Assembly (NCBI RefSeq): GCF_000948285.1
Contig: NZ_JYBP01000003.1
Location: forward strand, 1,116,001 to 1,180,000
Origin: Geobacillus kaustophilus
GTDB taxonomy: Bacteria > Bacillota > Bacilli > Bacillales > Anoxybacillaceae
DNA length: 64,000 nt
Direction of reading: 5' to 3'
Below, in pieces: positions 1 to 64,000 of the stretch (position 1 is the first letter of the stretch; every line of letters starts with the position of its first letter). The notes under the pieces are model-generated. The model ran no database searches and was not told the origin of the DNA. It was given only the letters and a program-made list of their open reading frames with translations. The position numbers and the translations under genes are program-made.

Positions 1-2
1 TC

Positions 3-581
3 AGCGTGGCGCTTGGGACGATCGTATTGCGCGAGCGGCTAAGCGTTGGGCAGTGGGCCGCTGTTTTTCTTGCCGCCGCCGGCGTGGCGGCGATGACGGC
101 GGAATATGGCGCATTTCCGTGGGTCGCCATATCGCTCGCGTTGACGTTCGGGTTTTACGGCTTAGTGAAAAAACTAGCCAGCGTTGACTCGTCCATTGGC
201 TTGACGCTTGAAACAATGGCCGTCATGCCGCTTTCAGCCGTTTACTTATTATGGGTGTACAACGAAACGCCAGCCCTCGTCAAGACGGCCGAATGGTGGC
301 AATGGGCGCTGTTGGCTGGAGCCGGGCCAGCGACAGCCATGCCGCTTTTGTATTTCGCCAAAGGAGCGAAGCGTGTGTCGATGACAACACTTGGTTTTTT
401 GCAATACATTTCGCCGACGATCAGTCTTCTTCTTGGCGTCTTTTTGTTCGGCGAGCCGTTTACGAAAGCGCATTTTTATGCGTTTAGCTGCATCTGGGCG
501 GCGCTTATGTTGTTTTCCGCTGTTCAAATCAAGCAAGCGCCAGGGCGGAAAAAATGGAAGCGAAGCTCCCTCGGAGCATAA
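3..581 (+). CDS. rarD: EamA/RarD-type drug-metabolite permease, 5' end missing
   Basis: This is the C-terminal part of a DMT-superfamily inner-membrane permease; the reading frame is already open at the window edge, so the start lies outside. The visible residues carry the VLRERL...QW segment and a run of hydrophobic helices typical of RarD proteins, which are usually near 300 residues with ten membrane spans; about 190 residues are seen here. A GTG in frame at base 6 is probably internal. The substrate of RarD proteins is not established (E. coli rarD was linked to chloramphenicol). A rho-independent terminator follows directly. Confidence 0.8.
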   Translation, partial: SVALGTIVLRERLSVGQWAAVFLAAAGVAAMTAEYGAFPWVAISLALTFGFYGLVKKLASVDSSIGLTLETMAVMPLSAVYLLWVYNETPALVKTAEWWQWALLAGAGPATAMPLLYFAKGAKRVSMTTLGFLQYISPTISLLLGVFLFGEPFTKAHFYAFSCIWAALMLFSAVQIKQAPGRKKWKRSSLGA

Positions 582-584
582 CAT

Positions 585-609
585 CGGTCCACGGATGGAC
601 CGTTTTTTT
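585..609 (+). terminator. rho-independent terminator
   Basis: The 7-bp arms CGGTCCA/TGGACCG with a 4-base loop are followed by seven T. It sits four bases after the stop of the RarD-type gene. Confidence 0.85.
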
Positions 610-705
610 ATCGTTGCGGCAAATACCCATTTTTGTTGAAACATCTAACCATTTCCTCGGCTTCTGAATAGTCTACTAGTACAAAAACGAAGGAGGTGCT
701 GGCAA

Positions 706-804
706 ATGGGTGCAGCTTACGGCGGCGGGTTCGCGTTGATCGTCGTTCTGTTCATCTTGTTGATTATTGTCGGATGTGCATGTGTCGGTGGTTGGGTGTA
801 CTAA
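706..804 (+). CDS. YjcZ-family small membrane protein (32 aa)
   Basis: This mini-gene encodes 32 residues: a glycine-rich start (MGAAYGGGF), one hydrophobic helix (ALIVVLFILLIIVG) and a Cys/Gly tail ending WVY. The pattern of Gly/Tyr-rich head plus FALIVVLFILLIIVG helix is that of the YjcZ/YhfH-type sporulation-associated peptides of Bacillaceae. The start is fixed by AAGGAGGTG seven bases upstream. A second member of the family follows 33 bases later, so the two are probably co-transcribed. Function is unknown; association with spores is family knowledge, not seen here. Confidence 0.8.
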   Translation: MGAAYGGGFALIVVLFILLIIVGCACVGGWVY

Positions 805-837
805 TGCCTCTTACTTGCTAGCAAGGAGGTGACGAAT

Positions 838-978
838 ATGCCATACGGCTTTTATGGCGGCTGGGGCTGGGGCGGCTATGGCTTCGGCTACCCGGGCTAT
901 GGCGGCTACGGCTACGGCTTCGTGTTGATCGTCGTCTTGTTTATTTTGCTCATTATCGTTGGGGCGACATGGTGCTAA
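838..978 (+). CDS. YjcZ-family small membrane protein (46 aa), second copy
   Basis: This gene codes for 46 residues with an N-terminal half made almost entirely of Gly, Tyr, Trp and Phe, then the helix FVLIVVLFILLIIVG shared with the preceding gene, ending in TWC. AGCAAGGAGGTGACG gives an excellent ribosome-binding site. The shared helix and divergent heads suggest tandem duplication followed by divergence of the aromatic head. A GC-rich terminator follows 16 bases after the stop. The family is tied to sporulation in Bacillus; no biochemical role is known. Confidence 0.8.
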   Translation: MPYGFYGGWGWGGYGFGYPGYGGYGYGFVLIVVLFILLIIVGATWC

Positions 979-994
979 GCAGGTAATGGGCAGC

Positions 995-1037
995 GCGGGG
1001 GAGGCTGCTTGCGAGCGGCTGCCCCCGCCATTTTTTT
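995..1037 (+). terminator. terminator of the YjcZ pair
   Basis: GCGGGGG at 995-1001 pairs with the C-rich arm GCCCCCGC at 1021-1028, with further pairing of the inner GGCTGC/GCGGCT; seven T follow. Confidence 0.75.
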
Positions 1038-1110
1038 ATGATGAAAGAGGCAGGAGAACAGAAGGGGGAAGGAGAAGAATAGAGGCGAGAAACTGCATGG
1101 AGGGAAAAAC

Positions 1111-2004
1111 ATGACCCGGATTTCAAAAGATCTCGTGGCGACGTTTTCGATCGTGGCGTTTGACCCGACGACCGGAGAGCTTGGCATCGCTGTCCAGTCG
1201 AAATTTTTAGGTGTCGGTGCGGTTGTGCCGTGGGCCAAGGCGGGTGTCGGAGCGGTGGCGACGCAGTCGTACGCCAATACGTCGTACGGACCGCGCGGCC
1301 TAGAATGGATGGCGAAAGGGAAATCGGCGCAAGAAACGCTTGAGTTGCTCGTTGCCGATGACAGCGAGCGCGATTTGCGCCAAGTCGGCATCGTGGATGC
1401 GAAAGGACGGTCGGCGACGTTCACAGGGGAAAAATGCTACCCGTGGGCTGGGGGCATCACTGGGCCGAACTATGCGGCCCAAGGCAATATTTTAGCTGGC
1501 GAGGAAACGGTGCGGGCAATGGGAAGGACGTTTGAGCAGACAAAAGGTCCGCTCGCCGAGCGATTGCTAAAGGCGCTTCAAGCTGGTCAGGTAGCGGGGG
1601 GCGACCGACGCGGGCAACAGTCAGCCGCTTTGCTTGTCGTGAAAGAAGGAGGGGGATATGGCGGCTACAATGACCGTTATATCGACTTGCGCGTTGATGA
1701 TCACCCGCGGCCGATCGAGGAGCTTATTCGCTTGTATCAATTGCGCCAGCTGTATTTCGAGAAGCCTCATCCTGAAAAGGTGGCGGCGATGGAAGGCGCC
1801 GTCAAGGAAGAGGTGGCCGCCCAGTTGGTCCGCCTCGGTTATTTGTCGAAAGAGCGCGCGGCGGACAATACGGCGCTTCATGAGGCGCTGACGGCGTATA
1901 TACATACGGAAAACTTTGAGGAGCGCGAACTGGAAAATGGAAAGATTGATCTTGATGTGCTCGCCTATATGAAAAGACAGCCGTCGCCACAAAGCGGAAA
2001 ATAG
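1111..2004 (+). CDS. DUF1028 family Ntn-hydrolase-like protein
   Basis: This 297-residue protein opens with ATFSIVAFDPTTGELGIAVQSKFLGVGAVVPWAKAGVGAVATQ (shown here only as landmarks: SIVAFD, GIAVQSKF, VVPWA, GAVATQ), the signature of the DUF1028 family, which has an Ntn-hydrolase-like fold. The internal GDRRGQQSAALLVV block is also typical. Catalytic activity has not been settled for the family, so no substrate is assigned. GGAGGG lies six bases before the ATG. The gene is flanked by a terminator on each side and appears monocistronic. Length fits the longer members that carry a C-terminal extension. Confidence 0.8.
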   Translation: MTRISKDLVATFSIVAFDPTTGELGIAVQSKFLGVGAVVPWAKAGVGAVATQSYANTSYGPRGLEWMAKGKSAQETLELLVADDSERDLRQVGIVDAKGRSATFTGEKCYPWAGGITGPNYAAQGNILAGEETVRAMGRTFEQTKGPLAERLLKALQAGQVAGGDRRGQQSAALLVVKEGGGYGGYNDRYIDLRVDDHPRPIEELIRLYQLRQLYFEKPHPEKVAAMEGAVKEEVAAQLVRLGYLSKERAADNTALHEALTAYIHTENFEERELENGKIDLDVLAYMKRQPSPQSGK

Positions 2005-2005
2005 C

Positions 2006-2042
2006 AAAGGAGGATGCCGTTGCAGATGCCGGCATCCTTTTG
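2006..2042. terminator. shared terminator between convergent genes
   Basis: GGATGCC (2012-2018) and GGCATCC (2031-2037) form the stem, with an A-run on the left and TTTTGTT on the right, so it can serve both the DUF1028 gene and the converging MATE gene. Confidence 0.75.
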
Positions 2043-2050
2043 TTGAGCCT

Positions 2051-3418
2051 TTATGAGGCGAGCGGCGCACGCCCGCTGCCATGTCTGCGCCAAACGGCCC
2101 GCAGGCGAAAGCTGAGAAACAGTGCGCCCGTTGCCAATCCGGCGATCAGGCCGATCCAATAGCCGAACGCTTCAGCATTCGTCCATAGCGCGAGCGCGCA
2201 ACCAAGCGGAAGCCCGACGCCCCAATAAGCGACAAGGGCGGCCCAAAAAACGGCGTTCACCTCTTTATAGCCGCGCAGCGCCCCTTGAATGGGAGCGGCG
2301 ATGGCGTCGGAAAACTGGAAAAAGATTGCATACAACAAAAACTTCCCGGTCAGCACCGCCACGTCCGGATCGTTTGTATACAGCCGGGCGATATGGCCGC
2401 GGAAGGCGAACAGGAACAGCGCGGCAGCCGCCGCGACGGCCAAGGCGAGGGTGATGCCGATCAAGCAATATTGTTTCGCATCTTCATAACGGTTGGCTCC
2501 CGCCTCGAAACCGACCGCGATTGTCAACGCCATCGATAAGCTGAGCGGAATCATATACAACAGTGAAGCGAAGTTGAGGGCGCTTTGATGGGCGGCCACT
2601 GTTTCCGCTCCAAACCGGCCGACAAGCAACGTGACGGCGGCAAAAATGCTCGTTTCAAAAAAGATGGCCGACCCGATCGGCACCCCGGTTTTCAGCAGCT
2701 CTTTCCATGCCGCCCATGAGGGACGGTAAAAACGGACGAGCACGCGATATGGAGCCAAGCGGCGAAATTTCAAGGCGGCAAAGGCAGCGGCCGCGAAGCA
2801 GTACGCATACGTGATCGCCGTCGCGTAGCCAGTGCCGATGCCGCCAAGGCGCGGAAATCCCCCATGCCCGTAAATCAACAACCAGTTGAACAGCATATTG
2901 ATCGGCAAGGCGGTGAGTGTAATCCACATTGTCACTTTCGTTTGCCCGAGCGCGTCGATGAAATAGCGGAGCACGGAATAAAGGAACAGTGGGATGATCC
3001 CGAACGACAAGGCGCGCAAGTAATCATAGGCGATATACCGAACGTTTTCATCCAAAGACATCTGTTTCAAGATGAACGGCACGGCAGCGGCCCCGATCAG
3101 GACAATGGCGACAGCAAGCGTGACAGCCAAGTAGAGCGCCTGGGTGACAGTGTGAGCGATCGAGTCATGCTGTCCGGCGCCGAAATGGTGGGAGACGATC
3201 GGGGACAGGGCGAGCAAAATGCCGCCGACGCCGGTAAATACTGGCACCCATAGGCTTGAGCCGATCGCGACGCCGGCAAGATCTTCGGGGCTTGCGTGAC
3301 CGGACATGGCGACATCGACAAAGTTCATGGCGTATTGGCCGGTTTGCGAAATAAAAATGGGAAGAAACAAGGCGAACAGGCGCCGCCATTTGCCATTGGG
3401 CGAATCGGTCGTTGCCAT
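2051..3418 (-). CDS. MATE family efflux transporter (NorM-like)
   Basis: This 455-residue membrane protein has about twelve hydrophobic segments in two repeated halves and MATE landmarks such as LFLPIFISQTGQYAMNFVD, GVGGILLALSPIVSHHFGAG and NWLLIYG. MATE proteins export cationic drugs using a sodium or proton gradient. The start was placed at the ATG at 3418 because AAAGGAGGAGCC precedes it; an upstream in-frame ATG has no ribosome-binding site. It is transcribed alone toward the terminator at about 2.02 kb. The actual substrate cannot be told from sequence. Confidence 0.9.
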   Translation of the reverse strand: MATTDSPNGKWRRLFALFLPIFISQTGQYAMNFVDVAMSGHASPEDLAGVAIGSSLWVPVFTGVGGILLALSPIVSHHFGAGQHDSIAHTVTQALYLAVTLAVAIVLIGAAAVPFILKQMSLDENVRYIAYDYLRALSFGIIPLFLYSVLRYFIDALGQTKVTMWITLTALPINMLFNWLLIYGHGGFPRLGGIGTGYATAITYAYCFAAAAFAALKFRRLAPYRVLVRFYRPSWAAWKELLKTGVPIGSAIFFETSIFAAVTLLVGRFGAETVAAHQSALNFASLLYMIPLSLSMALTIAVGFEAGANRYEDAKQYCLIGITLALAVAAAAALFLFAFRGHIARLYTNDPDVAVLTGKFLLYAIFFQFSDAIAAPIQGALRGYKEVNAVFWAALVAYWGVGLPLGCALALWTNAEAFGYWIGLIAGLATGALFLSFRLRAVWRRHGSGRAPLAS

Positions 3419-3514
3419 AATGGCTCCTCCTTTTCTGTGATAAAGTGACACATTGTTCTAAATCATCAATCTCCCCAATTCCGAAGCTGGGATGGCCCCC
3501 TCTTCGGAAGCGAT

Positions 3515-4777
3515 TTATGACGAAAGAAACGGCGGTTGGCTGCAAAGCGGAAATTCGATTAAAAAACATGCGCCGTTCGCGTCGCTTTGCACTTTCATCG
3601 TCCCGCGATGCAGTTCGACGATTTTTTTTGATAATGACAGGCCGAGCCCAGTTCCCGTTTCCTTCGTTGAAAAAAACGGATCGAAAACATGGTCGATGAC
3701 CGACGGCGGAATGCCAGGCCCATCGTCGCAGAAGCGAAGCTGAACGAGATGGTTGATTTTTCGGCTGCAGATCGACACCGTCATCGTTTTCGCTACTTTT
3801 GCTTCCACGGCGTTGCGAAATAAGTTTAAAAACACTTGCAAAAGCTGGCTGCGGTCGCCGTTCATTTCGTAATCGTCAAGCTCGTCATCAAGGTCAAAAT
3901 GGACGTCAATGTTATGCAACAGCGCTTCGCTTTGCAATAGAACGCCGACATCGTCGCGCAAAAAGCGGTGCAAGTTGAACGTCTCCATTTTGACGTCCGC
4001 CGGCTTGGCGATATTCAAAAAATCAGTGATAATGTCGTTCGCCCGGTCGAGCTCGGGAATTAAAAGCCGCTCCACGAGCGAGGCGATGCGATCCGGCAAG
4101 TCGCTTTTCAATAGTTGCAAATACCCGCGCACCGTCGTCAGCGGATTGCGGATTTCATGGGCGATGCCGGCGGCGATGCGGCCGGCGACCGCCAGCTTTT
4201 CTGTTTCTTTCATCATATTGAGCGACTGAAACATACTGATGACTCGTTTGACAGATCCGTCATCGTTGTAAATAAAACGGGTGTTGACGATGCCGTAAAA
4301 TCGGTCGAGCACTTCGTAATTGTAAAGCGGCTCGCCTTTTTCAAGCGATTCGAGCGTCGCGATCAGCTCATCAGGGAGCTTCAGCAGCTCGCGAATATGT
4401 TTGCCGATGATGGCGTCGCGATCCACGCCGGTGTCAACAGCCGCCTGCAAATTGCAAAGCGTAATGACCCCTTGGGCGTCGACAAAGACGATATGGTGTG
4501 GAACAAGATCGAGCAACGGCGTCAAAAAGGCTTCCACTTTTTCAAACGGTACATCTTGATATAAATCGATGTCCCATTGCCATTCGGCATCCCTTTCAGG
4601 GGAGGGAGGAACGGAGCGAAGGCGCGGTAGGGTTTCGCCGCGCTTTTTTTCAATGGAAATTCCCGCTTCGTAATCGGTGAACACGAATGGAAATGGAAGT
4701 TTTTCAACCAACCGCTCATAGGCCCGCAGCTTTCGTTCGAGTTCTTCGATTTGCAGTTGTACGAGTCGATCGTTCAT
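3515..4777 (-). CDS. PAS-domain sensor histidine kinase, soluble
   Basis: This 420-residue kinase starts with a coiled segment, followed by a PAS domain (about residues 90-190), a HisKA H-box GIAHEIRNPLTTVRGYLQLL with the phosphorylated histidine at residue 207, and a C-terminal ATPase domain with N-box LNLFRNAVEA and G-boxes DDGPGIPP and GTGLGLSL. No membrane segment is seen, so it should sense a cytoplasmic signal. No response regulator lies next to it, as is usual for the orphan Kin kinases feeding the Spo0 phosphorelay; that role is an inference. Start chosen at MNDRLVQ after an AAGGGG/GGAAAG stretch; a longer form would lack a ribosome-binding site. Confidence 0.82.
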   Translation of the reverse strand: MNDRLVQLQIEELERKLRAYERLVEKLPFPFVFTDYEAGISIEKKRGETLPRLRSVPPSPERDAEWQWDIDLYQDVPFEKVEAFLTPLLDLVPHHIVFVDAQGVITLCNLQAAVDTGVDRDAIIGKHIRELLKLPDELIATLESLEKGEPLYNYEVLDRFYGIVNTRFIYNDDGSVKRVISMFQSLNMMKETEKLAVAGRIAAGIAHEIRNPLTTVRGYLQLLKSDLPDRIASLVERLLIPELDRANDIITDFLNIAKPADVKMETFNLHRFLRDDVGVLLQSEALLHNIDVHFDLDDELDDYEMNGDRSQLLQVFLNLFRNAVEAKVAKTMTVSICSRKINHLVQLRFCDDGPGIPPSVIDHVFDPFFSTKETGTGLGLSLSKKIVELHRGTMKVQSDANGACFLIEFPLCSQPPFLSS

Positions 4778-4968
4778 CTTTCCAAACCCCTTAGCTACAC
4801 ATCGCGTTTTGATGTATTCCGAATGCCTTTCTTTCATATTAGCAAATCCACTCGCATTTGCCTATCATCGTTCTTCCCAGTTGCTTTCTCTCGTCAAACT
4901 GGCGAAGGTTTCGTTGGCGATATTAGGTTCTGATGGAGCGGGATCGAACGGAGACAAATGACCTAATC

Positions 4969-4993
4969 CATAAAACAATGTGCTAAATCATCA
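4969..4993. repeat. 25-bp direct repeat, copy 1
   Basis: This 25-base segment (beginning CATAAAACAATGTGC) recurs at 5168-5192 with two mismatches in the same orientation, 199 bases away. The two copies flank the transposase C-terminal relic and are probably insertion-element end sequence. Confidence 0.6.
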
Positions 4994-5000
4994 CTGAACA

Positions 5001-5150
5001 TTATTTCTGCATGGCATGATAAAGTTCACTAACAAACGCTTGTACAAAGCTTCTCAACTGGAAAAGGATCTGTTTTGAGGTGACTTTCGTAAATCTCTCA
5101 ACGTTCACACAGCTGACAAAACGCAATGGATCCCAGTGACGATTCGTCAA
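5001..5150 (-). pseudogene. transposase C-terminal relic
   Basis: Read on the minus strand, this stretch encodes about 49 residues beginning LTNRHWDPLRFVSCVNV and ending ELYHAMQK followed by a stop, then the copy-1 repeat. The composition and the ending just inside a repeated terminus suggest the C-terminus of a DDE-type insertion-sequence transposase; an in-frame stop lies immediately upstream at about 5154, so no complete gene remains. The family cannot be named safely from this fragment. It lies between a truncated transporter gene and the kinase gene, and marks an old insertion or deletion event. Confidence 0.45.
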
Positions 5151-5167
5151 GCATCATGATTTTCTAT

Positions 5168-5192
5168 CATAAAACTATGTGCTAAATAATCA
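5168..5192. repeat. 25-bp direct repeat, copy 2
   Basis: This matches 4969-4993 with two mismatches. The stop codon that ends the truncated MFS reading frame (5190-5192) is supplied by this repeat, so the transporter gene was cut at the element boundary. Confidence 0.6.
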
Positions 5193-5345
5193 ATAGAACG
5201 AACCCAACATTAACAACCCGAACACAAGCGAGGTGGCGCCAACATCTTCGGCAAGAAAAGGCAATACCGGAATAATGATGCCAAAACCTGACATAACTAA
5301 AAACATGACCATCCATAAAAGCAATAGCGGTCGGCGTCGACGCAT
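5190..5345 (-). pseudogene. truncated MFS transporter, N-terminal 51 residues
   Basis: The frame begins MRRRRPLLLLWMVMFLVMSG and continues GFGIIIPVLPFLAEDVGAT...FGLLML, which is the first helix and loop of a TetA-like or multidrug major facilitator protein (the FGIIIPVLPF motif is characteristic). Such proteins normally have about 400 residues; this one stops after 51, inside insertion-element sequence. GGAGGAG eight bases upstream of the ATG shows the original expression signals survive. The remainder of the gene is not in the window, so the event was an insertion followed by deletion. Confidence 0.75.
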
Positions 5346-5480
5346 AGATCGTCTCCTCCTTCACCCTTTTATCGTACGTCATCGGTCAAAGGAAAAGCAG
5401 CATTTGTCGGCGGTGAAATGTTTTGTATATAATAAAGCGGGGCGAACAAGAACCGATCGCCGATCAGAAAGGGTGGTTTG

Positions 5481-6692
5481 ATGATGTTGACGTTAGCAGA
5501 CATTGAACAAGCGCGGGAGAAAATGAAAGGCGTCGTCCATGAAACGCCGCTTGAGCATTCACAAACGTTCAGCCGGCTGTCCGGCAACGACGTATATATG
5601 AAACTGGAAAACTTGCAAAAAACGGGTTCGTTTAAAGTAAGAGGTTCATTCAATAAAATTATGTCGCTCACGGAAGAAGAGCGGGCGCGCGGCGTGATCG
5701 CCGCCTCGGCCGGCAACCACGCCCAAGGGGTTGCCTATGCAAGCGGCATGCTTCATATTCCGTGCATGATCGTCATGCCGAAAGGAGCACCGCTCAGCAA
5801 AATTGAAGCGACGAAAAGCTACGGGGCGGAAGTCGTGCTGTACGGCGATGTGTTTGACGAGTCTTTGGAATATGCGTTAGAGTTGCAGCGCGAACGGGGA
5901 ATGACGTTTGTACACCCGTTTGACGACTTGGCGGTGATGGCTGGACAAGGGACGATTGGTTTGGAGCTGATCGAGCAGCTTCCCGACATCGATGTCGTTC
6001 TTTGTCCGGTCGGGGGCGGTGGGTTGCTTGCTGGGGTGGCGTTTACGTTAAAACAGCTGAAGCCATCGGTTGAAGTGTACGGCGTTGAGTCATCGGCTTG
6101 TCCGGGCATGACGGCGGCCATACGCCATAAACAGCCCGTCTCCATTGCCGCGTCGAATACGATCGCCGATGGGATTGCCGTAAAAAAGCCGGGCAATATT
6201 ACGTACCAATACATTGAGCAATACGTCGATGGCATTGTGTGCGTGGAAGAGGCGGAAATTTCACGGACGATGCTGTATGTGCTCGAGCGGAACAAGCTGT
6301 TAATCGAAGGGGCGGCCGCTTGTCCATTGGCGGCATTGTTGTATCAAAAGCTGCCGTTTCGCGGCAAAAAAGTCGTCGCTGTGCTAAGCGGCGGCAACGT
6401 CGATGTGACGCTCATTTCCCGCATTATTGAGCGGGGGCTTGTCGAAGCCGGGCGATTCGTTACGTTTACAACGGTCATCTCCGACAAGCCGGGCCAGTTG
6501 AACAAACTGCTTCGCATTATCGCCGAGCTTGAGGCGAATGTCATGTCGATCCACCATCAGCGCATCGGCGCCAAAGTGTTGCCTGGCCAGGCGGAAATTC
6601 ATTTTTCGCTCGAGACAAAAAACGAAGACCATATTCAGCAAATTTACCAAGTGTTATTGAAAGAAGGCTATGATGTACAGTTTTACCGATGA
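5481..6692 (+). CDS. ilvA: threonine dehydratase (threonine ammonia-lyase) with C-terminal ACT-like domain
   Basis: This 403-residue PLP enzyme converts threonine to 2-oxobutanoate and ammonia, the first step toward isoleucine. The fold-type II core shows the Schiff-base lysine in GSFKVRG (residue 52), SAGNHAQGVA, and the phosphate-binding glycine loop PVGGGGLLAG. Residues from about 325 form an ACT-like regulatory domain (RFVTFTTVISDKPGQLNKLL). Length and architecture match the short form of about 400 residues rather than the long two-ACT E. coli IlvA. AAAGGGTGG precedes ATG 5481; a TTG at 5478 overlaps the spacer. It stands alone, not in an ilv operon. Confidence 0.88.
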   Translation: MMLTLADIEQAREKMKGVVHETPLEHSQTFSRLSGNDVYMKLENLQKTGSFKVRGSFNKIMSLTEEERARGVIAASAGNHAQGVAYASGMLHIPCMIVMPKGAPLSKIEATKSYGAEVVLYGDVFDESLEYALELQRERGMTFVHPFDDLAVMAGQGTIGLELIEQLPDIDVVLCPVGGGGLLAGVAFTLKQLKPSVEVYGVESSACPGMTAAIRHKQPVSIAASNTIADGIAVKKPGNITYQYIEQYVDGIVCVEEAEISRTMLYVLERNKLLIEGAAACPLAALLYQKLPFRGKKVVAVLSGGNVDVTLISRIIERGLVEAGRFVTFTTVISDKPGQLNKLLRIIAELEANVMSIHHQRIGAKVLPGQAEIHFSLETKNEDHIQQIYQVLLKEGYDVQFYR

Positions 6693-6816
6693 GCGCGCGA
6701 TGGGAAAACGGTTTGTGTTTCACCACTGTCTGTTAAGCAAGCAGTGGAAAAACGTCTTCGAAATCATGTTCACAGGGCTGCCAAATGAATACGAAAGCAT
6801 CATTTGCCCCACATAG

Positions 6817-6852
6817 CGGCTGTTCCTTATGACATGGGGGGGACAGCCGTTT
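6817..6852. terminator. hairpin terminator between convergent genes
   Basis: CGGCTGT (6817-6823) pairs with ACAGCCG (6843-6849), followed by TTTTGT. It separates ilvA from the converging small gene. Confidence 0.6.
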
Positions 6853-6854
6853 TG

Positions 6855-7114
6855 TCAATGCACGCGCGGCGCGTCTTGCGGCCGCGTCGCGCCGAGGCCT
6901 TCGCGGGCCATTTTCGCTTTCAAGCTTTCGAATACGTACAAGCCAAACATCCCAAGCAGCTCTTCATCCGTCATCTCATCGATCAGCTTGAGCACATCGC
7001 GGCGGTCGAGTTCATCCAAAATCGACATCGCGCCACCGCTTCGGCGTCTTCTTCATCTCCGGTCAGCCGGTCTTTGTAGTATTCGTACAGCTCGTCAATA
7101 AACTTCATCGGCAT
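6855..7114 (-). pseudogene. small acidic protein gene with a frameshift (resembles DUF6154)
   Basis: The first frame reads MPMKFIDELYEYYKDRLTGD then EEDAEAVA, and the continuation SILDELDRRDVLKLIDEMTD, then EELLGMFGLYVFESLKAKMA..., is in another frame. The joint lies at about 7025-7035, where one base must be added to restore a protein of about 86 residues. Both halves are well formed and match a small Bacillaceae family that I recall as DUF6154, so the gene is real and either recently broken or hit by a sequencing error. A weak AGGCG ribosome-binding site lies before the ATG. Confidence 0.65.
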
Positions 7115-7281
7115 AGTCGCCTCGCTTTTTTTTGAGAGCGGGCTTCCTCCTTTCTTTGCAGTTGGCCGATGCGGACTGGCGGCATCGGCAGCCTCTCACT
7201 TTGGCGCCACAAATGCCATTGGCAACAGTGATTATTCATAGTATAATGGAAAAAATATCATCCGAAAAGCGGGGGAGCGCC

Positions 7282-8073
7282 ATGATTCGCCGGTTAACGG
7301 CTGAAGACCACCAACAAGTATTTTCGTTTTTGCAGCAAGATCCGTCGTTCAATTTATTTATCATCGGCGATATTGAGTCGTTTGGCTATGACGCCGATTT
7401 CCAAGACGTTTGGGGGCAGTTTGACGATGCCGGCTCGCTGAAGGCGGTGCTGCTCCGTTATTACGATTCCTACATTCTGTACGCGCCTGGCGATTTTGAT
7501 GCCGATGGCTTTGCTCGTCTCATCCGCGAGACGGCCGGCCCGTCGTCGCCCATTCAGCTGTCCGGCAAGGCGGAAATTGTCAGGCAGTTCGAAGAGCGGC
7601 TGCCGCTTGGGACGAAGCGAACGCTTTACTTTTGCGAGTGTCGGACGGATGAATACGCTCGCCAAGAAATGGGGGCGTTCGCCGTCAAAAAAGCCGAATT
7701 GGCCGATGTCGACCGGATTCTCGACTTGCGGCGCCGCATTGCCGAATTTGAGACGAGGCCGTCGTCCCGCGATATGCTAGTGAAAGGGATGGAAACCAAT
7801 TCAGCTAGAACGTACTACATTGAACAAGACGGCCGAATGGTGGCCGCGGCATCGACATCAGCGGAAAACTCATTGTTAGCGATGATCGTCGGCGTCTGCA
7901 CGGATCAGGAGCATCGAGGGAAAGGGTATGCGAGCGCCATCGTGGCGAAGCTCGTTTGCGATTTGCTCGCTGAAGGGAAGATGCCGTGCTTGTTTTACGA
8001 CAACCCGGCCGCTGGCCGCATCTACCGCCGCCTTGGTTTTCGCGATATCGGGCTGTGGGCGATGTACCGCTAG
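7282..8073 (+). CDS. GNAT family N-acetyltransferase
   Basis: This 263-residue protein ends in a GNAT domain: residues from about 190 contain the acetyl-CoA loop VGVCTDQEHRGKGYAS (R/Q-x-x-G-x-G/A form as RGKGYA) and the closing FYDNPAAGRIYRRLGF block. The first 130 residues form a less conserved partner domain often seen in Bacillus two-domain GNAT proteins. The acceptor is unknown. ATG 7282 follows GGGGGAG. An upstream in-frame start would add 50 residues with no family support. A perfect palindrome closes the gene. Confidence 0.82.
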   Translation: MIRRLTAEDHQQVFSFLQQDPSFNLFIIGDIESFGYDADFQDVWGQFDDAGSLKAVLLRYYDSYILYAPGDFDADGFARLIRETAGPSSPIQLSGKAEIVRQFEERLPLGTKRTLYFCECRTDEYARQEMGAFAVKKAELADVDRILDLRRRIAEFETRPSSRDMLVKGMETNSARTYYIEQDGRMVAAASTSAENSLLAMIVGVCTDQEHRGKGYASAIVAKLVCDLLAEGKMPCLFYDNPAAGRIYRRLGFRDIGLWAMYR

Positions 8074-8092
8074 CAACGAAAAGCGGAAGCTC

Positions 8093-8130
8093 CGCCGGCT
8101 TGCTTCTGCGCAGAAGCAAGCCGGCGTTTA
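8093..8130. terminator. long perfect palindrome, bidirectional terminator
   Basis: The stem CGCCGGCTTGCTTCTG (8093-8108) pairs with its exact complement ending at about 8126, followed by TTTATT. It lies between the converging GNAT gene and the small minus-strand gene. Confidence 0.7.
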
Positions 8131-8262
8131 TTGCCCGTCCGCCCCGTTTGGCGTGACGCGGCGAATGTGCTGACCGCCGTGCTCCCGCATCGCTTTTGCC
8201 TTGTCGTTGACGAGCTGTTTTTGGTCAACGATGGAAGAAGGTGTTTGTTTTTTGTTCGCCAT
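8128..8262 (-). CDS. hypothetical small hydrophilic protein (44 aa)
   Basis: This gene encodes 44 residues beginning MANKKQTPSSIVDQKQLVND and ending RRVTPNGADGQ, rich in Lys, Gln and Arg, with no membrane segment. AGGTGATT lies before the ATG and overlaps the stop codon of the upstream 82-residue gene, so the two are translationally linked. The size and composition are like small spore-associated proteins, but no family was recognised and no function is assigned. Confidence 0.65.
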   Translation of the reverse strand: MANKKQTPSSIVDQKQLVNDKAKAMREHGGQHIRRVTPNGADGQ

Positions 8263-8268
8263 ATGGAA

Positions 8269-8517
8269 TCACCTCAATGGAGACGATTTAGCGCGCTGGA
8301 TGAACATGTCCGCATCTTCGATGAGCCCGCAGACGCCGCATTGGACGCGGTAGCTCGGACCGCGGTACGGAAGATGGAACGGTTCAAGCGCGTCATTTGT
8401 ATATTCCTGTTCAATCTCGCCGTTGTACGGGTCGATCTTCACTGCGCGCGGATGCTGCTCGATGAGGTGAAACCGCGTCCGGTTCGTTTTGCAACTTGGG
8501 CATAGCATCGGTTCCAA
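8269..8517 (-). CDS. hypothetical zinc-ribbon-like protein (82 aa)
   Basis: The protein carries two Cys pairs, CPSC at residues 6-9 and CGVCG near residue 60, spaced as in zinc-ribbon proteins. TTG is the start: GGAGG lies exactly nine bases upstream and no other start has a ribosome-binding site. It overlaps the expression signals of the next small gene and forms an operon with it. A role in nucleic-acid or protein binding is possible from the metal-ribbon pattern, but nothing more specific can be said. Confidence 0.65.
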   Translation of the reverse strand: MEPMLCPSCKTNRTRFHLIEQHPRAVKIDPYNGEIEQEYTNDALEPFHLPYRGPSYRVQCGVCGLIEDADMFIQRAKSSPLR

Positions 8518-8678
8518 CAGAAGCCACCTCCGATCATTATTTTTTGGAAAAACGGCCGCTATTATGTATGATTTGTATGTCCGCAGCGGTTTATATCAGG
8601 CAAGAGCCGGCCGGGGGAAGCGCCAGACGGTGCATGTTAAAATCCCCCTCGTTTTTTCAGGCGGCAGAACAGTTTTTA

Positions 8679-8708
8679 TTGACAATGCTGCCAGCAATCG
8701 AGTATCTT
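8679..8708 (+). promoter_or_regulatory. sigma-A-type promoter of the tetR gene
   Basis: TTGACA (8679-8684), an 18-bp spacer and TATCTT (8703-8708) lie about 65 bases before the regulator's start. No copy of the palindrome found downstream is present here. Confidence 0.6.
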
Positions 8709-8774
8709 AATGGATAAGAGAAATATTCCTTTTTTTCTGAAAATGCTATACGATCAACGACGAAGGAGATCATT

Positions 8775-9401
8775 ATGGCTGACAAACCGCTCAGAGACCG
8801 CATTATCGATACGGCGCTTCGTTTATTTGAGAAATACGGCTACCACGGCGTGACGGTTGACCGCATCGTGGCCGAAAGCGACACCTCCAAAGGCGGTTTT
8901 TACCATAATTTCAAATCGAAAGATGAGTTGCTTTACCATATTCATGACGTTTTTATTACCTACGCGCTTACGAAAGCACAGGAAGCGTATGAAAGCTTTT
9001 CGACGCCGACTGAGCGCTTGTATGCCATCGTTCAGTCGTTTGTCAAAGTGTTTCACTTGTACAAACCGCACATCACCGTATTTTACCAAGAGAGCATGTA
9101 CTTAAAACCGGAATACGCGGAGCCGATCAATGAAAAGCGTGAGGAATTTAAACAAATCATTTTCCGCGTCATCCGCGAAGGGATCGAGGCCGGGGAGTTT
9201 CGTCCAGAGTTATCGGTGGAGATCACCGGTATGTCGATCATCGGCATGGTGAACTGGACGTACAAATGGTACAATCCGGACGGTCCGTTGTCCATCGAGG
9301 AGATTGCAGCGTATTTCGCTGATTTCATTTTGCACGCGGTGCTTCGCCAAACGGAACATGCGGCCGCCATGCGGTTTTTGTTGCGGCCGGCCGCCGAATA
9401 A
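8775..9401 (+). CDS. TetR family regulator, probable repressor of acyl-CoA metabolism
   Basis: This 208-residue protein has an N-terminal TetR helix-turn-helix (residues about 8-55: IIDTALRLFEKYGYHGVTVDRIVAE...TSKGGFYHNFKSKDELL, shown as landmarks) and a helical ligand domain. It lies immediately upstream of and in the same direction as the yng-type operon. Two 14-bp palindromes fill the gap between them, and a third occurs before the acyl-CoA dehydrogenase at 62.3 kb, which is good contextual evidence that it controls fatty or branched-chain acyl-CoA use with an acyl-CoA inducer. That regulatory role is inferred. GAAGGAGATCATT supports the ATG. Confidence 0.82.
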   Translation: MADKPLRDRIIDTALRLFEKYGYHGVTVDRIVAESDTSKGGFYHNFKSKDELLYHIHDVFITYALTKAQEAYESFSTPTERLYAIVQSFVKVFHLYKPHITVFYQESMYLKPEYAEPINEKREEFKQIIFRVIREGIEAGEFRPELSVEITGMSIIGMVNWTYKWYNPDGPLSIEEIAAYFADFILHAVLRQTEHAAAMRFLLRPAAE

Positions 9402-9418
9402 GCGGTTTGCTGTTCACA

Positions 9419-9434
9419 GACCAACCAGTCGGTC
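9419..9434. promoter_or_regulatory. TetR-type operator, site A
   Basis: ACCAACCAGTCGGT (9420-9433) is an imperfect palindrome matching the pattern ACCRACYRGTYGGT shared with sites at 9466 and 62280. It lies in the regulator-operon gap. Confidence 0.6.
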
Positions 9435-9463
9435 TTGGATATCCGATTATTTATGACGGTCGG

Positions 9464-9481
9464 AAACCGACTGGTCGGTTT
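9464..9481. promoter_or_regulatory. TetR-type operator, site B
   Basis: ACCGACTGGTCGGT (9466-9479) is a palindrome with an ACCGAC/GTCGGT arm pair. It is centred 46 bases after site A and about 45 bases before the acyl-CoA dehydrogenase start. Confidence 0.7.
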
Positions 9482-9518
9482 TAGTATAAATCATTTTTAA
9501 ACGGGGGAGAGGGAGAGC

Positions 9519-10661
9519 ATGGACTTTTCGTTGACAAAAGAACAACAAATGATTAAAGAGATGGTTCGCGATTTCGCCGAGAAGGAAATTGCCCCTTACG
9601 CGGCGAAATGGGATGAAGAGGCGCATTTTCCGCTGGATGTCTTCCGCAAAATGGGCGAGTTGGGGCTGTTGGGCCTGCCGTTTCCGGAAGAATACGGCGG
9701 TGCTGGGGGCGATACGATTTCGTATGCCATTGCCGTTGAAGAAATCGGCCGCGCCTGCGGCGGCACCGGGCTAAGCTATGCGGCCGCTGTGTCGCTCGGA
9801 GCGAGCCCGATCTACTACTTCGGGACAGAGGAACAAAAACAAAAATGGCTCGTGCCGATGGCGAAAGGAGAGACGCTTGGCGCTTTTGGGCTCACGGAGC
9901 CGAACGCCGGGTCCGATGCCGGCGGCACGCGCACAACCGCGGTGCTTGATGGCGATGAATATGTCATTAATGGCGAAAAATGTTGGATCACGAACGCCCA
10001 ATACGCGCGGCAAGTCATTGTCACCGCCGTCACGGGCAAAGATGCGCGCGGCAAAAACATCATCACCGCTCTCATCGTGCCAACTGACTCCCCAGGATTT
10101 ACAATCCGTTCGAATTACGACAAGATGGGTGTCCGCGCGTCCAATACGTGCGAACTTGTTTTTGAGAACGTCCGGGTGCCGAAAGAGAACGTCTTAGGCG
10201 ATCCGCAGAAAGGATTTAAACAGTTTTTGTACACGCTTGATGGCGGCCGCATTTCCATCGCTGCTTTAGCTGTCGGCATCGCCCAAGCGGCGTTTGAGAA
10301 AGCGCTTCAATATGCGAAAGAACGCGTTCAGTTTGGCCAACCGATTTCCAAGTTTCAAGCGATCCAGTTTAAGCTCGCTGACATGGCGATGGAAATTGAG
10401 CTCGCCCGCAATATGGTGTACAAAGCGGCTTGGTTGAAGGATCAAGGGAAACCGTTTACAAAAGAAGCGTCGTTCGCCAAGCTGTTCGCCTCGGAAATGG
10501 GATTCCGCGTCTGCAACCAGGCGATTCAAATTCACGGCGGTTGCGGCTATATGAAAGAGTACGGCGTTGAGCGCCATTTGCGGGACGTCAAGCTCATGGA
10601 AATCGGCGAAGGCACATCAGAAATCCAACGGCTCGTCATCGCCCGCCAGCTCGGATGCTAA
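9519..10661 (+). CDS. yngJ: acyl-CoA dehydrogenase (isovaleryl/short-chain type)
   Basis: This 380-residue FAD enzyme oxidises an acyl-CoA to its 2-enoyl form, passing electrons to ETF. Landmarks are FGLTEPNAGSDAGGT, CWITNA and the C-terminal MEIGEGTSEIQRLVIAR. It heads the operon, and in leucine breakdown it would make 3-methylcrotonyl-CoA from isovaleryl-CoA. The Glu in GEGTSE matches the catalytic position of short- and medium-chain enzymes; vertebrate isovaleryl-CoA dehydrogenases have a small residue there and use another Glu, so the exact chain preference is open. GGGGGAGAGGGAG precedes the ATG. Confidence 0.88.
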   Translation: MDFSLTKEQQMIKEMVRDFAEKEIAPYAAKWDEEAHFPLDVFRKMGELGLLGLPFPEEYGGAGGDTISYAIAVEEIGRACGGTGLSYAAAVSLGASPIYYFGTEEQKQKWLVPMAKGETLGAFGLTEPNAGSDAGGTRTTAVLDGDEYVINGEKCWITNAQYARQVIVTAVTGKDARGKNIITALIVPTDSPGFTIRSNYDKMGVRASNTCELVFENVRVPKENVLGDPQKGFKQFLYTLDGGRISIAALAVGIAQAAFEKALQYAKERVQFGQPISKFQAIQFKLADMAMEIELARNMVYKAAWLKDQGKPFTKEASFAKLFASEMGFRVCNQAIQIHGGCGYMKEYGVERHLRDVKLMEIGEGTSEIQRLVIARQLGC

Positions 10662-10720
10662 AAGCGGAAATGCCTGCATATCCATAACAATGAATTCGGA
10701 CAAAGGGGAGGAAACGGCCG

Positions 10721-12355
10721 ATGTTGACGGTGACTGTGGGGAATTTGTTGGAAGAAAGAGCCAGACAATATGCGGATCGTGAGGCGGTCGTGTATGCCGA
10801 CCGTGGATTGCGTCTGACGTATCGGCAGTTTAACGATTATTGCCGCCTCGTTGCGCGCGGGTTGATGCGGCTTGGCATCGAAAAAGGGGAGCATGTCGCC
10901 ATTTGGGCGACGAACGTTCCGGAATGGATCGCCTGCCAGTTTGCGACCGGAAAAATGGGGGCGGTGCTCGTTACGGTCAATACGAACTACCGGGCGGCGG
11001 AGCTTGAGTATTTGCTTAAGCAATCGGATTCGACGACGCTCTTTTTGATCGAGCAATATCGCGATTCGTCGTATATCGATATTTTGTATGAAATCGTTCC
11101 CGAGCTGCGTACATCGGCGCCTGGGCAGCTGCAATCGAAACGGCTGCCGAAGTTGAAAAACGTGATCTTTCTTGGCGACAAACGGTACCCGGGCATGTTT
11201 ACATGGAACGACATCTTAGCGATGGCGCATGAAGTGACCGAAGAAGAGCTCGATGCGCGGCTTGAAAGCCTTGATCCGCACGATGTCATCAACATGCAGT
11301 ACACATCAGGGACGACCGGCTTCCCAAAAGGGGTTATGCTCACGCATTACAACATCGTCAACAACGCCCACCAAGTGGCGCAATGCATGGGACTTGGCGA
11401 AGGCGATCGATTGTGCATTCCGGTGCCGTTTTTCCATTGCTTCGGCTGCGTCATGAGCACGCTTGCATGTGTGACGGTCGGGGCGACGATGGTGCCGGTT
11501 GTGGAGTTTCATCCGAAGCGGGTGCTCGAGACGGTGGAAGCGGAGCGGTGCACGGCGCTTCACGGCGTGCCGACGATGTTCATCGCCGAGCTCAACGACC
11601 CGGATTTTGCCAAATACGATTTGTCATCGCTGCGCACGGGCATTATGGCCGGTTCTCCTTGCCCGGTCGAAGTGATGAAGGCGGTCATCGAGAAAATGGG
11701 GATGAAAGACATTACGATCGCCTACGGGCAGACGGAAGCGTCCCCAGTCATCACGCAAACGCGCACCGACGATCCGCTTGAGCTGCGTGTCGAAACGGTT
11801 GGCCGCGCCTTGCCGGGCGTGGAAGTGAAAATCGTCGAGCCGGGCACGAACAAGGAAGTGCCGCGGGGGGTGCAAGGGGAACTGTGCACGCGCGGCTATC
11901 ATGTCATGAAAGGATATTACAACAACCCGGAAGCGACAAATGAAGCGATCGATGCAGACGGCTGGCTGCACACCGGTGATTTGGCGACGATGGATGAAAA
12001 CGGTTACTGCCGCATCACCGGCCGGCTGAAAGATATGATCATCCGCGGCGGGGAGAACATTTATCCGCGCGAAATCGAAGAGTTTTTGTACAAACACCCG
12101 AAAATTTTGGACGTTCAAGTCGTCGGCGTGCCCGATGAAGTATACGGGGAAGAAGTGATGGCGTGGATCATCTTAAAAGACGGCGAAACGGCGACCGCTG
12201 AGGAGATTCGCGAGTTTTGCCGCGGCAACATTTCCCGGCATAAAATCCCGCGCTACATCGAGTTTACCGATTCGTACCCGATGACCGCATCCGGCAAAAT
12301 TCAAAAGTTTAAGCTGCGGGAAATGGCGAAAGAACGCCTTGGCTTGACGAAGTGA
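10721..12355 (+). CDS. yngI: AMP-forming acyl-CoA synthetase
   Basis: This 544-residue member of the ANL superfamily activates a carboxylic acid to its CoA thioester via an acyl-adenylate. Motifs visible are the P-loop-like [30 protein letters not shown], the hinge region [20 protein letters not shown] and the C-terminal catalytic lysine in TASGKIQKF. It lies 60 bases after the acyl-CoA dehydrogenase gene and would supply that enzyme's substrate, for example from isovalerate or a medium-chain acid. GGGGAGG lies before the ATG. Substrate range cannot be read from sequence. Confidence 0.9.
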
Positions 12356-12419
12356 ACGTTGTCCGGCGGCTGAACGGTTCGGCCGCCGGCAGCCCCACTA
12401 TTGGCGAAAGGGTGAGACG

Positions 12420-13772
12420 ATGTTTACGAAAGTGTTGATTGCCAACCGCGGCGAAATCGCCGCTCGCGTCATCCGCACGTGCCAAAAGCTTGGCATCCGG
12501 ACCGTCGCCGTCTATTCGGAAGCGGACGCCGATTCGCTTCATGTCTCGCTCGCGGATGAAGCGTATTTGATCGGCAAGCCGCGCGTCGCGGAAAGCTATT
12601 TAAATATCGAAAAAATCATTGAGGTTGCCAAAGCGGCGAAAGCGGAGGCGATCCATCCCGGCTATGGGCTGTTGTCGGAAAATCCAGCGTTTGCCCGCCG
12701 CTGCGAGGAAGAAGGAATCGTCTTCATCGGTCCGAAGGCGGACGTCATTGCGGCGATGGGCAGCAAAATCGAAGCGCGGCGGACGATGGAAAAAGCCGGC
12801 GTGCCGATCGTCCCGGGCGTTTCCTTTGCGCTTGATGGCGCCGACGAGGCGGCCAAAGCGGCGGTTTCAATCGGCTATCCGGTCATGTTGAAGGCGTCAG
12901 CCGGCGGCGGCGGCATCGGCATGCATATTGCTCGCGATGAAGCTGAGCTGCGCCAAGTGTTTGAAGGGAGCCAAAAACGGGCCGCTTCGTTTTTCGGCGA
13001 CGGGACGATGTACATTGAAAAATATATTGAACGCCCGCGCCATATTGAAATTCAGCTTCTTGCCGACCAAAATGGCAACTGCGTCTACTTATGGGAGCGT
13101 GAATGTTCGATCCAGCGCCGCCACCAAAAAGTAGTCGAAGAGGCGCCGTCGCCGTTTTTGGATGAAGAGACGCGGCGGAAGATGGGGGAGGCGGCGGTGC
13201 GGGCTGCGCGTTACATCGGTTATGCAAACGCTGGCACGGTCGAATTTCTCGTCGATGAACAGAAAAACTTTTATTTTCTTGAGATGAACACTCGGCTGCA
13301 AGTCGAGCACCCGGTGACGGAAGAAATCACCGGCATCGACATCGTCGAAGAGCAGCTGCGCATCGCCGCCGGCGAGCCGCTCCGCTATCAACAAGAAGAG
13401 ATTCGCCGGGACGGCCACGCCATTGAAGTGCGCATTTATGCCGAAGATCCGAACACGTTTTACCCGTCGCCCGGCCGCATTACGGCGTTTTCCGCCCCGC
13501 AAGGCGAATGGATTCGCCATGAAACGGCGGTTCAAAGCGGCATCACGGTCACGCCGTTTTATGATCCGATGATCGCGAAGTTGATCGCGAAAGGACCGGA
13601 TCGGCAAACGGCGATTGAACGCTTGCTCGAAGCGCTTCGAGACTATCGCGTCGAAGGGATTAAAACGAACATTCCGCTGCTTGAGGCCGTGTTGTCCCAT
13701 CCGGCGTTTCAAGCGGGGGATACGACGACCGATTTCCTTTTGAAACATTGGAAACCATTAAAAACGAAATGA
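12420..13772 (+). CDS. yngH: biotin carboxylase subunit of an acyl-CoA carboxylase
   Basis: This 450-residue ATP-grasp enzyme carboxylates biotin with bicarbonate and ATP. It shows the N-terminal ANRGEIAARVIRT, glycine-rich ASAGGGGIGM, and the active-site stretch FLEMNTRLQVEHPVTEEITG. Unlike typical methylcrotonyl-CoA carboxylase alpha chains of about 660 residues it has no attached biotin-carrier domain; the carrier is the separate next gene. With the carboxyltransferase at 15885 it should form a methylcrotonyl-CoA-type carboxylase. GAAAGGGTGAG gives the ribosome-binding site. It is paralogous to AccC of fatty acid synthesis. Confidence 0.9.
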   Translation: MFTKVLIANRGEIAARVIRTCQKLGIRTVAVYSEADADSLHVSLADEAYLIGKPRVAESYLNIEKIIEVAKAAKAEAIHPGYGLLSENPAFARRCEEEGIVFIGPKADVIAAMGSKIEARRTMEKAGVPIVPGVSFALDGADEAAKAAVSIGYPVMLKASAGGGGIGMHIARDEAELRQVFEGSQKRAASFFGDGTMYIEKYIERPRHIEIQLLADQNGNCVYLWERECSIQRRHQKVVEEAPSPFLDEETRRKMGEAAVRAARYIGYANAGTVEFLVDEQKNFYFLEMNTRLQVEHPVTEEITGIDIVEEQLRIAAGEPLRYQQEEIRRDGHAIEVRIYAEDPNTFYPSPGRITAFSAPQGEWIRHETAVQSGITVTPFYDPMIAKLIAKGPDRQTAIERLLEALRDYRVEGIKTNIPLLEAVLSHPAFQAGDTTTDFLLKHWKPLKTK

Positions 13773-13798
13773 AGCAGAAATGAATGGGGGAAGAAACG

Positions 13799-14011
13799 AT
13801 GAATCAAATAACTGCAACGATGGCAGGAAGTGTGTGGAAAATTGTCGTCGCCGTCGGTGACCGTGTGGAAGAAGGCCAAGATGTCGTCATTTTGGAATCG
13901 ATGAAAATGGAGATTCCGATTGCTGTGGAAACGTCCGGCGTCGTGAAGCACATCCACGTGCAGGAAGGAGATTTCGTGAACGAAGGCGACGTGCTTGTCG
14001 AGATTGAGTAA
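13799..14011 (+). CDS. yngHB: stand-alone biotin carboxyl carrier protein (70 aa)
   Basis: This 70-residue lipoyl/biotinyl domain carries the biotinylation motif ESMKME, with the target lysine about 35 residues from the C-terminus as usual. It shuttles carboxybiotin between the biotin carboxylase encoded just upstream and the carboxyltransferase encoded four genes on. The start at MNQITATM is preferred because AATGGGGGAAG lies seven bases before it; an in-frame ATG at 13784 falls inside that ribosome-binding site. The B. subtilis counterpart in the same gene order is similarly small. Confidence 0.9.
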   Translation: MNQITATMAGSVWKIVVAVGDRVEEGQDVVILESMKMEIPIAVETSGVVKHIHVQEGDFVNEGDVLVEIE

Positions 14012-14026
14012 AAGGGGGAGCAGAGC

Positions 14027-14920
14027 ATGAGCCGATGGCCGGCGAAGGTGACGATCAAAGAAGTCGGCCCGCGCGACGGCCTGCAAAACGAAGCAACGCC
14101 GATCGCGACCGCCGATAAAATCGCCTGGATCAACCTATTGTCAGAAACTGGGTTGTCGTACATTGAGGTGACCTCCTTCGTCCATCCGAAATGGATTCCG
14201 CAGCTTGCGGACGCCGCCGAAGTCGCAGCCGGTATCCGCCGAAAAGCCGGCGTCACATATGCGGCGCTCGTCCCAAACGAAAAGGGGCTTGAGCGGGCGC
14301 TTGCCGCCGGAGTCGATGAAGTCGGCGTCTTTATGTCAGCGAGCGAAACGCACAACCAAAAAAACATTAACAAATCGATCGCCGCGACGTTTCCCGTGCT
14401 TGAAGATGTTGTGAAAACGGCGAAGCAAGCAGGAAAAACCGTACGTGGGTACGTCTCGACTGTATTTGGCTGTCCGTATGAAGGGCCTGTCGCCGTCGAT
14501 CAAGTGCTGATGGTGGCGGACCGGCTGTTGGCGATGGGCATCGATGAACTGTCGCTTGGCGATACGATCGGCGTAGCGACGCCCAAGCAAGTCGAAGAGG
14601 TGCTCGCAATCGTGCTCCGCCGTTTTCCGGCTGCTCGGATCGCCATGCATTTCCATGACACGAGAGGGACGGCGCTGGCCAATATTTTAGTGTCCATGGA
14701 AATGGGAATTACGACGTTTGACAGCTCGCTCGGCGGCCTCGGCGGCTGTCCATACGCTCCCGGAGCGTCGGGGAACGTCGCCACCGATGATTTAGTATAT
14801 ATGCTTCACGGCATGGGGATTGAAACCGGCATCAATGTCGAGCGGCTGACGAAAGCGGCTTTGTTTATCCGCGACAAAATCGGCCGCCCGCTTCCGAGCC
14901 GCTATTTGCAAACGGTTTGA
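14027..14920 (+). CDS. yngG: hydroxymethylglutaryl-CoA lyase
   Basis: This 297-residue TIM-barrel lyase cleaves HMG-CoA to acetyl-CoA and acetoacetate, the last step of leucine breakdown. It has the N-terminal VGPRDGLQNE motif binding the divalent metal, the MHFHDTRGTALAN metal-ligand stretch, and the active-site cysteine loop GLGGCPYAPGASGN. It lies 15 bases after the biotin carrier gene with GGGGGAG before the ATG, firmly inside the operon. Length matches characterised bacterial enzymes. Confidence 0.93.
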   Translation: MSRWPAKVTIKEVGPRDGLQNEATPIATADKIAWINLLSETGLSYIEVTSFVHPKWIPQLADAAEVAAGIRRKAGVTYAALVPNEKGLERALAAGVDEVGVFMSASETHNQKNINKSIAATFPVLEDVVKTAKQAGKTVRGYVSTVFGCPYEGPVAVDQVLMVADRLLAMGIDELSLGDTIGVATPKQVEEVLAIVLRRFPAARIAMHFHDTRGTALANILVSMEMGITTFDSSLGGLGGCPYAPGASGNVATDDLVYMLHGMGIETGINVERLTKAALFIRDKIGRPLPSRYLQTV

Positions 14921-14938
14921 TCATAAGGGGGAGAAAAC

Positions 14939-15721
14939 GTGAGCACACTTGTATCGTTTGAAACACAAGAAAACGGCATCGCGATTGTGACATTAAACCG
15001 CCCGGAAGCGGCCAATGCGCTGTCAAGAGCGCTTCTTTTAGAACTCGGCGCGCTCTTGCAAGAGATCAAATTTCGAAAAGATGTGCGCGTCGTCATGTTG
15101 ACTGGGGCGGGAGACAAGGTGTTTTGCGCCGGCGCTGATTTGAAAGAGAGGGCGGGGATGAATGAAACGGAAGTGCGGCAGGCTGTTGCCTTAATCAGCA
15201 AAACGATCAACGAGGTGGAGAAAGTGCCGCAGCCGGTCATCGCCGTGTTAAACGGTTCGGCGTTTGGCGGCGGGTTGGAGCTTGCCTTGGCTTGCGACAT
15301 TCGGTTTGCGGCTGATGACATCCAGCTCGGGCTGACGGAAACGTCGCTCGGCATCATTCCGGGAGCGGGGGGGACGCAGCGGCTGCCGCGCCTTGTCGGC
15401 ATCGGAAAGGCGAAAGAGCTCATTTTTGCCGCCAAACGGATTACGGCGCAGGAAGCCGAACGAATCGGCCTTGTCGAATACGCGGTGCCGCGCGCCGAGC
15501 TGATGGATCGGGCGCTTGAATTGGCGCGGCAAATCGCCGACAATGCCCCCATTGCCGTCCGTCAGGCAAAACGGGCGATGCAAAGCGTGTTCAACGTTGA
15601 TTTGGAAACGGGTCTTGCCATTGAACAGCTCGCTTATGAGGCGACGATTCCGACGAAAGACCGGCTCGAAGGCTTGCAGGCGTTTAAAGAAAAACGAAAG
15701 CCGGTGTACAAAGGGGAATAA
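14939..15721 (+). CDS. yngF: enoyl-CoA hydratase, probable methylglutaconyl-CoA hydratase
   Basis: This 260-residue crotonase-fold enzyme hydrates a 2-enoyl-CoA. The oxyanion-hole segments are VFCAGADLKERAGM and NGSAFGGGLELALACD, and the catalytic acidic region is TETSLGIIPGAGGTQRLPR. In this operon it would convert 3-methylglutaconyl-CoA to HMG-CoA, the substrate of the lyase encoded just before it. GTG is the start, with AAGGGGGAG six bases upstream. A function in general beta-oxidation cannot be excluded by sequence alone. Confidence 0.9.
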   Translation: MSTLVSFETQENGIAIVTLNRPEAANALSRALLLELGALLQEIKFRKDVRVVMLTGAGDKVFCAGADLKERAGMNETEVRQAVALISKTINEVEKVPQPVIAVLNGSAFGGGLELALACDIRFAADDIQLGLTETSLGIIPGAGGTQRLPRLVGIGKAKELIFAAKRITAQEAERIGLVEYAVPRAELMDRALELARQIADNAPIAVRQAKRAMQSVFNVDLETGLAIEQLAYEATIPTKDRLEGLQAFKEKRKPVYKGE

Positions 15722-15884
15722 GAAGGCGTTCCTGCGGCTGGACTAACGGCGGCCGATATGTTCAACGAACGAGCCGGATGGTTGATTGTGGACGGCCGGG
15801 CGGGAGAGGTCGGACCGGCCGCGGGGCGATGAACGAACCGCCGCCTAAAAAGCGGTGAAAAACGAAGCGAGGAGGGACATCAGG

Positions 15885-17438
15885 ATGAACGAAACGGCGA
15901 AAGAGCGCACAACGCTGACAGCGGAGCTTGAAAAGCGGGCTGCTGACATCAAAAAAGGCGGGGCGCCAAAATATCATGAAAAAAACGCCGCCCAAGGGAA
16001 ATTGTTTGTTCGCGAGCGGCTGAACTTACTGCTTGATAACGGCTTGGAAGTGGAAGACGGATTGTTTGCCAACTGTTTGGCGGGCGATTTGCCGGCTGAC
16101 GGGGTGGTGACCGGCATCGGCAAAATCAATGGCCGCACCGTCTGCGTGATGGCGAACGATTCGACAGTAAAGGCCGGCTCGTGGGGAGCGCGCACCGTCG
16201 AAAAAATCATCCGCATTCAAGAGACGGCGGAAAAACTGCGCTGCCCGATCATTTATTTGGTGGACTCGGCCGGCGCCCGCATTACGGACCAAATCGAAAT
16301 GTTTCCCGGCCGGCGCGGGGCGGGGCGCATTTTTTACAATGAGGTGAAGCTGTCCGGCAAAGTGCCGCAAGTGTGCTTGTTGTTCGGTCCATCAGCGGCC
16401 GGCGGCGCCTATATTCCGGCGTTTTGCGACATTGTCATCATGGTCGAAGGCAATGCCTCGATGTACTTAGGCTCGCCGCGCATGGCGGAAATGGTGATTG
16501 GGGAAAAAGTGACGCTCGAAGAGATGGGCGGCGCCCGCATGCATTGCACCGTCTCCGGCTGCGGCGACGTGCTCGTGAAAACCGAAGAAGAAGCGATTGC
16601 CTATGCACGCCGTTATTTGTCGTATTTTCCGTCCAATTACAGCGAAAAGCCGCCGGTGGTCGAGGCGAAGCCGCCGAAATCGTTTGACAAAACGATCGAG
16701 GACATTTTGCCAGAAAACCAAAATGCGCCGTTCAACATGTATGATTTGATTGAGCGGATCATTGACGAAGGATCGTTTTGTGAAATCAAAAAACTGTTTG
16801 CGCCAGAAATCATTACGGGACTGGCGCGCCTTGCCGGCCAGCCGATCGGCATCATCGCCAACCAGCCGCGCGTCAAAGGCGGCGTATTGTTCCACGATTC
16901 GGCTGATAAAGCGGCGAAATTCATCACGCTTTGCGACGCGTTCCATATCCCGCTTCTGTTTTTGGCCGACGTCCCTGGCTTTATGATCGGCACGAAAGTC
17001 GAGCGGGTCGGCATCATCCGCCATGGGGCGAAAATGATCGCGGCCATGTCGGAAGCCACCGTACCGAAGATCTCGGTCATCGTTCGCAAAGCGTACGGCG
17101 CCGGATTGTACGCGATGGCCGGGCCGGCGTTTGAACCAGATTGCTGCCTGGCGCTTCCGAACGCGCAAATCGCCGTCATGGGGCCGGAAGCGGCCGTCAA
17201 CGCCGTCTACGCCAACAAAATTGCCGAGCTGCCGCCAGAAGAGCGTGCGGCATTTGTCGAACAAAAACGCGAGGAATACCGGCGCGACATCGACATTTAC
17301 CGTCTCGCCTCCGAGCTTGTCGTCGACGGAATCGTCGCGCCGAACGATTTGCGCAACGAGCTCATCCGCCGATTTGACGCGTATATGTCCAAGTATATGG
17401 TCTTTTCTGAGCGGAAGCATGGGGTGTATCCAGTTTGA
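15885..17438 (+). CDS. yngE: acyl-CoA carboxylase carboxyltransferase subunit (methylcrotonyl/propionyl type)
   Basis: This 517-residue protein has the two crotonase-like halves of biotin-dependent carboxyltransferases. The N-half acyl-CoA site shows GPSAAGGAYIPAFCD and the C-half shows FLADVPGFMIGTKVE and YGAGLYAMAGPAF. It transfers carboxyl from carboxybiotin to the acyl-CoA, most likely 3-methylcrotonyl-CoA given its neighbours; propionyl-CoA is the main alternative. The start was set at MNETAKER because GAGGAGGG lies before it, although a GTG 30 bases upstream is in frame. A 160-base non-coding gap separates it from the hydratase gene, yet no terminator is seen there. Confidence 0.9.
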   Translation: MNETAKERTTLTAELEKRAADIKKGGAPKYHEKNAAQGKLFVRERLNLLLDNGLEVEDGLFANCLAGDLPADGVVTGIGKINGRTVCVMANDSTVKAGSWGARTVEKIIRIQETAEKLRCPIIYLVDSAGARITDQIEMFPGRRGAGRIFYNEVKLSGKVPQVCLLFGPSAAGGAYIPAFCDIVIMVEGNASMYLGSPRMAEMVIGEKVTLEEMGGARMHCTVSGCGDVLVKTEEEAIAYARRYLSYFPSNYSEKPPVVEAKPPKSFDKTIEDILPENQNAPFNMYDLIERIIDEGSFCEIKKLFAPEIITGLARLAGQPIGIIANQPRVKGGVLFHDSADKAAKFITLCDAFHIPLLFLADVPGFMIGTKVERVGIIRHGAKMIAAMSEATVPKISVIVRKAYGAGLYAMAGPAFEPDCCLALPNAQIAVMGPEAAVNAVYANKIAELPPEERAAFVEQKREEYRRDIDIYRLASELVVDGIVAPNDLRNELIRRFDAYMSKYMVFSERKHGVYPV

Positions 17439-17459
17439 AAAAATGGATGGCTGTCCCTC

Positions 17460-17488
17460 TTGCCAAGGGACGGCAGATCATGTATCAT
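17460..17488 (+). promoter_or_regulatory. putative promoter of a structured RNA unit
   Basis: TTGCCA (17460-17465), a 17-bp spacer and TATCAT (17483-17488) lie just ahead of the folded region at 17521 and would start transcription near 17495. Confidence 0.4.
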
Positions 17489-17520
17489 AATAATCACCAA
17501 TCCGTTGCTGCGTTGTGCGT

Positions 17521-17753
17521 TGTAGAATGAAGTTTCAACCGATGGCAATCAAAAGGGAGTTCTACATTGAAGCGGGAATGTCATGCCTCAATATTCGTGA
17601 TGGAGGACGGCAGGAACGCTTCTGCGAACACCCACCTGGTGGAGCGTGGTTGAGAAACTGCATTCAGCCAACGGCAACAGCGGCGCGGATTCACGAATGA
17701 GGAGTTGGCAAAAGAGTCCAACTGGATGCAAAACATCCGGTTGGACTCTTTTT
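17521..17753 (+). ncRNA. possible structured non-coding RNA
   Basis: No convincing gene is present here, but three long-range helices abut each other: TGTAGAA 17521-17527 with TTCTACA 17560-17566; TTGAAGC 17567-17573 with GCCTCAA 17585-17591 (one mismatch); ATTCGTGA 17593-17600 with TCACGAAT 17691-17698. Smaller hairpins lie inside the third helix (CCAC/GTGG and GGTTGA/TCAGCC). A strong terminator follows at 17711. A promoter-like sequence precedes it. I do not recognise it as 6S, SRP, tmRNA, RNase P or a known riboswitch. An insertion-element end or 3' untranslated region of the preceding operon are alternatives. Confidence 0.4.
17711..17753 (+). terminator. strong rho-independent terminator
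   Basis: AAGAGTCCAAC (17712-17722) pairs with GTTGGACTCTT, enclosing a smaller GGATG/CATCC hairpin, and ends in five T. Confidence 0.85.
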
Positions 17754-17891
17754 CGTTGCGTATGTTTTCTCAAAAAGACATGAAACAATATAGTTGATTT
17801 TCCCTGTTTTCATGTTATAATCATATTTCGTGCAGGGATAATTCGTATTGAAACTATTCCAACAAGAAAGATGAGGCAAGGAGGGGGATGA

Positions 17892-18332
17892 ATGGAAGGG
17901 ATCAGCCGGGACATCATGTACGCTGTCTTCCGGACGCAAAAGGCGCTTTATCGCCTCATCCGCGAGGACGCCGCCCGCGTCGGGGTGACAGAGGTGCAGC
18001 TGATCGTCTTATATACGCTGCTGAAAAAAGAGCATATTCGCCTGAATGACTTGGCGGAAAAATTAAACTTAAGCAACAGCAATGTCAGCGGCACGGTTGA
18101 CCGGCTCGTCGGCGCCGGCCTTGTTGTCCGAGAGCCGTCGAAGCAAGATCGGCGCGCGGTCATTTTGAGTTTGACGGAAAAAGGAAAAGAGACGGTGTCG
18201 GAAGCGTTTGGCGAGCAGTCGGTGCTGCGCCGGCGGCTTGGCCGCATTCAAGAACTCGTCTCTCCAGAGGAGATTGAACAGTTTTTGCATCTTCATGAAA
18301 AAATTAAAGCGATTTTACTCGGGGAGGAATAG
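17892..18332 (+). CDS. yhbI: MarR family regulator of the adjacent efflux operon
   Basis: This 146-residue winged-helix protein shows the MarR core LNDLAEKLNLSNSNVSGTVDRLVGAG followed by the wing REPSKQDRRAVILSL. MarR proteins dimerise and release DNA on binding small aromatic ligands. It is the first gene of an operon with a membrane-fusion protein (3 bases downstream) and an EmrB-type pump, the same order as B. subtilis yhbI-yhbJ-yhcA, so autoregulation and control of the pump are likely but inferred. AAGGAGGGGG lies before the start. Confidence 0.85.
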   Translation: MEGISRDIMYAVFRTQKALYRLIREDAARVGVTEVQLIVLYTLLKKEHIRLNDLAEKLNLSNSNVSGTVDRLVGAGLVVREPSKQDRRAVILSLTEKGKETVSEAFGEQSVLRRRLGRIQELVSPEEIEQFLHLHEKIKAILLGEE

Positions 18333-18335
18333 ACG

Positions 18336-18974
18336 GTGAACGTGAAACGATTGGTTGCGCTGAACATCATTGTGCTCATTTTGCTTGTCGGTGGAGGCTT
18401 TGCCGCCTACTACTATGTGAATGAAGCAACGAACTACATTAAAACGGACAACGCCCGCATCGACGGCCAGGTCATCTCCGTCGCTGCGCCGCTGTCCGGG
18501 AAGCTGACATCCTGGCGGGGCGACACGGGAAAAACCTTCTCAGCTGGGGAAGAAATCGGCGAGGTGTTTGACGGCAAAACAACGATTCCGGTGACAGTGC
18601 CGCATCGGATGACGATCGTGCAGCAAAACGCAGTCAAGGACTCGTTTGTCGCCGCGGGGATGCCGCTGGCCCGCGGGTTTGATTTGAACGATTTGTGGGT
18701 GACGGCGAATATTGAAGAGACGGATATTGAAGACGTGAAAATCGGGCAAGACGTCGATATTTATGTCGATGCGTATCCGGATCGCAAATTCAGCGGCAAA
18801 GTCGAAAAAATCGGCAACGCGACAGCGAATACGTTCAGTCTGCTGCCAAGTTCCAATGCGACCGGCAACTACACGAAAGTGACCCAAGTCATCCCGGTGA
18901 CGATTTCCATTGACAACTACAGCGGAGCCGGACTTGTGCCGGGCATGAACGTCACCGTCCGCATCCATAAGTAG
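18336..18974 (+). CDS. yhbJ: HlyD/EmrA-type membrane fusion protein
   Basis: This 212-residue protein has one N-terminal membrane helix (IVLILLVGGGFAAYYYV) followed by biotinyl-lipoyl-like and beta-barrel segments (DNARIDGQVISVAAPLSGKL; NDLWVTANIEETDI), the core of periplasmic-adaptor type proteins. It is shorter than Gram-negative EmrA (about 390) because it lacks the long coiled-coil hairpin, as expected without an outer membrane. The GTG start follows GGGGAGGAAT. It works with the MFS pump encoded next. Confidence 0.85.
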   Translation: MNVKRLVALNIIVLILLVGGGFAAYYYVNEATNYIKTDNARIDGQVISVAAPLSGKLTSWRGDTGKTFSAGEEIGEVFDGKTTIPVTVPHRMTIVQQNAVKDSFVAAGMPLARGFDLNDLWVTANIEETDIEDVKIGQDVDIYVDAYPDRKFSGKVEKIGNATANTFSLLPSSNATGNYTKVTQVIPVTISIDNYSGAGLVPGMNVTVRIHK

Positions 18975-18984
18975 GTGATGGAAG

Positions 18985-20697
18985 ATGACAACATTTGTCA
19001 TTGGTTATATTGTGTTTGCCGTTTTGGTCTTGGCGGCGGTCAACATCGCGCTGCGCCGCCGCAAGCCGGCTTCAGCCGCAGGGAAGGCGGCGGATGAAGC
19101 GGCGGAAGCCAACGCTCAACCGTTAGCGGAAACGAAAGCAGAGCCGTCGACAGGAACGGATGGGCGTCCGGCCGCTCCGGCCGGTCAAGGCGGCCTTGGG
19201 GATATCGGCAGCCGCGGCAAGGTTGTGGCGACGGTCATGCTGGGCGCGTTTGTCGCCATTTTGAATCAAACGTTGATCAACGTCGCCTTGCCGCATATGA
19301 TGCAAGATTTCAACGTGGAAACGTCGACGATTCAATGGCTCGTGACCGGCTATATGCTCGTCAACGGGGTGCTCATCCCGATCAGCCCGTTTTTAATCGC
19401 CAAGTTTCCAGCGAAACGGTTGTTTTTATCGGGCATGTCGTTTTTCGCCATCGGCGCGTTTGTCTGCTCGATCGCTCCGTCGTTTGCCGTCATGCTCACA
19501 GGGCGGCTGACACAAGCGGTCGGGGCCGGCATTATTATGCAGCTGATGATGGTCATTATGTTGTCGATTTTCCCGCCGGAACGCCGCGGGGTGGCCATGG
19601 GAACGGTCGGAATCGCCATGATGTTTGCGCCGGCGGTCGGGCCGACGCTGTCTGGCTGGATCGTTGAACATTATACATGGCGGCTGTTGTTTTACGTCGT
19701 GTTGCCGATCGCGATTTTAGACATTGTGCTCGCCTCCGTCTGGCTGAAACATACGCCGCGTAAAGGCAATCCAGTGCTGGACGTGCAAGGGGCGGTCTAC
19801 TCCACGATCGGGTTTGGCGGCGTTCTGTATGGCTTCAGCGAGGCCGGAAGCAAAGGATGGAGCGAGACGGAAGTGGTTGTTTCGCTTGTCATCGGCGCCT
19901 TGTTCCTCATCATGTTCACATGGCGTTCGCTGCGCTCGGAGCATCCGGTGCTCAATTTCCGTGTGTTCCGCTACCCAGTGTTTACGTTGGCGACCGTCAT
20001 CGGTTCGGTCATTAACATGGCGATGTTTGCCGCCATGGTCTTGCTTCCGGTGTATTTGCAAAACTTGCGCGGCTTTACGCCGCTCGATGCCGGTTTGCTG
20101 TTGCTGCCGGGGGCGATTGTGATGGCGGTCATGTCGCCGATCTCTGGTTGGGTGTTTGACCGCATCGGCGCGCGGATGCTCGCTATTGTCGGTTTGATCA
20201 TCACCGCTGTGACGACATGGGAGTTCAGCAAGCTGACACTTGACACCCCGTATAGCCATTTAATTTGGCTTTACATTTTCCGCATGTTCGGCATGTCGAT
20301 GCTCGGAATGCCGATTATGACGGAAGGGTTGAACGCCTTGCCGCGCCATTTGTACAGCCACGGCACGGCGATGTCGAATACGATTCGTCAAGTGGCTGCT
20401 TCGCTCGGGACGGCGTTCTTGGTGACGATCATGTCCAACCGGACGAAATTCCATGTGGAAGCTTATCGCAATGAAATGACGGAAAACAATCCGTTGTTCA
20501 TGAGCCTTGTCGGCCAACTGAAACAGGCCATCCCAAGTGATGAGGCGATCGCTCAGCTGTTGTATGGACTTGTGCAGCAACGGTCAACGGTCGAGGGGAT
20601 CAACGACGCCTTTTTCGTCGCTACTGGCTTAACGGTGGTGGCGCTCGTCATGGCGTTTTTCTTAAAAGGAAAAAAGCAGAAATCGCCATCGGCGTAA
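18985..20697 (+). CDS. yhcA: EmrB/QacA-type 14-helix MFS drug exporter with N-terminal extension
   Basis: This 570-residue proton-driven exporter has the DHA2 landmarks LNQTLINVALPHM, motif C-like region GIAMMFAPAVGPTLSGWIVE and fourteen hydrophobic segments. It carries about 75 extra residues at the start: a membrane helix (FVIGYIVFAVLVLAAVNIAL) and an Ala/Glu/Pro-rich linker before the usual core beginning GKVVATVMLGAFVAI. The extension may be an additional anchor or signal segment. It is last in the MarR-HlyD-MFS operon and is followed by a terminator. Substrates are unknown. Confidence 0.88.
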   Translation: MTTFVIGYIVFAVLVLAAVNIALRRRKPASAAGKAADEAAEANAQPLAETKAEPSTGTDGRPAAPAGQGGLGDIGSRGKVVATVMLGAFVAILNQTLINVALPHMMQDFNVETSTIQWLVTGYMLVNGVLIPISPFLIAKFPAKRLFLSGMSFFAIGAFVCSIAPSFAVMLTGRLTQAVGAGIIMQLMMVIMLSIFPPERRGVAMGTVGIAMMFAPAVGPTLSGWIVEHYTWRLLFYVVLPIAILDIVLASVWLKHTPRKGNPVLDVQGAVYSTIGFGGVLYGFSEAGSKGWSETEVVVSLVIGALFLIMFTWRSLRSEHPVLNFRVFRYPVFTLATVIGSVINMAMFAAMVLLPVYLQNLRGFTPLDAGLLLLPGAIVMAVMSPISGWVFDRIGARMLAIVGLIITAVTTWEFSKLTLDTPYSHLIWLYIFRMFGMSMLGMPIMTEGLNALPRHLYSHGTAMSNTIRQVAASLGTAFLVTIMSNRTKFHVEAYRNEMTENNPLFMSLVGQLKQAIPSDEAIAQLLYGLVQQRSTVEGINDAFFVATGLTVVALVMAFFLKGKKQKSPSA

Positions 20698-20703
20698 ACA
20701 AGG

Positions 20704-20732
20704 GAAGCGGCGCACACGGCCGCTTCTTTTTT
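20704..20732 (+). terminator. terminator of the efflux operon
   Basis: GAAGCGGC (20704-20711) pairs with GCCGCTTC (20719-20726), followed by six T. Confidence 0.85.
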
Positions 20733-20781
20733 GTTTTGAGCCATGGAAAAGAGACGAAAACGGGCGGCCGGCTGCGAATCG

Positions 20782-20787
20782 TATAAT
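20782..20787 (+). promoter_or_regulatory. -10 element TATAAT before the PBP gene
   Basis: A perfect TATAAT lies 28 bases before the GTG start at 20815. It falls inside a longer possible reading frame from 20743, which argues for the GTG start. No clear -35 was seen, so the recognising sigma factor is uncertain. Confidence 0.45.
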
Positions 20788-20814
20788 CGTGACGAAGAGA
20801 CAGGGGGGAACATT

Positions 20815-22863
20815 GTGGAGGCGCAAAGCAGGCAGCAAATGAGACAAACAAGACGAAGACGGTGTTGGCTGCAGGCGCTCGTTGTCGCCGCCTTGGCTTT
20901 GGCCGCCGTTGTTGCTGCGCTCGAGTGGGCGATTGATCGACAAAACATTGCCGCCTTGGAAACACCGTTGCCGGCAGCGACAATCATTTATGATGAACAC
21001 GGCCGCATCGCGAGCAAGCTCGCGGCGGCAAACATCGAAGAAGTGCCGATCGACAGGGTGCCCAACTATTTTCTTGAGGCCATCGTCGCGACGGAAGACC
21101 GCCGCTTTTACGAGCATGATGGCGTCGATTATTATGGGCTTTTGCGCGCGATGTGGCGCAACATTCGCGCCGGGGCGTGGGTCGAGGGCGGCAGCACGAT
21201 CACTCAACAGCTGGCGAAAAACGTCTTTTTAACGAATGAAAAAACGTTGACACGCAAATGGAAGGAATGGTTGATCGCACAAAAAATTGAGCGCACGTAC
21301 AGCAAACAAGAAATTTTAGAAATGTACATCAATCGCATTTATTTCGGTGCGGGGGCGTGGGGGGTGGCCAGCGCGGCGAAAACGTACTTTGGCAAAGACG
21401 TTTCTGAGTTGACGCTAAGCGAATCCGCCATGTTGGCTGGTCTCATCAAAGCACCGTCCGCTTTATCGCCGGTCCGTCATTACGATAAGGCGGTCGCCCG
21501 GCGCAATGTCGTCTTGTCGCTCATGAAAGAACAAGGCTATATCGATGATCAAGAGTGGATCGCCGCGAAAAACGAGCACATTGCCATTCAACAGGAACCA
21601 AAACGCGACCCGTATGCCGGAAAATATCCGTACTACGTCGATGAACTAATCCACGAAGCGATTGCACAATACGGCCTGACGCAAAGCGATGTCCTTTCCG
21701 GGGGGCTCCGCATTTACACGGAGCTTGACCCGAACATGCAACAAGCGCTTGAAGCCGTGTATGCGAATGATTCGCTGTTTCCATCAAGCCCGGACGGTGT
21801 GCCTGTCCAAAGCGGAGCAGTGCTGCTCGACCCGAAAACGGGCGGGGTGAAGGCGCTTGTCGGCGGCCGCGGCCGCCATGTGTTCCGCGGTTTCAATCGC
21901 GCCACAGAGCTCAGGCGTCAACCGGGGTCAACGCTCAAGCCGCTCGCCGTGTACACGCCGGCGCTCGAACAAGGGTACGGGCCGTTTTCGCTGCTCAAAG
22001 ACGAGCCGCTTAATCTCGGCGGCTACCGCCCGCAAAACTACGACCACACGCACCGCGGCACGGTGACGATGTATGAGGCGATCATCCATTCGCTCAATGT
22101 GCCGGCCGTCTGGCTGTTAAACGAAATCGGCCTTGACAAAGGGATGGAGGCGCTGCACCGGTTTGGTTTGCCGTTGGAAAAAGAGGACCGCCAGCTCGGC
22201 ATCGCGCTCGGCGGCATGTCCCGCGGCGTCTCGCCGCTCGAGATGGCGGAAGCGTACGCCGTATTCGCCAATGACGGCGTCCGTTTGGACGGCCATCTCA
22301 TTACAAAAATCGTTGATGCTTACGGCCGCAAGGTAGCGGAGTGGAAGCCGCGGCGAACGGTTGTCACGTCCAAGAAAGTGGCGCAGCAAATGACGTTTTT
22401 GCTCGAAGGCGTCATCCGCGAAGGGACCGGGAAGCGCGCTGCCATCCCGGGGCGGGAGCTTGCGGGCAAAACCGGGTCGACCGAAATGACGATCCCCGGC
22501 ATCGACGGGGTGAAAGACCAATGGATGGTCGGCTATACGCCGCAGCTGGTCGGTGCGCTTTGGCTCGGCTATGACCGGCCGGACGAAACACATTATTTGA
22601 CGACGACGAGCGGGGAAACGGCGGCCATCATTTTCCGCCATATGATGGAAAAAGCGCTGGCCGACGAGCCTGTCGTCCGCTTCTCGCTGCCGCTTGTGAA
22701 ACAAGCGGAACGAGAACACAAAAAACGTGAGCCAAAGGCGCCTGAATCCGTGCCGCCAAAGGTGAAGGAAAAACCGCGTACGCCCGGCCATGAAAAAGGA
22801 AAAAACAAAAAAGAGAAAAAAGAAAAAAAGCACGGAAAAGGGCATGGCGGCAAGCATGAATAA
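20815..22863 (+). CDS. class A penicillin-binding protein (transglycosylase/transpeptidase)
   Basis: This 682-residue bifunctional peptidoglycan synthase has an N-terminal membrane anchor (residues about 19-40), a GT51 glycosyltransferase domain with catalytic Glu94 in ATEDRRFYEHDG and GGSTITQQLAKN, and a transpeptidase domain with STLK (Ser372), SLN (Ser426) and KTGST (Lys552). A Lys/Glu/Pro-rich tail of about 50 residues ends the protein. The class resembles B. subtilis PbpF/PbpG, which help build spore germ-cell wall, but vegetative roles are also possible. GTG 20815 is chosen because GGGGGGAA lies before it and the TATAAT box is just upstream. Confidence 0.88.
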   Translation: MEAQSRQQMRQTRRRRCWLQALVVAALALAAVVAALEWAIDRQNIAALETPLPAATIIYDEHGRIASKLAAANIEEVPIDRVPNYFLEAIVATEDRRFYEHDGVDYYGLLRAMWRNIRAGAWVEGGSTITQQLAKNVFLTNEKTLTRKWKEWLIAQKIERTYSKQEILEMYINRIYFGAGAWGVASAAKTYFGKDVSELTLSESAMLAGLIKAPSALSPVRHYDKAVARRNVVLSLMKEQGYIDDQEWIAAKNEHIAIQQEPKRDPYAGKYPYYVDELIHEAIAQYGLTQSDVLSGGLRIYTELDPNMQQALEAVYANDSLFPSSPDGVPVQSGAVLLDPKTGGVKALVGGRGRHVFRGFNRATELRRQPGSTLKPLAVYTPALEQGYGPFSLLKDEPLNLGGYRPQNYDHTHRGTVTMYEAIIHSLNVPAVWLLNEIGLDKGMEALHRFGLPLEKEDRQLGIALGGMSRGVSPLEMAEAYAVFANDGVRLDGHLITKIVDAYGRKVAEWKPRRTVVTSKKVAQQMTFLLEGVIREGTGKRAAIPGRELAGKTGSTEMTIPGIDGVKDQWMVGYTPQLVGALWLGYDRPDETHYLTTTSGETAAIIFRHMMEKALADEPVVRFSLPLVKQAEREHKKREPKAPESVPPKVKEKPRTPGHEKGKNKKEKKEKKHGKGHGGKHE

Positions 22864-22945
22864 GCTGTTGCCAAAGGCGTTCTCAACCTTTGTTTGGGCG
22901 CATATATATAAAGACAAGCCGCACGAAAAAGGAGGGGGAGCGCCC

Positions 22946-23095
22946 ATGGCGCATTTCGGCTCGAAAGGATGGCTTGTGGCTGAGTTGAAAAAGGCGGGCA
23001 TCGCCCGTCATCCGGTTGGACGGAAAAAAATTGAAACGTACAAGGCGACGGAGCTGTACGGGCTGTACCGAAAATATGTGCAGAAAACATGCTGA
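22946..23095 (+). CDS. YflJ-like small protein (DUF2639), 49 aa
   Basis: The protein MAHFGSKGWLVAELKKAGIA...HPVGRKKIETYKATELYGLYRK (landmarks) matches the YflJ/DUF2639 pattern of GSKGW, HPV and LETYK-type blocks conserved in Bacillaceae. AAAAAGGAGGGGG lies just before the ATG. An upstream in-frame extension covers the end of the PBP gene and is not likely to be translated. Function unknown. A terminator follows directly. Confidence 0.75.
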   Translation: MAHFGSKGWLVAELKKAGIARHPVGRKKIETYKATELYGLYRKYVQKTC

Positions 23096-23096
23096 A

Positions 23097-23124
23097 CCGG
23101 ATGAAGCGATCCGGCTTCTTTTTT
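23097..23124 (+). terminator. rho-independent terminator
   Basis: CCGGAT/ATCCGG stem (23097-23114) followed by CTTCTTTTTT. Confidence 0.8.
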
Positions 23125-23154
23125 GGGGTACAATAGTTATAAGGAAAGGTCGTG

Positions 23155-23177
23155 AAGCCTTGATATGTCAACATTTC
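23155..23177 (+). repeat. 23-bp leader repeat, copy 1
   Basis: The segment starting AAGCCTTGATATGTCAAC recurs on the minus strand at 46737-46759 with two mismatches. In both places it lies directly upstream of a ribosome-binding site. Confidence 0.5.
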
Positions 23178-23204
23178 TAGTGGTAGGAGGGAGGTCGCGC
23201 CTCT

Positions 23205-23414
23205 TTGGCCAGGAAAGCGATGAAGAAAAAACGGTTTACTGTAGCGGAAGGGGAAACGATCGCCGCCTGTTTAGAGCGAATGAAACAGGAAGGCTACCGC
23301 CCTGTCCGCCGCATCGAGCAGCCGATTTTCCGCGAAGTGGAAACGAACGGCGAAACGATGGTTGAGCCGTGCGGGCGCATCATCGAATTTGAGGGTGTGC
23401 GCGATGAGCCATAA
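23205..23414 (+). CDS. NETI-motif family small protein
   Basis: This protein of 64-69 residues contains FTVAEGETIAACLERMKQEG then YRPVRRIEQPIFREV, closely following the Bacillus NETI-motif family (FEVEENETI...CLERMKKEGY.PVRR.E.PIF); here the name-giving N is G. TTG 23205 has AGGAGGGAGG ten bases upstream; ATG 23220 with GGAAAG is the alternative start. It lies alone between the DUF2639 gene and a converging small gene. Function unknown. Confidence 0.72.
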   Translation: MARKAMKKKRFTVAEGETIAACLERMKQEGYRPVRRIEQPIFREVETNGETMVEPCGRIIEFEGVRDEP

Positions 23415-23564
23415 CGGGCGGTTGTTGGCTCCACCTTAGGCTGAAGGCGCAGCCGCAGATTCGACGGGCTCTGGTTATAGGGGCAAGAGAATTCATCAAA
23501 AAATTGCGAAGGAAGTTCTTTTCCCAACGATCGCCGCCTATACAAAGCGGGGAGATCGGCCAGC

Positions 23565-23596
23565 CAAAAAAACCGGAAAGGGAGTTCCTTCCCGGT
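23565..23596 (-). terminator. terminator of the 59-residue gene
   Basis: On the minus strand ACCGGGAAGG pairs with CCTTTCCGGT and runs into seven T; it starts right after the stop at 23597. Confidence 0.85.
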
Positions 23597-23776
23597 CTAG
23601 CTGTGCGGCCATTCGCGCGTTTTTTTCGCGTCTCGATGGCCGCCGGTCGGGTTGCCGCTTGATGCTTCGTAGCCGACTTGGTACACATAGTGCTTCGGGG
23701 CGTGTATGACGTTGTCCATTCGGTATTGGTCCAGATCGTCTTGAAATTGCCGTTTGCTTTCTTGCTCATCCATCAT
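23597..23776 (-). CDS. hypothetical small hydrophilic protein (59 aa)
   Basis: The 59-residue product begins MMDEQESKRQFQDDLDQYRM and has a central NVIHAPKHYVYQVGYEASSG stretch, with no membrane segment. AAGGGGGTACC precedes the paired ATG codons at 23776/23773. Its own terminator and ribosome-binding site support it as a real gene. No family was recognised; the size suits a small sporulation- or stress-related protein but that is a guess. Confidence 0.65.
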   Translation of the reverse strand: MMDEQESKRQFQDDLDQYRMDNVIHAPKHYVYQVGYEASSGNPTGGHRDAKKTREWPHS

Positions 23777-23839
23777 TGGTACCCCCTTGTGGATATGGAC
23801 TGCTGCGTTTATAGGGTGCGTCATCAAGGCGTGTTTTAC

Positions 23840-24613
23840 TCAAAAGCCGTGGATCGTCATGCCGCCATCGACGAATAGCGTTTGGCCGGTTATATAGCTT
23901 GACGCATCGGAGGCGAGGAACACAGCCGGGCCGACGAGCTCAGGCAGCTCGCCAATCCGCTTGAGCGGCGTGACGGCCAAAATGTCGTTCACATACGCTT
24001 CGTCCTCAAGCAGCGTTTTGGTGAGCGGCGTCCGGAAATACCATGGGCCGATCGCGTTGACGCGTATGCCGTAGCGCCCCCACTCAAACGCCAGCACTTT
24101 CGTCATTTGGATGAGCGCCGCTTTTGTCGCCGCATACACAACCCCGGTGCGCAAGGCGACATGGCCGGCGACGGAAGCGATGTTGATGATGTTTCCGCCT
24201 TGCTTTTGTTCTTTCATGACGCGACCGGCTTCTTGTGAGACGAGAAACGCCGACTTTAAGTTGGTGTTCATAATCGTTTCCCACTCATGATCCGTCACAT
24301 CCAAAGCCGGGGTGCGGATGTTCATGCCAGCGTTGTTGACAACGATATCAAGTGATCCGGCTTGTTGTTTGACATTGGCGACGGCGTCATGCACGGCTTT
24401 CCGGTCGATGACATCAAGCGGATATATGTACGCTTTCCGGCCGAACTGTTCGATATGGCTTGCCGTTTCTTGCAAATCAGCTTCCGTGCGGGCGATGAGC
24501 GCCACATCGGCCCCGGCTTCAGCGAACCCGATCGCGATCGCCCGGCCGATGCCGCGTCCGGCTCCCGTCACTAACGCCGTTTTTCCGTCCAAGCGAAACG
24601 AAGGCAAAAACAT
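23840..24613 (-). CDS. short-chain dehydrogenase/reductase
   Basis: This 257-residue Rossmann-fold oxidoreductase has the cofactor motif TGAGRGIGRA, the NNAG segment, the catalytic serine in NIASVAG and the YAATK catalytic pair, ending with the family FVDGGMTIHGF. The classical SDR layout resembles gluconate 5-dehydrogenase and related sugar or polyol dehydrogenases, but substrate cannot be told. Start at ATG 24613 with AAGGGGAG upstream; the frame extends further upstream without support. It is a single gene facing away from the small gene at 24785. Confidence 0.85.
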   Translation of the reverse strand: MFLPSFRLDGKTALVTGAGRGIGRAIAIGFAEAGADVALIARTEADLQETASHIEQFGRKAYIYPLDVIDRKAVHDAVANVKQQAGSLDIVVNNAGMNIRTPALDVTDHEWETIMNTNLKSAFLVSQEAGRVMKEQKQGGNIINIASVAGHVALRTGVVYAATKAALIQMTKVLAFEWGRYGIRVNAIGPWYFRTPLTKTLLEDEAYVNDILAVTPLKRIGELPELVGPAVFLASDASSYITGQTLFVDGGMTIHGF

Positions 24614-24784
24614 CGAAATCTCCCCTTTCAGAATCGTCGGTACATCCTCATGATAGCATGATCCCCTGTTGCAGCCAATCATTGGCATCGCTGTTTGGCA
24701 GGGAGCGGGAATTCCAAGTTGCAGCCGGCGCGCCGTCCCGCTACAATAAAAAAGAGAACACCATCTAGATAAGGGGATGACGCC

Positions 24785-24991
24785 ATGATTCATCACACAT
24801 GGGCGACCCGGCCGACGATCAAAAAAGTAAAGTGCGTTCACACGAACGCGGAAAAGTACATGGTCAGCAATGTGTTGACGCCGGGCAAAGTATATGAAGT
24901 GAAAAGCGAAACGGACGAGTTTTATTTTGTCATCGACAACAGCGGAAAAGTCGGCGGGTTTTACAAAGATTATTTTGAGGAAGTCAAGTGA
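24785..24991 (+). CDS. small conserved protein, resembles DUF6501 (68 aa)
   Basis: This 68-residue protein (MIHHTWATRPTIKKVKCVHT, then AEKYMVSNVLTPGKVYEVKS..., VIDNSGKVGGFYKDYFEEV) looks like a small beta-rich SH3-like fold and matches a Bacillaceae family I recall as DUF6501. AAGGGGATGACGCC precedes the ATG. A bidirectional terminator separates it from the kinase gene that converges on it. Function unknown. Confidence 0.7.
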   Translation: MIHHTWATRPTIKKVKCVHTNAEKYMVSNVLTPGKVYEVKSETDEFYFVIDNSGKVGGFYKDYFEEVK

Positions 24992-25009
24992 TCGCGCCAA
25001 TCACCAAGA

Positions 25010-25046
25010 AAAAAACGGATGTCCAAAACAGGGCATCCGTTTTTTC
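25010..25046. terminator. bidirectional terminator
   Basis: AACGGATG (25014-25021) pairs with CATCCGTT (25034-25041), with A-runs and T-runs on the two sides, serving both converging genes. Confidence 0.85.
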
Positions 25047-25048
25047 GA

Positions 25049-26341
25049 TCAGCCGGCGGCGCTTTGTTCCGCCGTCGGCGGCCGCACCCGGCTTGCCGGC
25101 AGCGTGATCGTCAACGTCGTCCCTTTTTGTACGGCGCTTTCGATCGTCCACGTTCCTCCCATTTGTTCGATGATTTTGACGGCGACCATCGCACCAAGCC
25201 CAGTGCCTTTTTCTTTTGTGCTGAAGTATGGCTCGCCGAAGCGGCGCACTTGTTCTTTCGTCATGCCAACGCCGTTGTCGGAAATGGTGATGACGACTGA
25301 TGTTTCCCGGTTCTCGGCCGCAACATGGAGCGTGCCGCCGTTTGGCATCGCCTCAATGCTGTTTTTCAACAAGTTGAGAAAACACTGTTGGAAATATTGT
25401 GCGTTTCCGATGACGACACCATGTTCGAGGGAAGAGGATACATGGATCGAATGCATATGCGCCATTGGCGTAATCATTTGCAGCACTTTCTGAAGCTGGG
25501 TGGCGACATCAATTGGCTCGGTCTCTTTTGGCGCCGGTTTGGCAAACGTCAAATAGTCGCGGATGATGGCTTCCGCCCGCTCGAGTTCCTCTAAGGCGAT
25601 GCGAATGTACCGCTCTTCGGTTTCTCGCGGCAACCGACCCGTTTGCAGCAGCTGGATGAACCCTTTGACGACGGTGAGCGGGTTGCGAATTTCATGGGAA
25701 ATGCTGGCTGCCATTTGGCTGACAATTTCCATTTTTTCCATTTTCATCAGCTCTGCCCGAGCGAGCTGCGCCTCATGAAGCGTCTCCATCAAATAGACAG
25801 CGAACATCATGACGAACGGCGGCATCATAATAAAATACACGATATATGGCTTCGTTACCGGAAAATCAGCAACAATCACGGCGACAAATGTCGTCAGCAC
25901 CGCGAGCAAAAACGTCAGCCAAAGCGACATAACGAGCTTGCTCGGCTGCGGCAGCTTGCGAAACAGCGGCGAAGCGGCCGCCGCTATGGCAAACATGATG
26001 GCGTAAACGATCAACGTGAGCGGCTGAAATCCGTACAAAACGGTGCGTGCCAGCATCAAGACAACAAACAGCACCGCCCCGACCGCGCCGCCGCCATACA
26101 ATGTCCCAAGCAAAAACGGAATTTGCCGGAAATCATGGACGCACAGCGGATCAATGTAAATCGGAAATTTCATGCACAAAACGGCCGCCAACGCCAAACA
26201 AGCCCCAAGCAGCGCCTGGCCATAGAGCGGGCGCTGCCGGATCGCTCGACTATGGTCATAAATAAACGAAAAGGCAAAGATCGTGACTAAAATATAAAAT
26301 AAGTTGTTCAGGACGTGCTGGTTAATGTATAAACCCGCCAT
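25049..26341 (-). CDS. KinB-like membrane sensor histidine kinase
   Basis: This 430-residue kinase has six hydrophobic segments in residues 1-185, then an H-box SHEIRNPLTVVKGFIQLL with the histidine at residue 216, N-box LNLLKNSIEAMPNGG and G-boxes ISDNGVGM and GTGLGAMV. The layout of six membrane segments plus kinase core matches B. subtilis KinB, one of the kinases that start the sporulation phosphorelay; its orphan position agrees. Assignment to KinB itself is tentative because several membrane Kin proteins share this form. TAGGAG lies before the ATG. Confidence 0.83.
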   Translation of the reverse strand: MAGLYINQHVLNNLFYILVTIFAFSFIYDHSRAIRQRPLYGQALLGACLALAAVLCMKFPIYIDPLCVHDFRQIPFLLGTLYGGGAVGAVLFVVLMLARTVLYGFQPLTLIVYAIMFAIAAAASPLFRKLPQPSKLVMSLWLTFLLAVLTTFVAVIVADFPVTKPYIVYFIMMPPFVMMFAVYLMETLHEAQLARAELMKMEKMEIVSQMAASISHEIRNPLTVVKGFIQLLQTGRLPRETEERYIRIALEELERAEAIIRDYLTFAKPAPKETEPIDVATQLQKVLQMITPMAHMHSIHVSSSLEHGVVIGNAQYFQQCFLNLLKNSIEAMPNGGTLHVAAENRETSVVITISDNGVGMTKEQVRRFGEPYFSTKEKGTGLGAMVAVKIIEQMGGTWTIESAVQKGTTLTITLPASRVRPPTAEQSAAG

Positions 26342-26419
26342 ACGAAAAATCTCCTAACTGAATGGACCTTATCACCTTCCATTATAGCGAAAAGAGATTG
26401 AAAGAAAAATATGCATTGG

Positions 26420-26903
26420 CTATGTCCGGTCTTTCGGCAGCCAAACCGCCAAGGCGCCAAAGAGCGGCAGCACGCTGCAAAGCCGCATTAACGTGCCAAG
26501 CGGCGACAAATCAGCGATTTTGCCGAGCACAACCGCCCCAAGCACCCCCATGCCAAACGCCAGGCCGACGATGAGTCCGGATGCCATGCCGACATGGTTC
26601 GGAAGCAGCTCTTGGGCGTAGACGACAAACGTCGCAATGTTTAATGGTAATACAAATCCGGCGAGGGGCAGCATCGGCAGAGCAATCCAAAGCGGCGCGT
26701 GCGGCAAGGCGAGCGAAAACGGCGCCGTCCCAACGGTCGACCAGATCATTAAGTTCCGTTTGCCGAACTAGTCAGCGATTCAAAAAGAGCGCCCGGATGA
26801 CCGCCTCCATCGCATCGTTCAAAAAGTGGCCGAGGATGATGGCGAACAAAATCGGGTAGACGGTCATGCCGACGGCGCTCGTTCGCTCTGTAGGAGTGTT
26901 CAT
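26420..26903 (-). pseudogene. MFS transporter (Fsr-like) with large internal deletion
   Basis: A good start (ribosome-binding site GGAGGAG, ATG at 26903) opens MNTPTERTSAVGMTVYPILF and AIILGHFLNDAMEAVIRALF, the first helix of a fosmidomycin-resistance-like MFS protein, then stops at 26772-26774 after 43 codons. From 26749 the C-terminal three or four helices continue in another frame to the stop at 26420 (GMASGLIVGLAFGMGVLGAV). A full protein would be about 400 residues, so about 700-800 bases were lost near 26755-26770. Both halves keep good protein quality, suggesting a fairly recent deletion. Confidence 0.75.
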
Positions 26904-26964
26904 CGTTCTCCTCCGTTCAAAACATATCTTAATATTCCTAATTATACCTTAATTTTTTGTCTTT

Positions 26965-28113
26965 TCAATCACCGGCCCGGTAATTCAACTTTTCTTTTCC
27001 GGATGCCCCGATCGCGAGTTTGACGCTCACGGACAGCGTGTTGTCGCCGAGCGGGATGAGGCCGTTGGACTGATGTTTTTTCCAAATATTTGGACGCTGG
27101 CGGTACAGCTGTTCCGACACATTCAACGTATCGATCCGCCACGCCTTGCCGAGTTCATACAGGCGGCGGATCTCCTGCTTCACCGTTTGTTCCGCCAGTT
27201 GGACCAGTTGTTTTCGCGAGAGCGGCTTGCGCAGTTCGATGATGCTTCCTTGCGCCTCGACTTGGACAGCAAACGCGGGTTCTCCGTCCTTCGCCTTGAC
27301 TGACCATTTGGTTTTTGGATTGCGGACGACAAGCGAGGCGATCGTTTTCCCTTTTTGTTTGACATAAATCGGGGTGCGGCGAATGTCGTGTTCGAGCCAG
27401 CGCAGTCCCTCTAGATCGGAACGGCGGACGCATCCTTGCAGAGTATAATCGTGAAGAAAACAAACACCGGAAACCGCCAACATCGGTTTTGGCTTTTTAT
27501 TTTCGATCCAGCGCCGGCGGTCGATCGTTAAATAAGGAAGCCTTGTCGTAGCAGCTTTTTCATCCATATCGGCAATCAGCCGGTTGAGCCGGATCGGGCG
27601 GATGAACGAACTTTGTTGAAAGATTTCTTCCGGGTTGGACAACAGCGAATAATAGGAGGAAGCGTTTAACAGCGGCGTCGCTTCAAACAGCTCGGACAGC
27701 GGCTCATCGGTGGCGTACACCCATGCCGTATGGCGAATTTCGTTGTAACGGTTCAGCACGTCGATCACATCGGCCACGATGCCTTTTTGCAAGGCCCGTT
27801 TGGTAAAGACAAGGCTTTTTACATGATCCCATGACACCCTTTGTTGAATGGAAGGGTAGATTTTGTCGGTCGCGATATTAAACGTTTCGCCGGCCGCTTT
27901 GCCGATCGAAACGGCTGCTTTCTCTTTGCCGCCCCCGGCTTCGACTTTGGCGAGGGCGGTGAATCCGACCAGCTGGACGTAGGCGATCACTTGGCCGTTT
28001 TTGTAATCGACTCCGATCGAATGAACGTACACAATATGATCAATGTTGCGCGTATCCCAGCAGCCGCCAAGCAAGATGACAGAAGCGATAAAGGGAAGGA
28101 GCCGCTTCCTCAT
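26965..28113 (-). CDS. spore germination protein GerC-type lipoprotein (operon 1)
   Basis: This 382-residue protein is the third product of a minus-strand germinant-receptor operon. It has a lipoprotein signal with lipobox LLGGC (Cys18) and the Ger(x)C landmarks CWDTRNIDHIVYVHSIGVDY and PYLTIDRRRW. The C-subunit is anchored to the outer leaflet of the spore inner membrane and is needed for receptor assembly. Its ATG overlaps the stop of the A-subunit gene (ATGA at 28110-28113). Length is normal for the family. Confidence 0.9.
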   Translation of the reverse strand: MRKRLLPFIASVILLGGCWDTRNIDHIVYVHSIGVDYKNGQVIAYVQLVGFTALAKVEAGGGKEKAAVSIGKAAGETFNIATDKIYPSIQQRVSWDHVKSLVFTKRALQKGIVADVIDVLNRYNEIRHTAWVYATDEPLSELFEATPLLNASSYYSLLSNPEEIFQQSSFIRPIRLNRLIADMDEKAATTRLPYLTIDRRRWIENKKPKPMLAVSGVCFLHDYTLQGCVRRSDLEGLRWLEHDIRRTPIYVKQKGKTIASLVVRNPKTKWSVKAKDGEPAFAVQVEAQGSIIELRKPLSRKQLVQLAEQTVKQEIRRLYELGKAWRIDTLNVSEQLYRQRPNIWKKHQSNGLIPLGDNTLSVSVKLAIGASGKEKLNYRAGD

Positions 28114-29645
28114 TTTCGTTCCCTCTCTTTCGCAATGAGATCATTCGGGCGCACAATGCGGTCGCGCGTAATGAACTGCTTCCATGTGCTTGGGATGAAC
28201 ACTTTCCCGATATCTTTTGAGGGCGGCGCCAGCGGCGTGAGATATGGAACGCCGCAGGTGCGCAAGTTGACGGCATAGGTTAGGATCAAGAACAGCGACA
28301 GAATAAAACCGAACAGGCCAAGGAAAGAAGCGGCCGTCAGGACAATAAAGCGCAACAAGGTGATGCTGCCGGCGATGTTTTGATTGACAAGCGTGAACGT
28401 CGAGATGACAGCAATGGCGGCAATGACGAGCGTCGCCGGGGCAGCGAGCCCGGCGTTGATCGCCGCCTGGCCGATGATTAAGCCGCCGACGACCGACAGC
28501 GTCTGCCCGATGGCGATCGGCAGCCGCATCCCGGCTTCCTTAAACACTTCAAACAAGATCATCATTACAAACATCTCGAGCGGCACCGGAAGCGGGATCC
28601 CTTGGCGCGACAAAATAAGCGTCGCCAGCAAGGTAAATGGCAGCTGATCTGGATGGAAGGAAGTCAGAGCGACCCAGGCCCCCGGCAAATAAATGGCGAC
28701 CGAGGTGCCGACAAGCCGGAGAAGGCGCTGAAACACGACAAACAGGAAAAACGTGTTGTTATCTTCCGACGTGTTCAGCAAAAAGGTTAAATTGCCCGGA
28801 CCGATCAGGGCGATCGGCGCGCCGTCGACCAAGATGATAAAACGGCCGTTGAGGAGCGAATTGACGGCGAAATCGGGCCGCCCGGTATAGCCGAACATCG
28901 GGAACAAGGAAAACCGGGTGTCGGACAGCCACTCCTCAATTTGATTGGTGCTTGTCACCGAGTCGATGTACAAACTGAGCAGGCGGCTTCTCACCTCATC
29001 GATGATGGCGGTGTTGGCAATATCATCGACATAAAGGAGCCCCACTTTTGTCTGGCTGCGCGTGCCGATGACAAACGGTTCATAGACGAGCCGGTGCGAG
29101 CGCAGCCGCTTGCGGATGAGCGCCACGTTTTTGCTGATTTCTTCAATAAATCCATCTTTGGGCCCGCGGATCGATACTTCCGTGTTCGGCTCCTCCGGAT
29201 CGCGGTTTGGCGGGCTGGCGAGCGGCATCGTGTACAAGACATCGGCTTCGTGAAAATAAATGAGCAAATCGCCGCTAAATAACTTGAAGTTCAGATCATC
29301 AATCCGCACTTCTTTTCCCATATATTCAAGCGCCGCCGGTTTGCGGACCTCGATGTCGGCGGCCGAAAAGCATGGATGCTGTTCGCACAGCTCGCGGAAC
29401 ATCGGATAGATGGCCTTTTGCAGCATTTGCGTATCGCACAGCTCCTCACAATAAATAAACAGCAAATGCACTGCAGCTGCTGAGCCGTCAGGCAAAAGGG
29501 ATGGAATCGCGGCTTCCGTCATGATGACGTCAGGGCATTTGGCGTACATCGTGCGCAATGCCTCTTCGGAGATGATGACGGTCTCGAGCCCTGTGTAATC
29601 GTCTTTCAACCGCTTTCCTTCCGCGGCGCGCATCGGTCGTTTCAT
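28110..29645 (-). CDS. spore germination receptor A-subunit (GerA family, operon 1)
   Basis: This 511-residue membrane protein has the large N-terminal hydrophilic region and a C-terminal membrane domain. Landmarks are IRGPKDGFIEEISKNVALIR, the SRLLSLYIDSVTSTNQIEEW-like loop and the C-terminal LRTCGVPYLTPLAP. It forms a ligand-gated ion channel with the B and C subunits in the spore inner membrane. Its start overlaps the stop of the B-subunit gene by four bases and its end overlaps the C-subunit gene, so the three are translationally coupled. The germinant recognised is not predictable. Confidence 0.93.
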   Translation of the reverse strand: MKRPMRAAEGKRLKDDYTGLETVIISEEALRTMYAKCPDVIMTEAAIPSLLPDGSAAAVHLLFIYCEELCDTQMLQKAIYPMFRELCEQHPCFSAADIEVRKPAALEYMGKEVRIDDLNFKLFSGDLLIYFHEADVLYTMPLASPPNRDPEEPNTEVSIRGPKDGFIEEISKNVALIRKRLRSHRLVYEPFVIGTRSQTKVGLLYVDDIANTAIIDEVRSRLLSLYIDSVTSTNQIEEWLSDTRFSLFPMFGYTGRPDFAVNSLLNGRFIILVDGAPIALIGPGNLTFLLNTSEDNNTFFLFVVFQRLLRLVGTSVAIYLPGAWVALTSFHPDQLPFTLLATLILSRQGIPLPVPLEMFVMMILFEVFKEAGMRLPIAIGQTLSVVGGLIIGQAAINAGLAAPATLVIAAIAVISTFTLVNQNIAGSITLLRFIVLTAASFLGLFGFILSLFLILTYAVNLRTCGVPYLTPLAPPSKDIGKVFIPSTWKQFITRDRIVRPNDLIAKERERK

Positions 29646-30736
29646 CGTGTCATCCCTCTTTTCTTTTTGCGGTATGCCAACAAAGCGAAACCACTCAGCA
29701 CAATGGACAGCGCAAGACTAAACAGCAGCGATGCCGGCAGCACCCAATGTTTGACAAAATGCAAAAACTGTTCATCGCTGACTGGTGCCAGCGCTGCCAA
29801 TGTGATTGCCAAGTAGAGGACAATGAGCACCCAACGGCGGGTTTGCGGATGACGGATCGGCAGCAGTTCCACAATGAGCGCCGTCGACAAAGAGATGCGG
29901 ATAAAGGCGCCGGACAGCCATTGATAGACCGACAGAAAATCGACATGCTCAATGTACGTCCCTAAACTGACCATCCGCCATTGCTCAAACGCCGGGTAGC
30001 GAAGGCGCGTCGCCTGCTCGGGGCCGAATTCGGTGATGGCTCCAATCGTCGGTCCAATGCTCAGCCCGGCGGTGAAGACGGCGATGGCGGCGAGCGCTTT
30101 CCATGAAAACGGGTGGGGCAGGCGATGGGAGAGAAACAAAAGAACGATCACCTCCGCATATCCCGCTCCGGCGTACATCATGCCGTGCAACACGGGCGTA
30201 ACGCCGTGCTCGAGCATCGGCTTAAGCAGCGAATAGTCTTTATGGGGAGTGGTCGACAGCATGACGAAAAAACCAAACACGATGACGAACGGGCAAATGA
30301 TCATTGAAGTGTTGGCAATTGAGTCGATGCCTTGGTACGCGTTATAAAAACAAACGGCCACGATGACAAGAATCAGCGCCCACCTCGGCGTCGCCGTCAA
30401 ATAAGAGGTGGTGGTGAACGTGATCGTATCGTTTAACGTGACAAAACTGTGCATAAGCAAAAAAGCGCTGCTGCCGCCGGCCACCGCATAAGCGGCCGCG
30501 CTCGAAAACCGGCTTTTCAGCCAGTCGAACAGCCGCTCGCCGTTCAGTTGTTTGATGGTGAAATAAAGAAGCGGCAGCCAAACGAGCAAACTTCCCAACG
30601 CTCCCAAGGCGGCGATCCATGCGTCGCGGTGGGCGGCCTCAAGCATAAAGGGGATGATGACATGATTCATCAGTCCGACTGACAGCATGATCATCAATAA
30701 CAGTTGCAGGGCGCTAAGCGGCTGTCCGTTCATCAT
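29642..30736 (-). CDS. spore germination receptor B-subunit permease (operon 1)
   Basis: This is a ten-helix permease of the amino acid/polyamine/organocation superfamily, about 364 residues, first gene of the B-A-C operon. The B-subunit binds the germinant. The start is uncertain: ATG 30733 or 30736 follow AAAGGG, while ATG 30754 has GGAG five bases before it. The order B-A-C differs from the common A-B-C and from the A-C-B order of the second operon in this window. The segment PEMFI-like motifs are absent, so no specific receptor name is given. Confidence 0.88.
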   Translation of the reverse strand: MMNGQPLSALQLLLMIMLSVGLMNHVIIPFMLEAAHRDAWIAALGALGSLLVWLPLLYFTIKQLNGERLFDWLKSRFSSAAAYAVAGGSSAFLLMHSFVTLNDTITFTTTSYLTATPRWALILVIVAVCFYNAYQGIDSIANTSMIICPFVIVFGFFVMLSTTPHKDYSLLKPMLEHGVTPVLHGMMYAGAGYAEVIVLLFLSHRLPHPFSWKALAAIAVFTAGLSIGPTIGAITEFGPEQATRLRYPAFEQWRMVSLGTYIEHVDFLSVYQWLSGAFIRISLSTALIVELLPIRHPQTRRWVLIVLYLAITLAALAPVSDEQFLHFVKHWVLPASLLFSLALSIVLSGFALLAYRKKKRGMTR

Positions 30737-31013
30737 GAATCCCTTTCTTTCCATGCCATCTCCAGAGGACGGGTGATGTAGTGCAAAAGGTTGCTGATCC
30801 CAGCTATTTTTTGTAGAGAAACCTTGCTGAACCGGCTTCTTTTCTGATGAAATGCCGCCGATTGGCGCATTGGCTTTCTAAAACGATAGTATTTCCAGTC
30901 TAGGGGAATTTATCCGTTCAAACGGCAAACCACCAGCGAAACTTCTCAAACGGAAGAGGGCACAATACAGGGAAGAAAGGGAGAAAATGAACGGCATGCA
31001 AGGGGGGCGCAGC

Positions 31014-31736
31014 ATGAAATGGCTTCATTTGACGATAGAATTGGCTGCCGGCTTTATTCTGTTGTTCGCTGTCGTGAAAATCGCCGGCAAAAAGCTCATC
31101 AGCCAAATGAGCCCGTTTACGTTTATCTCGGCCATTGTCCTTGGCGAGCTGCTCGGCAATGCCCTGTATGACGACCATATCCATCTTTGGTATATCCTCT
31201 ACTCCATCACCCTTTGGGGAGCGATGCTAATGACGGTGGAATATGCGAGTCAAAAATGGCTTTCCTTCCGTTTATGGAGCGAGGGCAAACCGACGGCGCT
31301 CATTCGGAACGGAGTCATTGATTACGAGGCCTTGAAAAAAAGCCGCTTGACGCTCAACCAGCTGCAAAGCTTGCTCCGCAAACATGAGACATTTTCGATC
31401 CGCGAAGTGGCGTTTTGTTTTTTGGAGGCGGACGGGGAAATCAGCGTCCTCAAAAAAGCCCATTACCAAAAAACGACACGTGAAGATTTCCAGCTGCCGC
31501 CCCACCCGGTGCATGTCCCGGTGACGCTGATCCGCGATGGCCAGCTGTTGGCAGACGAATTAGCGGAGCTTGGGAAAACGGAGCAATGGATGGCCGCTGA
31601 ACTGCAAAAACAAGGAATCATCTCGCTAAAAGACGTGTTGATCGCCGAGTGGCTCGAAGGAGATGGGTTGTTTGTTCAGACGTATCAGCCCGCCGAGCGG
31701 CAACGGCCAACGCGGCGGCAAACGGCGTCGAAATGA
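31014..31736 (+). CDS. DUF421 (YetF-like) membrane protein
   Basis: This 240-residue protein has three N-terminal membrane helices followed by a cytoplasmic domain; landmarks are KIAGKKLISQMSPFTFISAIVLGELLGNAL and PTALIRNGVIDYEALKKSRL, typical of DUF421. Two starts are possible: ATG 31014 with GGGGGG six bases before it, preferred because family members begin near this point, and ATG 30987 with AAAGGGAG. DUF421 proteins are known in spore-heat-resistance islands (with SpoVA) and its position between two germination operons suggests a spore-membrane role; that is an inference. Confidence 0.82.
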   Translation: MKWLHLTIELAAGFILLFAVVKIAGKKLISQMSPFTFISAIVLGELLGNALYDDHIHLWYILYSITLWGAMLMTVEYASQKWLSFRLWSEGKPTALIRNGVIDYEALKKSRLTLNQLQSLLRKHETFSIREVAFCFLEADGEISVLKKAHYQKTTREDFQLPPHPVHVPVTLIRDGQLLADELAELGKTEQWMAAELQKQGIISLKDVLIAEWLEGDGLFVQTYQPAERQRPTRRQTASK

Positions 31737-31742
31737 GATGCT

Positions 31743-31775
31743 GAAAGAATCCGGGAATGGATTCTTTCTTTATTT
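31743..31775. terminator. terminator after the DUF421 gene
   Basis: GAAAGAATCC (31743-31752) pairs with GGATTCTTTC (31759-31768), followed by TTTATTTT. Confidence 0.8.
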
Positions 31776-31787
31776 TGGAAAAAACTC

Positions 31788-31828
31788 TTGCCTTTCTTCT
31801 GTTTCATGTGTACTATTAGTTATAGTAC
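31788..31828 (+). promoter_or_regulatory. promoter overlapped by a YtrA-type operator
   Basis: TTGCCT (31788-31793), a 17-bp spacer and TACTAT (31811-31816) form a promoter. The inverted repeat GTACTAT-N5-ATAGTAC (31810-31828) covers the -10 region and transcription start, as expected for autorepression by the GntR/YtrA-type protein encoded next. Confidence 0.7.
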
Positions 31829-31855
31829 GGTTGTGATAATGAGAGGAGGAGGGAG

Positions 31856-32263
31856 ATGTTTGAGCTCGATTGGCGAAGCCGCCAACCGATTTACGAGCAG
31901 CTGATTGACAAAATGAAAGAAATGATCGTTCGCGAACTATGGCAGCCGCACGATCAGCTGCCATCGGTCAGGACGATGGCGAAACAGCTGATGATCAACC
32001 CAAACACGATTCAAAAAGCGTACCGCGAACTGGAACGCGACGGCTGGATTTATTCGATTCCAGGGAAAGGAAGTTTCGTTGCACCGCGCTCGAAAGAACC
32101 AAACATCGAGGCGATCGCTGCGGTCCGTGAGCAGTTTGTCCGCCTTGTCAAGGAAGCATGGTTTTTAGGGGTGACGAATGAGCAGTTATGGCAATGGCTT
32201 ATAGAAGGGGAGAAAGAGGGGGAGAATCGTGATTCAACTTGTGGACGTGACGAAAACGTTTGA
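31856..32263 (+). CDS. GntR family regulator, YtrA subfamily
   Basis: This 135-residue regulator has the winged helix at residues about 10-75 (QPIYEQLIDKMKEMIVRELW; LPSVRTMAKQLMINPNTIQKAYRELE) and only a short dimerisation tail, which defines the YtrA subfamily. Such proteins repress the ABC transporter operons they head. GAGGAGGAGGGAG lies before the ATG. It overlaps the ATPase gene by 35 bases. The operator at 31810 fits autoregulation. Confidence 0.88.
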   Translation: MFELDWRSRQPIYEQLIDKMKEMIVRELWQPHDQLPSVRTMAKQLMINPNTIQKAYRELERDGWIYSIPGKGSFVAPRSKEPNIEAIAAVREQFVRLVKEAWFLGVTNEQLWQWLIEGEKEGENRDSTCGRDENV

Positions 32264-33128
32264 TCGATTTGCCGCCGTCAAGGGCGCGAACATGATGGTG
32301 CCGAAAGGATCGATTTACGGGTTGCTCGGCCCGAACGGCGCCGGAAAGACGACGCTGCTAAAGATGATGGCCGGCATTCTTCGCCAAGATCGCGGAACGA
32401 TTGCAGTGGACGGGGAGGATGTGTGGGAAAATGTCCGCATCAAGCAACGCCTTTTGTTTTTGCCGGACTTTGTCTACTTTTTTCCGCACGCGACGATTCG
32501 ACAAATGGCGGATTTTTACGAGCAAGTGTATCCGTCGTTCAGCCGCGGTCGGTTTATGGAATTGCAGTCCGTCTTTGCGCTTGATCCGAACAAAAAGATT
32601 CAGCAATTTTCCAAAGGCATGCAGCGCCAAGCGGCGTTTTGGCTCGCCTTTTCCGTCCGCCCCGATGTGCTTATTATGGATGAGCCGCTTGATGGGCTCG
32701 ATGCATTCGTCCGCCGTCATGTGAAGCAGCTGTTCATAGAAGAAGTGACCGAGCGGGAGATGACGGTCGTCGTTTCGTCGCACAACTTGCGCGAGCTCGA
32801 AGATTTATGCGACATCGTCGGATTGATGGCGCAAGGGACCGTACGGATGGAGCGCGATTTAAACGAGCTGCGCGCCGGGATGCATAAAATTCAAGTCGCG
32901 TTTCGCGGCGGATTTCCGAGCGAGTTGACGAAACACCTTGACATCGTGCATCGCGAGGAGCGCGGCAGCATCGTTCTTCTTGTCGTCCGCGGCGAAAAGC
33001 GGCAAATCGAGAAGACCGTCAACTCATTTTCTCCGCTCATTTTTGATGTATTGCCGCTGTCGCTCGAAGAAATTTTCTTGTATGAAATGGGGGGGGCCGC
33101 TCATGTCTGCGAAACGGTTATCGGCTAA
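32229..33128 (+). CDS. ABC transporter ATP-binding protein
   Basis: This 299-residue ATPase has Walker A GPNGAGKTT, signature-like FSKGMQRQ, Walker B LIMDEPLDGLD and the H-loop in VVSSHNLRELEDLCD. The GTG start at 32229 follows AGAGGGGGAGAATC and lies inside the end of the regulator gene. It energises the large permease encoded next, with which it overlaps by 26 bases. YtrA-linked transporters respond to cell-wall-active compounds in other Firmicutes; the substrate here is not known. Confidence 0.88.
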   Translation: MIQLVDVTKTFDRFAAVKGANMMVPKGSIYGLLGPNGAGKTTLLKMMAGILRQDRGTIAVDGEDVWENVRIKQRLLFLPDFVYFFPHATIRQMADFYEQVYPSFSRGRFMELQSVFALDPNKKIQQFSKGMQRQAAFWLAFSVRPDVLIMDEPLDGLDAFVRRHVKQLFIEEVTEREMTVVVSSHNLRELEDLCDIVGLMAQGTVRMERDLNELRAGMHKIQVAFRGGFPSELTKHLDIVHREERGSIVLLVVRGEKRQIEKTVNSFSPLIFDVLPLSLEEIFLYEMGGAAHVCETVIG

Positions 33129-34809
33129 CCGCGCGATGTGGACGCAAAATGTTCGCCAAATCGGCTGGATTGCCATCATTCATCTGCTGTTATGGCTGGC
33201 GGCGATCGTGTTGCCGATTGGGCTTTCGTACTCGCAATATGATCCAAAAGTCGGAAATGTGCCGCAATGGAAGAACGTATACTATATATCCAACGGGTTC
33301 GAGACGCTGATTGCTTGGCTTGTCCCGATCTTGGCGGCAGCCGGTGTGCTTCGCTATATGCACGAGAAACGGTCAGCTGATTTCATTCATAGCTTGCCCA
33401 TCCGACGCACCGAACTGCTTGTGGGGCAGATGGTCTTTGGCTGGCTTATGCTCGTGGGACCGCTGGTTGTGGCAGCGATCGCCGCCATCGGCTGTCTATT
33501 AGGGCTTGATCTTCCGTGGCCGATTGGGGCCTCTGACGTATGGCGCTGGTTCGGTGAGACGTTGGTGGTGGAAACGGTCATTTTGGCCCTCGGCATTGTG
33601 GTCGGTGTGCTCGTCGGCCAATCGATCGTTCATATCGTATTAACGAACATCGCTCTCTTTTTTCCGACGGGCATAATGGTTTTGTTGTTTAGCAACTTGC
33701 CGTTATGGTTGTATGGATTTCCGGGTGGGTACTATTTGTCGGAAAAGCTGATGGATTGGGCGGTGCCGATTCGTTACGCGATGCTGACGGATCGATCAAT
33801 GGATGCGGAAGAAATTGGGATGTTGTTGCTGTTGTCGCTTCTATTTTTCGGTTTGTCTATTTGGCTGTACGAGCGGCGTCCGACGGAAGCGGCCGGGCAG
33901 GCGTTGACTTTTTCGATTCTTCGTCCTCTGTTTGTGTATGGTGTGGCGTTTTGCATGTGCTTGACCGGTGGGTTTTACTTTGGACAAGTTGGACAGGAGT
34001 GGGGATGGACCATCTTTGGGTATGTCGCGTTTTCGCTCATCGGTTATGCCATCGCGCAAATGGTCATGATGAAAACGTGGCGCGTCTTTCATAAGTGGAA
34101 AGGGTATGTGGCTTTTGCTGCTGCGATGACGGTCTTATTTTTGGCCGTGCGCCTCGACCCAATCGGATACGTGAGCCGCGTTCCTGAGTTTGCCGACATT
34201 GAGAAAGTATACTTCGGCCAGTCGGTGATGAACTGGCAATATCATGACAGAGTTGGGAGCGAGTTTGAACAGTACGATCAGTTTTTGCGCACGAACGACA
34301 ACATCAAGGCGGTACGGGCGTTTCACGAGCAGCTTGTGCACGATCAGCCGCTGCCGTCTCATTTTGGCAACGTCCATCCGGTTGTGATCGGCTATGTGCT
34401 AAAAGACGGCACGCGCCTCATCCGCCGCTACGAAGTGCCGGTTGAGGCGTACAAGCCGTATTTTCAGCGCATTATGGAATCGAAAGAATATAAACAGCAA
34501 TATTACTTATTGCTTCGCCCGGGAGGCTATTCACCGATCCGCCAGGTGACGATACGGAACGTGAACACCGGGCAGGAGGCGGTTGTGCTGGCCGAGCCGA
34601 AGGAGATTGACTCGTTTGTGGACGCCTTGAAGCGAGATTTGTGGAATAAGCCGGTTGATAGTTTTATCGGCGGGGGACGCGTATGGAACGGGGAGATCGA
34701 GCTTTTGCAAAGCGACGGCGATTCATTCAGCCTCTCGCTCGATGAATACAACCTCCATGTGCGTCAATGGCTAGAAGAGCGGCACATGTGGGAGAAAATC
34801 GAAAAATGA
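33103..34809 (+). CDS. ABC-2 type permease with C-terminal soluble domain (DUF6449-like)
   Basis: This 568-residue protein has about ten membrane segments over the first 390 residues (WIAIIHLLLWLAAIVLPIGL onward) and then a soluble C-terminal domain of about 170 residues, resembling the DUF6449 architecture found in Bacillus YtrA-controlled permeases. ATG 33103 is preceded by a run of G (ATGGGGGGGG) six bases upstream; a longer frame overlaps the whole end of the ATPase gene and is unlikely. Last gene of the operon; a strong terminator follows. Confidence 0.8.
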   Translation: MSAKRLSANRAMWTQNVRQIGWIAIIHLLLWLAAIVLPIGLSYSQYDPKVGNVPQWKNVYYISNGFETLIAWLVPILAAAGVLRYMHEKRSADFIHSLPIRRTELLVGQMVFGWLMLVGPLVVAAIAAIGCLLGLDLPWPIGASDVWRWFGETLVVETVILALGIVVGVLVGQSIVHIVLTNIALFFPTGIMVLLFSNLPLWLYGFPGGYYLSEKLMDWAVPIRYAMLTDRSMDAEEIGMLLLLSLLFFGLSIWLYERRPTEAAGQALTFSILRPLFVYGVAFCMCLTGGFYFGQVGQEWGWTIFGYVAFSLIGYAIAQMVMMKTWRVFHKWKGYVAFAAAMTVLFLAVRLDPIGYVSRVPEFADIEKVYFGQSVMNWQYHDRVGSEFEQYDQFLRTNDNIKAVRAFHEQLVHDQPLPSHFGNVHPVVIGYVLKDGTRLIRRYEVPVEAYKPYFQRIMESKEYKQQYYLLLRPGGYSPIRQVTIRNVNTGQEAVVLAEPKEIDSFVDALKRDLWNKPVDSFIGGGRVWNGEIELLQSDGDSFSLSLDEYNLHVRQWLEERHMWEKIEK

Positions 34810-34813
34810 CAGG

Positions 34814-34851
34814 AAAACGGGCAGGGGAAGATTCCTGCCCGTTTCATTTTT
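34814..34851. terminator. bidirectional terminator
   Basis: AACGGGCAGG (34816-34825) pairs with CCTGCCCGTT (34834-34843), followed by TCATTTTTG; the minus-strand small gene converges on it. Confidence 0.85.
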
Positions 34852-34852
34852 G

Positions 34853-35080
34853 TCAAGAAGCCGTTTTTTTCCGCCGCCAAAGCCATACGGCCAACAAATC
34901 GAGCGCCCAAAAAAGAAGAAACAGAAATAAGATGAACATCTCGGGAGTCTCCATGACGCGGAATGGATTGATGACGTTATGGAACGACTGATACAACGTC
35001 AGTCCCATCAGCCAATCCATTCCGACAGCCGTGGTGATCAATAGCAGCGCAAAGGTGAGGGAGAGGAATATGACGTTCAA
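34853..35080 (-). CDS. hypothetical two-helix membrane protein (75 aa)
   Basis: This 75-residue protein has two membrane helices (VIFLSLTFALLLITTAVGMD and MFILFLFLLFWALDLLAVWL) and a basic tail WRRKKTAS. TTG is the start, with AGGTGA nine bases upstream; no ATG fits. It is divergent from the second germination operon, about 130 bases from its start. Small two-helix proteins are often encoded beside ger operons (GerD-subunit type), so an accessory receptor role is possible but not shown. Confidence 0.65.
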   Translation of the reverse strand: MNVIFLSLTFALLLITTAVGMDWLMGLTLYQSFHNVINPFRVMETPEMFILFLFLLFWALDLLAVWLWRRKKTAS

Positions 35081-35208
35081 TGTCAGTCACCTGCCGCTTT
35101 TTCTGTTAGTGTTCACCTGTTCATCGGAAACGATGCGCCGCTGTATACGTTTTTCACCTCTTGTCTATAATGGAGGATAACATGATGCGGAGCGAGGAGG
35201 AGAGGGGC

Positions 35209-36834
35209 ATGCTGTTTCAATGGGGGATGCGCCGGCAGCAAGGACGGATGAACGACAACGTGCAGCAGGAAGGGCCGGACCATAGCGGCGAGGCGTCGGA
35301 TGTCCCGCAAGAGCCGCTTTCTGCTGAACTGGCCGTCAATATTGACATCATTCGCCAAAAGACCGGAGAGAGCAACGATGTCGTCATCCGCCGTTTTGCG
35401 TTGGGCCAGGAATGGCAAATCAAGGCAGCCATTATTTTTGTCGACGGCCTTGTCGATGAGAAAAATGTGTACGAATTTGTACTGACGCCATTGCTTCAAG
35501 CGTCGTTTCCGCTGGCGCTTGAGGAAAAAGAACGGTTTCAATGGATCGAGAAAAAGCTCGCCGCGGTCGGCGGCGTGAAACATATTTCTGACTGGGGGAA
35601 GCTCTTTTTTGAGCTGTTTTCCGGAGCGACGGTCATGCTCATTGACGGGGTGCCGTTTGCCGTCAGCGCAAGCACAAAAGGCGGGGAATATCGTTCGATT
35701 GAAGAGCCGCAAACACAAATCGCCGTCCGCGGTCCGCGCGAGGGATTTACGGAATCGTTGCGCACGAACACCGCGATGATCCGCCGCCGCATTAAAAATC
35801 CGAATCTTTGGCTGGAAACGATGCAAATCGGCACCGTGACACAAACGGATGTCGCGATCATGTACATCAAAGGCATCGCCAATGACGAGATTGTCAAGGA
35901 AGTGAGGGCGCGCCTGCGCCGAATTCAAATCGACAGCGTGCTTGAATCGGGCTATATTGAACAATTAATTGAAGATCAAACATTCACAACGTTTCCGACG
36001 ACATATCATACCGAACGCCCTGATATCGTCGCTGCCAACTTGCTCGAAGGGCGAGTGGCAGTGTTCGTGGAAGGGACGCCGTTTGTGTTATTGGCTCCCG
36101 CTGTGTTTATTCAATTTTTCCAGGCGGTGGAAGACTACTATGCCCGCTTTGATATCGCCACCGCCCTCCGATTTTTGCGTGTATTGATTTTCTTTCTCTC
36201 ACTTGTAGCCCCAGCGATTTATATCGCGGCGACGACATTCCATCAGGAAATGATCCCGACCCAGCTTGTCATCGCCATCGCCGCTCAGCGCGAGGCGGTG
36301 CCGTTTCCGGGATTCGTCGAAGCGCTCGTCATGGAAGTGACGTTTGAAATTTTGCGCGAAGCAGGCGTCCGCCTGCCGCGCGCCGTCGGCCAGGCGGTGT
36401 CGATCGTCGGCGCTTTGGTCATCGGCCAGGCGGCGGTTGAAGCTGGGTTCGTCTCCTCGTCGATGGTCATCGTCGTTTCGATCACGGCGATCGCCAGCTT
36501 TGCGACGCCGTCGTTTGCCATCGCCATTTCAGCCCGCCTCATCCGCTTTGGGCTGATGTTTTTGGCGGCCATGTTCGGGTTTTACGGCATCATGATGGGG
36601 TTGTTGGTCATGATTCTCCATTTATGCGGCTTGCGTTCGTTTGGGGTGCCGTACATGTCGCCGCTCGCCCCGTTTATTCCATCGAACGTGGGCGATACGT
36701 TGTTGCGCGTGCCGACGTGGATGTTTCGCGAGCGGCCGCGCCTCATTAACCAAAAAAACATTGTCCGACAGTCGGGCGAGCAAAAGCCCGAGCCGCCGGT
36801 GCCATCGCGTCAAGAGAAGGGGGATGGATCGTGA
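35209..36834 (+). CDS. spore germination receptor A-subunit (GerA family, operon 2)
   Basis: This 541-residue A-subunit opens a plus-strand A-C-B operon. Landmarks are VRGPREGFTESLRTNTAMIRRR, IDSVLESGYIEQLIEDQTFT and LRSFGVPYMSPLAPF. The N-terminal hydrophilic region is about 50 residues longer than in operon 1. Start choice: GAGGAGGAGAGGGG lies before ATG 35209; earlier ATGs at 35182/35185 would leave almost no leader after the TATAAT at 35166-35171. A GTATAC lies 17 bases before that box; GTATA resembles a sigma-G -35, which would suit forespore expression, but this is weak evidence. Confidence 0.92.
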   Translation: MLFQWGMRRQQGRMNDNVQQEGPDHSGEASDVPQEPLSAELAVNIDIIRQKTGESNDVVIRRFALGQEWQIKAAIIFVDGLVDEKNVYEFVLTPLLQASFPLALEEKERFQWIEKKLAAVGGVKHISDWGKLFFELFSGATVMLIDGVPFAVSASTKGGEYRSIEEPQTQIAVRGPREGFTESLRTNTAMIRRRIKNPNLWLETMQIGTVTQTDVAIMYIKGIANDEIVKEVRARLRRIQIDSVLESGYIEQLIEDQTFTTFPTTYHTERPDIVAANLLEGRVAVFVEGTPFVLLAPAVFIQFFQAVEDYYARFDIATALRFLRVLIFFLSLVAPAIYIAATTFHQEMIPTQLVIAIAAQREAVPFPGFVEALVMEVTFEILREAGVRLPRAVGQAVSIVGALVIGQAAVEAGFVSSSMVIVVSITAIASFATPSFAIAISARLIRFGLMFLAAMFGFYGIMMGLLVMILHLCGLRSFGVPYMSPLAPFIPSNVGDTLLRVPTWMFRERPRLINQKNIVRQSGEQKPEPPVPSRQEKGDGS

Positions 36835-38039
36835 AGCGGATTGTTGCTGCCGTCCTTCCTCTTTTGGTTTGTGCTGGGTTATTGTCAGGCTGTTGGAGCA
36901 AAAAGGAGTTGACTGATTTAGCGTTTGTCATTGCTGTGGGGCTTGATAAAACGAAAGATGGGAAGTATTTGGCTTCATTTCAAGTCGTCAACCCCGGGAA
37001 CGTCGCCGGCGCGACGCAGCGCGGGGGAGGCGCGGCCGGCGTGCCGGTGTCGATTTACACGTCGACCGGCGACAGTTTGGTCGAAGCGAGTCGGAAGGCG
37101 TCGGAAAAGGTGTCGCGTCTCCTTTATTATGCGCATACAAACTTGGTCGTCATCGGTGAAGAAGTGGCGCGCGAAGGGTTGGATGGGGTGTTTGACGCCA
37201 TGGAGCGCAACAACCAGTTTCGGACGACGGCGCGCTTGGTCATCGCTCGCGGTCAATCGGCTAAAGATGTGCTTACCGTGCTGACGCCGGTTGACAAAAT
37301 TTCTGCCAATCAAATTATTAAAACGCTGGAATTTTCTGAGATGGCTTGGGGGCAAACGATCAACGCCGATGTTTGGCAGGCGATTCGCAGTTTGGCGTCT
37401 TCGGGGCGCGATCTTACCGTCACCGGCGTGACAATCGAGGGAAATCCGAAGCGCGGAAAATGGCAAACGAACGTGCAATCATCAGTGCCGGACGCACGCG
37501 TCAGTTTGGAGGGGCTGGCGCTGTTTAAAAAAGGCCGTCTTGTCGGCTGGGTGGACGGGCCGCCGGCGCGGGGGATTGTCTGGGTGCTCGATCGGATTAA
37601 GCAAACAAACATCACCATTCCGTGGAAGGGAAAAAAAGAAGCCATTGGCTATCGAACGGTGCGCGGGAAAACGGACATCAAGGCGACGGTGAAACACGGC
37701 CGGCCGACGGTTTCCGTTCATATTCGGGCGGAAGGGGATGTGAGCGAAGCGCGCGTGCCCATTGATTTAGCGGATGCCGGCGTGCTGTTTCAATTGGAAA
37801 AAGACATTGAGCGCCATGTTAAAAACGAGGTGAAGCAGGCGATTGAAACTGCCCAGCGCGAGCGGACCGATATTTTTGGATTCGGTGACGCTGTTCACCG
37901 CGTAGACCCGCGCTTATGGAAGAAAATTGAGAAAGAATGGAATGACCGATATTTTCCAAATCTTGACGTCATGGTGACTGTAGATATGTATATCCGCCGC
38001 ACCGGCTTGCGGAACAAACCGTATGTAGAAGCAGAATGA
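36831..38039 (+). CDS. spore germination protein GerC-type lipoprotein (operon 2)
   Basis: This 402-residue lipoprotein has a signal peptide and lipobox LLSGC (Cys21), the CWSKKELTDLAFVIAVGLDK motif and the family C-terminal region. GTG start overlaps the A-subunit stop (GTGA at 36831-36834), showing translational coupling. It is the second gene of the operon, between the A and B subunits. It anchors in the spore inner membrane and is required for receptor function in the family. Confidence 0.92.
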   Translation: MKRIVAAVLPLLVCAGLLSGCWSKKELTDLAFVIAVGLDKTKDGKYLASFQVVNPGNVAGATQRGGGAAGVPVSIYTSTGDSLVEASRKASEKVSRLLYYAHTNLVVIGEEVAREGLDGVFDAMERNNQFRTTARLVIARGQSAKDVLTVLTPVDKISANQIIKTLEFSEMAWGQTINADVWQAIRSLASSGRDLTVTGVTIEGNPKRGKWQTNVQSSVPDARVSLEGLALFKKGRLVGWVDGPPARGIVWVLDRIKQTNITIPWKGKKEAIGYRTVRGKTDIKATVKHGRPTVSVHIRAEGDVSEARVPIDLADAGVLFQLEKDIERHVKNEVKQAIETAQRERTDIFGFGDAVHRVDPRLWKKIEKEWNDRYFPNLDVMVTVDMYIRRTGLRNKPYVEAE

Positions 38040-38081
38040 GTCCAACGGGGAATATGGATGAGGCAAAGGCGGTGAGACCGG

Positions 38082-39185
38082 TTGGAACCGATCAAAATCA
38101 ATGCGCGTCAACTGTTCGTCCTTGTCGTGTTGTTCGAACATGGCAGCGCCATCGTCATTCCACTCGGCACGAGCGCCAAGCAAGATGTATGGATCGCCAT
38201 TTTGCTTGGGCTGGTGCTCGGATTGCTTTTATTTGCTGTATATGGGCGTTTGTTCCGCTACTACCCTGACCAGCCGCTGATCGTCTATATGCAGCACATC
38301 GTTGGGGCGCCGCTAGGCAAATTGTTAGGGATGATATATGTGACGTATTTTCTTTACATTGCCGCCCGCGTGCTGCGCGATTTTGGCGAGCTGTTGTTGA
38401 CATTTGCCTACCCGGAAACGCCGCTGTTTGTGTTAAACGCCATTATGGCGCTGGTTGTCATGTACGGCGCCTATAAAGGTTTGGAAGTGTTGGCGCGCAC
38501 CGGCGAGCTGTTTTTGGCGCTGCTTTATGTGTTGGGGCTGTTCGGATTTGTGCTCGTGTGTGTTTCGGGAATCATGGACGTCTTGCAGCTGCAGCCGATG
38601 TTGGAAGAAGGATGGAACCGAGTGTGGAAAACCGTGTTCACGGAAACGTTGTATGTGCCGTTTGGTGAGATGATTGTGTTTACGATGTTGTTTCCGTATA
38701 TGAACAACCCCGCGAAAGCAAGCCGGGTGGCCATCGCCGGCATGGTGCTCACCGGGGTGAACTTGGCGATCATTGCGGCGATCAATATGGCCGTTCTCGG
38801 ACCGGATGCGGCGTCGCGTTCAGCGTTTCCGCTCCTTGATATGATCCGCCGCGTGCAAGTCGCCCATTTTTTCGAGCGGCTTGATGTTTTTTTTATGATT
38901 GCGCTCATTATCGGCGGTTTTTTTAAAATCTCCATCTTTTTTTATGCCGGGGTCGTCGGGGCGGCCCACCTGTTTAGTGTCTCGAGGCATCAGCGAATTA
39001 TTTATCCGCTTGGATTGCTTGTCCTGTTTTTATCTGTTGCCATCGCCAGCAACTATGCAGAGCACATTCATGAGGGTCTGGGAATTGTCACCATTTACTT
39101 GCACATCCCGCTGCAAATCATCATTCCGGTGCTCTTGCTTCTGATCGCGGCGATTCGCCGGCGGTTTGGACAATCGGCAAAATAA
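38082..39185 (+). CDS. spore germination receptor B-subunit permease (operon 2)
   Basis: This 367-residue permease with about ten helices starts at TTG 38082 (EPIKINARQLFVLVVLFEHG), with GGCGGTGAG upstream. The opening KIN.RQLF.L...F..GS..V matches GerB/GerK-type permeases, subfamily of APC transporters. It is the last gene of the A-C-B operon, 42 bases after the C-subunit gene. A-C-B is the order of B. subtilis gerK, but germinant specificity cannot be inferred from order. Confidence 0.9.
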   Translation: MEPIKINARQLFVLVVLFEHGSAIVIPLGTSAKQDVWIAILLGLVLGLLLFAVYGRLFRYYPDQPLIVYMQHIVGAPLGKLLGMIYVTYFLYIAARVLRDFGELLLTFAYPETPLFVLNAIMALVVMYGAYKGLEVLARTGELFLALLYVLGLFGFVLVCVSGIMDVLQLQPMLEEGWNRVWKTVFTETLYVPFGEMIVFTMLFPYMNNPAKASRVAIAGMVLTGVNLAIIAAINMAVLGPDAASRSAFPLLDMIRRVQVAHFFERLDVFFMIALIIGGFFKISIFFYAGVVGAAHLFSVSRHQRIIYPLGLLVLFLSVAIASNYAEHIHEGLGIVTIYLHIPLQIIIPVLLLLIAAIRRRFGQSAK

Positions 39186-39412
39186 GAAAAACGGACTAGA
39201 AGATTTATGCGGCAGCAAGCAGGAAAAACGACAAAAGAACACGAATACAACAATAACCTGTTCCTACGGGGAACAATGGGGCGAAAAGTGGTGCTGAACA
39301 TGCAACCCGAAGGCGGGGTGGAAACAACCCGGCGCCGATGCGCGTTTTTGTTTCGGGAAGCCGGTGTCAGCTGAGGGTTATCGATTTGATTATAACGAAA
39401 AAGGGTTGAACG

Positions 39413-40858
39413 ATGGTGAAGGCGAATGTACAGGCGATCGATCAGCTAGACGCGGAACAGTTGGGCAGCGGCATGGTGATTACCGACCGTCAACTTTCGA
39501 TTGTTGCGGTCAGCGAGCCGACGCCAAGATGGCTCGGATTTGCCAAAAACGAATTAGTCGGGCGGCCGGTCGGCGTTCTGTTTTCAGCCGAATGGTCGGC
39601 CGCGTTGTTGGACGGCATCGCCGAGGCGGTAAAAAAGGACGGATGTTGGCAAGGAGAAGCGCGCCATGTGGCGAAAAGCGGGAAAGCATATACGAGCTGG
39701 ATGAACGTCTATCGGTTGTCAGGCAGCGAGGGAGAATGGCTCGTTTGGCATTTTGTTGAACAAACCGCTGTGCCTCCGGCTGATCGACCGACGCCGTCTG
39801 AGTTGCTCGAGGTCATTTACGATTCCGCCCCGTTTGCTGTTGTTCCGGTGGCGGCTGACGGAACCGTGCAAGATTGGGGGCTTAGTGCAGAGCGGCTGTT
39901 TGGGCGCCGAAAAGAAGAGGCGGTCGGCCGCCCGATATGGTCGCTCTTTCGTTGCGGCAGCCAAACATGGCTTCCGTTTCCTCCTAAAGAGCAGCGATGC
40001 GGCGAAGGGATGGTGCAGCGCCGGGACGGCACGTCCGCCAATGTCGCCTATACGGTCATTCCCGTGCTTCAGGCGGATGGATATATCGTCCTTGTCGAAG
40101 ACGAGACGAAGCAAAAGCAAAAAGAGGCGGAGCGGCGGCGCCAAGTCGAGCTGGCCAAAAAAATTCAACAAAATTTGCTGACGCCGCTCATTCAAAACGA
40201 GGCAGTGACGATGGATGCTGTGTATATTCCGTCCGATGACCTGTCGGGCGATATTTACGCGTGCTACCAAATCGATCTATACCGCTACGGGGTCATCGTC
40301 ATCGACGTGATGGGGCACGGCATTTCGTCGGCCTTGGTGAGCATGTTGCTCCGCTCGCTTTTGCGCGGATTGATCGTGCGCGTCATCGATCCGGTCTCGG
40401 TGGCGAGCGAGCTGGAAAAGCATATGCAAACGTTGTTCCCGGATGAGGCCAACGCCATACGCCACTTATTTTCCATGATTTATTTAGTGATTGACACGAA
40501 AGAGCGGAAAATTGAATATACGAACGCCGGCCATCCGGCTGGGTTGCTCGTTTTTGACGATGGAAGCGTCCATGAGTTGGACAAAGGCGGTTTGGCGATC
40601 GGCAGCCCGTTTTCCTTGCCGTTTGAAAAAGGGGTGATTCATTACGACAAGCGGGCCCGCCTCCTTTTGTACACCGATGGCATTTTAGAAGAGATTGACC
40701 CGTCGATTTTGCAAAGCATTGAAAAAATTCGCTCATGCACGCAAATGTGCCGCCATTTGCCCGATAAACGCTTCCTTGAACGTTTAATCAGCCAAGGCCC
40801 GCCGCTCGCCAGCCCTTCCGACGACATTTGCTTATTGTCCATCACGGTTCATGGATAG
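39413..40858 (+). CDS. PAS-domain PP2C phosphatase (RsbU/RsbP/SpoIIE type)
   Basis: This 481-residue protein has two PAS-like sensory regions (about residues 15-115 and 128-225), a short coiled linker rich in KQKEAERRR, and a PP2C-type phosphatase domain with metal-site motifs DLSGDIYA, DVMGHGISSALVS and SDDICLLSI. Such enzymes dephosphorylate a STAS anti-anti-sigma protein. The target is most likely the STAS protein encoded two genes downstream. AAAAAGGGTTGAACG precedes the ATG. PAS domains suggest energy, redox or light input; no ligand residues can be assigned. Confidence 0.85.
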   Translation: MVKANVQAIDQLDAEQLGSGMVITDRQLSIVAVSEPTPRWLGFAKNELVGRPVGVLFSAEWSAALLDGIAEAVKKDGCWQGEARHVAKSGKAYTSWMNVYRLSGSEGEWLVWHFVEQTAVPPADRPTPSELLEVIYDSAPFAVVPVAADGTVQDWGLSAERLFGRRKEEAVGRPIWSLFRCGSQTWLPFPPKEQRCGEGMVQRRDGTSANVAYTVIPVLQADGYIVLVEDETKQKQKEAERRRQVELAKKIQQNLLTPLIQNEAVTMDAVYIPSDDLSGDIYACYQIDLYRYGVIVIDVMGHGISSALVSMLLRSLLRGLIVRVIDPVSVASELEKHMQTLFPDEANAIRHLFSMIYLVIDTKERKIEYTNAGHPAGLLVFDDGSVHELDKGGLAIGSPFSLPFEKGVIHYDKRARLLLYTDGILEEIDPSILQSIEKIRSCTQMCRHLPDKRFLERLISQGPPLASPSDDICLLSITVHG

Positions 40859-40870
40859 GCGGGACGCTTT

Positions 40871-41296
40871 GTGGTGTGCGAATGGATCGTGCGCTGCCGG
40901 GCGGACGAGGAAGCGGTTTTGGTTTGCCATTTCCTCGCGGAGCAGGCTGCTTCGTTGTTTGCTGTCCGTGATGCGGAATTGTTTGTGTTGGCGGTGCATG
41001 AAGCGGTCGTCAATGCCATCAAAGCCGTTCAACGGGAGGGGGTGGAGGCGGGGACGATTTCGCTCTCCTTTTTCGTCACGAGCGCCGACGTGACCGTGGC
41101 GGTTGAGGATGAGGGCGGCGGCGTTCCGGCGGAAGTGATCGAGCAGCTCGATCAAATGACGCTCTCCGATGTATTGCTCTCCGAATCCGGGCGCGGATTG
41201 CTGCTCATCCGCGAGATTATGGATGACGTTATATGGGTTGAGCGGAAGGGCGGCCGTCGGATGCTTGTCATGAAAATGAGTCGGAGGGCAACGTAA
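40871..41296 (+). CDS. serine kinase / anti-sigma-type ATPase (RsbW/RsbT-like)
   Basis: This 141-residue GHKL ATPase has the N-box EAVVNAIKAV, G1 VEDEGGGVP and G2 SGRGLLLI motifs of RsbW/SpoIIAB kinases. It would phosphorylate the STAS partner and bind another protein when the partner is phosphorylated. GTG starts at 40871 or 40874 are possible with GGCGGGA upstream. It lies 12 bases after the phosphatase gene. No sigma factor gene is adjacent, so its second binding target is unknown. Confidence 0.8.
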   Translation: MVCEWIVRCRADEEAVLVCHFLAEQAASLFAVRDAELFVLAVHEAVVNAIKAVQREGVEAGTISLSFFVTSADVTVAVEDEGGGVPAEVIEQLDQMTLSDVLLSESGRGLLLIREIMDDVIWVERKGGRRMLVMKMSRRAT

Positions 41297-41389
41297 CTGG
41301 ATTTGGTGCAATGATGCACCCATGTGATCGGAACGAATGCGGGTGGTGGCCGAGGGCAGGGCATGGCTGGTCAACGATAGGGGGATACA

Positions 41390-41809
41390 ATGAAACAGCA
41401 TCGGTTGTCGTTTGAATTGGAAATGGTTGTAGAACGCGCATACGAATGCATCAAGCTAACTGGACGACTCGCCTATGATACGCAGCTCGCGGCGGAACAA
41501 AAGCTGGCGACGGCGGTGGCTGCTGTCAAGCGCCGCCTTGTCGTTGTCGACGTGAGCGGCCTTCGATTTTTGGACAGCACGGGGCTTTCGCTCCTTGTCC
41601 GCTTTTTTAAGCAAATCGTCAGCGAAAGCCGCGCCATGGCCATCGTCGTCCGGGATAACGCCTCTATAGAAAAGATTTTGCTGATGGCCAAGCTCGACCG
41701 GCTGCTGCCGATCGTTGGCGATGAACAACAGCTGTTGTCCCTTGCACCGCCAAGCTCTTTCGACCATATGAGCCAGGAGGCGCTTTATTCGGCATGGTGT
41801 CAGCGTTAG
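41390..41809 (+). CDS. STAS-domain anti-anti-sigma protein (RsbV-like)
   Basis: This 139-residue protein has a STAS fold with VVDVSGLRFLDSTGLSLLV; Ser63 in LDSTGL is the expected phosphorylation site. The N-terminal and C-terminal (PPSSFDHMSQEALYSAW) tails are longer than in RsbV (about 109 residues). With the kinase and phosphatase upstream it completes a partner-switching module. AGGGGG lies before the ATG. The 93 bases separating it from the kinase gene hold no evident terminator. Confidence 0.82.
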   Translation: MKQHRLSFELEMVVERAYECIKLTGRLAYDTQLAAEQKLATAVAAVKRRLVVVDVSGLRFLDSTGLSLLVRFFKQIVSESRAMAIVVRDNASIEKILLMAKLDRLLPIVGDEQQLLSLAPPSSFDHMSQEALYSAWCQR

Positions 41810-42043
41810 TCATAGACATGGCTCTCATGCCGAATCAACCGGAAGGTTTCACATCTCGCTGGCCCAAAAGCGTGTTGTCTATTTTTCCGACTGCTTGAGC
41901 CAAGGTGTGACGGAAGACTGAACACCCCCCTGCTTCACAGACCTATGCATGGGTCTGGAAGCGGTGTTGTTCCGTCTCCCGCCAGTCGGGCGTCTCGATA
42001 GAAACGACTGAACAGACCAGTTGTTCCCCTATTGCCGCCGATG
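41810..42043 (+). other. intergenic region with a 68-nt imperfect hairpin, possible RNA element
   Basis: No gene was found here. A nested stem runs from 41909 to 41976: GACGGAA/TTCCGTC, then AACACC/GGTGTT, then GCTTC/GAAGC, then AGACC/GGTCT around an 8-base loop. Further on CAGTCG and CGACTG can pair. A strong terminator follows at 42044. It could be the structured 3' end of the partner-switching transcript or an independent RNA; no riboswitch signature was recognised. The ABC exporter has its own promoter after the terminator. Confidence 0.45.
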
Positions 42044-42079
42044 AACCCCGAGCGACGAGGCATTCGCTCGGGGGTTTTT
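42044..42079 (+). terminator. strong rho-independent terminator
   Basis: CCCCGAGCG (42046-42054) pairs with CGCTCGGGG, followed by five T. Confidence 0.88.
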
Positions 42080-42107
42080 CCTCTTGAACGGGAGCATCTC
42101 CGCTTCT

Positions 42108-42151
42108 GCAAATGCATTCTCATTGTCAAATAAATATTTCGTGTTTAGAAT
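42108..42151 (+). promoter_or_regulatory. promoter of the ABC exporter with a possible Fur box
   Basis: TTGTCA (42123-42128), 17 bp and TAGAAT (42146-42151) form a promoter. The reverse complement of the -35 region reads TTGACAATGAGAATGCAT, close to Fur boxes of the TGATAATGATAATCATT type. The match is imperfect, so iron control is only a possibility. Confidence 0.5.
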
Positions 42152-42218
42152 AAAATTATACACAACGATGAACGGCGGCTGGGCCCCCGATCGGAATGGA
42201 GAGGAGAGTGGCGCAGAC

Positions 42219-43955
42219 ATGGGGCGGGTGCTTATCTATTTGCGGCCATACTGGAAGTGGATGGCGTTAGCTTGGTTGTTTATGTTGATCGAGCTCATCA
42301 TCGAGCTTTGGCAGCCGCTGTTGATGGGGAAAATCATCGACGATGGCGTCATGAAGCAGGATGTTGCGGCCATTTTCACGTGGGGAGCCGTGATGCTCGG
42401 GGCGTCGCTGTTGGCGTTTGCCTCGGGTATCGCCAACTCATTTGCCGCCGCTTATGTCGGGCAGGAGTATGGATTTCGGCTGCGGACGGCGCTGTTTGCC
42501 AAAATCCAATCATTTTCGCTTGCGCGCATCGAGCAGCTGTCGCCGGCTTCGCTCGTCACCCGAATGACGAACGATGTGACGCAAGTGCAAAATATGTTGT
42601 TTATGAGCTTGCGCATCGCCTTGCGCGCGCCGCTTCTCGTTGTCTTTGGCGTTGCGATGGCGTTTGTCGTTCATGCGCGCCTAGCGTTCGTTTTGGCGGT
42701 GGCTGTTCCACTATCCGCCGCTTTTTTATTGTGGGTTGTACAAAGGGCAGCGGCGTCCTTTTCCGCCGTCCAACGAGCGCTTGATCGCGTCAACGGCGTG
42801 ATGCGCGAAAATTTGGCCGGCATGCGTCTCATCAAAGCGTGGATGAGAAACAAATACGAGCAAGAACGATTTGCGGCGGCGAATGATGAGCTCATGGAGC
42901 GGACGATGGGTGTGCTTCGCCTCGTTGAAACGATCACCCCGATATTGTTGGTGGTGATGAACACCGCCATCATCGCGCTGTTGTTTTTCGGCCGCCTGGA
43001 TGTTGAGTTTGGCGCGGCGAGCGCCGGGCAAGTCGTCGCTGTCGTCAACTACGCGACGCGGGCGACGGCGGCGTTGTCGATGTTTACGTTTATTACGATG
43101 GCGTTTTCACGGGCGCGCGCCTCGGCCGCCCGCCTCGCTGAACTGCTTGAGGTGCCAGAAGAACGAAGCGGGGAGCACAGAGCCGATGGGCCGATCGTCC
43201 GGCGCGGGGAAATTCGTTTTGAGCACGTTTCGTTCCGCTACCCGGACAGCAGGCACGATGCGCTCTCCGACATTTCGTTTGTCATTCATCCGCAAGAAAC
43301 GGCGGCGATTTTAGGGGCGACTGGTTCCGGCAAATCGACGCTTCTTCAGCTCATCCCCCGTCTGTATGAACCAGACGCCGGGCGAGTGTTGATCGACGGC
43401 ATCGACGTGCGTGAGTTTTCCGCGGAGAAGTTGCGGGCCTATGTTCGTTTTGTTCCGCAGGAAGTGCTGCTATTTTCCGGAACGGTCGCCGACAACCTCC
43501 GCTTCGGCAAGATGACCGCGACGATGGAAGAGATCGTGAAGGCGGCTTGTGATGCACAAATTCATGAAACGATCACTCGGTTTCCGGATGGATACGACGC
43601 GCTGATAAGTCAAAAGGGCGTCAATTTATCAGGCGGACAAAAGCAGCGGCTGTCGATCGCCCGCGCCTTGGTTGGGCAACCGCGCATTTTGCTTTTGGAT
43701 GACAGCACAAGCGCGCTCGATGCAGAGACGGAAGCAAAGCTCCTCGCAGCGTTGCGGCGGTATGCGTGCACGACGGTGATGGTGACGCAAAAGGTGAGTA
43801 CAGCGATGGCGGCGGATACGATTTTGCTTTTGGAAGACGGCCGCCTGATCGCGCAAGGAAGCCATGAACAACTGCTGGCGACAAGCGAACTGTATCGACG
43901 CATCGTCGCCACACAGGAAGGAAAGAAGGGATCGGTGGATGTCACTACGGCATAG
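42219..43955 (+). CDS. ABC exporter, membrane-fused subunit 1 (degenerate ATP site)
   Basis: This 578-residue half-transporter has six membrane helices then an ATPase domain with Walker A GATGSGKST, signature LSGGQ, Walker B ILLLDDSTSALD and QK in place of the switch histidine (VTQKVST). The usual catalytic Glu after Walker B is Asp and the H-loop His is Gln, so its own site is probably non-catalytic, as in asymmetric heterodimers. ATG 42219 follows GAGAGGAGAG and lies after the promoter. The downstream subunit overlaps by 17 bases. It resembles B. subtilis YfiB/YknU-type exporters; substrate unknown. Confidence 0.87.
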   Translation: MGRVLIYLRPYWKWMALAWLFMLIELIIELWQPLLMGKIIDDGVMKQDVAAIFTWGAVMLGASLLAFASGIANSFAAAYVGQEYGFRLRTALFAKIQSFSLARIEQLSPASLVTRMTNDVTQVQNMLFMSLRIALRAPLLVVFGVAMAFVVHARLAFVLAVAVPLSAAFLLWVVQRAAASFSAVQRALDRVNGVMRENLAGMRLIKAWMRNKYEQERFAAANDELMERTMGVLRLVETITPILLVVMNTAIIALLFFGRLDVEFGAASAGQVVAVVNYATRATAALSMFTFITMAFSRARASAARLAELLEVPEERSGEHRADGPIVRRGEIRFEHVSFRYPDSRHDALSDISFVIHPQETAAILGATGSGKSTLLQLIPRLYEPDAGRVLIDGIDVREFSAEKLRAYVRFVPQEVLLFSGTVADNLRFGKMTATMEEIVKAACDAQIHETITRFPDGYDALISQKGVNLSGGQKQRLSIARALVGQPRILLLDDSTSALDAETEAKLLAALRRYACTTVMVTQKVSTAMAADTILLLEDGRLIAQGSHEQLLATSELYRRIVATQEGKKGSVDVTTA

Positions 43956-45744
43956 CCCGCACGGAGCGCGTTTTGGCGCAAGTCCGCAGCGGGCGAAAAA
44001 CAGCGTCGGCACTTTGCGGCGGCTTTGGGTGTTCATCGCTCCGCAAAAGCGAAAGTTGTTTGCGGCTATGGCCATGGTTGTCGTCAGCTCAGCGCTGGCG
44101 CTTGCTGGGCCGTACGTCATCGGCCGGGCGGTCGATGTGTACATTGTCGAGCGGAGGACGGACGGTTTTTTAGCGACACTCGTTTTGCTTCTTGCCATTT
44201 ATATTGCCCTTGGCGCGGCGACGTTTTTGCAAAACTATTGGATGATCGATGTCGGCCAGCGGACAGTGCGCGGGATTCGCGAACAGCTGTTTCTCCATTT
44301 TCATGAGCTGCCGATTTCGTTCTTTGACCGCCGCCAGCAAGGGGAGCTGATGAGCCGGATTACAAACGACATCGACAACATGAGCCAGACGTTTAACAGC
44401 ACCGTCGTGCAAGTCGTCTCGAGCACGCTTACGCTGATCGGCGCGATGGCGGTGATGCTTTCGCAAAGCGTTTTGTTGACGATCGTCGCCCTTGTTGTCG
44501 TGCCGCTCATGTATGCCGGCATGCGCTGGATCACCAACCGGACGCGGGTGCGTTTCCGCGAGCAGCAGCGGGCGCTCGGAGAAATGAACGGCTTTATCGA
44601 GGAAGTCATTTCCGGACAGAAAGTCGTCAAGCTGTTTTCGCAAGAAAAGCGCATGGAGGCGGAATTGGCGCGCAAAAATGCCGAGCTGAAACGCGCCGGC
44701 TTTTGGGCGCAGACGTATTCCGGCTTCATCCCGAAGCTGATGAACTTTTTAAACAATGTAAGCTTCGCCCTCATCGCCGGCGTCGGCGGGTGGCTGGCGG
44801 CCAAAGGAGCGATTTCGGTCGGCACGATCGTCGTGTTTGTCGAATACGCCCGCCAGTTTACCCGACCGCTTAATGACTTGGCCAATCAATGGAACACGTT
44901 GCTGTCGGCGTTGGCCGGCGCCGAGCGGGTGTTGGAAATTTTGGATTTGCCGAAAGAAGAGGAAGATGAACGGGAAGCGGCGGACGTCGACAAGCTGGAT
45001 GGGCGCATCGAGTTTCGCCAAGTCTTCTTTTCCTATGACAAACAGCGTCCGGCGCTCGATGACGTCACGTTTTCTGTCGCCCCAGGGGAGACGGTTGCGC
45101 TTGTCGGCCCGACCGGAGCGGGCAAAACGACTGTGTTGCAGCTGTTGACCCGTTTTTACGACCCGGATCGTGGGGAGATTTGGATCGACGGCCGCGACAG
45201 CCGAACGATCAAGCGGGCGAGCTTGCGCCGCCATATGGCGTTTGTGCTTCAAGATCCGTTTTTGTTCACTGGAACGATTCGCGACAACATTCGCTACGGC
45301 AGGCTTGAGGCGACCGATGAAGAAGTCGAGGAGGCGGCGCGCCAGGCGAACGCCCACTCCTTTATTATGAAGCTGCCGGACGGCTATGACACCGTTTTGG
45401 CCCCAGGAGGCGGCGGAATCAGCCAAGGGCAGCGGCAGCTGTTGGCCATCGCTCGGGCGATGATCGCCGACCCAGCCATTTTGATTTTGGACGAAGCGAC
45501 GAGCAACATCGATACGGTGACCGAAGTGCGCATTCAAGAAGCGCTCGCGCGGCTCATGAGCGGCCGGACGTGCTTTGTCATCGCCCACCGGTTGAACACG
45601 ATTCAACATGCCGACCGCATCCTTGTGCTCAACGAAGGCAAGGTGATCGAACAAGGGACGCATGAAGAGCTGCTGGCTGCAAAAGGATTTTATTTCCAAT
45701 TGTATCAGCACTATTGGTTGCGCAATGTGCATGTGGCCCGATGA
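43939..45744 (+). CDS. ABC exporter, membrane-fused subunit 2 (catalytic ATP site)
   Basis: This 601-residue partner has six helices and an ATPase domain with Walker A GPTGAGKTT, a variant signature ISQGQ, Walker B ILILDEATSNID with Glu, and switch histidine in IAHRL. Paired with subunit 1, its intact Walker residues face the canonical LSGGQ of subunit 1, giving one competent and one degenerate site. ATG 43939 follows AAGGGATCGG. It ends the two-gene operon. Similar pairs export lipids or drugs. Confidence 0.88.
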   Translation: MSLRHSPHGARFGASPQRAKNSVGTLRRLWVFIAPQKRKLFAAMAMVVVSSALALAGPYVIGRAVDVYIVERRTDGFLATLVLLLAIYIALGAATFLQNYWMIDVGQRTVRGIREQLFLHFHELPISFFDRRQQGELMSRITNDIDNMSQTFNSTVVQVVSSTLTLIGAMAVMLSQSVLLTIVALVVVPLMYAGMRWITNRTRVRFREQQRALGEMNGFIEEVISGQKVVKLFSQEKRMEAELARKNAELKRAGFWAQTYSGFIPKLMNFLNNVSFALIAGVGGWLAAKGAISVGTIVVFVEYARQFTRPLNDLANQWNTLLSALAGAERVLEILDLPKEEEDEREAADVDKLDGRIEFRQVFFSYDKQRPALDDVTFSVAPGETVALVGPTGAGKTTVLQLLTRFYDPDRGEIWIDGRDSRTIKRASLRRHMAFVLQDPFLFTGTIRDNIRYGRLEATDEEVEEAARQANAHSFIMKLPDGYDTVLAPGGGGISQGQRQLLAIARAMIADPAILILDEATSNIDTVTEVRIQEALARLMSGRTCFVIAHRLNTIQHADRILVLNEGKVIEQGTHEELLAAKGFYFQLYQHYWLRNVHVAR

Positions 45745-45902
45745 GGAATGCGCCTGCGCGGCGACGTCGCTCTCCCGCTGAACCGAAAACGAGCGCCGCG
45801 ATCGTTGAACAAAGCCATGTTTCGCGAGGGTCGACGATCAGGCGCCTTTCTATCGCTATGTGAAACGCCGGCTTGTGTCGGGCTTGTCTTGCCAACATAG
45901 GC

Positions 45903-46550
45903 TTAAGGACGCGTTCGCTCGGAGAGGCGCTTTTGAAACGCTTCGCGCCAGCTCGCTGATAAGGCGGGATGGTTGGCGATTTGTTCCAGGGCAGCTGCAT
46001 TGTCCCGCTCATGATAATAAATTTGATTGATATAGGCGATGGACAATGCTCCCGCGCCCCGCTCAACGAGAACGAGCGGCGCGCCCGGTTCAACGATGCC
46101 CTCTTGCAGGACGCGGAAGTAAAAGCCGCTTTTTCCTGTCTGGCAGACGGCTTTCGGCAAATCGGACAGCTGATGTTTGAAGGCCAATTTGGAACACGGC
46201 TGGCGCGGCTGCGACACTTGCACGAGCGCCGTGCCGGCGGCATAAATGTCGCCAAGGCACGCATCGTCTTCGGTCAAACCGGAAAGCGTCCAGTTTTCTC
46301 CAAACGCGCCGGCGGCAAACGGACGGCCGTATCGCTCTTCCCAATAGGTAAAATGTTCTGATGGATAGGCGCAAATCGCTTTATCTTCGCCGCCATGGTG
46401 GATGAGATCGGCTTGTCCATCTCCAGCCAAGTTTTGTTTGCCGACGGCGATCGGCCCGGCGACCGGGGTTTTGTCAATGCCGGTCGTCATCAGTCGACCG
46501 TCAATGTTGACGGTTTTGGGTTTGCCGACGTTAATAGAGATAATCCGCAT
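45903..46550 (-). CDS. MOSC domain protein (YiiM-like)
   Basis: This 215-residue protein has the MOSC layout: GDGQADLIHHGGEDKAICAYPSEH, FGENWTLSGL and the conserved cysteine in QPRQPCSKLAFKH. MOSC domains bind molybdenum or sulfur cofactors; YiiM-type members are linked to detoxifying N-hydroxylated bases, but this is family knowledge only. The start at 46550 overlaps the end of the LLM remnant by 20 bases, and the ribosome-binding site (GGGGGG) is rather distant, so expression may have changed through that rearrangement. Confidence 0.8.
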   Translation of the reverse strand: MRIISINVGKPKTVNIDGRLMTTGIDKTPVAGPIAVGKQNLAGDGQADLIHHGGEDKAICAYPSEHFTYWEERYGRPFAAGAFGENWTLSGLTEDDACLGDIYAAGTALVQVSQPRQPCSKLAFKHQLSDLPKAVCQTGKSGFYFRVLQEGIVEPGAPLVLVERGAGALSIAYINQIYYHERDNAAALEQIANHPALSASWREAFQKRLSERTRP

Positions 46551-46722
46551 CGTTCGTTTCTACCCCCCACATCGTTTCGGCAATGAACCGGAATGAGGTC
46601 AGTTTATCAGAAAAATCATAAAATTGAGCGAGACGGACCGTGTTTTCCAGCGCTTCTTCCGCGGTCGTGCCTTCGGGGATCGGCGATTGGTCAAGAACGC
46701 TGAGCTTTAGCGGCATGATCAT
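46531..46722 (-). pseudogene. remnant of an LLM-class flavin oxidoreductase (63 aa)
   Basis: The frame begins MIMPLKLSVLDQSPIPEGTT then AEEALENTVRLAQ, the first 30 residues of luciferase-like (LLM) monooxygenases, whose members are about 330 residues. It then jumps to unrelated sequence (FYDFSDKLTSFRFIAETMWG...) and stops. GAGGGAGG before the ATG shows the original expression signals remain. Almost all of the barrel is gone, so it cannot be active as an oxidoreductase. The stop falls inside the MOSC start region. Confidence 0.7.
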
Positions 46723-46736
46723 TTTTCCTCCCTCTC

Positions 46737-46759
46737 GAAATGTTGATGTATCAAGGCTT
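46737..46759 (-). repeat. 23-bp leader repeat, copy 2
   Basis: On the minus strand this reads AAGCCTTGATACATCAACAT and on, matching 23155-23177 with two mismatches. It ends 15 bases before the start codon of the LLM remnant. Confidence 0.5.
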
Positions 46760-46915
46760 TCTTTTCCTTGCGGTTGCATGCTCTCCCGCCTACGCTCACG
46801 CGTGGAAGTGGGGGTCTTCTCGGCGCGAGATGATAAAAATGGTTAGTTCTTATTATGGGATGTTTCGTTTCTTGTTGTCCATTGATTTGCTTTTGCCATC
46901 CAACGGCAGCCAGCC

Positions 46916-46944
46916 AAAAAACAGCCCGCCGTTTCAGCCGGCGG
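46916..46944 (-). terminator. terminator of the coiled-coil gene
   Basis: On the minus strand CCGCCG pairs with CGGCGG around a 7-base loop, then GCTGTTTTTT. Confidence 0.75.
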
Positions 46945-46983
46945 ATTGCGGTGCGGTAGACGCCGAAAGATGGTGACAGCCTT

Positions 46984-47970
46984 CTACAAGCGGATCGGGT
47001 TTTTTGGTTCAGCGGCTTGGCGGTCGATTTTTTGGCTGCGCCCCCGACCGGAAAAGAACGAGGAAAACAGTTGTTTGACGCTGTCAACGATAAAGGAGCA
47101 TCGTTCATACAGCGCTTCTTTTAAGCTATCGAGCTGGCGGGTCACTTTGTATTGCGCCGCCTCTTGCGCCTCAAGCCGCTCGATGACTGTCTGGTGAAAG
47201 ACGCGCTGCAACTCGAGCTGTTCCACTAATTTTTGGTACAGTTTTTCTTGCCCTTCGAGGCGGGCGGCCATTCCTTCGGCTGTTTGTTCCCGTTCAGTCG
47301 ATTGCCGCTCAAGCCGACGCATCGCTTCACTTTGCGCCGTCAACGCTTCGATGACGGCTTGGCGCGCTGTTTCTTCTTTTGCGAACTGCTCCTCCCATGC
47401 GCGCCGCTGTTCGTGCTCCATCTGCTCGTGAGCGTTGATCGATCGTTCAAGGCGGGCCAGCGTTTCGGCGAGCTCCGCTTGTTCTCGTTGTTCGGCAGCG
47501 AGCCATTGCTCGAGCCGGGCGAACGCTTCCGCCCATTGCTTGTTTTGCTCCGCCTGCAGGTTTTGCCCGGCATTAGAGGCATTAATGAAGCGCCAAACAG
47601 TTTCAGTTAGTTCGCGATACAGCTCAGTTTGCTCGGTTTGGCTTGCCGCCACCATCCCCTTGAGGTCATCCAGCGCCTTGACGAGACGTCCGCTATGCTC
47701 GGCTTGTGCCGTTTGTCCGGCGGCAAGAGAACGTTCAAGCCAAGTCAAGGCATCGGCGATTTTCTCACGATCATCGGCTTGCTGCTTTCGTCCTTCCTCC
47801 ACCGCCAGCTTGAGGCGAAGGAACGCCTCGGTCAATTGTTCAAGCAGCTGAGTTTGCTCTTCAATCATTTGTTCCGTTTTTGCGCGTCGGTAATAAAACA
47901 CCGAATGCGAGGGGGGAGGCGGAGTGGCACCGTACACGTGCGGGGTCATCTGTTTGTTCATGTAAATCAA
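46984..47970 (-). CDS. hypothetical coiled-coil protein (328 aa)
   Basis: After a short Pro-rich head (TPHVYGATPPPPSHSVFYYRR) nearly the whole protein is a predicted coiled coil rich in Glu, Gln, Ala and Arg with heptad-like repeats (residues about 40-280), ending in a basic tail (SGRGRSQKIDRQAAEPKNP). No signal peptide or membrane segment. TTG at 47970 is favoured because AAGGAGG lies nine bases upstream; ATG four codons later is possible. The build recalls spore-coat or envelope-associated coiled-coil proteins, but no family was recognised and no function is given. Confidence 0.65.
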   Translation of the reverse strand: MIYMNKQMTPHVYGATPPPPSHSVFYYRRAKTEQMIEEQTQLLEQLTEAFLRLKLAVEEGRKQQADDREKIADALTWLERSLAAGQTAQAEHSGRLVKALDDLKGMVAASQTEQTELYRELTETVWRFINASNAGQNLQAEQNKQWAEAFARLEQWLAAEQREQAELAETLARLERSINAHEQMEHEQRRAWEEQFAKEETARQAVIEALTAQSEAMRRLERQSTEREQTAEGMAARLEGQEKLYQKLVEQLELQRVFHQTVIERLEAQEAAQYKVTRQLDSLKEALYERCSFIVDSVKQLFSSFFSGRGRSQKIDRQAAEPKNPIRL

Positions 47971-48044
47971 TGGGAAAAGCCTCCTTTCCATTCGTCTATG
48001 TAGCATCATATGCCGCTGCCGCTCGGTCGGTTTGGGCGGTTTAT

Positions 48045-48074
48045 TTGTGGCGTTCCTCTCTCTTTTGGTATAAT
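48045..48074 (+). promoter_or_regulatory. promoter of the thioredoxin-like gene
   Basis: TTGTGG (48045-48050), an 18-bp spacer and a perfect TATAAT (48069-48074). An in-frame ATG at 48090 would sit very close to the transcription start. Confidence 0.5.
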
Positions 48075-48110
48075 TAAAAAGAGAAAAAAATGGAAGAAAG
48101 GGTGTTAGGT

Positions 48111-48674
48111 ATGCCAGCTGTCGAATCGAATATGTTTCCGCTTGGCAAACAAGCGCCTCCGTTTGCCCTCACGAATGTCATCGATGGCAGCGTCGTTCGT
48201 CTTGAGGATGTGAAATCGGACGCAGCGACTGTCATTATGTTCATTTGCAACCATTGTCCGTTTGTCAAGCATGTGCAGCATGAACTTGTTCGTCTCGCAA
48301 ACGATTATATGCCCAAAGGGGTGTCGTTTGTCGCCATCAACTCCAACGATGCTGAACAATATCCGGAAGATTCGCCGGAAAACATGAAAAAAGTGGCTAA
48401 AGAGCTTGGCTACCCGTTCCCATACTTGTATGACGAAACGCAAGAAGTGGCGAAGGCGTACGACGCCGCCTGCACCCCGGATTTTTATGTTTTCGACCGT
48501 GAGCTGAAATGCGTCTACCGCGGCCAGCTTGATGATTCGCGGCCGAACAACGGCATCCCGGTGACCGGAGAATCAATCCGCGCCGCGCTGGACGCCTTGT
48601 TGGAGGGCCGTCCGGTGCCGGAAAAGCAAAAGCCGAGCATCGGCTGCAGCATTAAATGGAAGCCATCCGCGTAA
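48111..48674 (+). CDS. thioredoxin-fold peroxiredoxin-like protein
   Basis: This 187-residue protein has a thioredoxin/AhpC-TSA fold with the redox motif CNHCPFVK (Cys46, Cys49) followed by VSFVAINSND and TPDFYVFD. The CNHCPFV variant defines a subgroup distinct from ResA and classical thioredoxin. No signal peptide is visible, so it acts in the cytoplasm. ATG 48111 with AAAGGGTG upstream is preferred over ATG 48090. It is probably a thiol-disulfide or peroxide-reducing enzyme; a terminator follows at 48748. Confidence 0.82.
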   Translation: MPAVESNMFPLGKQAPPFALTNVIDGSVVRLEDVKSDAATVIMFICNHCPFVKHVQHELVRLANDYMPKGVSFVAINSNDAEQYPEDSPENMKKVAKELGYPFPYLYDETQEVAKAYDAACTPDFYVFDRELKCVYRGQLDDSRPNNGIPVTGESIRAALDALLEGRPVPEKQKPSIGCSIKWKPSA

Positions 48675-48747
48675 ACTGTTGCTTGACTTCTCGTTGTCGA
48701 ACGAATATGATGAAGAAAGCGTCATTCGTTTGCTGCGGGATCATCGC

Positions 48748-48788
48748 AAGCCGTGCCGTTGCCGCTCATGAAGCTGGCGCGGCTTTTT
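48748..48788 (+). terminator. probable terminator
   Basis: AAGCCGTGCC (48748-48757) pairs with GGCGCGGCTT, followed by TTTTT; the loop is large. Confidence 0.6.
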
Positions 48789-48931
48789 CGTTGCCCGCTG
48801 TCCGCTTGACAAATTCACACTGGCGCCGCCGCGGAGCGGCAAGGATGGATGAGAGGCAGGGCTTCCATTGTTTTTGTGTTTTCTTCGAGTTTTCATAATA
48901 AATGTTATGTAAACAAAAGGAGAAAAGCGAG

Positions 48932-49321
48932 ATGGCGGAAAGACGATATCGAGTGTTTGTGTATGGCACGTTGCTGACTGGCGAGGACAACCATGATGTC
49001 GTAGCTCCCTATGTTTGCGCCGTATGCCCAGGGAAGGTGAACGGTCGTTTGTACAGCGTTGGCCCGTACCCTGCGCTTGTGCTCGGTGAAGAAGGAGAAG
49101 TGGAAGGGGAATGGCTGACGGTGACGGAGGAAGGGCTCAAGGCGATGGATGAGCTTGAAGACTACGCCGAAGGACGGGACGATAACGAATATGAGCGGAT
49201 ATGGGTCCGCGACGCCCGCCAACCGATCGAAGGGTACGTCTACGTTTACTTGCCGGAAAAAGCCGCCGGCCTGCCGATCATTTCGTCCGGCTCGTGGCGT
49301 CGGCGTGAGGAGAAAACGTAA
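48932..49321 (+). CDS. gamma-glutamylcyclotransferase-like (AIG2/YtfP) protein
   Basis: This 129-residue protein shows the GGCT-fold start VFVYGTLLTGEDNHDV, the YPALVLGEEGEVEGEW strand region and the acidic DELEDYAEGRDDNEYER segment with the probable catalytic Glu. Members act as gamma-glutamylcyclotransferases or gamma-glutamylamine cyclotransferases, but bacterial YtfP-type activities are mostly unproven. ATG 48932 follows AAAGGAG. A very strong terminator follows. Confidence 0.82.
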   Translation: MAERRYRVFVYGTLLTGEDNHDVVAPYVCAVCPGKVNGRLYSVGPYPALVLGEEGEVEGEWLTVTEEGLKAMDELEDYAEGRDDNEYERIWVRDARQPIEGYVYVYLPEKAAGLPIISSGSWRRREEKT

Positions 49322-49340
49322 CATCCATAGCGGATAGAAA

Positions 49341-49382
49341 AAGCCAGCCGAGGAGACAATCGTCTCCTCGGCTGGCTTTTTT
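49341..49382 (+). terminator. strong rho-independent terminator
   Basis: A 17-bp perfect stem (AAGCCAGCCGAGGAGAC and its complement) with a 4-base loop, followed by a T-run. Confidence 0.92.
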
Positions 49383-49459
49383 GTATAAATATTCGTCTTG
49401 TTTGAAAAAGTTTGCAAAAAAATTCATTATAAAAATACAGAAAAATTGATAAAAAAGTA

Positions 49460-49488
49460 TTGCCAAACGGCTTCTCTTTTTCTATAAT
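49460..49488 (+). promoter_or_regulatory. glnA promoter
   Basis: TTGCCA (49460-49465), a 17-bp spacer and perfect TATAAT (49483-49488), 46 bases before the glnA start. A GlnR/TnrA site was looked for and not convincingly found. Confidence 0.75.
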
Positions 49489-49534
49489 AAAATCATGTTA
49501 GGAAAATAAACGCGTGAATGTGAGGTAATTTAAC

Positions 49535-50893
49535 ATGTCAAAACCGTTCGTTTCCTCTGCACAAACGGAGTTGTTGGAACAAATCAAAGAGAAGATCAAA
49601 GAAAAAAACGTTGAGCTTCTTCATTTGCAGTTTGTCGACATTGAAGGGATTTTAAAGCACGTGACCGTGACGGCTGAACAGCTTGATGATGTTGTCGAAG
49701 GGAAAATCATGTTTGACGGTTCGTCGATCAAAGGCTTCTCGCCGATCAACCGTTCCGACTTGTACTTGCTGCCGGATTTGAATACGTTTGCTGTTTTGCC
49801 GTGGACTGTCGAGGAAGGCTATGCGGAAGCGCGCTTTCTCTGCTCGGTGACCAATCCGGACGGCACGCTGTTTGAAGGCGACCCGCGCAACGTGCTGAAA
49901 AAAACGATCGAGCGGGCGGCGGAAAAAGGATATACGATCTCGGTCGGTCCGGAGCTGGAGTTTTTCCTGTTCAAAGCCGATGAAAACGGCAATCCGACGC
50001 TCGAGCTCCATGATGGCGGCGGTTATTTCGAACCGTCTCCGAAAGACTTGGGCGAGCGCGTTCGCCTTGAAATTTACCGCGCCTTAAAAGCGATGGGCTT
50101 TACGATTGAAGCGTCGCACCATGAAGTGGCGGAAGGCCAGCATGAGATCAACTTCAAATATGCCGATGCGCTCGGTGCGGCTGACAATGCGACGACGTAC
50201 AAATGGGTCGTCAAAACGATCGCCAGCAAGTTCGGCCTCCATGCGACGTTTATGCCAAAACCGGTGTTTGGCATCAACGGTTCAGGCATGCATGTCAACA
50301 TTTCCCTTTTCAAAGATGGGGAAAATGCGTTCTTTGATCCGAACGATGCGAACCAGTTGTCAGAAACAGCGTACCAATTCATCGCGGGCTTGCTGAAAAA
50401 CGTCAAACACTTTGCGGCGGTTACGAACCCGCTTGTCAACTCGTACAAACGGCTTGTGCCAGGGTATGAGGCGCCTTGCTACATCGCCTGGTCCGCTTCG
50501 AACCGTTCGGCGCTCATCCGCATTCCGGCCAAACGCGGTGTCGCGACGCGCGTCGAGCTCCGTTGCCCGGACCCGTCGGCTAACCCGTACTTAGCGTATG
50601 CCATCATCGCGGCGGCTGGTTTGGACGGCGTTGAAAAAGGCTTAACCGCTCCTGCTCCGATTGACGAGGACATCTTCCATATGTCGGACGAACGTCGCGC
50701 CGAACTTGGCATTGACAACTTGCCGGAAAACTTGGGCGAGGCCATCGCTGCGTTTGAAAGCGGAGGAATCGGCCGCGCGACGCTTGGCGAGCACGTATTC
50801 AACGAATACGTCGCGATGAAAAAAGACGAATGGAACAGCTACCGCACGGCGGTTCATGCTTGGGAAGTCGAGCGGTATCAAGGGAAATTTTGA
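49535..50893 (+). CDS. glnA: glutamine synthetase type I
   Basis: This 452-residue enzyme makes glutamine from glutamate, ammonia and ATP. Landmarks are MFDGSSIKGF, VGPELEFFLF, the glutamate flap NSYKRLVPGYEAPCYIAWSASNRSALIRIP and NPYLAYAIIAAAGLDG. The length of about 450 and absence of the adenylylation Tyr region (NLYDLPPEE) place it in the GS-I-alpha class of Firmicutes. Unlike B. subtilis glnA there is no glnR upstream, so it could be a second synthetase or a relocated one. GTGAGGTAATT precedes the ATG. Confidence 0.93.
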   Translation: MSKPFVSSAQTELLEQIKEKIKEKNVELLHLQFVDIEGILKHVTVTAEQLDDVVEGKIMFDGSSIKGFSPINRSDLYLLPDLNTFAVLPWTVEEGYAEARFLCSVTNPDGTLFEGDPRNVLKKTIERAAEKGYTISVGPELEFFLFKADENGNPTLELHDGGGYFEPSPKDLGERVRLEIYRALKAMGFTIEASHHEVAEGQHEINFKYADALGAADNATTYKWVVKTIASKFGLHATFMPKPVFGINGSGMHVNISLFKDGENAFFDPNDANQLSETAYQFIAGLLKNVKHFAAVTNPLVNSYKRLVPGYEAPCYIAWSASNRSALIRIPAKRGVATRVELRCPDPSANPYLAYAIIAAAGLDGVEKGLTAPAPIDEDIFHMSDERRAELGIDNLPENLGEAIAAFESGGIGRATLGEHVFNEYVAMKKDEWNSYRTAVHAWEVERYQGKF

Positions 50894-50907
50894 GCAAAAA
50901 CAAGTTT

Positions 50908-50951
50908 CAACAAGGCGTCCTGTTTCGATATTCGGGGCGCCTTGTTTCTTT
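50908..50951 (+). terminator. glnA terminator
   Basis: CAAGGCGTCC pairs with GGGCGCCTTG across a 14-base loop, followed by TTTCTTTG and more T. Confidence 0.8.
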
Positions 50952-51032
50952 GTTTTTTTAGACGCCGAGCCGGTGGCCGTTTGCGATGTCATGGGTGTAA
51001 TGAAAAAATGATAGTATTTTTTATTTTTTTAA

Positions 51033-51055
51033 ATTCATAGTTGACATCTATGAAT
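51033..51055. promoter_or_regulatory. inverted repeat operator over the -35 of the TauE gene
   Basis: ATTCATAG (51033-51040) and CTATGAAT (51048-51055) form a perfect inverted repeat around TTGACAT, which itself contains the -35 hexamer TTGACA. A repressor bound here would block the promoter. Confidence 0.6.
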
Positions 51056-51110
51056 AATGAGATTTAAATTATAAGTAACGTGTTCAACCATTGCAAACGG
51101 AGGGAAACCA

Positions 51111-51998
51111 ATGAAAAAACTGATCGTTTTTGTGTTTGTAGGATTTATCGCCCAGCTGATTGACGGCTCACTTGGGATGGCGTATGGCGTCACGTCGTCG
51201 ACGCTGCTCTTGACGTTCGGCATCGCTCCGGCGGTCGCCTCGGCGTCCGTTCATTTGGCGGAAGTCGTGACGACCGCAGCGTCTGGAGCGTCCCATTGGA
51301 AGTTCGGCAACGTCGACCGCGGAATGGTGCTGAAGCTTATCATTCCCGGTTCGGTTGGGGCGTTTGTCGGAGCGTGCTTTTTAAGCAACTTGCCGGGGGA
51401 TTTGATCAAGCCGTACGTGTCGCTGTTTTTGCTGGCGCTTGGCCTTTACATCATGTATCGATTCTTATTTTTAAACGGCCGCGCGCCGTCGGCGCCGGAG
51501 AAACGGTGGTCTAATAAGCAGCTCGTCCCGCTCGGATTGGCGGCCGGTTTCCTTGATGCGACCGGCGGTGGGGGATGGGGGCCGATTGCGACGCCGGTGT
51601 TGTTGGCCAATAAAAGCATGGAAGCGCGCAAGGTGGTCGGCACAGTCGATACGTCCGAATTTGCCGTCGCGCTGTCGGCGACGCTAGGATTCGTCATTTC
51701 GCTTGGTTGGGAGCAAGTGAACTGGTACTGGGTGCTGACGCTCATGGCTGGCGGGGTCATCGCTGCGCCGATCGCTGCTTGGCTTGTCCGCAAACTGCCG
51801 TCCCATTTGCTTGGGGTATTGGTCGGCGGGTTGATTATTTTGACGAATGTCCGCACGCTCCTGCACGCTTGGGAAGCGCCTGCGCCGGTGTATCCGACCG
51901 TTTATGGCCTTATCGTCATCGGCTGGGCCGCGGCGGTATGGCTGGCGATCCGAAACGGGCGGAAAGAGAAAGCGGCTGGCGGCGAGTTGGTGTCGTAA
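51111..51998 (+). CDS. TauE/SafE family sulfite/sulfonate exporter-like permease
   Basis: This 295-residue membrane protein has seven or eight helices with the duplicated TauE/SafE pattern: IDGSLGMAYGVTSSTLLL in the first half and LDATGGGGWGPIATPVLL in the second. The family moves anions such as sulfite, sulfoacetate or other organic anions. GGAGGG precedes the ATG. Regulation by a sulfur-responsive repressor is suggested only by the inverted repeat upstream. It is a single gene. Confidence 0.85.
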   Translation: MKKLIVFVFVGFIAQLIDGSLGMAYGVTSSTLLLTFGIAPAVASASVHLAEVVTTAASGASHWKFGNVDRGMVLKLIIPGSVGAFVGACFLSNLPGDLIKPYVSLFLLALGLYIMYRFLFLNGRAPSAPEKRWSNKQLVPLGLAAGFLDATGGGGWGPIATPVLLANKSMEARKVVGTVDTSEFAVALSATLGFVISLGWEQVNWYWVLTLMAGGVIAAPIAAWLVRKLPSHLLGVLVGGLIILTNVRTLLHAWEAPAPVYPTVYGLIVIGWAAAVWLAIRNGRKEKAAGGELVS

Positions 51999-52175
51999 GC
52001 ATTAGGGGGTGCTTGGCAAACGACGGTGTCTTTCCGTTGGCGGCAGCGTTGGATGCGAGCGGGTCGAGCATCAGGGAGCTTGTTCGTGCTGCGGAGGGCA
52101 ACGGTCGACAGCGCCCGTCTTCAAAAATAGCGCGCGGAGCAGTTGTTGCCCCGTTGCCGACAGTTGAAACGAGAA

Positions 52176-52214
52176 GGCGGCTCTTGCCCTCTGGGCAGGG
52201 GCTGCTTTTTTATC
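52176..52214 (+). terminator. probable terminator
   Basis: GGCTCTTGCCC pairs with GGGCAGGGGCT around a 3-base loop, followed by GCTTTTTT. It closes a 180-base gene-free stretch after the TauE gene that holds other weak stems. Confidence 0.7.
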
Positions 52215-52285
52215 AGCCCCTGTAGCGGGAATCCAGTTTCTATGTTAAAATATTCTGCATCATCAACCAAAGGGGGAGAGGGAAC

Positions 52286-53242
52286 ATGGCACAGCCGCTT
52301 GATCTCGGCCGCCGCATTTCACTCATCGATTTGTATGATTTGCGCATGCCGCAGCGCACCGGTACATACGTGCTTCACGAAGAGAACTTGGCGATCGTGG
52401 AAACAGGGCCAAGCCCGTCGGTGCCGCATTTGCTTGCTGGATTGAAAGCGCTTCATATCGATCCGGCCGAGATTCGCTATATCATCGTCACCCATATTCA
52501 TTTGGACCATGCGGGCGGCGTTGGGCTGCTTCTTCAGCATTGCCCGAATGCAACGGTCGTCGTCCATCCAAAAGGAAAGCGGCATTTGGCCGATCCGTCG
52601 CGGCTCATTGCCGGGGCGAAGGCGGTGTACGGCGCGCAGTTTGAAGCGCTGTTTGACCCGATCGTTCCGGTGCCGGAAGAGCGTCTCATCGTGAAAGAGG
52701 ACGGGGAAACGCTGGAGCTGAGTGCGGAGCGGACGCTCGTGTTTTATGATACGCCGGGGCATGCCAACCACCATTTCTCCATTTACGATTCGTACAGCCG
52801 CGGCGTGTTCACTGGCGATACGATCGGCGTTTTTTATCCGCAGCTGCAAGAAGCGGGGCTTACGTTTTGCCTTCCTTCAACATCTCCGAACCAATTTGAT
52901 CCCGAGGCAATGGAGCAGTCGGCGGCAAGGCTTGAGGAGCTGAGACCGGAACGCATTTATTTTGGCCATTTCGGCATGCTGGATGACCCACAGGAGGCAT
53001 TTCGCCAGCTTCGCCTTTGGCTGCCGAAGTTCGTGGCGGCGGGAAAAGAAGCGGTCGACCGTCATCCAGAAGCGCCGGCTGCCGAGCAGGCGAAAATGGC
53101 AGCGCACCGGTTGCGCGGCGAAGTGATGGCGTTTCTTGATGATCATGGCGCTCCATCTTCGTCGTCCGCGCATGCGGCGATCGAGCTTGATTTGCAAGTG
53201 TGCGCGATGGGATTGATCGATTATTGGCATAAACAGCGGTGA
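52286..53242 (+). CDS. metallo-beta-lactamase fold hydrolase
   Basis: This 318-residue protein shows the metal-binding motif THIHLDHAGG and later VFTGDTIG and YFGHFG, the typical layout of MBL-fold hydrolases (metal ligands HxHxDH, then H, D, H). A C-terminal helical extension of about 80 residues follows the core. Substrate is unknown; related enzymes cleave thioesters, lactones or phosphodiesters. AAGGGGGAGAGGG precedes the ATG. A terminator follows. Confidence 0.82.
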   Translation: MAQPLDLGRRISLIDLYDLRMPQRTGTYVLHEENLAIVETGPSPSVPHLLAGLKALHIDPAEIRYIIVTHIHLDHAGGVGLLLQHCPNATVVVHPKGKRHLADPSRLIAGAKAVYGAQFEALFDPIVPVPEERLIVKEDGETLELSAERTLVFYDTPGHANHHFSIYDSYSRGVFTGDTIGVFYPQLQEAGLTFCLPSTSPNQFDPEAMEQSAARLEELRPERIYFGHFGMLDDPQEAFRQLRLWLPKFVAAGKEAVDRHPEAPAAEQAKMAAHRLRGEVMAFLDDHGAPSSSSAHAAIELDLQVCAMGLIDYWHKQR

Positions 53243-53262
53243 TCATTCACAGTGTTCTGTTT

Positions 53263-53290
53263 GCCTAGCCAGGCCGGCTAGGCTTCTTTT
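53263..53290 (+). terminator. rho-independent terminator
   Basis: GCCTAGCC (53263-53270) pairs with GGCTAGGC (53276-53283), followed by TTCTTTT. Confidence 0.85.
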
Positions 53291-53498
53291 GTGGTTGGAC
53301 GGTGAAGGGCGAGGCGGCGCCAAGAAAGCCAGACTGCCCATCAACATGCATTTTCCATGTTTCATTGGCTCGATGCGCTTGACCATTTTCAAAGCGGAAG
53401 ATTTCTCGAAATGAGTATACATATGTTAGAGTTGAGATAGGTCATTGTTTGTTTTTCGCAAGCGTATATGTTGCCAATGGACAGGGGGGAACGGGTGG

Positions 53499-53798
53499 GT
53501 GAAACATAAGCCGCTTATGATGCGCCGCATCGGCATCGTGCTCATCATCGCATCCTTCGTTGTTTGGCTGATCCCTCCCATCGTCCCTTTTCTGCCGTTT
53601 TCGGCCGCGGTCAAAGCTTTGATCGCTACAGTTGCCATTGTGGCGGCGAAAATCATGTTTTGGATTGGGGCGTTGTTGGTGGGAAAGGAAGCGGCCGCGA
53701 AGCTAAAGAAGTATTGGAATCCGAAACATTGGCGAATAAAACGGTGGTTGTCGGATCAAACCAATGATGGCGAACAATTCCAAGACGGATCGCGATAG
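53499..53798 (+). CDS. small two-helix membrane protein (transporter-suffix-like), 99 aa
   Basis: This 99-residue protein has two membrane helices (IGIVLIIASFVVWLIPPIVP and ALIATVAIVAAKIMFWIGAL) and a basic C-terminal tail (KLKKYWNPKHWRIKRW). The layout matches short proteins annotated as transporter-suffix domain proteins. GTG 53499 has AGGGGGGAA upstream; the frame extends further without support. It precedes the lipase/ABC operon by 30 bases and may be co-transcribed. Function unknown. Confidence 0.7.
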   Translation: MKHKPLMMRRIGIVLIIASFVVWLIPPIVPFLPFSAAVKALIATVAIVAAKIMFWIGALLVGKEAAAKLKKYWNPKHWRIKRWLSDQTNDGEQFQDGSR

Positions 53799-53828
53799 AT
53801 GACAACGATGTAGAAATGAGGTGGTTGC

Positions 53829-54626
53829 ATGCGACGGAGCACAGTTGCGCTTCTCATAGCCGTTGCCGCCCTGTCCGGAGTGCTTTGGCTTGGCGGCCTG
53901 GCATTGGCGGTGCAAGACCAGTTTTTTTCAGCGGCCAAGCCGCCGACGAAAGAACAACGGACGCCGACGGCTGAAACAAGGCAACATGACGAGAAAATAG
54001 ATATTGTTGCTCTTGGCGATTCGTTGACAAGAGGAACAGGTGATGAAAGCGGAAAAGGGTATGTCGGCTATATGGTCGATGAGCTTCGACGGCAAACAGA
54101 TCAACCAATCCGTGTGACGAATTTGGCGGTTCGCGGCCTTCGTTCCGACGGCCTGCTTCGCCAGCTTGGCGAGCCTGAGATTCAACGGCAAGTCGCGATG
54201 GCGGATCTGATCGTGATGACCATTGGCGGCAACGATTTGTTTCAAGGTGGGGAAGCGCTTCGATTGAACATGAAACAGCTCGATGAGGCGAAGCGCCGGT
54301 ATGTGGCGAACCTCGACCGCATTTTCGCCGCGCTGCGCCGCTTCAACAGCGAGGCGGTCATTTTTGCGATCGGTTTGTACAACCCGTTCAGCGATTTAGA
54401 CGATGCCAAACGGACGTCGGCGGTTGTGCGCGATTGGAATTTTGCATCAGCGGAAGTGGCGGCCCGCTATCCCAACATTGTCGCGGTGCCGACGTTTGAT
54501 TTGTTTGCCCTCCATGTCAACGACTATTTGTACAGCGACCACTTCCATCCGAATGAAGAAGGATATAAGCGGATTGGCGAGCGCGTCGCCTCGCTCATCA
54601 CGTTGACGGAGGAGGACAAGCGATGA
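53829..54626 (+). CDS. SGNH/GDSL-type lipase or esterase, secreted or membrane-anchored
   Basis: This 265-residue protein has an N-terminal signal or anchor helix, then the SGNH blocks: GDSLTRG (catalytic Ser), the Gly in LAVRGLRSDGLL, the GGND block and the catalytic Asp-His in SDHFHPNEEGY. It hydrolyses an ester, probably outside the membrane. Its stop overlaps the ABC ATPase start (ATGA), so it belongs to the same operon. It resembles YpmR-type lipases. GAGGTGG precedes the ATG. Confidence 0.87.
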   Translation: MRRSTVALLIAVAALSGVLWLGGLALAVQDQFFSAAKPPTKEQRTPTAETRQHDEKIDIVALGDSLTRGTGDESGKGYVGYMVDELRRQTDQPIRVTNLAVRGLRSDGLLRQLGEPEIQRQVAMADLIVMTIGGNDLFQGGEALRLNMKQLDEAKRRYVANLDRIFAALRRFNSEAVIFAIGLYNPFSDLDDAKRTSAVVRDWNFASAEVAARYPNIVAVPTFDLFALHVNDYLYSDHFHPNEEGYKRIGERVASLITLTEEDKR

Positions 54627-55537
54627 CCAAACGGGTGACGTTGACGGTCAAAGAGCTGCGAAAAACGATTCGCGGCAAGGAAATTATTAAAGGCATTTCG
54701 TTTGAGCTGCATGAGGGGGAAGTGTTCGGCTTTTTAGGGCCGAACGGCGCGGGAAAAACGACGACGATCCGCATGCTCGTCGGGCTCATTCGACCGACGT
54801 CGGGGACGGTGGCGATTTGCGGGTATGATCTTCACCGCCAGTTTACCGACGCGATTCGCCAGATCGGCTGCATCGTCGAAAACCCAGAAATGTATCCGTA
54901 TTTAACAGGCTGGGAAAACCTTGAACATTTCTCCCGCATGATGCCGGGAATTGGTGCAGATCGGATCGTGGAAGTGGCGAAGCTCGTCGGCCTTGAACAG
55001 CGCATTCATGACCGGGTGAGCACGTATTCGCTCGGCATGCGGCAGCGGCTCGGCATCGCTCAGGCGCTGCTTGGAAAGCCGAAGGTGCTCATTTTGGACG
55101 AGCCGACCAACGGCCTTGACCCGGCCGGCATTCGCGAGATGCGCGCCTTCATTCGCTTTTTGGCGGAAACGGAAGGGTTGAGCGTCCTTGTTTCATCGCA
55201 TTTGTTAAGTGAAATTCAATTAATGTGCGACCGCGTGGCCATTATGGCGAAAGGGCGGCTCTTGGCCGTGGACACGGTTGAGCGGCTGTTAAACCAACAG
55301 GCGCGCGTCGTCTGGAAAGCCGCTCCGATCGATCGGGCGCGGGCGCTCTTGGCTGAGGAAACCGAGGTGCTGCGCGCCGATGAAGAGACGATCGTCACGC
55401 CATATGAGCCGTCGAGACTAGCTGCTTGGAACGCCAGGCTTGTCCAAGCCGGCGTCTCGGTTTCGGAAATTGAACCGCGGCTGCCGACGCTCGAAGACTT
55501 GTTTATCGAGCTGACAGGGGGCGAAACGATTGAGTAA
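54623..55537 (+). CDS. ABC transporter ATP-binding protein
   Basis: This 304-residue ATPase of the BcrA/NatA type has Walker A GPNGAGKTT, signature YSLGMRQRLG, Walker B VLILDEPTNGLDPAG and H-loop in VSSHLLSE. Its start overlaps the lipase stop by four bases and its end overlaps the permease start by eight, so three genes are coupled. Such systems export peptides, bacitracin-like drugs or sodium. The link to an ester hydrolase hints at a lipid or cell-envelope role; that is inference. Confidence 0.88.
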   Translation: MTKRVTLTVKELRKTIRGKEIIKGISFELHEGEVFGFLGPNGAGKTTTIRMLVGLIRPTSGTVAICGYDLHRQFTDAIRQIGCIVENPEMYPYLTGWENLEHFSRMMPGIGADRIVEVAKLVGLEQRIHDRVSTYSLGMRQRLGIAQALLGKPKVLILDEPTNGLDPAGIREMRAFIRFLAETEGLSVLVSSHLLSEIQLMCDRVAIMAKGRLLAVDTVERLLNQQARVVWKAAPIDRARALLAEETEVLRADEETIVTPYEPSRLAAWNARLVQAGVSVSEIEPRLPTLEDLFIELTGGETIE

Positions 55538-56510
55538 GCTCGTGTATAATGAAATGTTGAAAATCGTCCGCAAAAAGCGGCTATGGGTGATCACAGCCAT
55601 CATTGCGGTGCTTGTTGCCTTGTTTACATACGCCCAATACCGCGAGACGGAAGAGCTGAGAAAACGGATCGGCACGGCCGATTGGCGGACGCAGCTGCAG
55701 CAGCAAATCGTCGATTTGCAAAACCGTCTCCAGTCGCCGAGCATGTCGGAAGAATGGCGGAAGTATTTGCAAATCCGCCTCAAGCAGCAGCAGTACTACT
55801 TAGAACACAACATTAACCCGTCTGCCCCAGGGGCGCCGACGTTTATGCGTACGTTTATCGAAAACGCCATCGACTTGTTTTTGCCGCTGTTAGTGATGGT
55901 CGTGGCTGCCGATTTAGTGTCGTCCGAGGCAAGCGCCGGAACGATCAAGCTGCTTCTTGTCCGGCCGGTGAAGAGATGGAGAATTTTGTTAGGTAAGTAT
56001 ATCGCCTTGCTTTTATCGGTATCGCTCATTATGCTGATGACGGCGGTGCTGTCGTATACCATCTCTGGCCTTGTGTTTGGCTACGGCGGCTTCCGCCTGC
56101 CGTTGTTGACCGGGTTTGCTCCGCAAGGGGAAGACTTGAATACGGAAAACGTCCATATGATTCCGCAATGGAAATACATTTTGATCGAGCTCGGGTTGGC
56201 AGCGTTTGTGAGCGTTGTCGTCGGCACGCTGACGTTTATGCTTTCGGTGCTGCTTCGGAGCACGGCGGCGGTGATGGGGATCATGCTGGCAGCATTGATT
56301 TCTGGCGCGATTTTGTCAAACATGGTGTCGTCATGGCATTCGGCCAAATATTTGTTTATAGTCAATTTGCGGCTGACGGATTACATAAGAGGAGCGGCTC
56401 CGCCGATTGAGGGGATGACGCTTGGCTTTTCGATGGCCGTGCTGGCTGTCTGGGGGCTTGCAGGGCTTCTTGTCGCTTTTTTTGTCTTTATGCGGCGAGA
56501 TGTCTATTGA
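55530..56510 (+). CDS. ABC-2 type permease
   Basis: This 326-residue permease has one N-terminal helix, a soluble loop of about 80 residues rich in Gln and Lys (LQQQIVDLQNRLQSPSMSEE), then five more helices, the NatB/ABC-2 pattern. The DLVSSEASAGTIKLLLVRPV stretch is characteristic of ABC-2 permeases. It is the third gene of the lipase-ATPase-permease operon; the start overlaps the ATPase gene. A clear terminator follows at 56529. Confidence 0.87.
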   Translation: MSKLVYNEMLKIVRKKRLWVITAIIAVLVALFTYAQYRETEELRKRIGTADWRTQLQQQIVDLQNRLQSPSMSEEWRKYLQIRLKQQQYYLEHNINPSAPGAPTFMRTFIENAIDLFLPLLVMVVAADLVSSEASAGTIKLLLVRPVKRWRILLGKYIALLLSVSLIMLMTAVLSYTISGLVFGYGGFRLPLLTGFAPQGEDLNTENVHMIPQWKYILIELGLAAFVSVVVGTLTFMLSVLLRSTAAVMGIMLAALISGAILSNMVSSWHSAKYLFIVNLRLTDYIRGAAPPIEGMTLGFSMAVLAVWGLAGLLVAFFVFMRRDVY

Positions 56511-56528
56511 AAACGGCAGAGCGGCGAA

Positions 56529-56557
56529 AACCCGAGGGGGTGTTCCCTCGGGTTTTT
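56529..56557 (+). terminator. terminator of the lipase/ABC operon
   Basis: AACCCGAGGG (56529-56538) pairs with CCCTCGGGTT, followed by T-run. Confidence 0.85.
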
Positions 56558-56578
56558 CAGTGAAAGGGGATGAAATGC

Positions 56579-57046
56579 CTATCTATTCGGCTGCTTGTCG
56601 TGAACGCCGGCGAGTCCAAGCGCGTGATGGCCCCGCAGCAACTGCTCCACGGCCGGCCATTGCTGTTCATCGCAACGGATGAGAAGCACGATATCAGCGC
56701 CTGTGCGGCTTTGACGGTGCGTGGATTTTCGGTTTACCCACCATTTGAGCAAAATGCCGATTCCGATGCCTGAAACCGCCCCGATAATCCCCCAAATGAT
56801 CGGACCCCATGCCAACACATAGCCGTAAATCGCCCCTAGCAGCATCAAGCACGTTCCTAAAATCGCCGCCAAGTCAAGGAAGCTGAACCCGTTGGCGTGA
56901 TGGAGCGTATCAAGCAGGCGCGGCGGTTCGGCAGAGCGGTTGAGCGGGACTGCAAAAATCTGATGTTCAGCAATCCCTTTTTCTTGAAGCGCTGAAATCG
57001 CCAGTTCAACGAATAGGTGGCTCTCGAAAGTGGCAATGACAATCAT
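56579..57046 (-). CDS. hypothetical membrane protein (155 aa)
   Basis: This 155-residue protein has a soluble head (MIVIATFESHLFVELAISAL), a glycine-rich pair of helices at about residues 55-105 (LAAILGTCLMLLGAIYGYVL and WGIIGAVSGIGIGILLKWWV), and a soluble tail (ADIVLLIRCDEQQWPAVEQL). Head and tail look like the two strands-plus-helix halves of a ferredoxin-like fold split by the helices. GGGAGGCG precedes the ATG. It follows a 254-residue membrane protein gene by 13 bases and shares its operon. No function is known to me. Confidence 0.72.
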   Translation of the reverse strand: MIVIATFESHLFVELAISALQEKGIAEHQIFAVPLNRSAEPPRLLDTLHHANGFSFLDLAAILGTCLMLLGAIYGYVLAWGPIIWGIIGAVSGIGIGILLKWWVNRKSTHRQSRTGADIVLLIRCDEQQWPAVEQLLRGHHALGLAGVHDKQPNR

Positions 57047-57059
57047 GAAACGCCTCCCA

Positions 57060-57824
57060 TCAAATCGGCCATGCGAACCGTTTCGGCTGAAAGCGGCGCC
57101 GCAAATAGTGGGCTAGTTCTTTTTCAAACAACTTGTTGTATTCGACCGCTGATACGTAAGCATCGTAAAAGATGAACGAATAAATCGATGGCAGATAAAG
57201 CGCCCACTGCATATCGATGATCTTCGTTGCACAATCGAATCGGCCCGTCAGCGTGTACGTAATCGCTTCGGGCAAGTGGGCGAAATACGATACCAAAATG
57301 GTAAAGGTGAAGATAAACAGGCCGGTGATCACTTTATGGACATACAAATGGCCAAGGCCAGGGGCGAGCACCGACCAGACCAGCGCCAGCCAAGGCTCGC
57401 GCTTGTCCAAATAATTAATATCCCATATTCCCATTCGGATGGAAGAGATCGGCGCATCTTCGCGGTCGGCGAGCAAATACAGCTTGTTCATGTCGACTGA
57501 GCCGCGGTAGCTGTCCCAAATGCTGTACATGTAGATGGCCACATAAAACATGAGCCATCGTTCGTCAAGAACGGCTTTTGCCTTTTCAAAATCGCCAAGC
57601 AGCGAGTATAATATACCTGTATTGATATGGGCTTTTGTGTTGATAAACAGCTCCCAGAGGATTAACATAAAGGCCGTGGCGTAGCGTTGCTGCATCAAAT
57701 TGCCGAAACCCGGAAACGAAAAGGAAAAAAAGGCGACGACAAGCGGATGACGCAAATGGAAATGGGTGGTTGTCAATTGCGACAAATGCGCCCGTTTGCG
57801 CCGCGCCGGCGGAATGAGTTTCAC
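57060..57824 (-). CDS. hypothetical multi-helix membrane protein (254 aa)
   Basis: This 254-residue protein has about five hydrophobic segments and a repeated pattern: PLVVAFFSFSFPGFGNLMQQ near the start and WLALVWSVLAPGLGHLYVHK in the middle, each with the P-G-x-G-(N/H)-L turn of TM2-like proteins. This suggests two TM2-type hairpins. It is encoded ahead of the 155-residue gene on the minus strand with GAAAGGGGGC before the ATG. Function unknown. Confidence 0.75.
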   Translation of the reverse strand: MKLIPPARRKRAHLSQLTTTHFHLRHPLVVAFFSFSFPGFGNLMQQRYATAFMLILWELFINTKAHINTGILYSLLGDFEKAKAVLDERWLMFYVAIYMYSIWDSYRGSVDMNKLYLLADREDAPISSIRMGIWDINYLDKREPWLALVWSVLAPGLGHLYVHKVITGLFIFTFTILVSYFAHLPEAITYTLTGRFDCATKIIDMQWALYLPSIYSFIFYDAYVSAVEYNKLFEKELAHYLRRRFQPKRFAWPI

Positions 57825-57954
57825 AAAGCGCCCCCTTTCCTTTACACGGTTGCTGTGTTTTTAGTATAGGAAAAAAGGAGCGGCAGCTATGCAGGTCGTT
57901 TCAGAAAAAAGATAAATTTTCATCCGTTATGGCGAAAAAAAGATAAAAAAACTA

Positions 57955-57983
57955 TTGACTTTCCTTTGAGGTTCATATAGAAT
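57955..57983 (+). promoter_or_regulatory. tRNA operon promoter
   Basis: TTGACT (57955-57960), a 17-bp spacer and TAGAAT (57978-57983) lie 32 bases before the first tRNA. Confidence 0.75.
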
Positions 57984-58014
57984 ATGAATTGTCGCAAGGT
58001 AAACCAGCCTATGT

Positions 58015-58091
58015 CGGGAAGTAGCTCAGCTTGGTAGAGCACACGGTTCGGGTCCGTGAGGTCGCAGGTTCAAATCCTGTCTTCCCGACCA
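58015..58091 (+). tRNA. tRNA-Pro (anticodon CGG)
   Basis: A full cloverleaf of 77 bases: acceptor CGGGAAG/CTTCCCG, anticodon stem CACGG/CCGTG with loop TTCGGGT, T-arm GCAGG-TTCAAAT-CCTGT and an encoded ACCA end. It reads CCG codons. First of three tRNAs in a row. Confidence 0.95.
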
Positions 58092-58101
58092 TTATAGACA
58101 T

Positions 58102-58174
58102 GGGGCCTTAGCTCAGCTGGGAGAGCGCCTGCCCCGCACGCAGGAGGTCATCGGTTCGAATCCGATAGGCTCCA
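58102..58174 (+). tRNA. tRNA-Ala (anticodon CGC) with C33
   Basis: Cloverleaf of 73 bases: acceptor GGGGCCT/AGGCTCC with A73, anticodon stem CCTGC/GCAGG, loop CCCGCAC, T-arm ATCGG-TTCGAAT-CCGAT. The sequence matches a usual tRNA-Ala body, but base 33 is C rather than the near-universal U. CCA is not encoded. It would read GCG codons if functional. Confidence 0.88.
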
Positions 58175-58183
58175 TTTTCATAC

Positions 58184-58273
58184 GGAGGAATACCCAAGTC
58201 TGGCTGAAGGGGGCGGTTTCGAAAACCGCTAGGGGTGTCACAGCCCGCGGGGGTTCGAATCCCTCTTCCTCCA
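58184..58273 (+). tRNA. tRNA-Ser (anticodon CGA)
   Basis: Class II tRNA of 90 bases with a long variable arm: acceptor GGAGGAA/TTCCTCC, anticodon stem GCGGT/ACCGC with loop TTCGAAA, T-arm GGGGG-TTCGAAT-CCCTC. CCA is not encoded. It reads TCG codons. Its 3' end is duplicated at 59353-59371. Confidence 0.95.
58251..58269 (+). repeat. att-like direct repeat, left copy (tRNA-Ser 3' end)
   Basis: Nineteen bases of the tRNA-Ser T-arm and acceptor match 59353-59371 with two mismatches; the last 13 (GAATCCCTCTTCC) are identical. Confidence 0.5.
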
Positions 58274-58320
58274 TTTCTAATATCCGATCCTGTCAAATTG
58301 TAAATCATGAAACCCTTGAT

Positions 58321-58349
58321 ACGACTGCGTTGGCAGTCGTTTTTCATTT
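58321..58349 (+). terminator. tRNA operon terminator
   Basis: ACGACTGC (58321-58328) pairs with GCAGTCGT (58333-58340), followed by TTTTTC. Confidence 0.85.
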
Positions 58350-58502
58350 TTTGGGAATCCTTTTGACTTTTCTTCAAATCTTTATGTTCAGCGTCTTATC
58401 ATCAATCGTAATCGTTCGTTTCGAATCGAAAACACCGTCTCGATGGCATCTTTTTTTGAATTTATGTATATACTATGTATATACGAAATGAAAGGAGAGA
58501 GG

Positions 58503-58508
58503 TATAAT
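58503..58508 (+). promoter_or_regulatory. -10 element before mazE
   Basis: TATAAT at 58503-58508 lies 31 bases before the antitoxin start; the upstream TATATACTATGTATATAC palindromic AT-rich stretch (about 58467-58485) could be an antitoxin operator. Confidence 0.45.
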
Positions 58509-58539
58509 GGAATTAAACAAACAGAAAGGAGTGTCAATC

Positions 58540-58776
58540 ATGACAATAACAGTTCAAAAATGGGGAAACAGCCTTGCGGTTCGTATCCCAAGCGTGATTG
58601 CTGAACGTTTAGCGCTTCATCAAGGATCAGAAGTGGAGATGATCGTTGAGAACCAAGCGATCAAGTTGATCCCGAAAAAGAAAAAGCCGACATTGGAGGA
58701 ACTTTTGGCTAAAATCACGCCGGAAAATCGCCATGCTGAAATTGATTTTGGAACAGAAGGGAATGAATTGTTCTGA
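58540..58776 (+). CDS. mazE: MazE-type antitoxin (AbrB/SpoVT fold)
   Basis: This 78-residue protein starts with the swapped-hairpin barrel of AbrB-type proteins (TVQKWGNSLAVRIPSVIAER) and ends in an acidic tail that would wrap the toxin. The N-terminus WGNSLAVRIP is typical of E. coli-type MazE/ChpR. It neutralises MazF and represses the operon. AGAAAGGAGTG precedes ATG 58540; an earlier ATG at 58507 overlaps the -10 box. It ends at the first base of the toxin start (TGATG). Confidence 0.9.
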   Translation: MTITVQKWGNSLAVRIPSVIAERLALHQGSEVEMIVENQAIKLIPKKKKPTLEELLAKITPENRHAEIDFGTEGNELF

Positions 58777-59105
58777 TGCAAGCGCCGGATCGTGGGGATC
58801 TTGTTTACGTCAATTTCAATCCACAAGCAGGGCATGAGCAGGCAGGAAAAAGGCCCGGCATCGTTCTATCACCAAAGCGGTTCAATCAATTGACAGGGTT
58901 TGCGGTGCTTTGCCCGATCACCCGGCAACAAAAAGGATATCCATTTGAAGTGGAATTGCCATCAGGCTTGGCCGTTGAAGGCGTGATTTTAACCGATCAG
59001 GTCAAAAGTTTAGATTGGCGCGCCCGACAGCTTCAAATAGTAGGACGGGCGCCCAATGAAGTTGTTTCGGATTGCTTGGATCTGATTCATACTTTTCTTT
59101 CGTGA
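58776..59105 (+). CDS. mazF: MazF-type endoribonuclease toxin
   Basis: This 109-residue toxin cleaves RNA at short specific sequences when freed from MazE. Landmarks are GDLVYVNFNPQAGHEQAGKRPGIVLSP, PITRQQKGYPFEVELP and LTDQVKSLDWRARQ, which follow E. coli MazF/ChpB rather than the B. subtilis EndoA (NdoA) chromosomal toxin. The start overlaps the antitoxin stop by one base. The pair sits next to a tRNA cluster and inside att-like repeats, which suggests acquisition by integration. Confidence 0.92.
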   Translation: MQAPDRGDLVYVNFNPQAGHEQAGKRPGIVLSPKRFNQLTGFAVLCPITRQQKGYPFEVELPSGLAVEGVILTDQVKSLDWRARQLQIVGRAPNEVVSDCLDLIHTFLS

Positions 59106-59236
59106 AAAGCCATTTATATTGGCCTTTTGTTCACTTTTAGCATACTTTTTGCGTACATTTTTGCCCTTCACGCTCCTTGAGGCGGGAGACTTCCTTCGGA
59201 TATTTTGTTAAAAAGGCAGAATCGAGCAACGAAAAG

Positions 59237-59259
59237 AAGGCGGATTGTCCCGCCTTTTT
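59237..59259 (+). terminator. terminator after mazEF
   Basis: AAGGCGG pairs with CCGCCTT around a 7-base loop, followed by TTTTT. Confidence 0.75.
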
Positions 59260-59352
59260 GCATGGATTGACACACTGGAGATTATTTTGCACAAATTTTG
59301 CACGTGATGAACGAGCATGTCCATTCATCCTTGTATCAATAGTTTTATGGTG

Positions 59353-59371
59353 GGATTGGAATCCCTCTTCC
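59353..59371 (+). repeat. att-like direct repeat, right copy
   Basis: This matches 58251-58269 with 17 of 19 bases (13 in a row identical), in the same orientation, 1102 bases away. It lies outside any gene. Confidence 0.5.
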
Positions 59372-59378
59372 AACGTCC

Positions 59379-59404
59379 ACCTGCCGAGTGCCGGCAGGTT
59401 TTTT
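59379..59404 (+). terminator. rho-independent terminator
   Basis: ACCTGCCG (59379-59386) pairs with CCGGCAGGT, followed by TTTTTG. Confidence 0.85.
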
Positions 59405-59557
59405 GTTTTTTGCGAGCGGTATGGCCGCCATTTTTCAGGCAGATGACTTGCCTGTTTTTCGTTGAATCCGGTACGATGAAGGAGGAAACGGTTTGCCGAT
59501 TGAGCTGCACTCCTTTCGGCAACGGCCGGGATTGCGCAACATAAGGGAGGAGAGGTT

Positions 59558-60391
59558 ATGGCGATTCAACGCCGCATTCGTCGCGTGAAAACCGTGCAAA
59601 TGACCACCAACAGTCCGATTCATCGCAGCGGTTCGGTGCTTGAGCCCGGGAACTGGCAAGAGTATGATCCGTTTTTGCTGCTGATGGAAGATATTTTTGA
59701 GCGAGGAACGTTTGACGTCCATCCGCACCGCGGCATTGAGACGGTCACGTATGTGATCAGCGGCGAGCTTGAACATTTCGACAGCAAAGCCGGCCACAGC
59801 ACGCTCGGGCCTGGAGATGTGCAATGGATGACGGCCGGCCGCGGCGTCGTCCATAAGGAAGACCCGGCGTCCGGTTCAACCGTGCACAGCCTTCAGCTAT
59901 GGGTCAACTTGCCGAGCGCGTACAAAATGACCGAGCCGCGCTACCAAAACTTGCGCTCCAAAGACATGCCCGTGCGCAAGGAAGAGGGAGCGACGATCCG
60001 GGTCTTTTCCGGGTCATCGAAAGGCGTCAAAGCGCCGACGAAAAACATCGTTCCCGTCACGATGGTGGAAATGATTGTCGAACCGGGAACAACGGTCGTG
60101 CAAGATTTGCCGGGGCATTACAATGGGTTTTTGTACATTCTTGAGGGGAGTGGCGTGTTCGGTGCCGACAACATCGAAGGAAAAGCCGGGCAAGCGCTGT
60201 TTTTCAGCCGCCACAACCGCGGCGAGGAAACGGAGCTAAACGTGACCGCCCGCGAAAAACTCCGCCTTCTTCTTTATGCCGGCGAGCCGGTGAACGAACC
60301 GGTCGTCGCCTACGGGCCGTTCGTCATGAACACGCCGGAACAAATCCGCGAGGCGATTCGCGATTACCAGGAAGGGCGGTTTGGGCGATAA
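59558..60391 (+). CDS. pirin family protein
   Basis: This 277-residue bicupin has the N-terminal pirin metal motif DVHPHRGIETVTYVISGELEH (His ligands) and VQWMTAGRGVVHKE, then a second cupin with GHYNGFLYILEGSGVFG. Bacterial pirins bind iron and have been linked to quercetin dioxygenase activity or to regulation by protein contact, but the role here is unknown. AAGGGAGGAGAGG lies before the ATG. Length fits the family (about 280). It is monocistronic, closed by a terminator. Confidence 0.9.
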   Translation: MAIQRRIRRVKTVQMTTNSPIHRSGSVLEPGNWQEYDPFLLLMEDIFERGTFDVHPHRGIETVTYVISGELEHFDSKAGHSTLGPGDVQWMTAGRGVVHKEDPASGSTVHSLQLWVNLPSAYKMTEPRYQNLRSKDMPVRKEEGATIRVFSGSSKGVKAPTKNIVPVTMVEMIVEPGTTVVQDLPGHYNGFLYILEGSGVFGADNIEGKAGQALFFSRHNRGEETELNVTAREKLRLLLYAGEPVNEPVVAYGPFVMNTPEQIREAIRDYQEGRFGR

Positions 60392-60399
60392 TGGAAGGG

Positions 60400-60435
60400 A
60401 AAGAGCCGATTCGTTGTATGGCTCTTTCTTTTTTG
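60400..60435 (+). terminator. pirin gene terminator
   Basis: AAAGAGCC (60400-60407) pairs with GGCTCTTT (60420-60427), followed by CTTTTTT. Confidence 0.8.
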
Positions 60436-60486
60436 TTATCATGTTCACAAAAAGAAGCCGTTGGGCTGTTCAAGGAGGACATAGTC

Positions 60487-61236
60487 ATGAACCAAGTCAT
60501 CGAAACGATTCTCCAGCACCGTTCGATCCGCCGGTTTGAAGACAGGCCGCTCACGGATGAACAAATCCGCACGATCGTCGAATGCGCCCAGGCGGCATCG
60601 ACTTCAAGCTATGTTCAAGCGTACTCGATCATCGGGGTGAAAGATCCGGAGAAAAAACGGAAGCTCGCCGAGCTGGCGGGAAATCAATCCTATGTCGAGC
60701 ATAACGGCCATTTCTTTGTCTTTTGCGCTGATTTTCACCGCCATGAGCTCATCGGTGAAATCGAGGGAAAAGACGTGATTCCGTCGCTTGAGAGCACGGA
60801 AAAGTTTATGGTTGCGCTGATTGACACGGCGCTTGCGGCGCAAAACGCCGCCATTGCCGCGGAGTCGATGGGGCTTGGCATCTGCTACATTGGCGGGCTG
60901 CGCAACAACCTGCCGGAAGTATGCCAACTGCTTAACATACCGAAACGGGTCATTCCGCTGTTCGGGCTTGCCGTCGGCTATCCTGCGCAAACGCCGGATC
61001 CAAAGCCGCGGCTGCCGTTTGAACACGTTTATCATGAGGACGAATACAACCAAGACCGCGCCCGATTCCTCGAACAATTGCAACGCTACAACGAAACGGT
61101 TTCGGCGTATTATGAGCAGCGGACAAATGGCCGCCGCCGCGACACATGGACCGGGCAGATGGCCGATACGCTCAGCCGCCAAGTCCGGATGTACATGAAG
61201 GAGTTTGTGGAAGGGAAAGGGTTCAATTTACGGTAG
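60487..61236 (+). CDS. nfrA: NfrA-type FMN-dependent NADPH oxidoreductase/nitroreductase
   Basis: This 249-residue flavoenzyme matches B. subtilis NfrA in length and sequence: ILQHRSIRRFEDRPLT (FMN-binding Arg pair), AAQAASTSSYVQAYSIIGV, ESMGLGICYIGGLRNN and RTNGRRRDTW. It reduces FMN, nitro compounds and quinones with NADPH and is stress-induced in B. subtilis. GGAGGAC lies before ATG 60487; an upstream frame has no support. A weak terminator follows. Confidence 0.92.
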   Translation: MNQVIETILQHRSIRRFEDRPLTDEQIRTIVECAQAASTSSYVQAYSIIGVKDPEKKRKLAELAGNQSYVEHNGHFFVFCADFHRHELIGEIEGKDVIPSLESTEKFMVALIDTALAAQNAAIAAESMGLGICYIGGLRNNLPEVCQLLNIPKRVIPLFGLAVGYPAQTPDPKPRLPFEHVYHEDEYNQDRARFLEQLQRYNETVSAYYEQRTNGRRRDTWTGQMADTLSRQVRMYMKEFVEGKGFNLR

Positions 61237-61237
61237 C

Positions 61238-61266
61238 CTCTCTTCGTTGGGAAGAGGGGTTTTTCT
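61238..61266 (+). terminator. weak terminator after nfrA
   Basis: CCTCT pairs with AGAGG across about 12 bases, followed by GGTTTTTCTTG. Confidence 0.5.
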
Positions 61267-61425
61267 TGCAGGTGATTTCATTTGTAGGAAAATTATGACA
61301 GCCCGTTGGACATTCGTTTTGGTGATTGATTTTGTCTGGAGTTTCAGCTATACGTTATGGCCTCGAAAAGAACCGAAGGCGAGACTGGCAAAACCAAGAG
61401 GTTCGTAGGAAAGGAGAGAACGAGA

Positions 61426-62169
61426 ATGGACCAAATCCGGCAACTGGCGCAATGGATCAAAGAGGCGAATACGATCGCCGTCCTGACCGGGGCGGGGATG
61501 AGCACGGAATCCGGCATTCCTGATTTTCGCAGCGAAAACGGCCTTTACGCCCAAGAGGACAATGTCGAATATTATTTGTCAGAGCATTATTACAAAAAAG
61601 ATCCGGTTGATTTTTGGCGTCGATTCAAGCGGATGTTTTCATTAAAAATGATGGGCGGCTTTGCCCCGAATGACGGGCATCGGTTTCTCCGCTGGCTTGA
61701 GGAGATGGGCAAGACGGTGACGATTTTGACGCAAAATATTGACGGGCTGCATACGAAAGCAGGAAGCACGAATGTCATTGAGCTGCACGGCACGCTGCAG
61801 ACGGCGACATGCCCGTCATGCGGCAACAAGTATGATCTGTCGTTTATCAACCGTCACGAGGTGCCGCGCTGTGAAAAGTGCCAGACGATTGTCAAACCGG
61901 ATGTCGTTTTGTTTGGCGGGCTCGTGCCGCGCATCGAGGAAGCGTTTGCGGCAGCGGCCGCCAGCGACTTGCTTCTGGCGATGGGAACGAGTTTGGAAGT
62001 GGCGCCCGTGAATCAAATCCCGTTTTATGTCGCCGCCGAATCGCCGGCAACGCGGAAAGTGTTGATCAACAAAACGGCGACGAGGATGGACGGGATGTTT
62101 GACCTTGTCATTTATGGCGGAATCGGGGAAACGGTCGCTAGCGTGCGCAAGCAAATGCAGGCGGAATAG
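61426..62169 (+). CDS. srtN: NAD-dependent protein deacylase (sirtuin)
   Basis: This 247-residue sirtuin removes acyl groups from lysine using NAD. It shows GAGMSTESGIPDFRS (NAD site), TQNIDGLH, the catalytic histidine in ELHGT and the zinc knuckle CPSC...CEKC, then GTSLEVAP. Length equals B. subtilis SrtN. GAAAGGAGAG precedes ATG 61426; a 23-residue upstream extension is unlikely. In Bacillus and Geobacillus sirtuins can adjust acetyl-CoA synthetase; its position next to an acyl-CoA dehydrogenase locus is suggestive but not proof. Confidence 0.92.
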   Translation: MDQIRQLAQWIKEANTIAVLTGAGMSTESGIPDFRSENGLYAQEDNVEYYLSEHYYKKDPVDFWRRFKRMFSLKMMGGFAPNDGHRFLRWLEEMGKTVTILTQNIDGLHTKAGSTNVIELHGTLQTATCPSCGNKYDLSFINRHEVPRCEKCQTIVKPDVVLFGGLVPRIEEAFAAAAASDLLLAMGTSLEVAPVNQIPFYVAAESPATRKVLINKTATRMDGMFDLVIYGGIGETVASVRKQMQAE

Positions 62170-62239
62170 ATCGATAGATTCCATGCCAACGGGAGAACGC
62201 ATATAGCGTTTTCCCGTTGGACGAAAATCAAAAAAGGTA

Positions 62240-62268
62240 TTGTACTTTTCAGAACATTCGAATATAAT
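62240..62268 (+). promoter_or_regulatory. promoter of the acyl-CoA dehydrogenase operon
   Basis: TTGTAC (62240-62245), a 17-bp spacer and perfect TATAAT (62263-62268). The TetR-type palindrome follows directly downstream of the expected start point. Confidence 0.75.
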
Positions 62269-62277
62269 AAAGATAAC

Positions 62278-62295
62278 ATACCAACCGGTTGGTAT
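62278..62295. promoter_or_regulatory. TetR-type operator, site C
   Basis: ATACCAACCGGTTGGTAT is a perfect 18-bp palindrome 10 bases after the -10 box. Its core ACCAACCGGTTGGT fits the same ACCRACYRGTYGGT pattern as the two sites near 9.4 kb. Confidence 0.75.
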
Positions 62296-62348
62296 TTTGA
62301 TGAGTGGAGTCGAGCATAAAGGCGTAACGGAAAAGGGAGGGGACCATC

Positions 62349-63527
62349 ATGTATTTGCGCTTAACGGACGAGCAGCGCATGGTGCAAAAAGCGATCCGCA
62401 AGTTTGTCGAAAAAGAATTGATGCCGCTCGAAAATGAAGTATTGCGCAATGAGCGCGAAGGGAAGCCTGGGCTCCCGCCCGAAAAATTAAAAGAGCTGCA
62501 GCTCAAAGCGAAGGAAGCGGGGTTTTGGGGGATCAACACGCCGGAGGAATACGGCGGCGCGAATTTGGGCCATGTCATGCAGGCGATTGTGTTGATGGAA
62601 GTGTCGAAAACGCTTGTTCCGTTCCAGTTTGGCGGATCGGCGGACAACATTTTGTATTACGCCAACGAGGAGCAAAAGAAAAAATATTTGATCCCGACGA
62701 TCAACGGCGAGAAAAAATCGTGCTTTGCCATGACCGAGCCAGGCGCGGGGTCTGATACGCGCAACATTAAAATGACGGCGGTGAAAGACGGCGACGAGTG
62801 GGTGTTAAACGGGGAGAAGACATTCATTACCGGCGGCAACGACGCCGATTTTGTCATGGTGATCGCCATCACCGACAAAGAGCGTCACCAAGCCTCGAAC
62901 GGGCGTGAAGGGGTGACGTGTTTTATCGTCGACCGCGAGATGGGCTGGCGTTCGGAGCCGATACATACGATGGGACCTTCCACTCCAGCCAGCTTAATTT
63001 TCGAAAATGTGCGCGTGCCGGAAGAAAACATTTTAGGCGAGCTGCATCACGGCTATCAACTTGGGCTTGAGTGGATCGGCTACGCCCGCTGGGTCGTCGG
63101 CGCCCGTGCGGTCGGAGCGGCCGAGCGGCTGCTGCAAATGGCGATCGACTACGCGAAAGAACGCGTTACGTTCGGCAAGCCGATCGCCGAGCGGCAGGCG
63201 ATCCAATGGATGATCGCCGATTCGGCGGTGGAAATTGAAGCGGCGAAATGGCTTGTTTTGAACGCGGCGTTTACGCTTGATCAAGGGGAGGACAATCGCC
63301 ATTTAGCTTCGATGGCGAAACTGTTTGGCGCGAACATGGGCAACCGCGTCGTTGACCGCGTCATGCAAATCCACGGCGGCATGGGCTACACGAAAGAAAT
63401 GCCGATCGAACGCTGGTACCGTGAAGCGAGATTGTGGCGCATTTACGACGGCACCGATGAAATTCAGCGCCTCATTATCGCCCGCAACTTAATTAAAGGA
63501 CACGTCAAGCTTGGACAGTTTCTCTAA
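62349..63527 (+). CDS. acyl-CoA dehydrogenase
   Basis: This 392-residue FAD enzyme has CFAMTEPGAGSDTRNIKM, VLNGEKTFITGGNDAD and C-terminal RIYDGTDEIQRLIIARN. The position of the usual catalytic Glu (as in YEGT) is Asp, a feature of the ACAD10/11-like and some long-chain subgroups, so it is not the same class as the enzyme at 9519. It starts a beta-oxidation-like operon; GGGAGGGG precedes the ATG and the FabG-like gene follows 36 bases after. Operator C suggests acyl-CoA-responsive repression. Confidence 0.88.
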   Translation: MYLRLTDEQRMVQKAIRKFVEKELMPLENEVLRNEREGKPGLPPEKLKELQLKAKEAGFWGINTPEEYGGANLGHVMQAIVLMEVSKTLVPFQFGGSADNILYYANEEQKKKYLIPTINGEKKSCFAMTEPGAGSDTRNIKMTAVKDGDEWVLNGEKTFITGGNDADFVMVIAITDKERHQASNGREGVTCFIVDREMGWRSEPIHTMGPSTPASLIFENVRVPEENILGELHHGYQLGLEWIGYARWVVGARAVGAAERLLQMAIDYAKERVTFGKPIAERQAIQWMIADSAVEIEAAKWLVLNAAFTLDQGEDNRHLASMAKLFGANMGNRVVDRVMQIHGGMGYTKEMPIERWYREARLWRIYDGTDEIQRLIIARNLIKGHVKLGQFL

Positions 63528-63563
63528 AAAATGAAAGCGTTATCGAAAGGGAGGAGAAAACCG

Positions 63564-64000
63564 ATGAGTCAACGGTTTGCAGGAAGAGTGGCGTTTGTGA
63601 CCGGAGGAAGCCGCGGCATCGGCAAGGCGATTGTCACCCGTTTTGCCGAAGAAGGGGCGAAAGTAGCGTTCATTGATGTAAACGAAGAAGCGCTTGAAGC
63701 GACGGCTGCCGAGCTGCGGGAAAAAGGGTATGACGTTTACGCCAAGGTGGCGAGCGTCACCGACCGCGAACAAGTGGAAACGACGATCCGAGAAGTGGTC
63801 GATCGGTTCGGCTCGCTCGATATTCTCGTCAACAACGCCGGCGTCATCCGCGACAACCTGCTGTTTAAAATGACGGACGACGACTGGCAAACGGTGATGG
63901 ACATCCATTTGAAAGGGGCGTTTTACTGCGCCCGCGCCGCGCAAAAATATATGGTCGAAAGAGGATACGGCCGCATCATCAACATTTCGTCAACGTCCGC
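63564..64000 (+). CDS. FabG-like short-chain dehydrogenase, 3' end beyond window
   Basis: Only the first 145 residues are present: the cofactor motif TGGSRGIGKA, DILVNNAGVIRDNLLFKMTDDDW and the catalytic serine region IINISSTS at the window edge. FabG-type reductases interconvert 3-oxoacyl and 3-hydroxyacyl thioesters with NADPH or NADH. Its place behind an acyl-CoA dehydrogenase suggests a 3-hydroxyacyl-CoA dehydrogenase role rather than fatty-acid synthesis. GGGAGGAG precedes the ATG. Confidence 0.85.
   Translation, partial: MSQRFAGRVAFVTGGSRGIGKAIVTRFAEEGAKVAFIDVNEEALEATAAELREKGYDVYAKVASVTDREQVETTIREVVDRFGSLDILVNNAGVIRDNLLFKMTDDDWQTVMDIHLKGAFYCARAAQKYMVERGYGRIINISSTS

Follow-up and report, generated by a model that had tools for sequence, protein, structure and literature searches.

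6S RNA acts as an open-promoter mimic: it occupies the active site of the housekeeping holoenzyme until a pRNA is copied from it, which frees the RNA (PMC8876501). Bacillus subtilis has two such RNAs, 6S-1 (bsrA) and 6S-2 (bsrB), both of which associate with sigma-A RNA polymerase (PMC11077062) and are templates for pRNA (PMC7430163). The bsrA gene is flanked by aspS and yrvM (PMC11077062), and the published 6S-1 pRNA of B. subtilis is the 14-mer 5'-GUUCGGUCAAAACU. The physiological role of 6S-2 is still described as unclear, B. subtilis included (PMC7430163, PMC7726162), and no paper naming Geobacillus, 6S RNA and 6S-2 together was found in our literature search.

A 6S RNA gene between a carboxyltransferase and a MarR gene

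The window, that is, the whole stretch of 64,000 nucleotides of Geobacillus kaustophilus DNA that was analysed, holds a gap between a carboxyltransferase gene, which ends at 17438, and a MarR gene, which starts at 17892, with no recognised protein gene between them. A preliminary description had placed in this gap a structured RNA gene flanked by a promoter and a terminator of its own, and in this it was right: the promoter pair TTGCCA-17-TATCAT is present at 17460-17488, a promoter is conserved at the same position in relatives (consensus TTGcca/TTGcaa and TATgAT/TATcAT), and a strong terminator hairpin stands at 17707-17754 (-30.7 kcal/mol, z -8). The description had also called the RNA new and unlike any known class, and here it was mistaken, since the covariance search against Rfam that it proposed as a check, run over the whole window, gave a match to RF00013 (6S/SsrS) at 17502-17690 on the plus strand, scoring 77.3 bits where the gathering score is 46.4, and the match is full-length, covering model positions 1-187 of 187. 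The RNA of the gap is a genuine structured RNA gene, functional-looking and of a class already known. We put the probability that it is the 6S-2 RNA (bsrB type, RF00013) of a Geobacillus-group bacterium at about 0.97, and no evidence contradicting this identity was found. The match is to a curated family and the paralogue type is known from Bacillus; as the second of two 6S copies, both common in this group of bacteria, the gene is an ordinary one. Its parts are the following.

17460-17465, plus strand: -35 element TTGCCA, its position conserved upstream of orthologues
17483-17488, plus strand: -10 element TATCAT, at a conserved position in orthologues; the putative transcription start lies at about 17495
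17502-17690, plus strand: 6S-2 RNA core, the extent of the RF00013 match
17506-17536, plus strand: 5' strand of the closing stem (helices 1-3, paired with 17654-17685), with conserved pairing and two-sided changes; window coordinates of the closing stem were read off manually from row 1 of the alignment
17529-17543, plus strand: predicted pRNA template, with the product 5'-AUCGGUUGAAACUUC, from alignment with 6S-1
17537-17554, plus strand: 5' side of the central bubble, presumably the counterpart of that in other 6S RNAs; the bubble may contain a weak helix (17540-17544/17645-17649)
17555-17633, plus strand: apical arm, helices 5-8, and terminal loop, with covariation
17555-17562/17626-17633 and 17569-17574/17617-17622, plus strand: helices 5 and 6 of the apical arm
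17579-17582/17609-17612 and 17586-17589/17603-17606, plus strand: helices 7 and 8 of the apical arm
17634-17653, plus strand: 3' side of the central bubble, from the clade alignment fold
17654-17685, plus strand: 3' strand of the closing stem, from the clade alignment fold
17707-17754, plus strand: intrinsic terminator hairpin with T-run

Two other RNA loci lie in the window. The Rfam scan matched the BsrC small RNA family (RF01410) at 48795-48881 on the minus strand, with 77.7 bits against a gathering score of 38, and a cluster of three tRNA genes, Pro(CGG), Ala(CGC) and Ser(CGA), is located at 58015-58273 on the plus strand.

Secondary structure and covariation

Energy minimisation already folds the window sequence into one long rod, and the region folds more stably than its shuffles (z -2.85). 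When 36 sequences of the 6S-2 clade are aligned, the fold is a rod made of a closing stem, a central bubble and an apical arm, and the independently built Rfam model agrees with it. Two-sided changes that keep the pair occur at 19 of the 49 pairs; in the apical arm they affect 11 of 21 pairs, including all six of helix 6. The two-sided cells amount to 126 against a shuffle mean of 43.8, with none of 500 shuffles as high, although related sequences can exceed shuffles without any structure. Moreover, 97.3% of cells are paired compared with 41-55% when the partner is slid, a control that is biased in favour of the rod, since this alignment also yielded the rod itself. So many pairs with two-sided changes are nevertheless hard to explain except by structure, and the rod fold of the 6S RNA family is thus recovered here together with covariation. 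In addition, the sequence of the bubble is almost invariant within the host family, 30 other genomes of which share the promoter, core and terminator; in most orthologues the downstream terminator-like hairpin has a different sequence.

Assignment to the second paralogue

The source genome has two RF00013 matches. The higher-scoring copy (L064, 3001-3187) is located between aspS, encoding aspartyl-tRNA synthetase, and a ThiF-family (yrvM-like) gene, which is the position of bsrA; this makes the copy in the window 6S-2, the second of the two paralogues. A tree of 75 6S sequences places it inside a group of 23 host-family 6S-2 rows, which joins 13 order-level copies of other families with support 100/99 and is separate from all 6S-1 rows. 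It is thus both distinct from the 6S-1 of the aspS-yrvM position and grouped with other second copies. A sister copy, L117, has a DksA/TraR zinc-finger gene before it and a RecQ gene after it. In B. subtilis, recQ/yocI adjoins bsrB, and the surroundings of L117 resemble the yocI-bsrB-yocJ-yocK neighbourhood of that species; this recQ-adjacent copy was used as a stand-in for B. subtilis bsrB.

Some genomes carry further copies. At the order level, genome G058 has two 6S-2-type copies (L095 and L102) and a third 6S match. A third 6S RNA, of the 6S-1 type and distant from the host family's own, was also seen at L038 (G012:C322), which is probably a foreign contig, the draft genome having a contamination of 5%.

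Distribution, gene order and loss

Like many of its relatives in the Bacillales, Geobacillus has two 6S copies. All 41 host-family genomes contain 6S RNA, and 31 of them have at least two matches. The order carboxyltransferase, 6S-2, MarR, EmrA-like and MFS is kept in most host-family genomes with a second copy, while the neighbours of 6S-2 vary between families. The EmrA-like adaptor gene (18336-18974, plus strand), which adjoins the MarR regulator and a DHA2-type MFS exporter, encodes only 212 amino acids, which align chiefly with the C-terminal part of the EmrA profile.

The ten single-match genomes come from two genera, namely G001-G009 from genus g2 and G040 from genus g9. A more sensitive search of these ten again gave one match only, the 6S-1 gene being retained, and a DNA search with the window 6S-2 locus found nothing in them. 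The gene upstream of 6S-2 has a full-length orthologue in eight of the ten and a fragment in one (G004, where the remnant is interrupted by a stop). Considering the single match, the empty DNA search and the upstream gene that is mostly kept, these two genera appear to lack 6S-2 by gene loss.

Loss with the upstream gene retained could be read as a sign that the window copy is itself a degenerate, non-functional 6S paralogue, and so could its RF00013 score, which is below that of 6S-1 in the same genome (77 against 107 bits); a score lower than that of 6S-1 is common to every 6S-2 copy in the host family across the 41 genomes. We consider this reading very improbable, because the compensatory changes in the stems, the near-invariant bubble and the promoter and terminator conserved in the 30 other genomes indicate that 6S-2 is under selection.

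The perfect arms and the remaining readings

The preliminary description had based its new class on three long-range helices touching end to end from 17521 to 17698, and had held their perfect 7- and 8-bp arms to be unlikely by chance. Promoter and terminator are real, as shown above, and two perfect arms of at least 7 bp do exist in 17521-17698, one of 7 bp (17521-17527/17560-17566) and one of 8 bp (17593-17600/17691-17698); our assessment covers these two, the third helix having no certain counterpart. However, such lengths are unremarkable, since 14% of dinucleotide shuffles of 17521-17698 contain two or more arms of 7 bp or longer, and 18% contain one or more 8-bp arms. Neither did the alignment check for compensating changes, also proposed there, bear the helices out: across 27 orthologues the two arms do not covary, the 7-bp arm being paired in 81.0% of cells against a shuffled-column mean of 81.0%, and the 8-bp arm in only 46%. 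The shuffles and the pair counts in orthologues rule the arms out as RNA structure; they are incidental, and the supported fold is a different one, the nested rod. With the arms neither covarying nor persisting in orthologues, a curated family model passed over the whole length and the 6S fold supported by covariation, a new RNA class is refuted and its remaining probability is smaller still than that of a degenerate copy.

The least probable reading, of almost negligible weight, is an insertion-element end or a short protein gene: a 61-codon frame (17515-17700) is open across the region, but its 61-aa product has no Pfam or NCBIfam match, the loop indels in orthologues are not all multiples of three, the stem changes preserve pairs and no conserved reading frame was seen in an informal look at the orthologues, while against an insertion element there is one copy at a conserved position, with the gene order kept across the host family.

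Proposed mode of action

For the 6S-2 RNA of the window, the most likely mechanism, by analogy, is open-promoter mimicry of sigma-A RNA polymerase with release by pRNA synthesis. The sigma-A-type promoter at 17460-17488 would transcribe an RNA of about 200-250 nt, which would fold into the rod with its closing stem, central bubble and apical arm. As described for 6S RNA of B. subtilis and E. coli, 6S-2 would mimic a melted promoter and sit in the active site of sigma-A RNA polymerase, and this occupancy would dampen transcription from housekeeping promoters. The polymerase would copy a short pRNA, predicted by alignment as 5'-AUCGGUUGAAACUUC, from the 5' side of the bubble, starting opposite U17543 with a product that begins AUCGGUUGAAAC, and pRNA synthesis would refold 6S-2 and free the polymerase. 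We infer the transcription, the polymerase binding, the pRNA start and the physiological role of 6S-2 in this way. For the 6S-1 copy of the source genome, the predicted pRNA GUUCGGUCAAAAC equals the first 13 bases of the B. subtilis 6S-1 pRNA.

The predicted 6S-2 pRNA template reads CCGAU in the host family against CCUUU in the order-level copies. Taking this change of the template start together with the gene loss in two genera, 6S-2 of thermophilic Bacillales could conceivably differ from B. subtilis 6S-2 in release behaviour or role, although we regard this as rather unlikely.

Comparison with known 6S RNAs

The window 6S-2 adds a routine case to a well-studied family, and its value is modest: a thermophile 6S-2 orthologue, accompanied by related genomes that divide cleanly into those with and those without the gene. 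It resembles B. subtilis 6S-2 (bsrB) in being a second 6S paralogue beside a 6S-1 of the aspS-yrvM position, in its rod-shaped fold, and in having a sister clade that holds the recQ-adjacent copy; it differs from bsrB, as represented by the stand-in, in being flanked by the carboxyltransferase and the MarR/EmrA/MFS genes. With the 6S-1 (bsrA type) of its own genome it shares the Rfam family and the size, whereas 6S-1 has a diverged sequence, belongs to a separate clade and is located after aspS. The 6S RNA of E. coli (ssrS) is distant in sequence and is likened here by family and description, as a member of the same Rfam family with the same model of action (PMC8876501).
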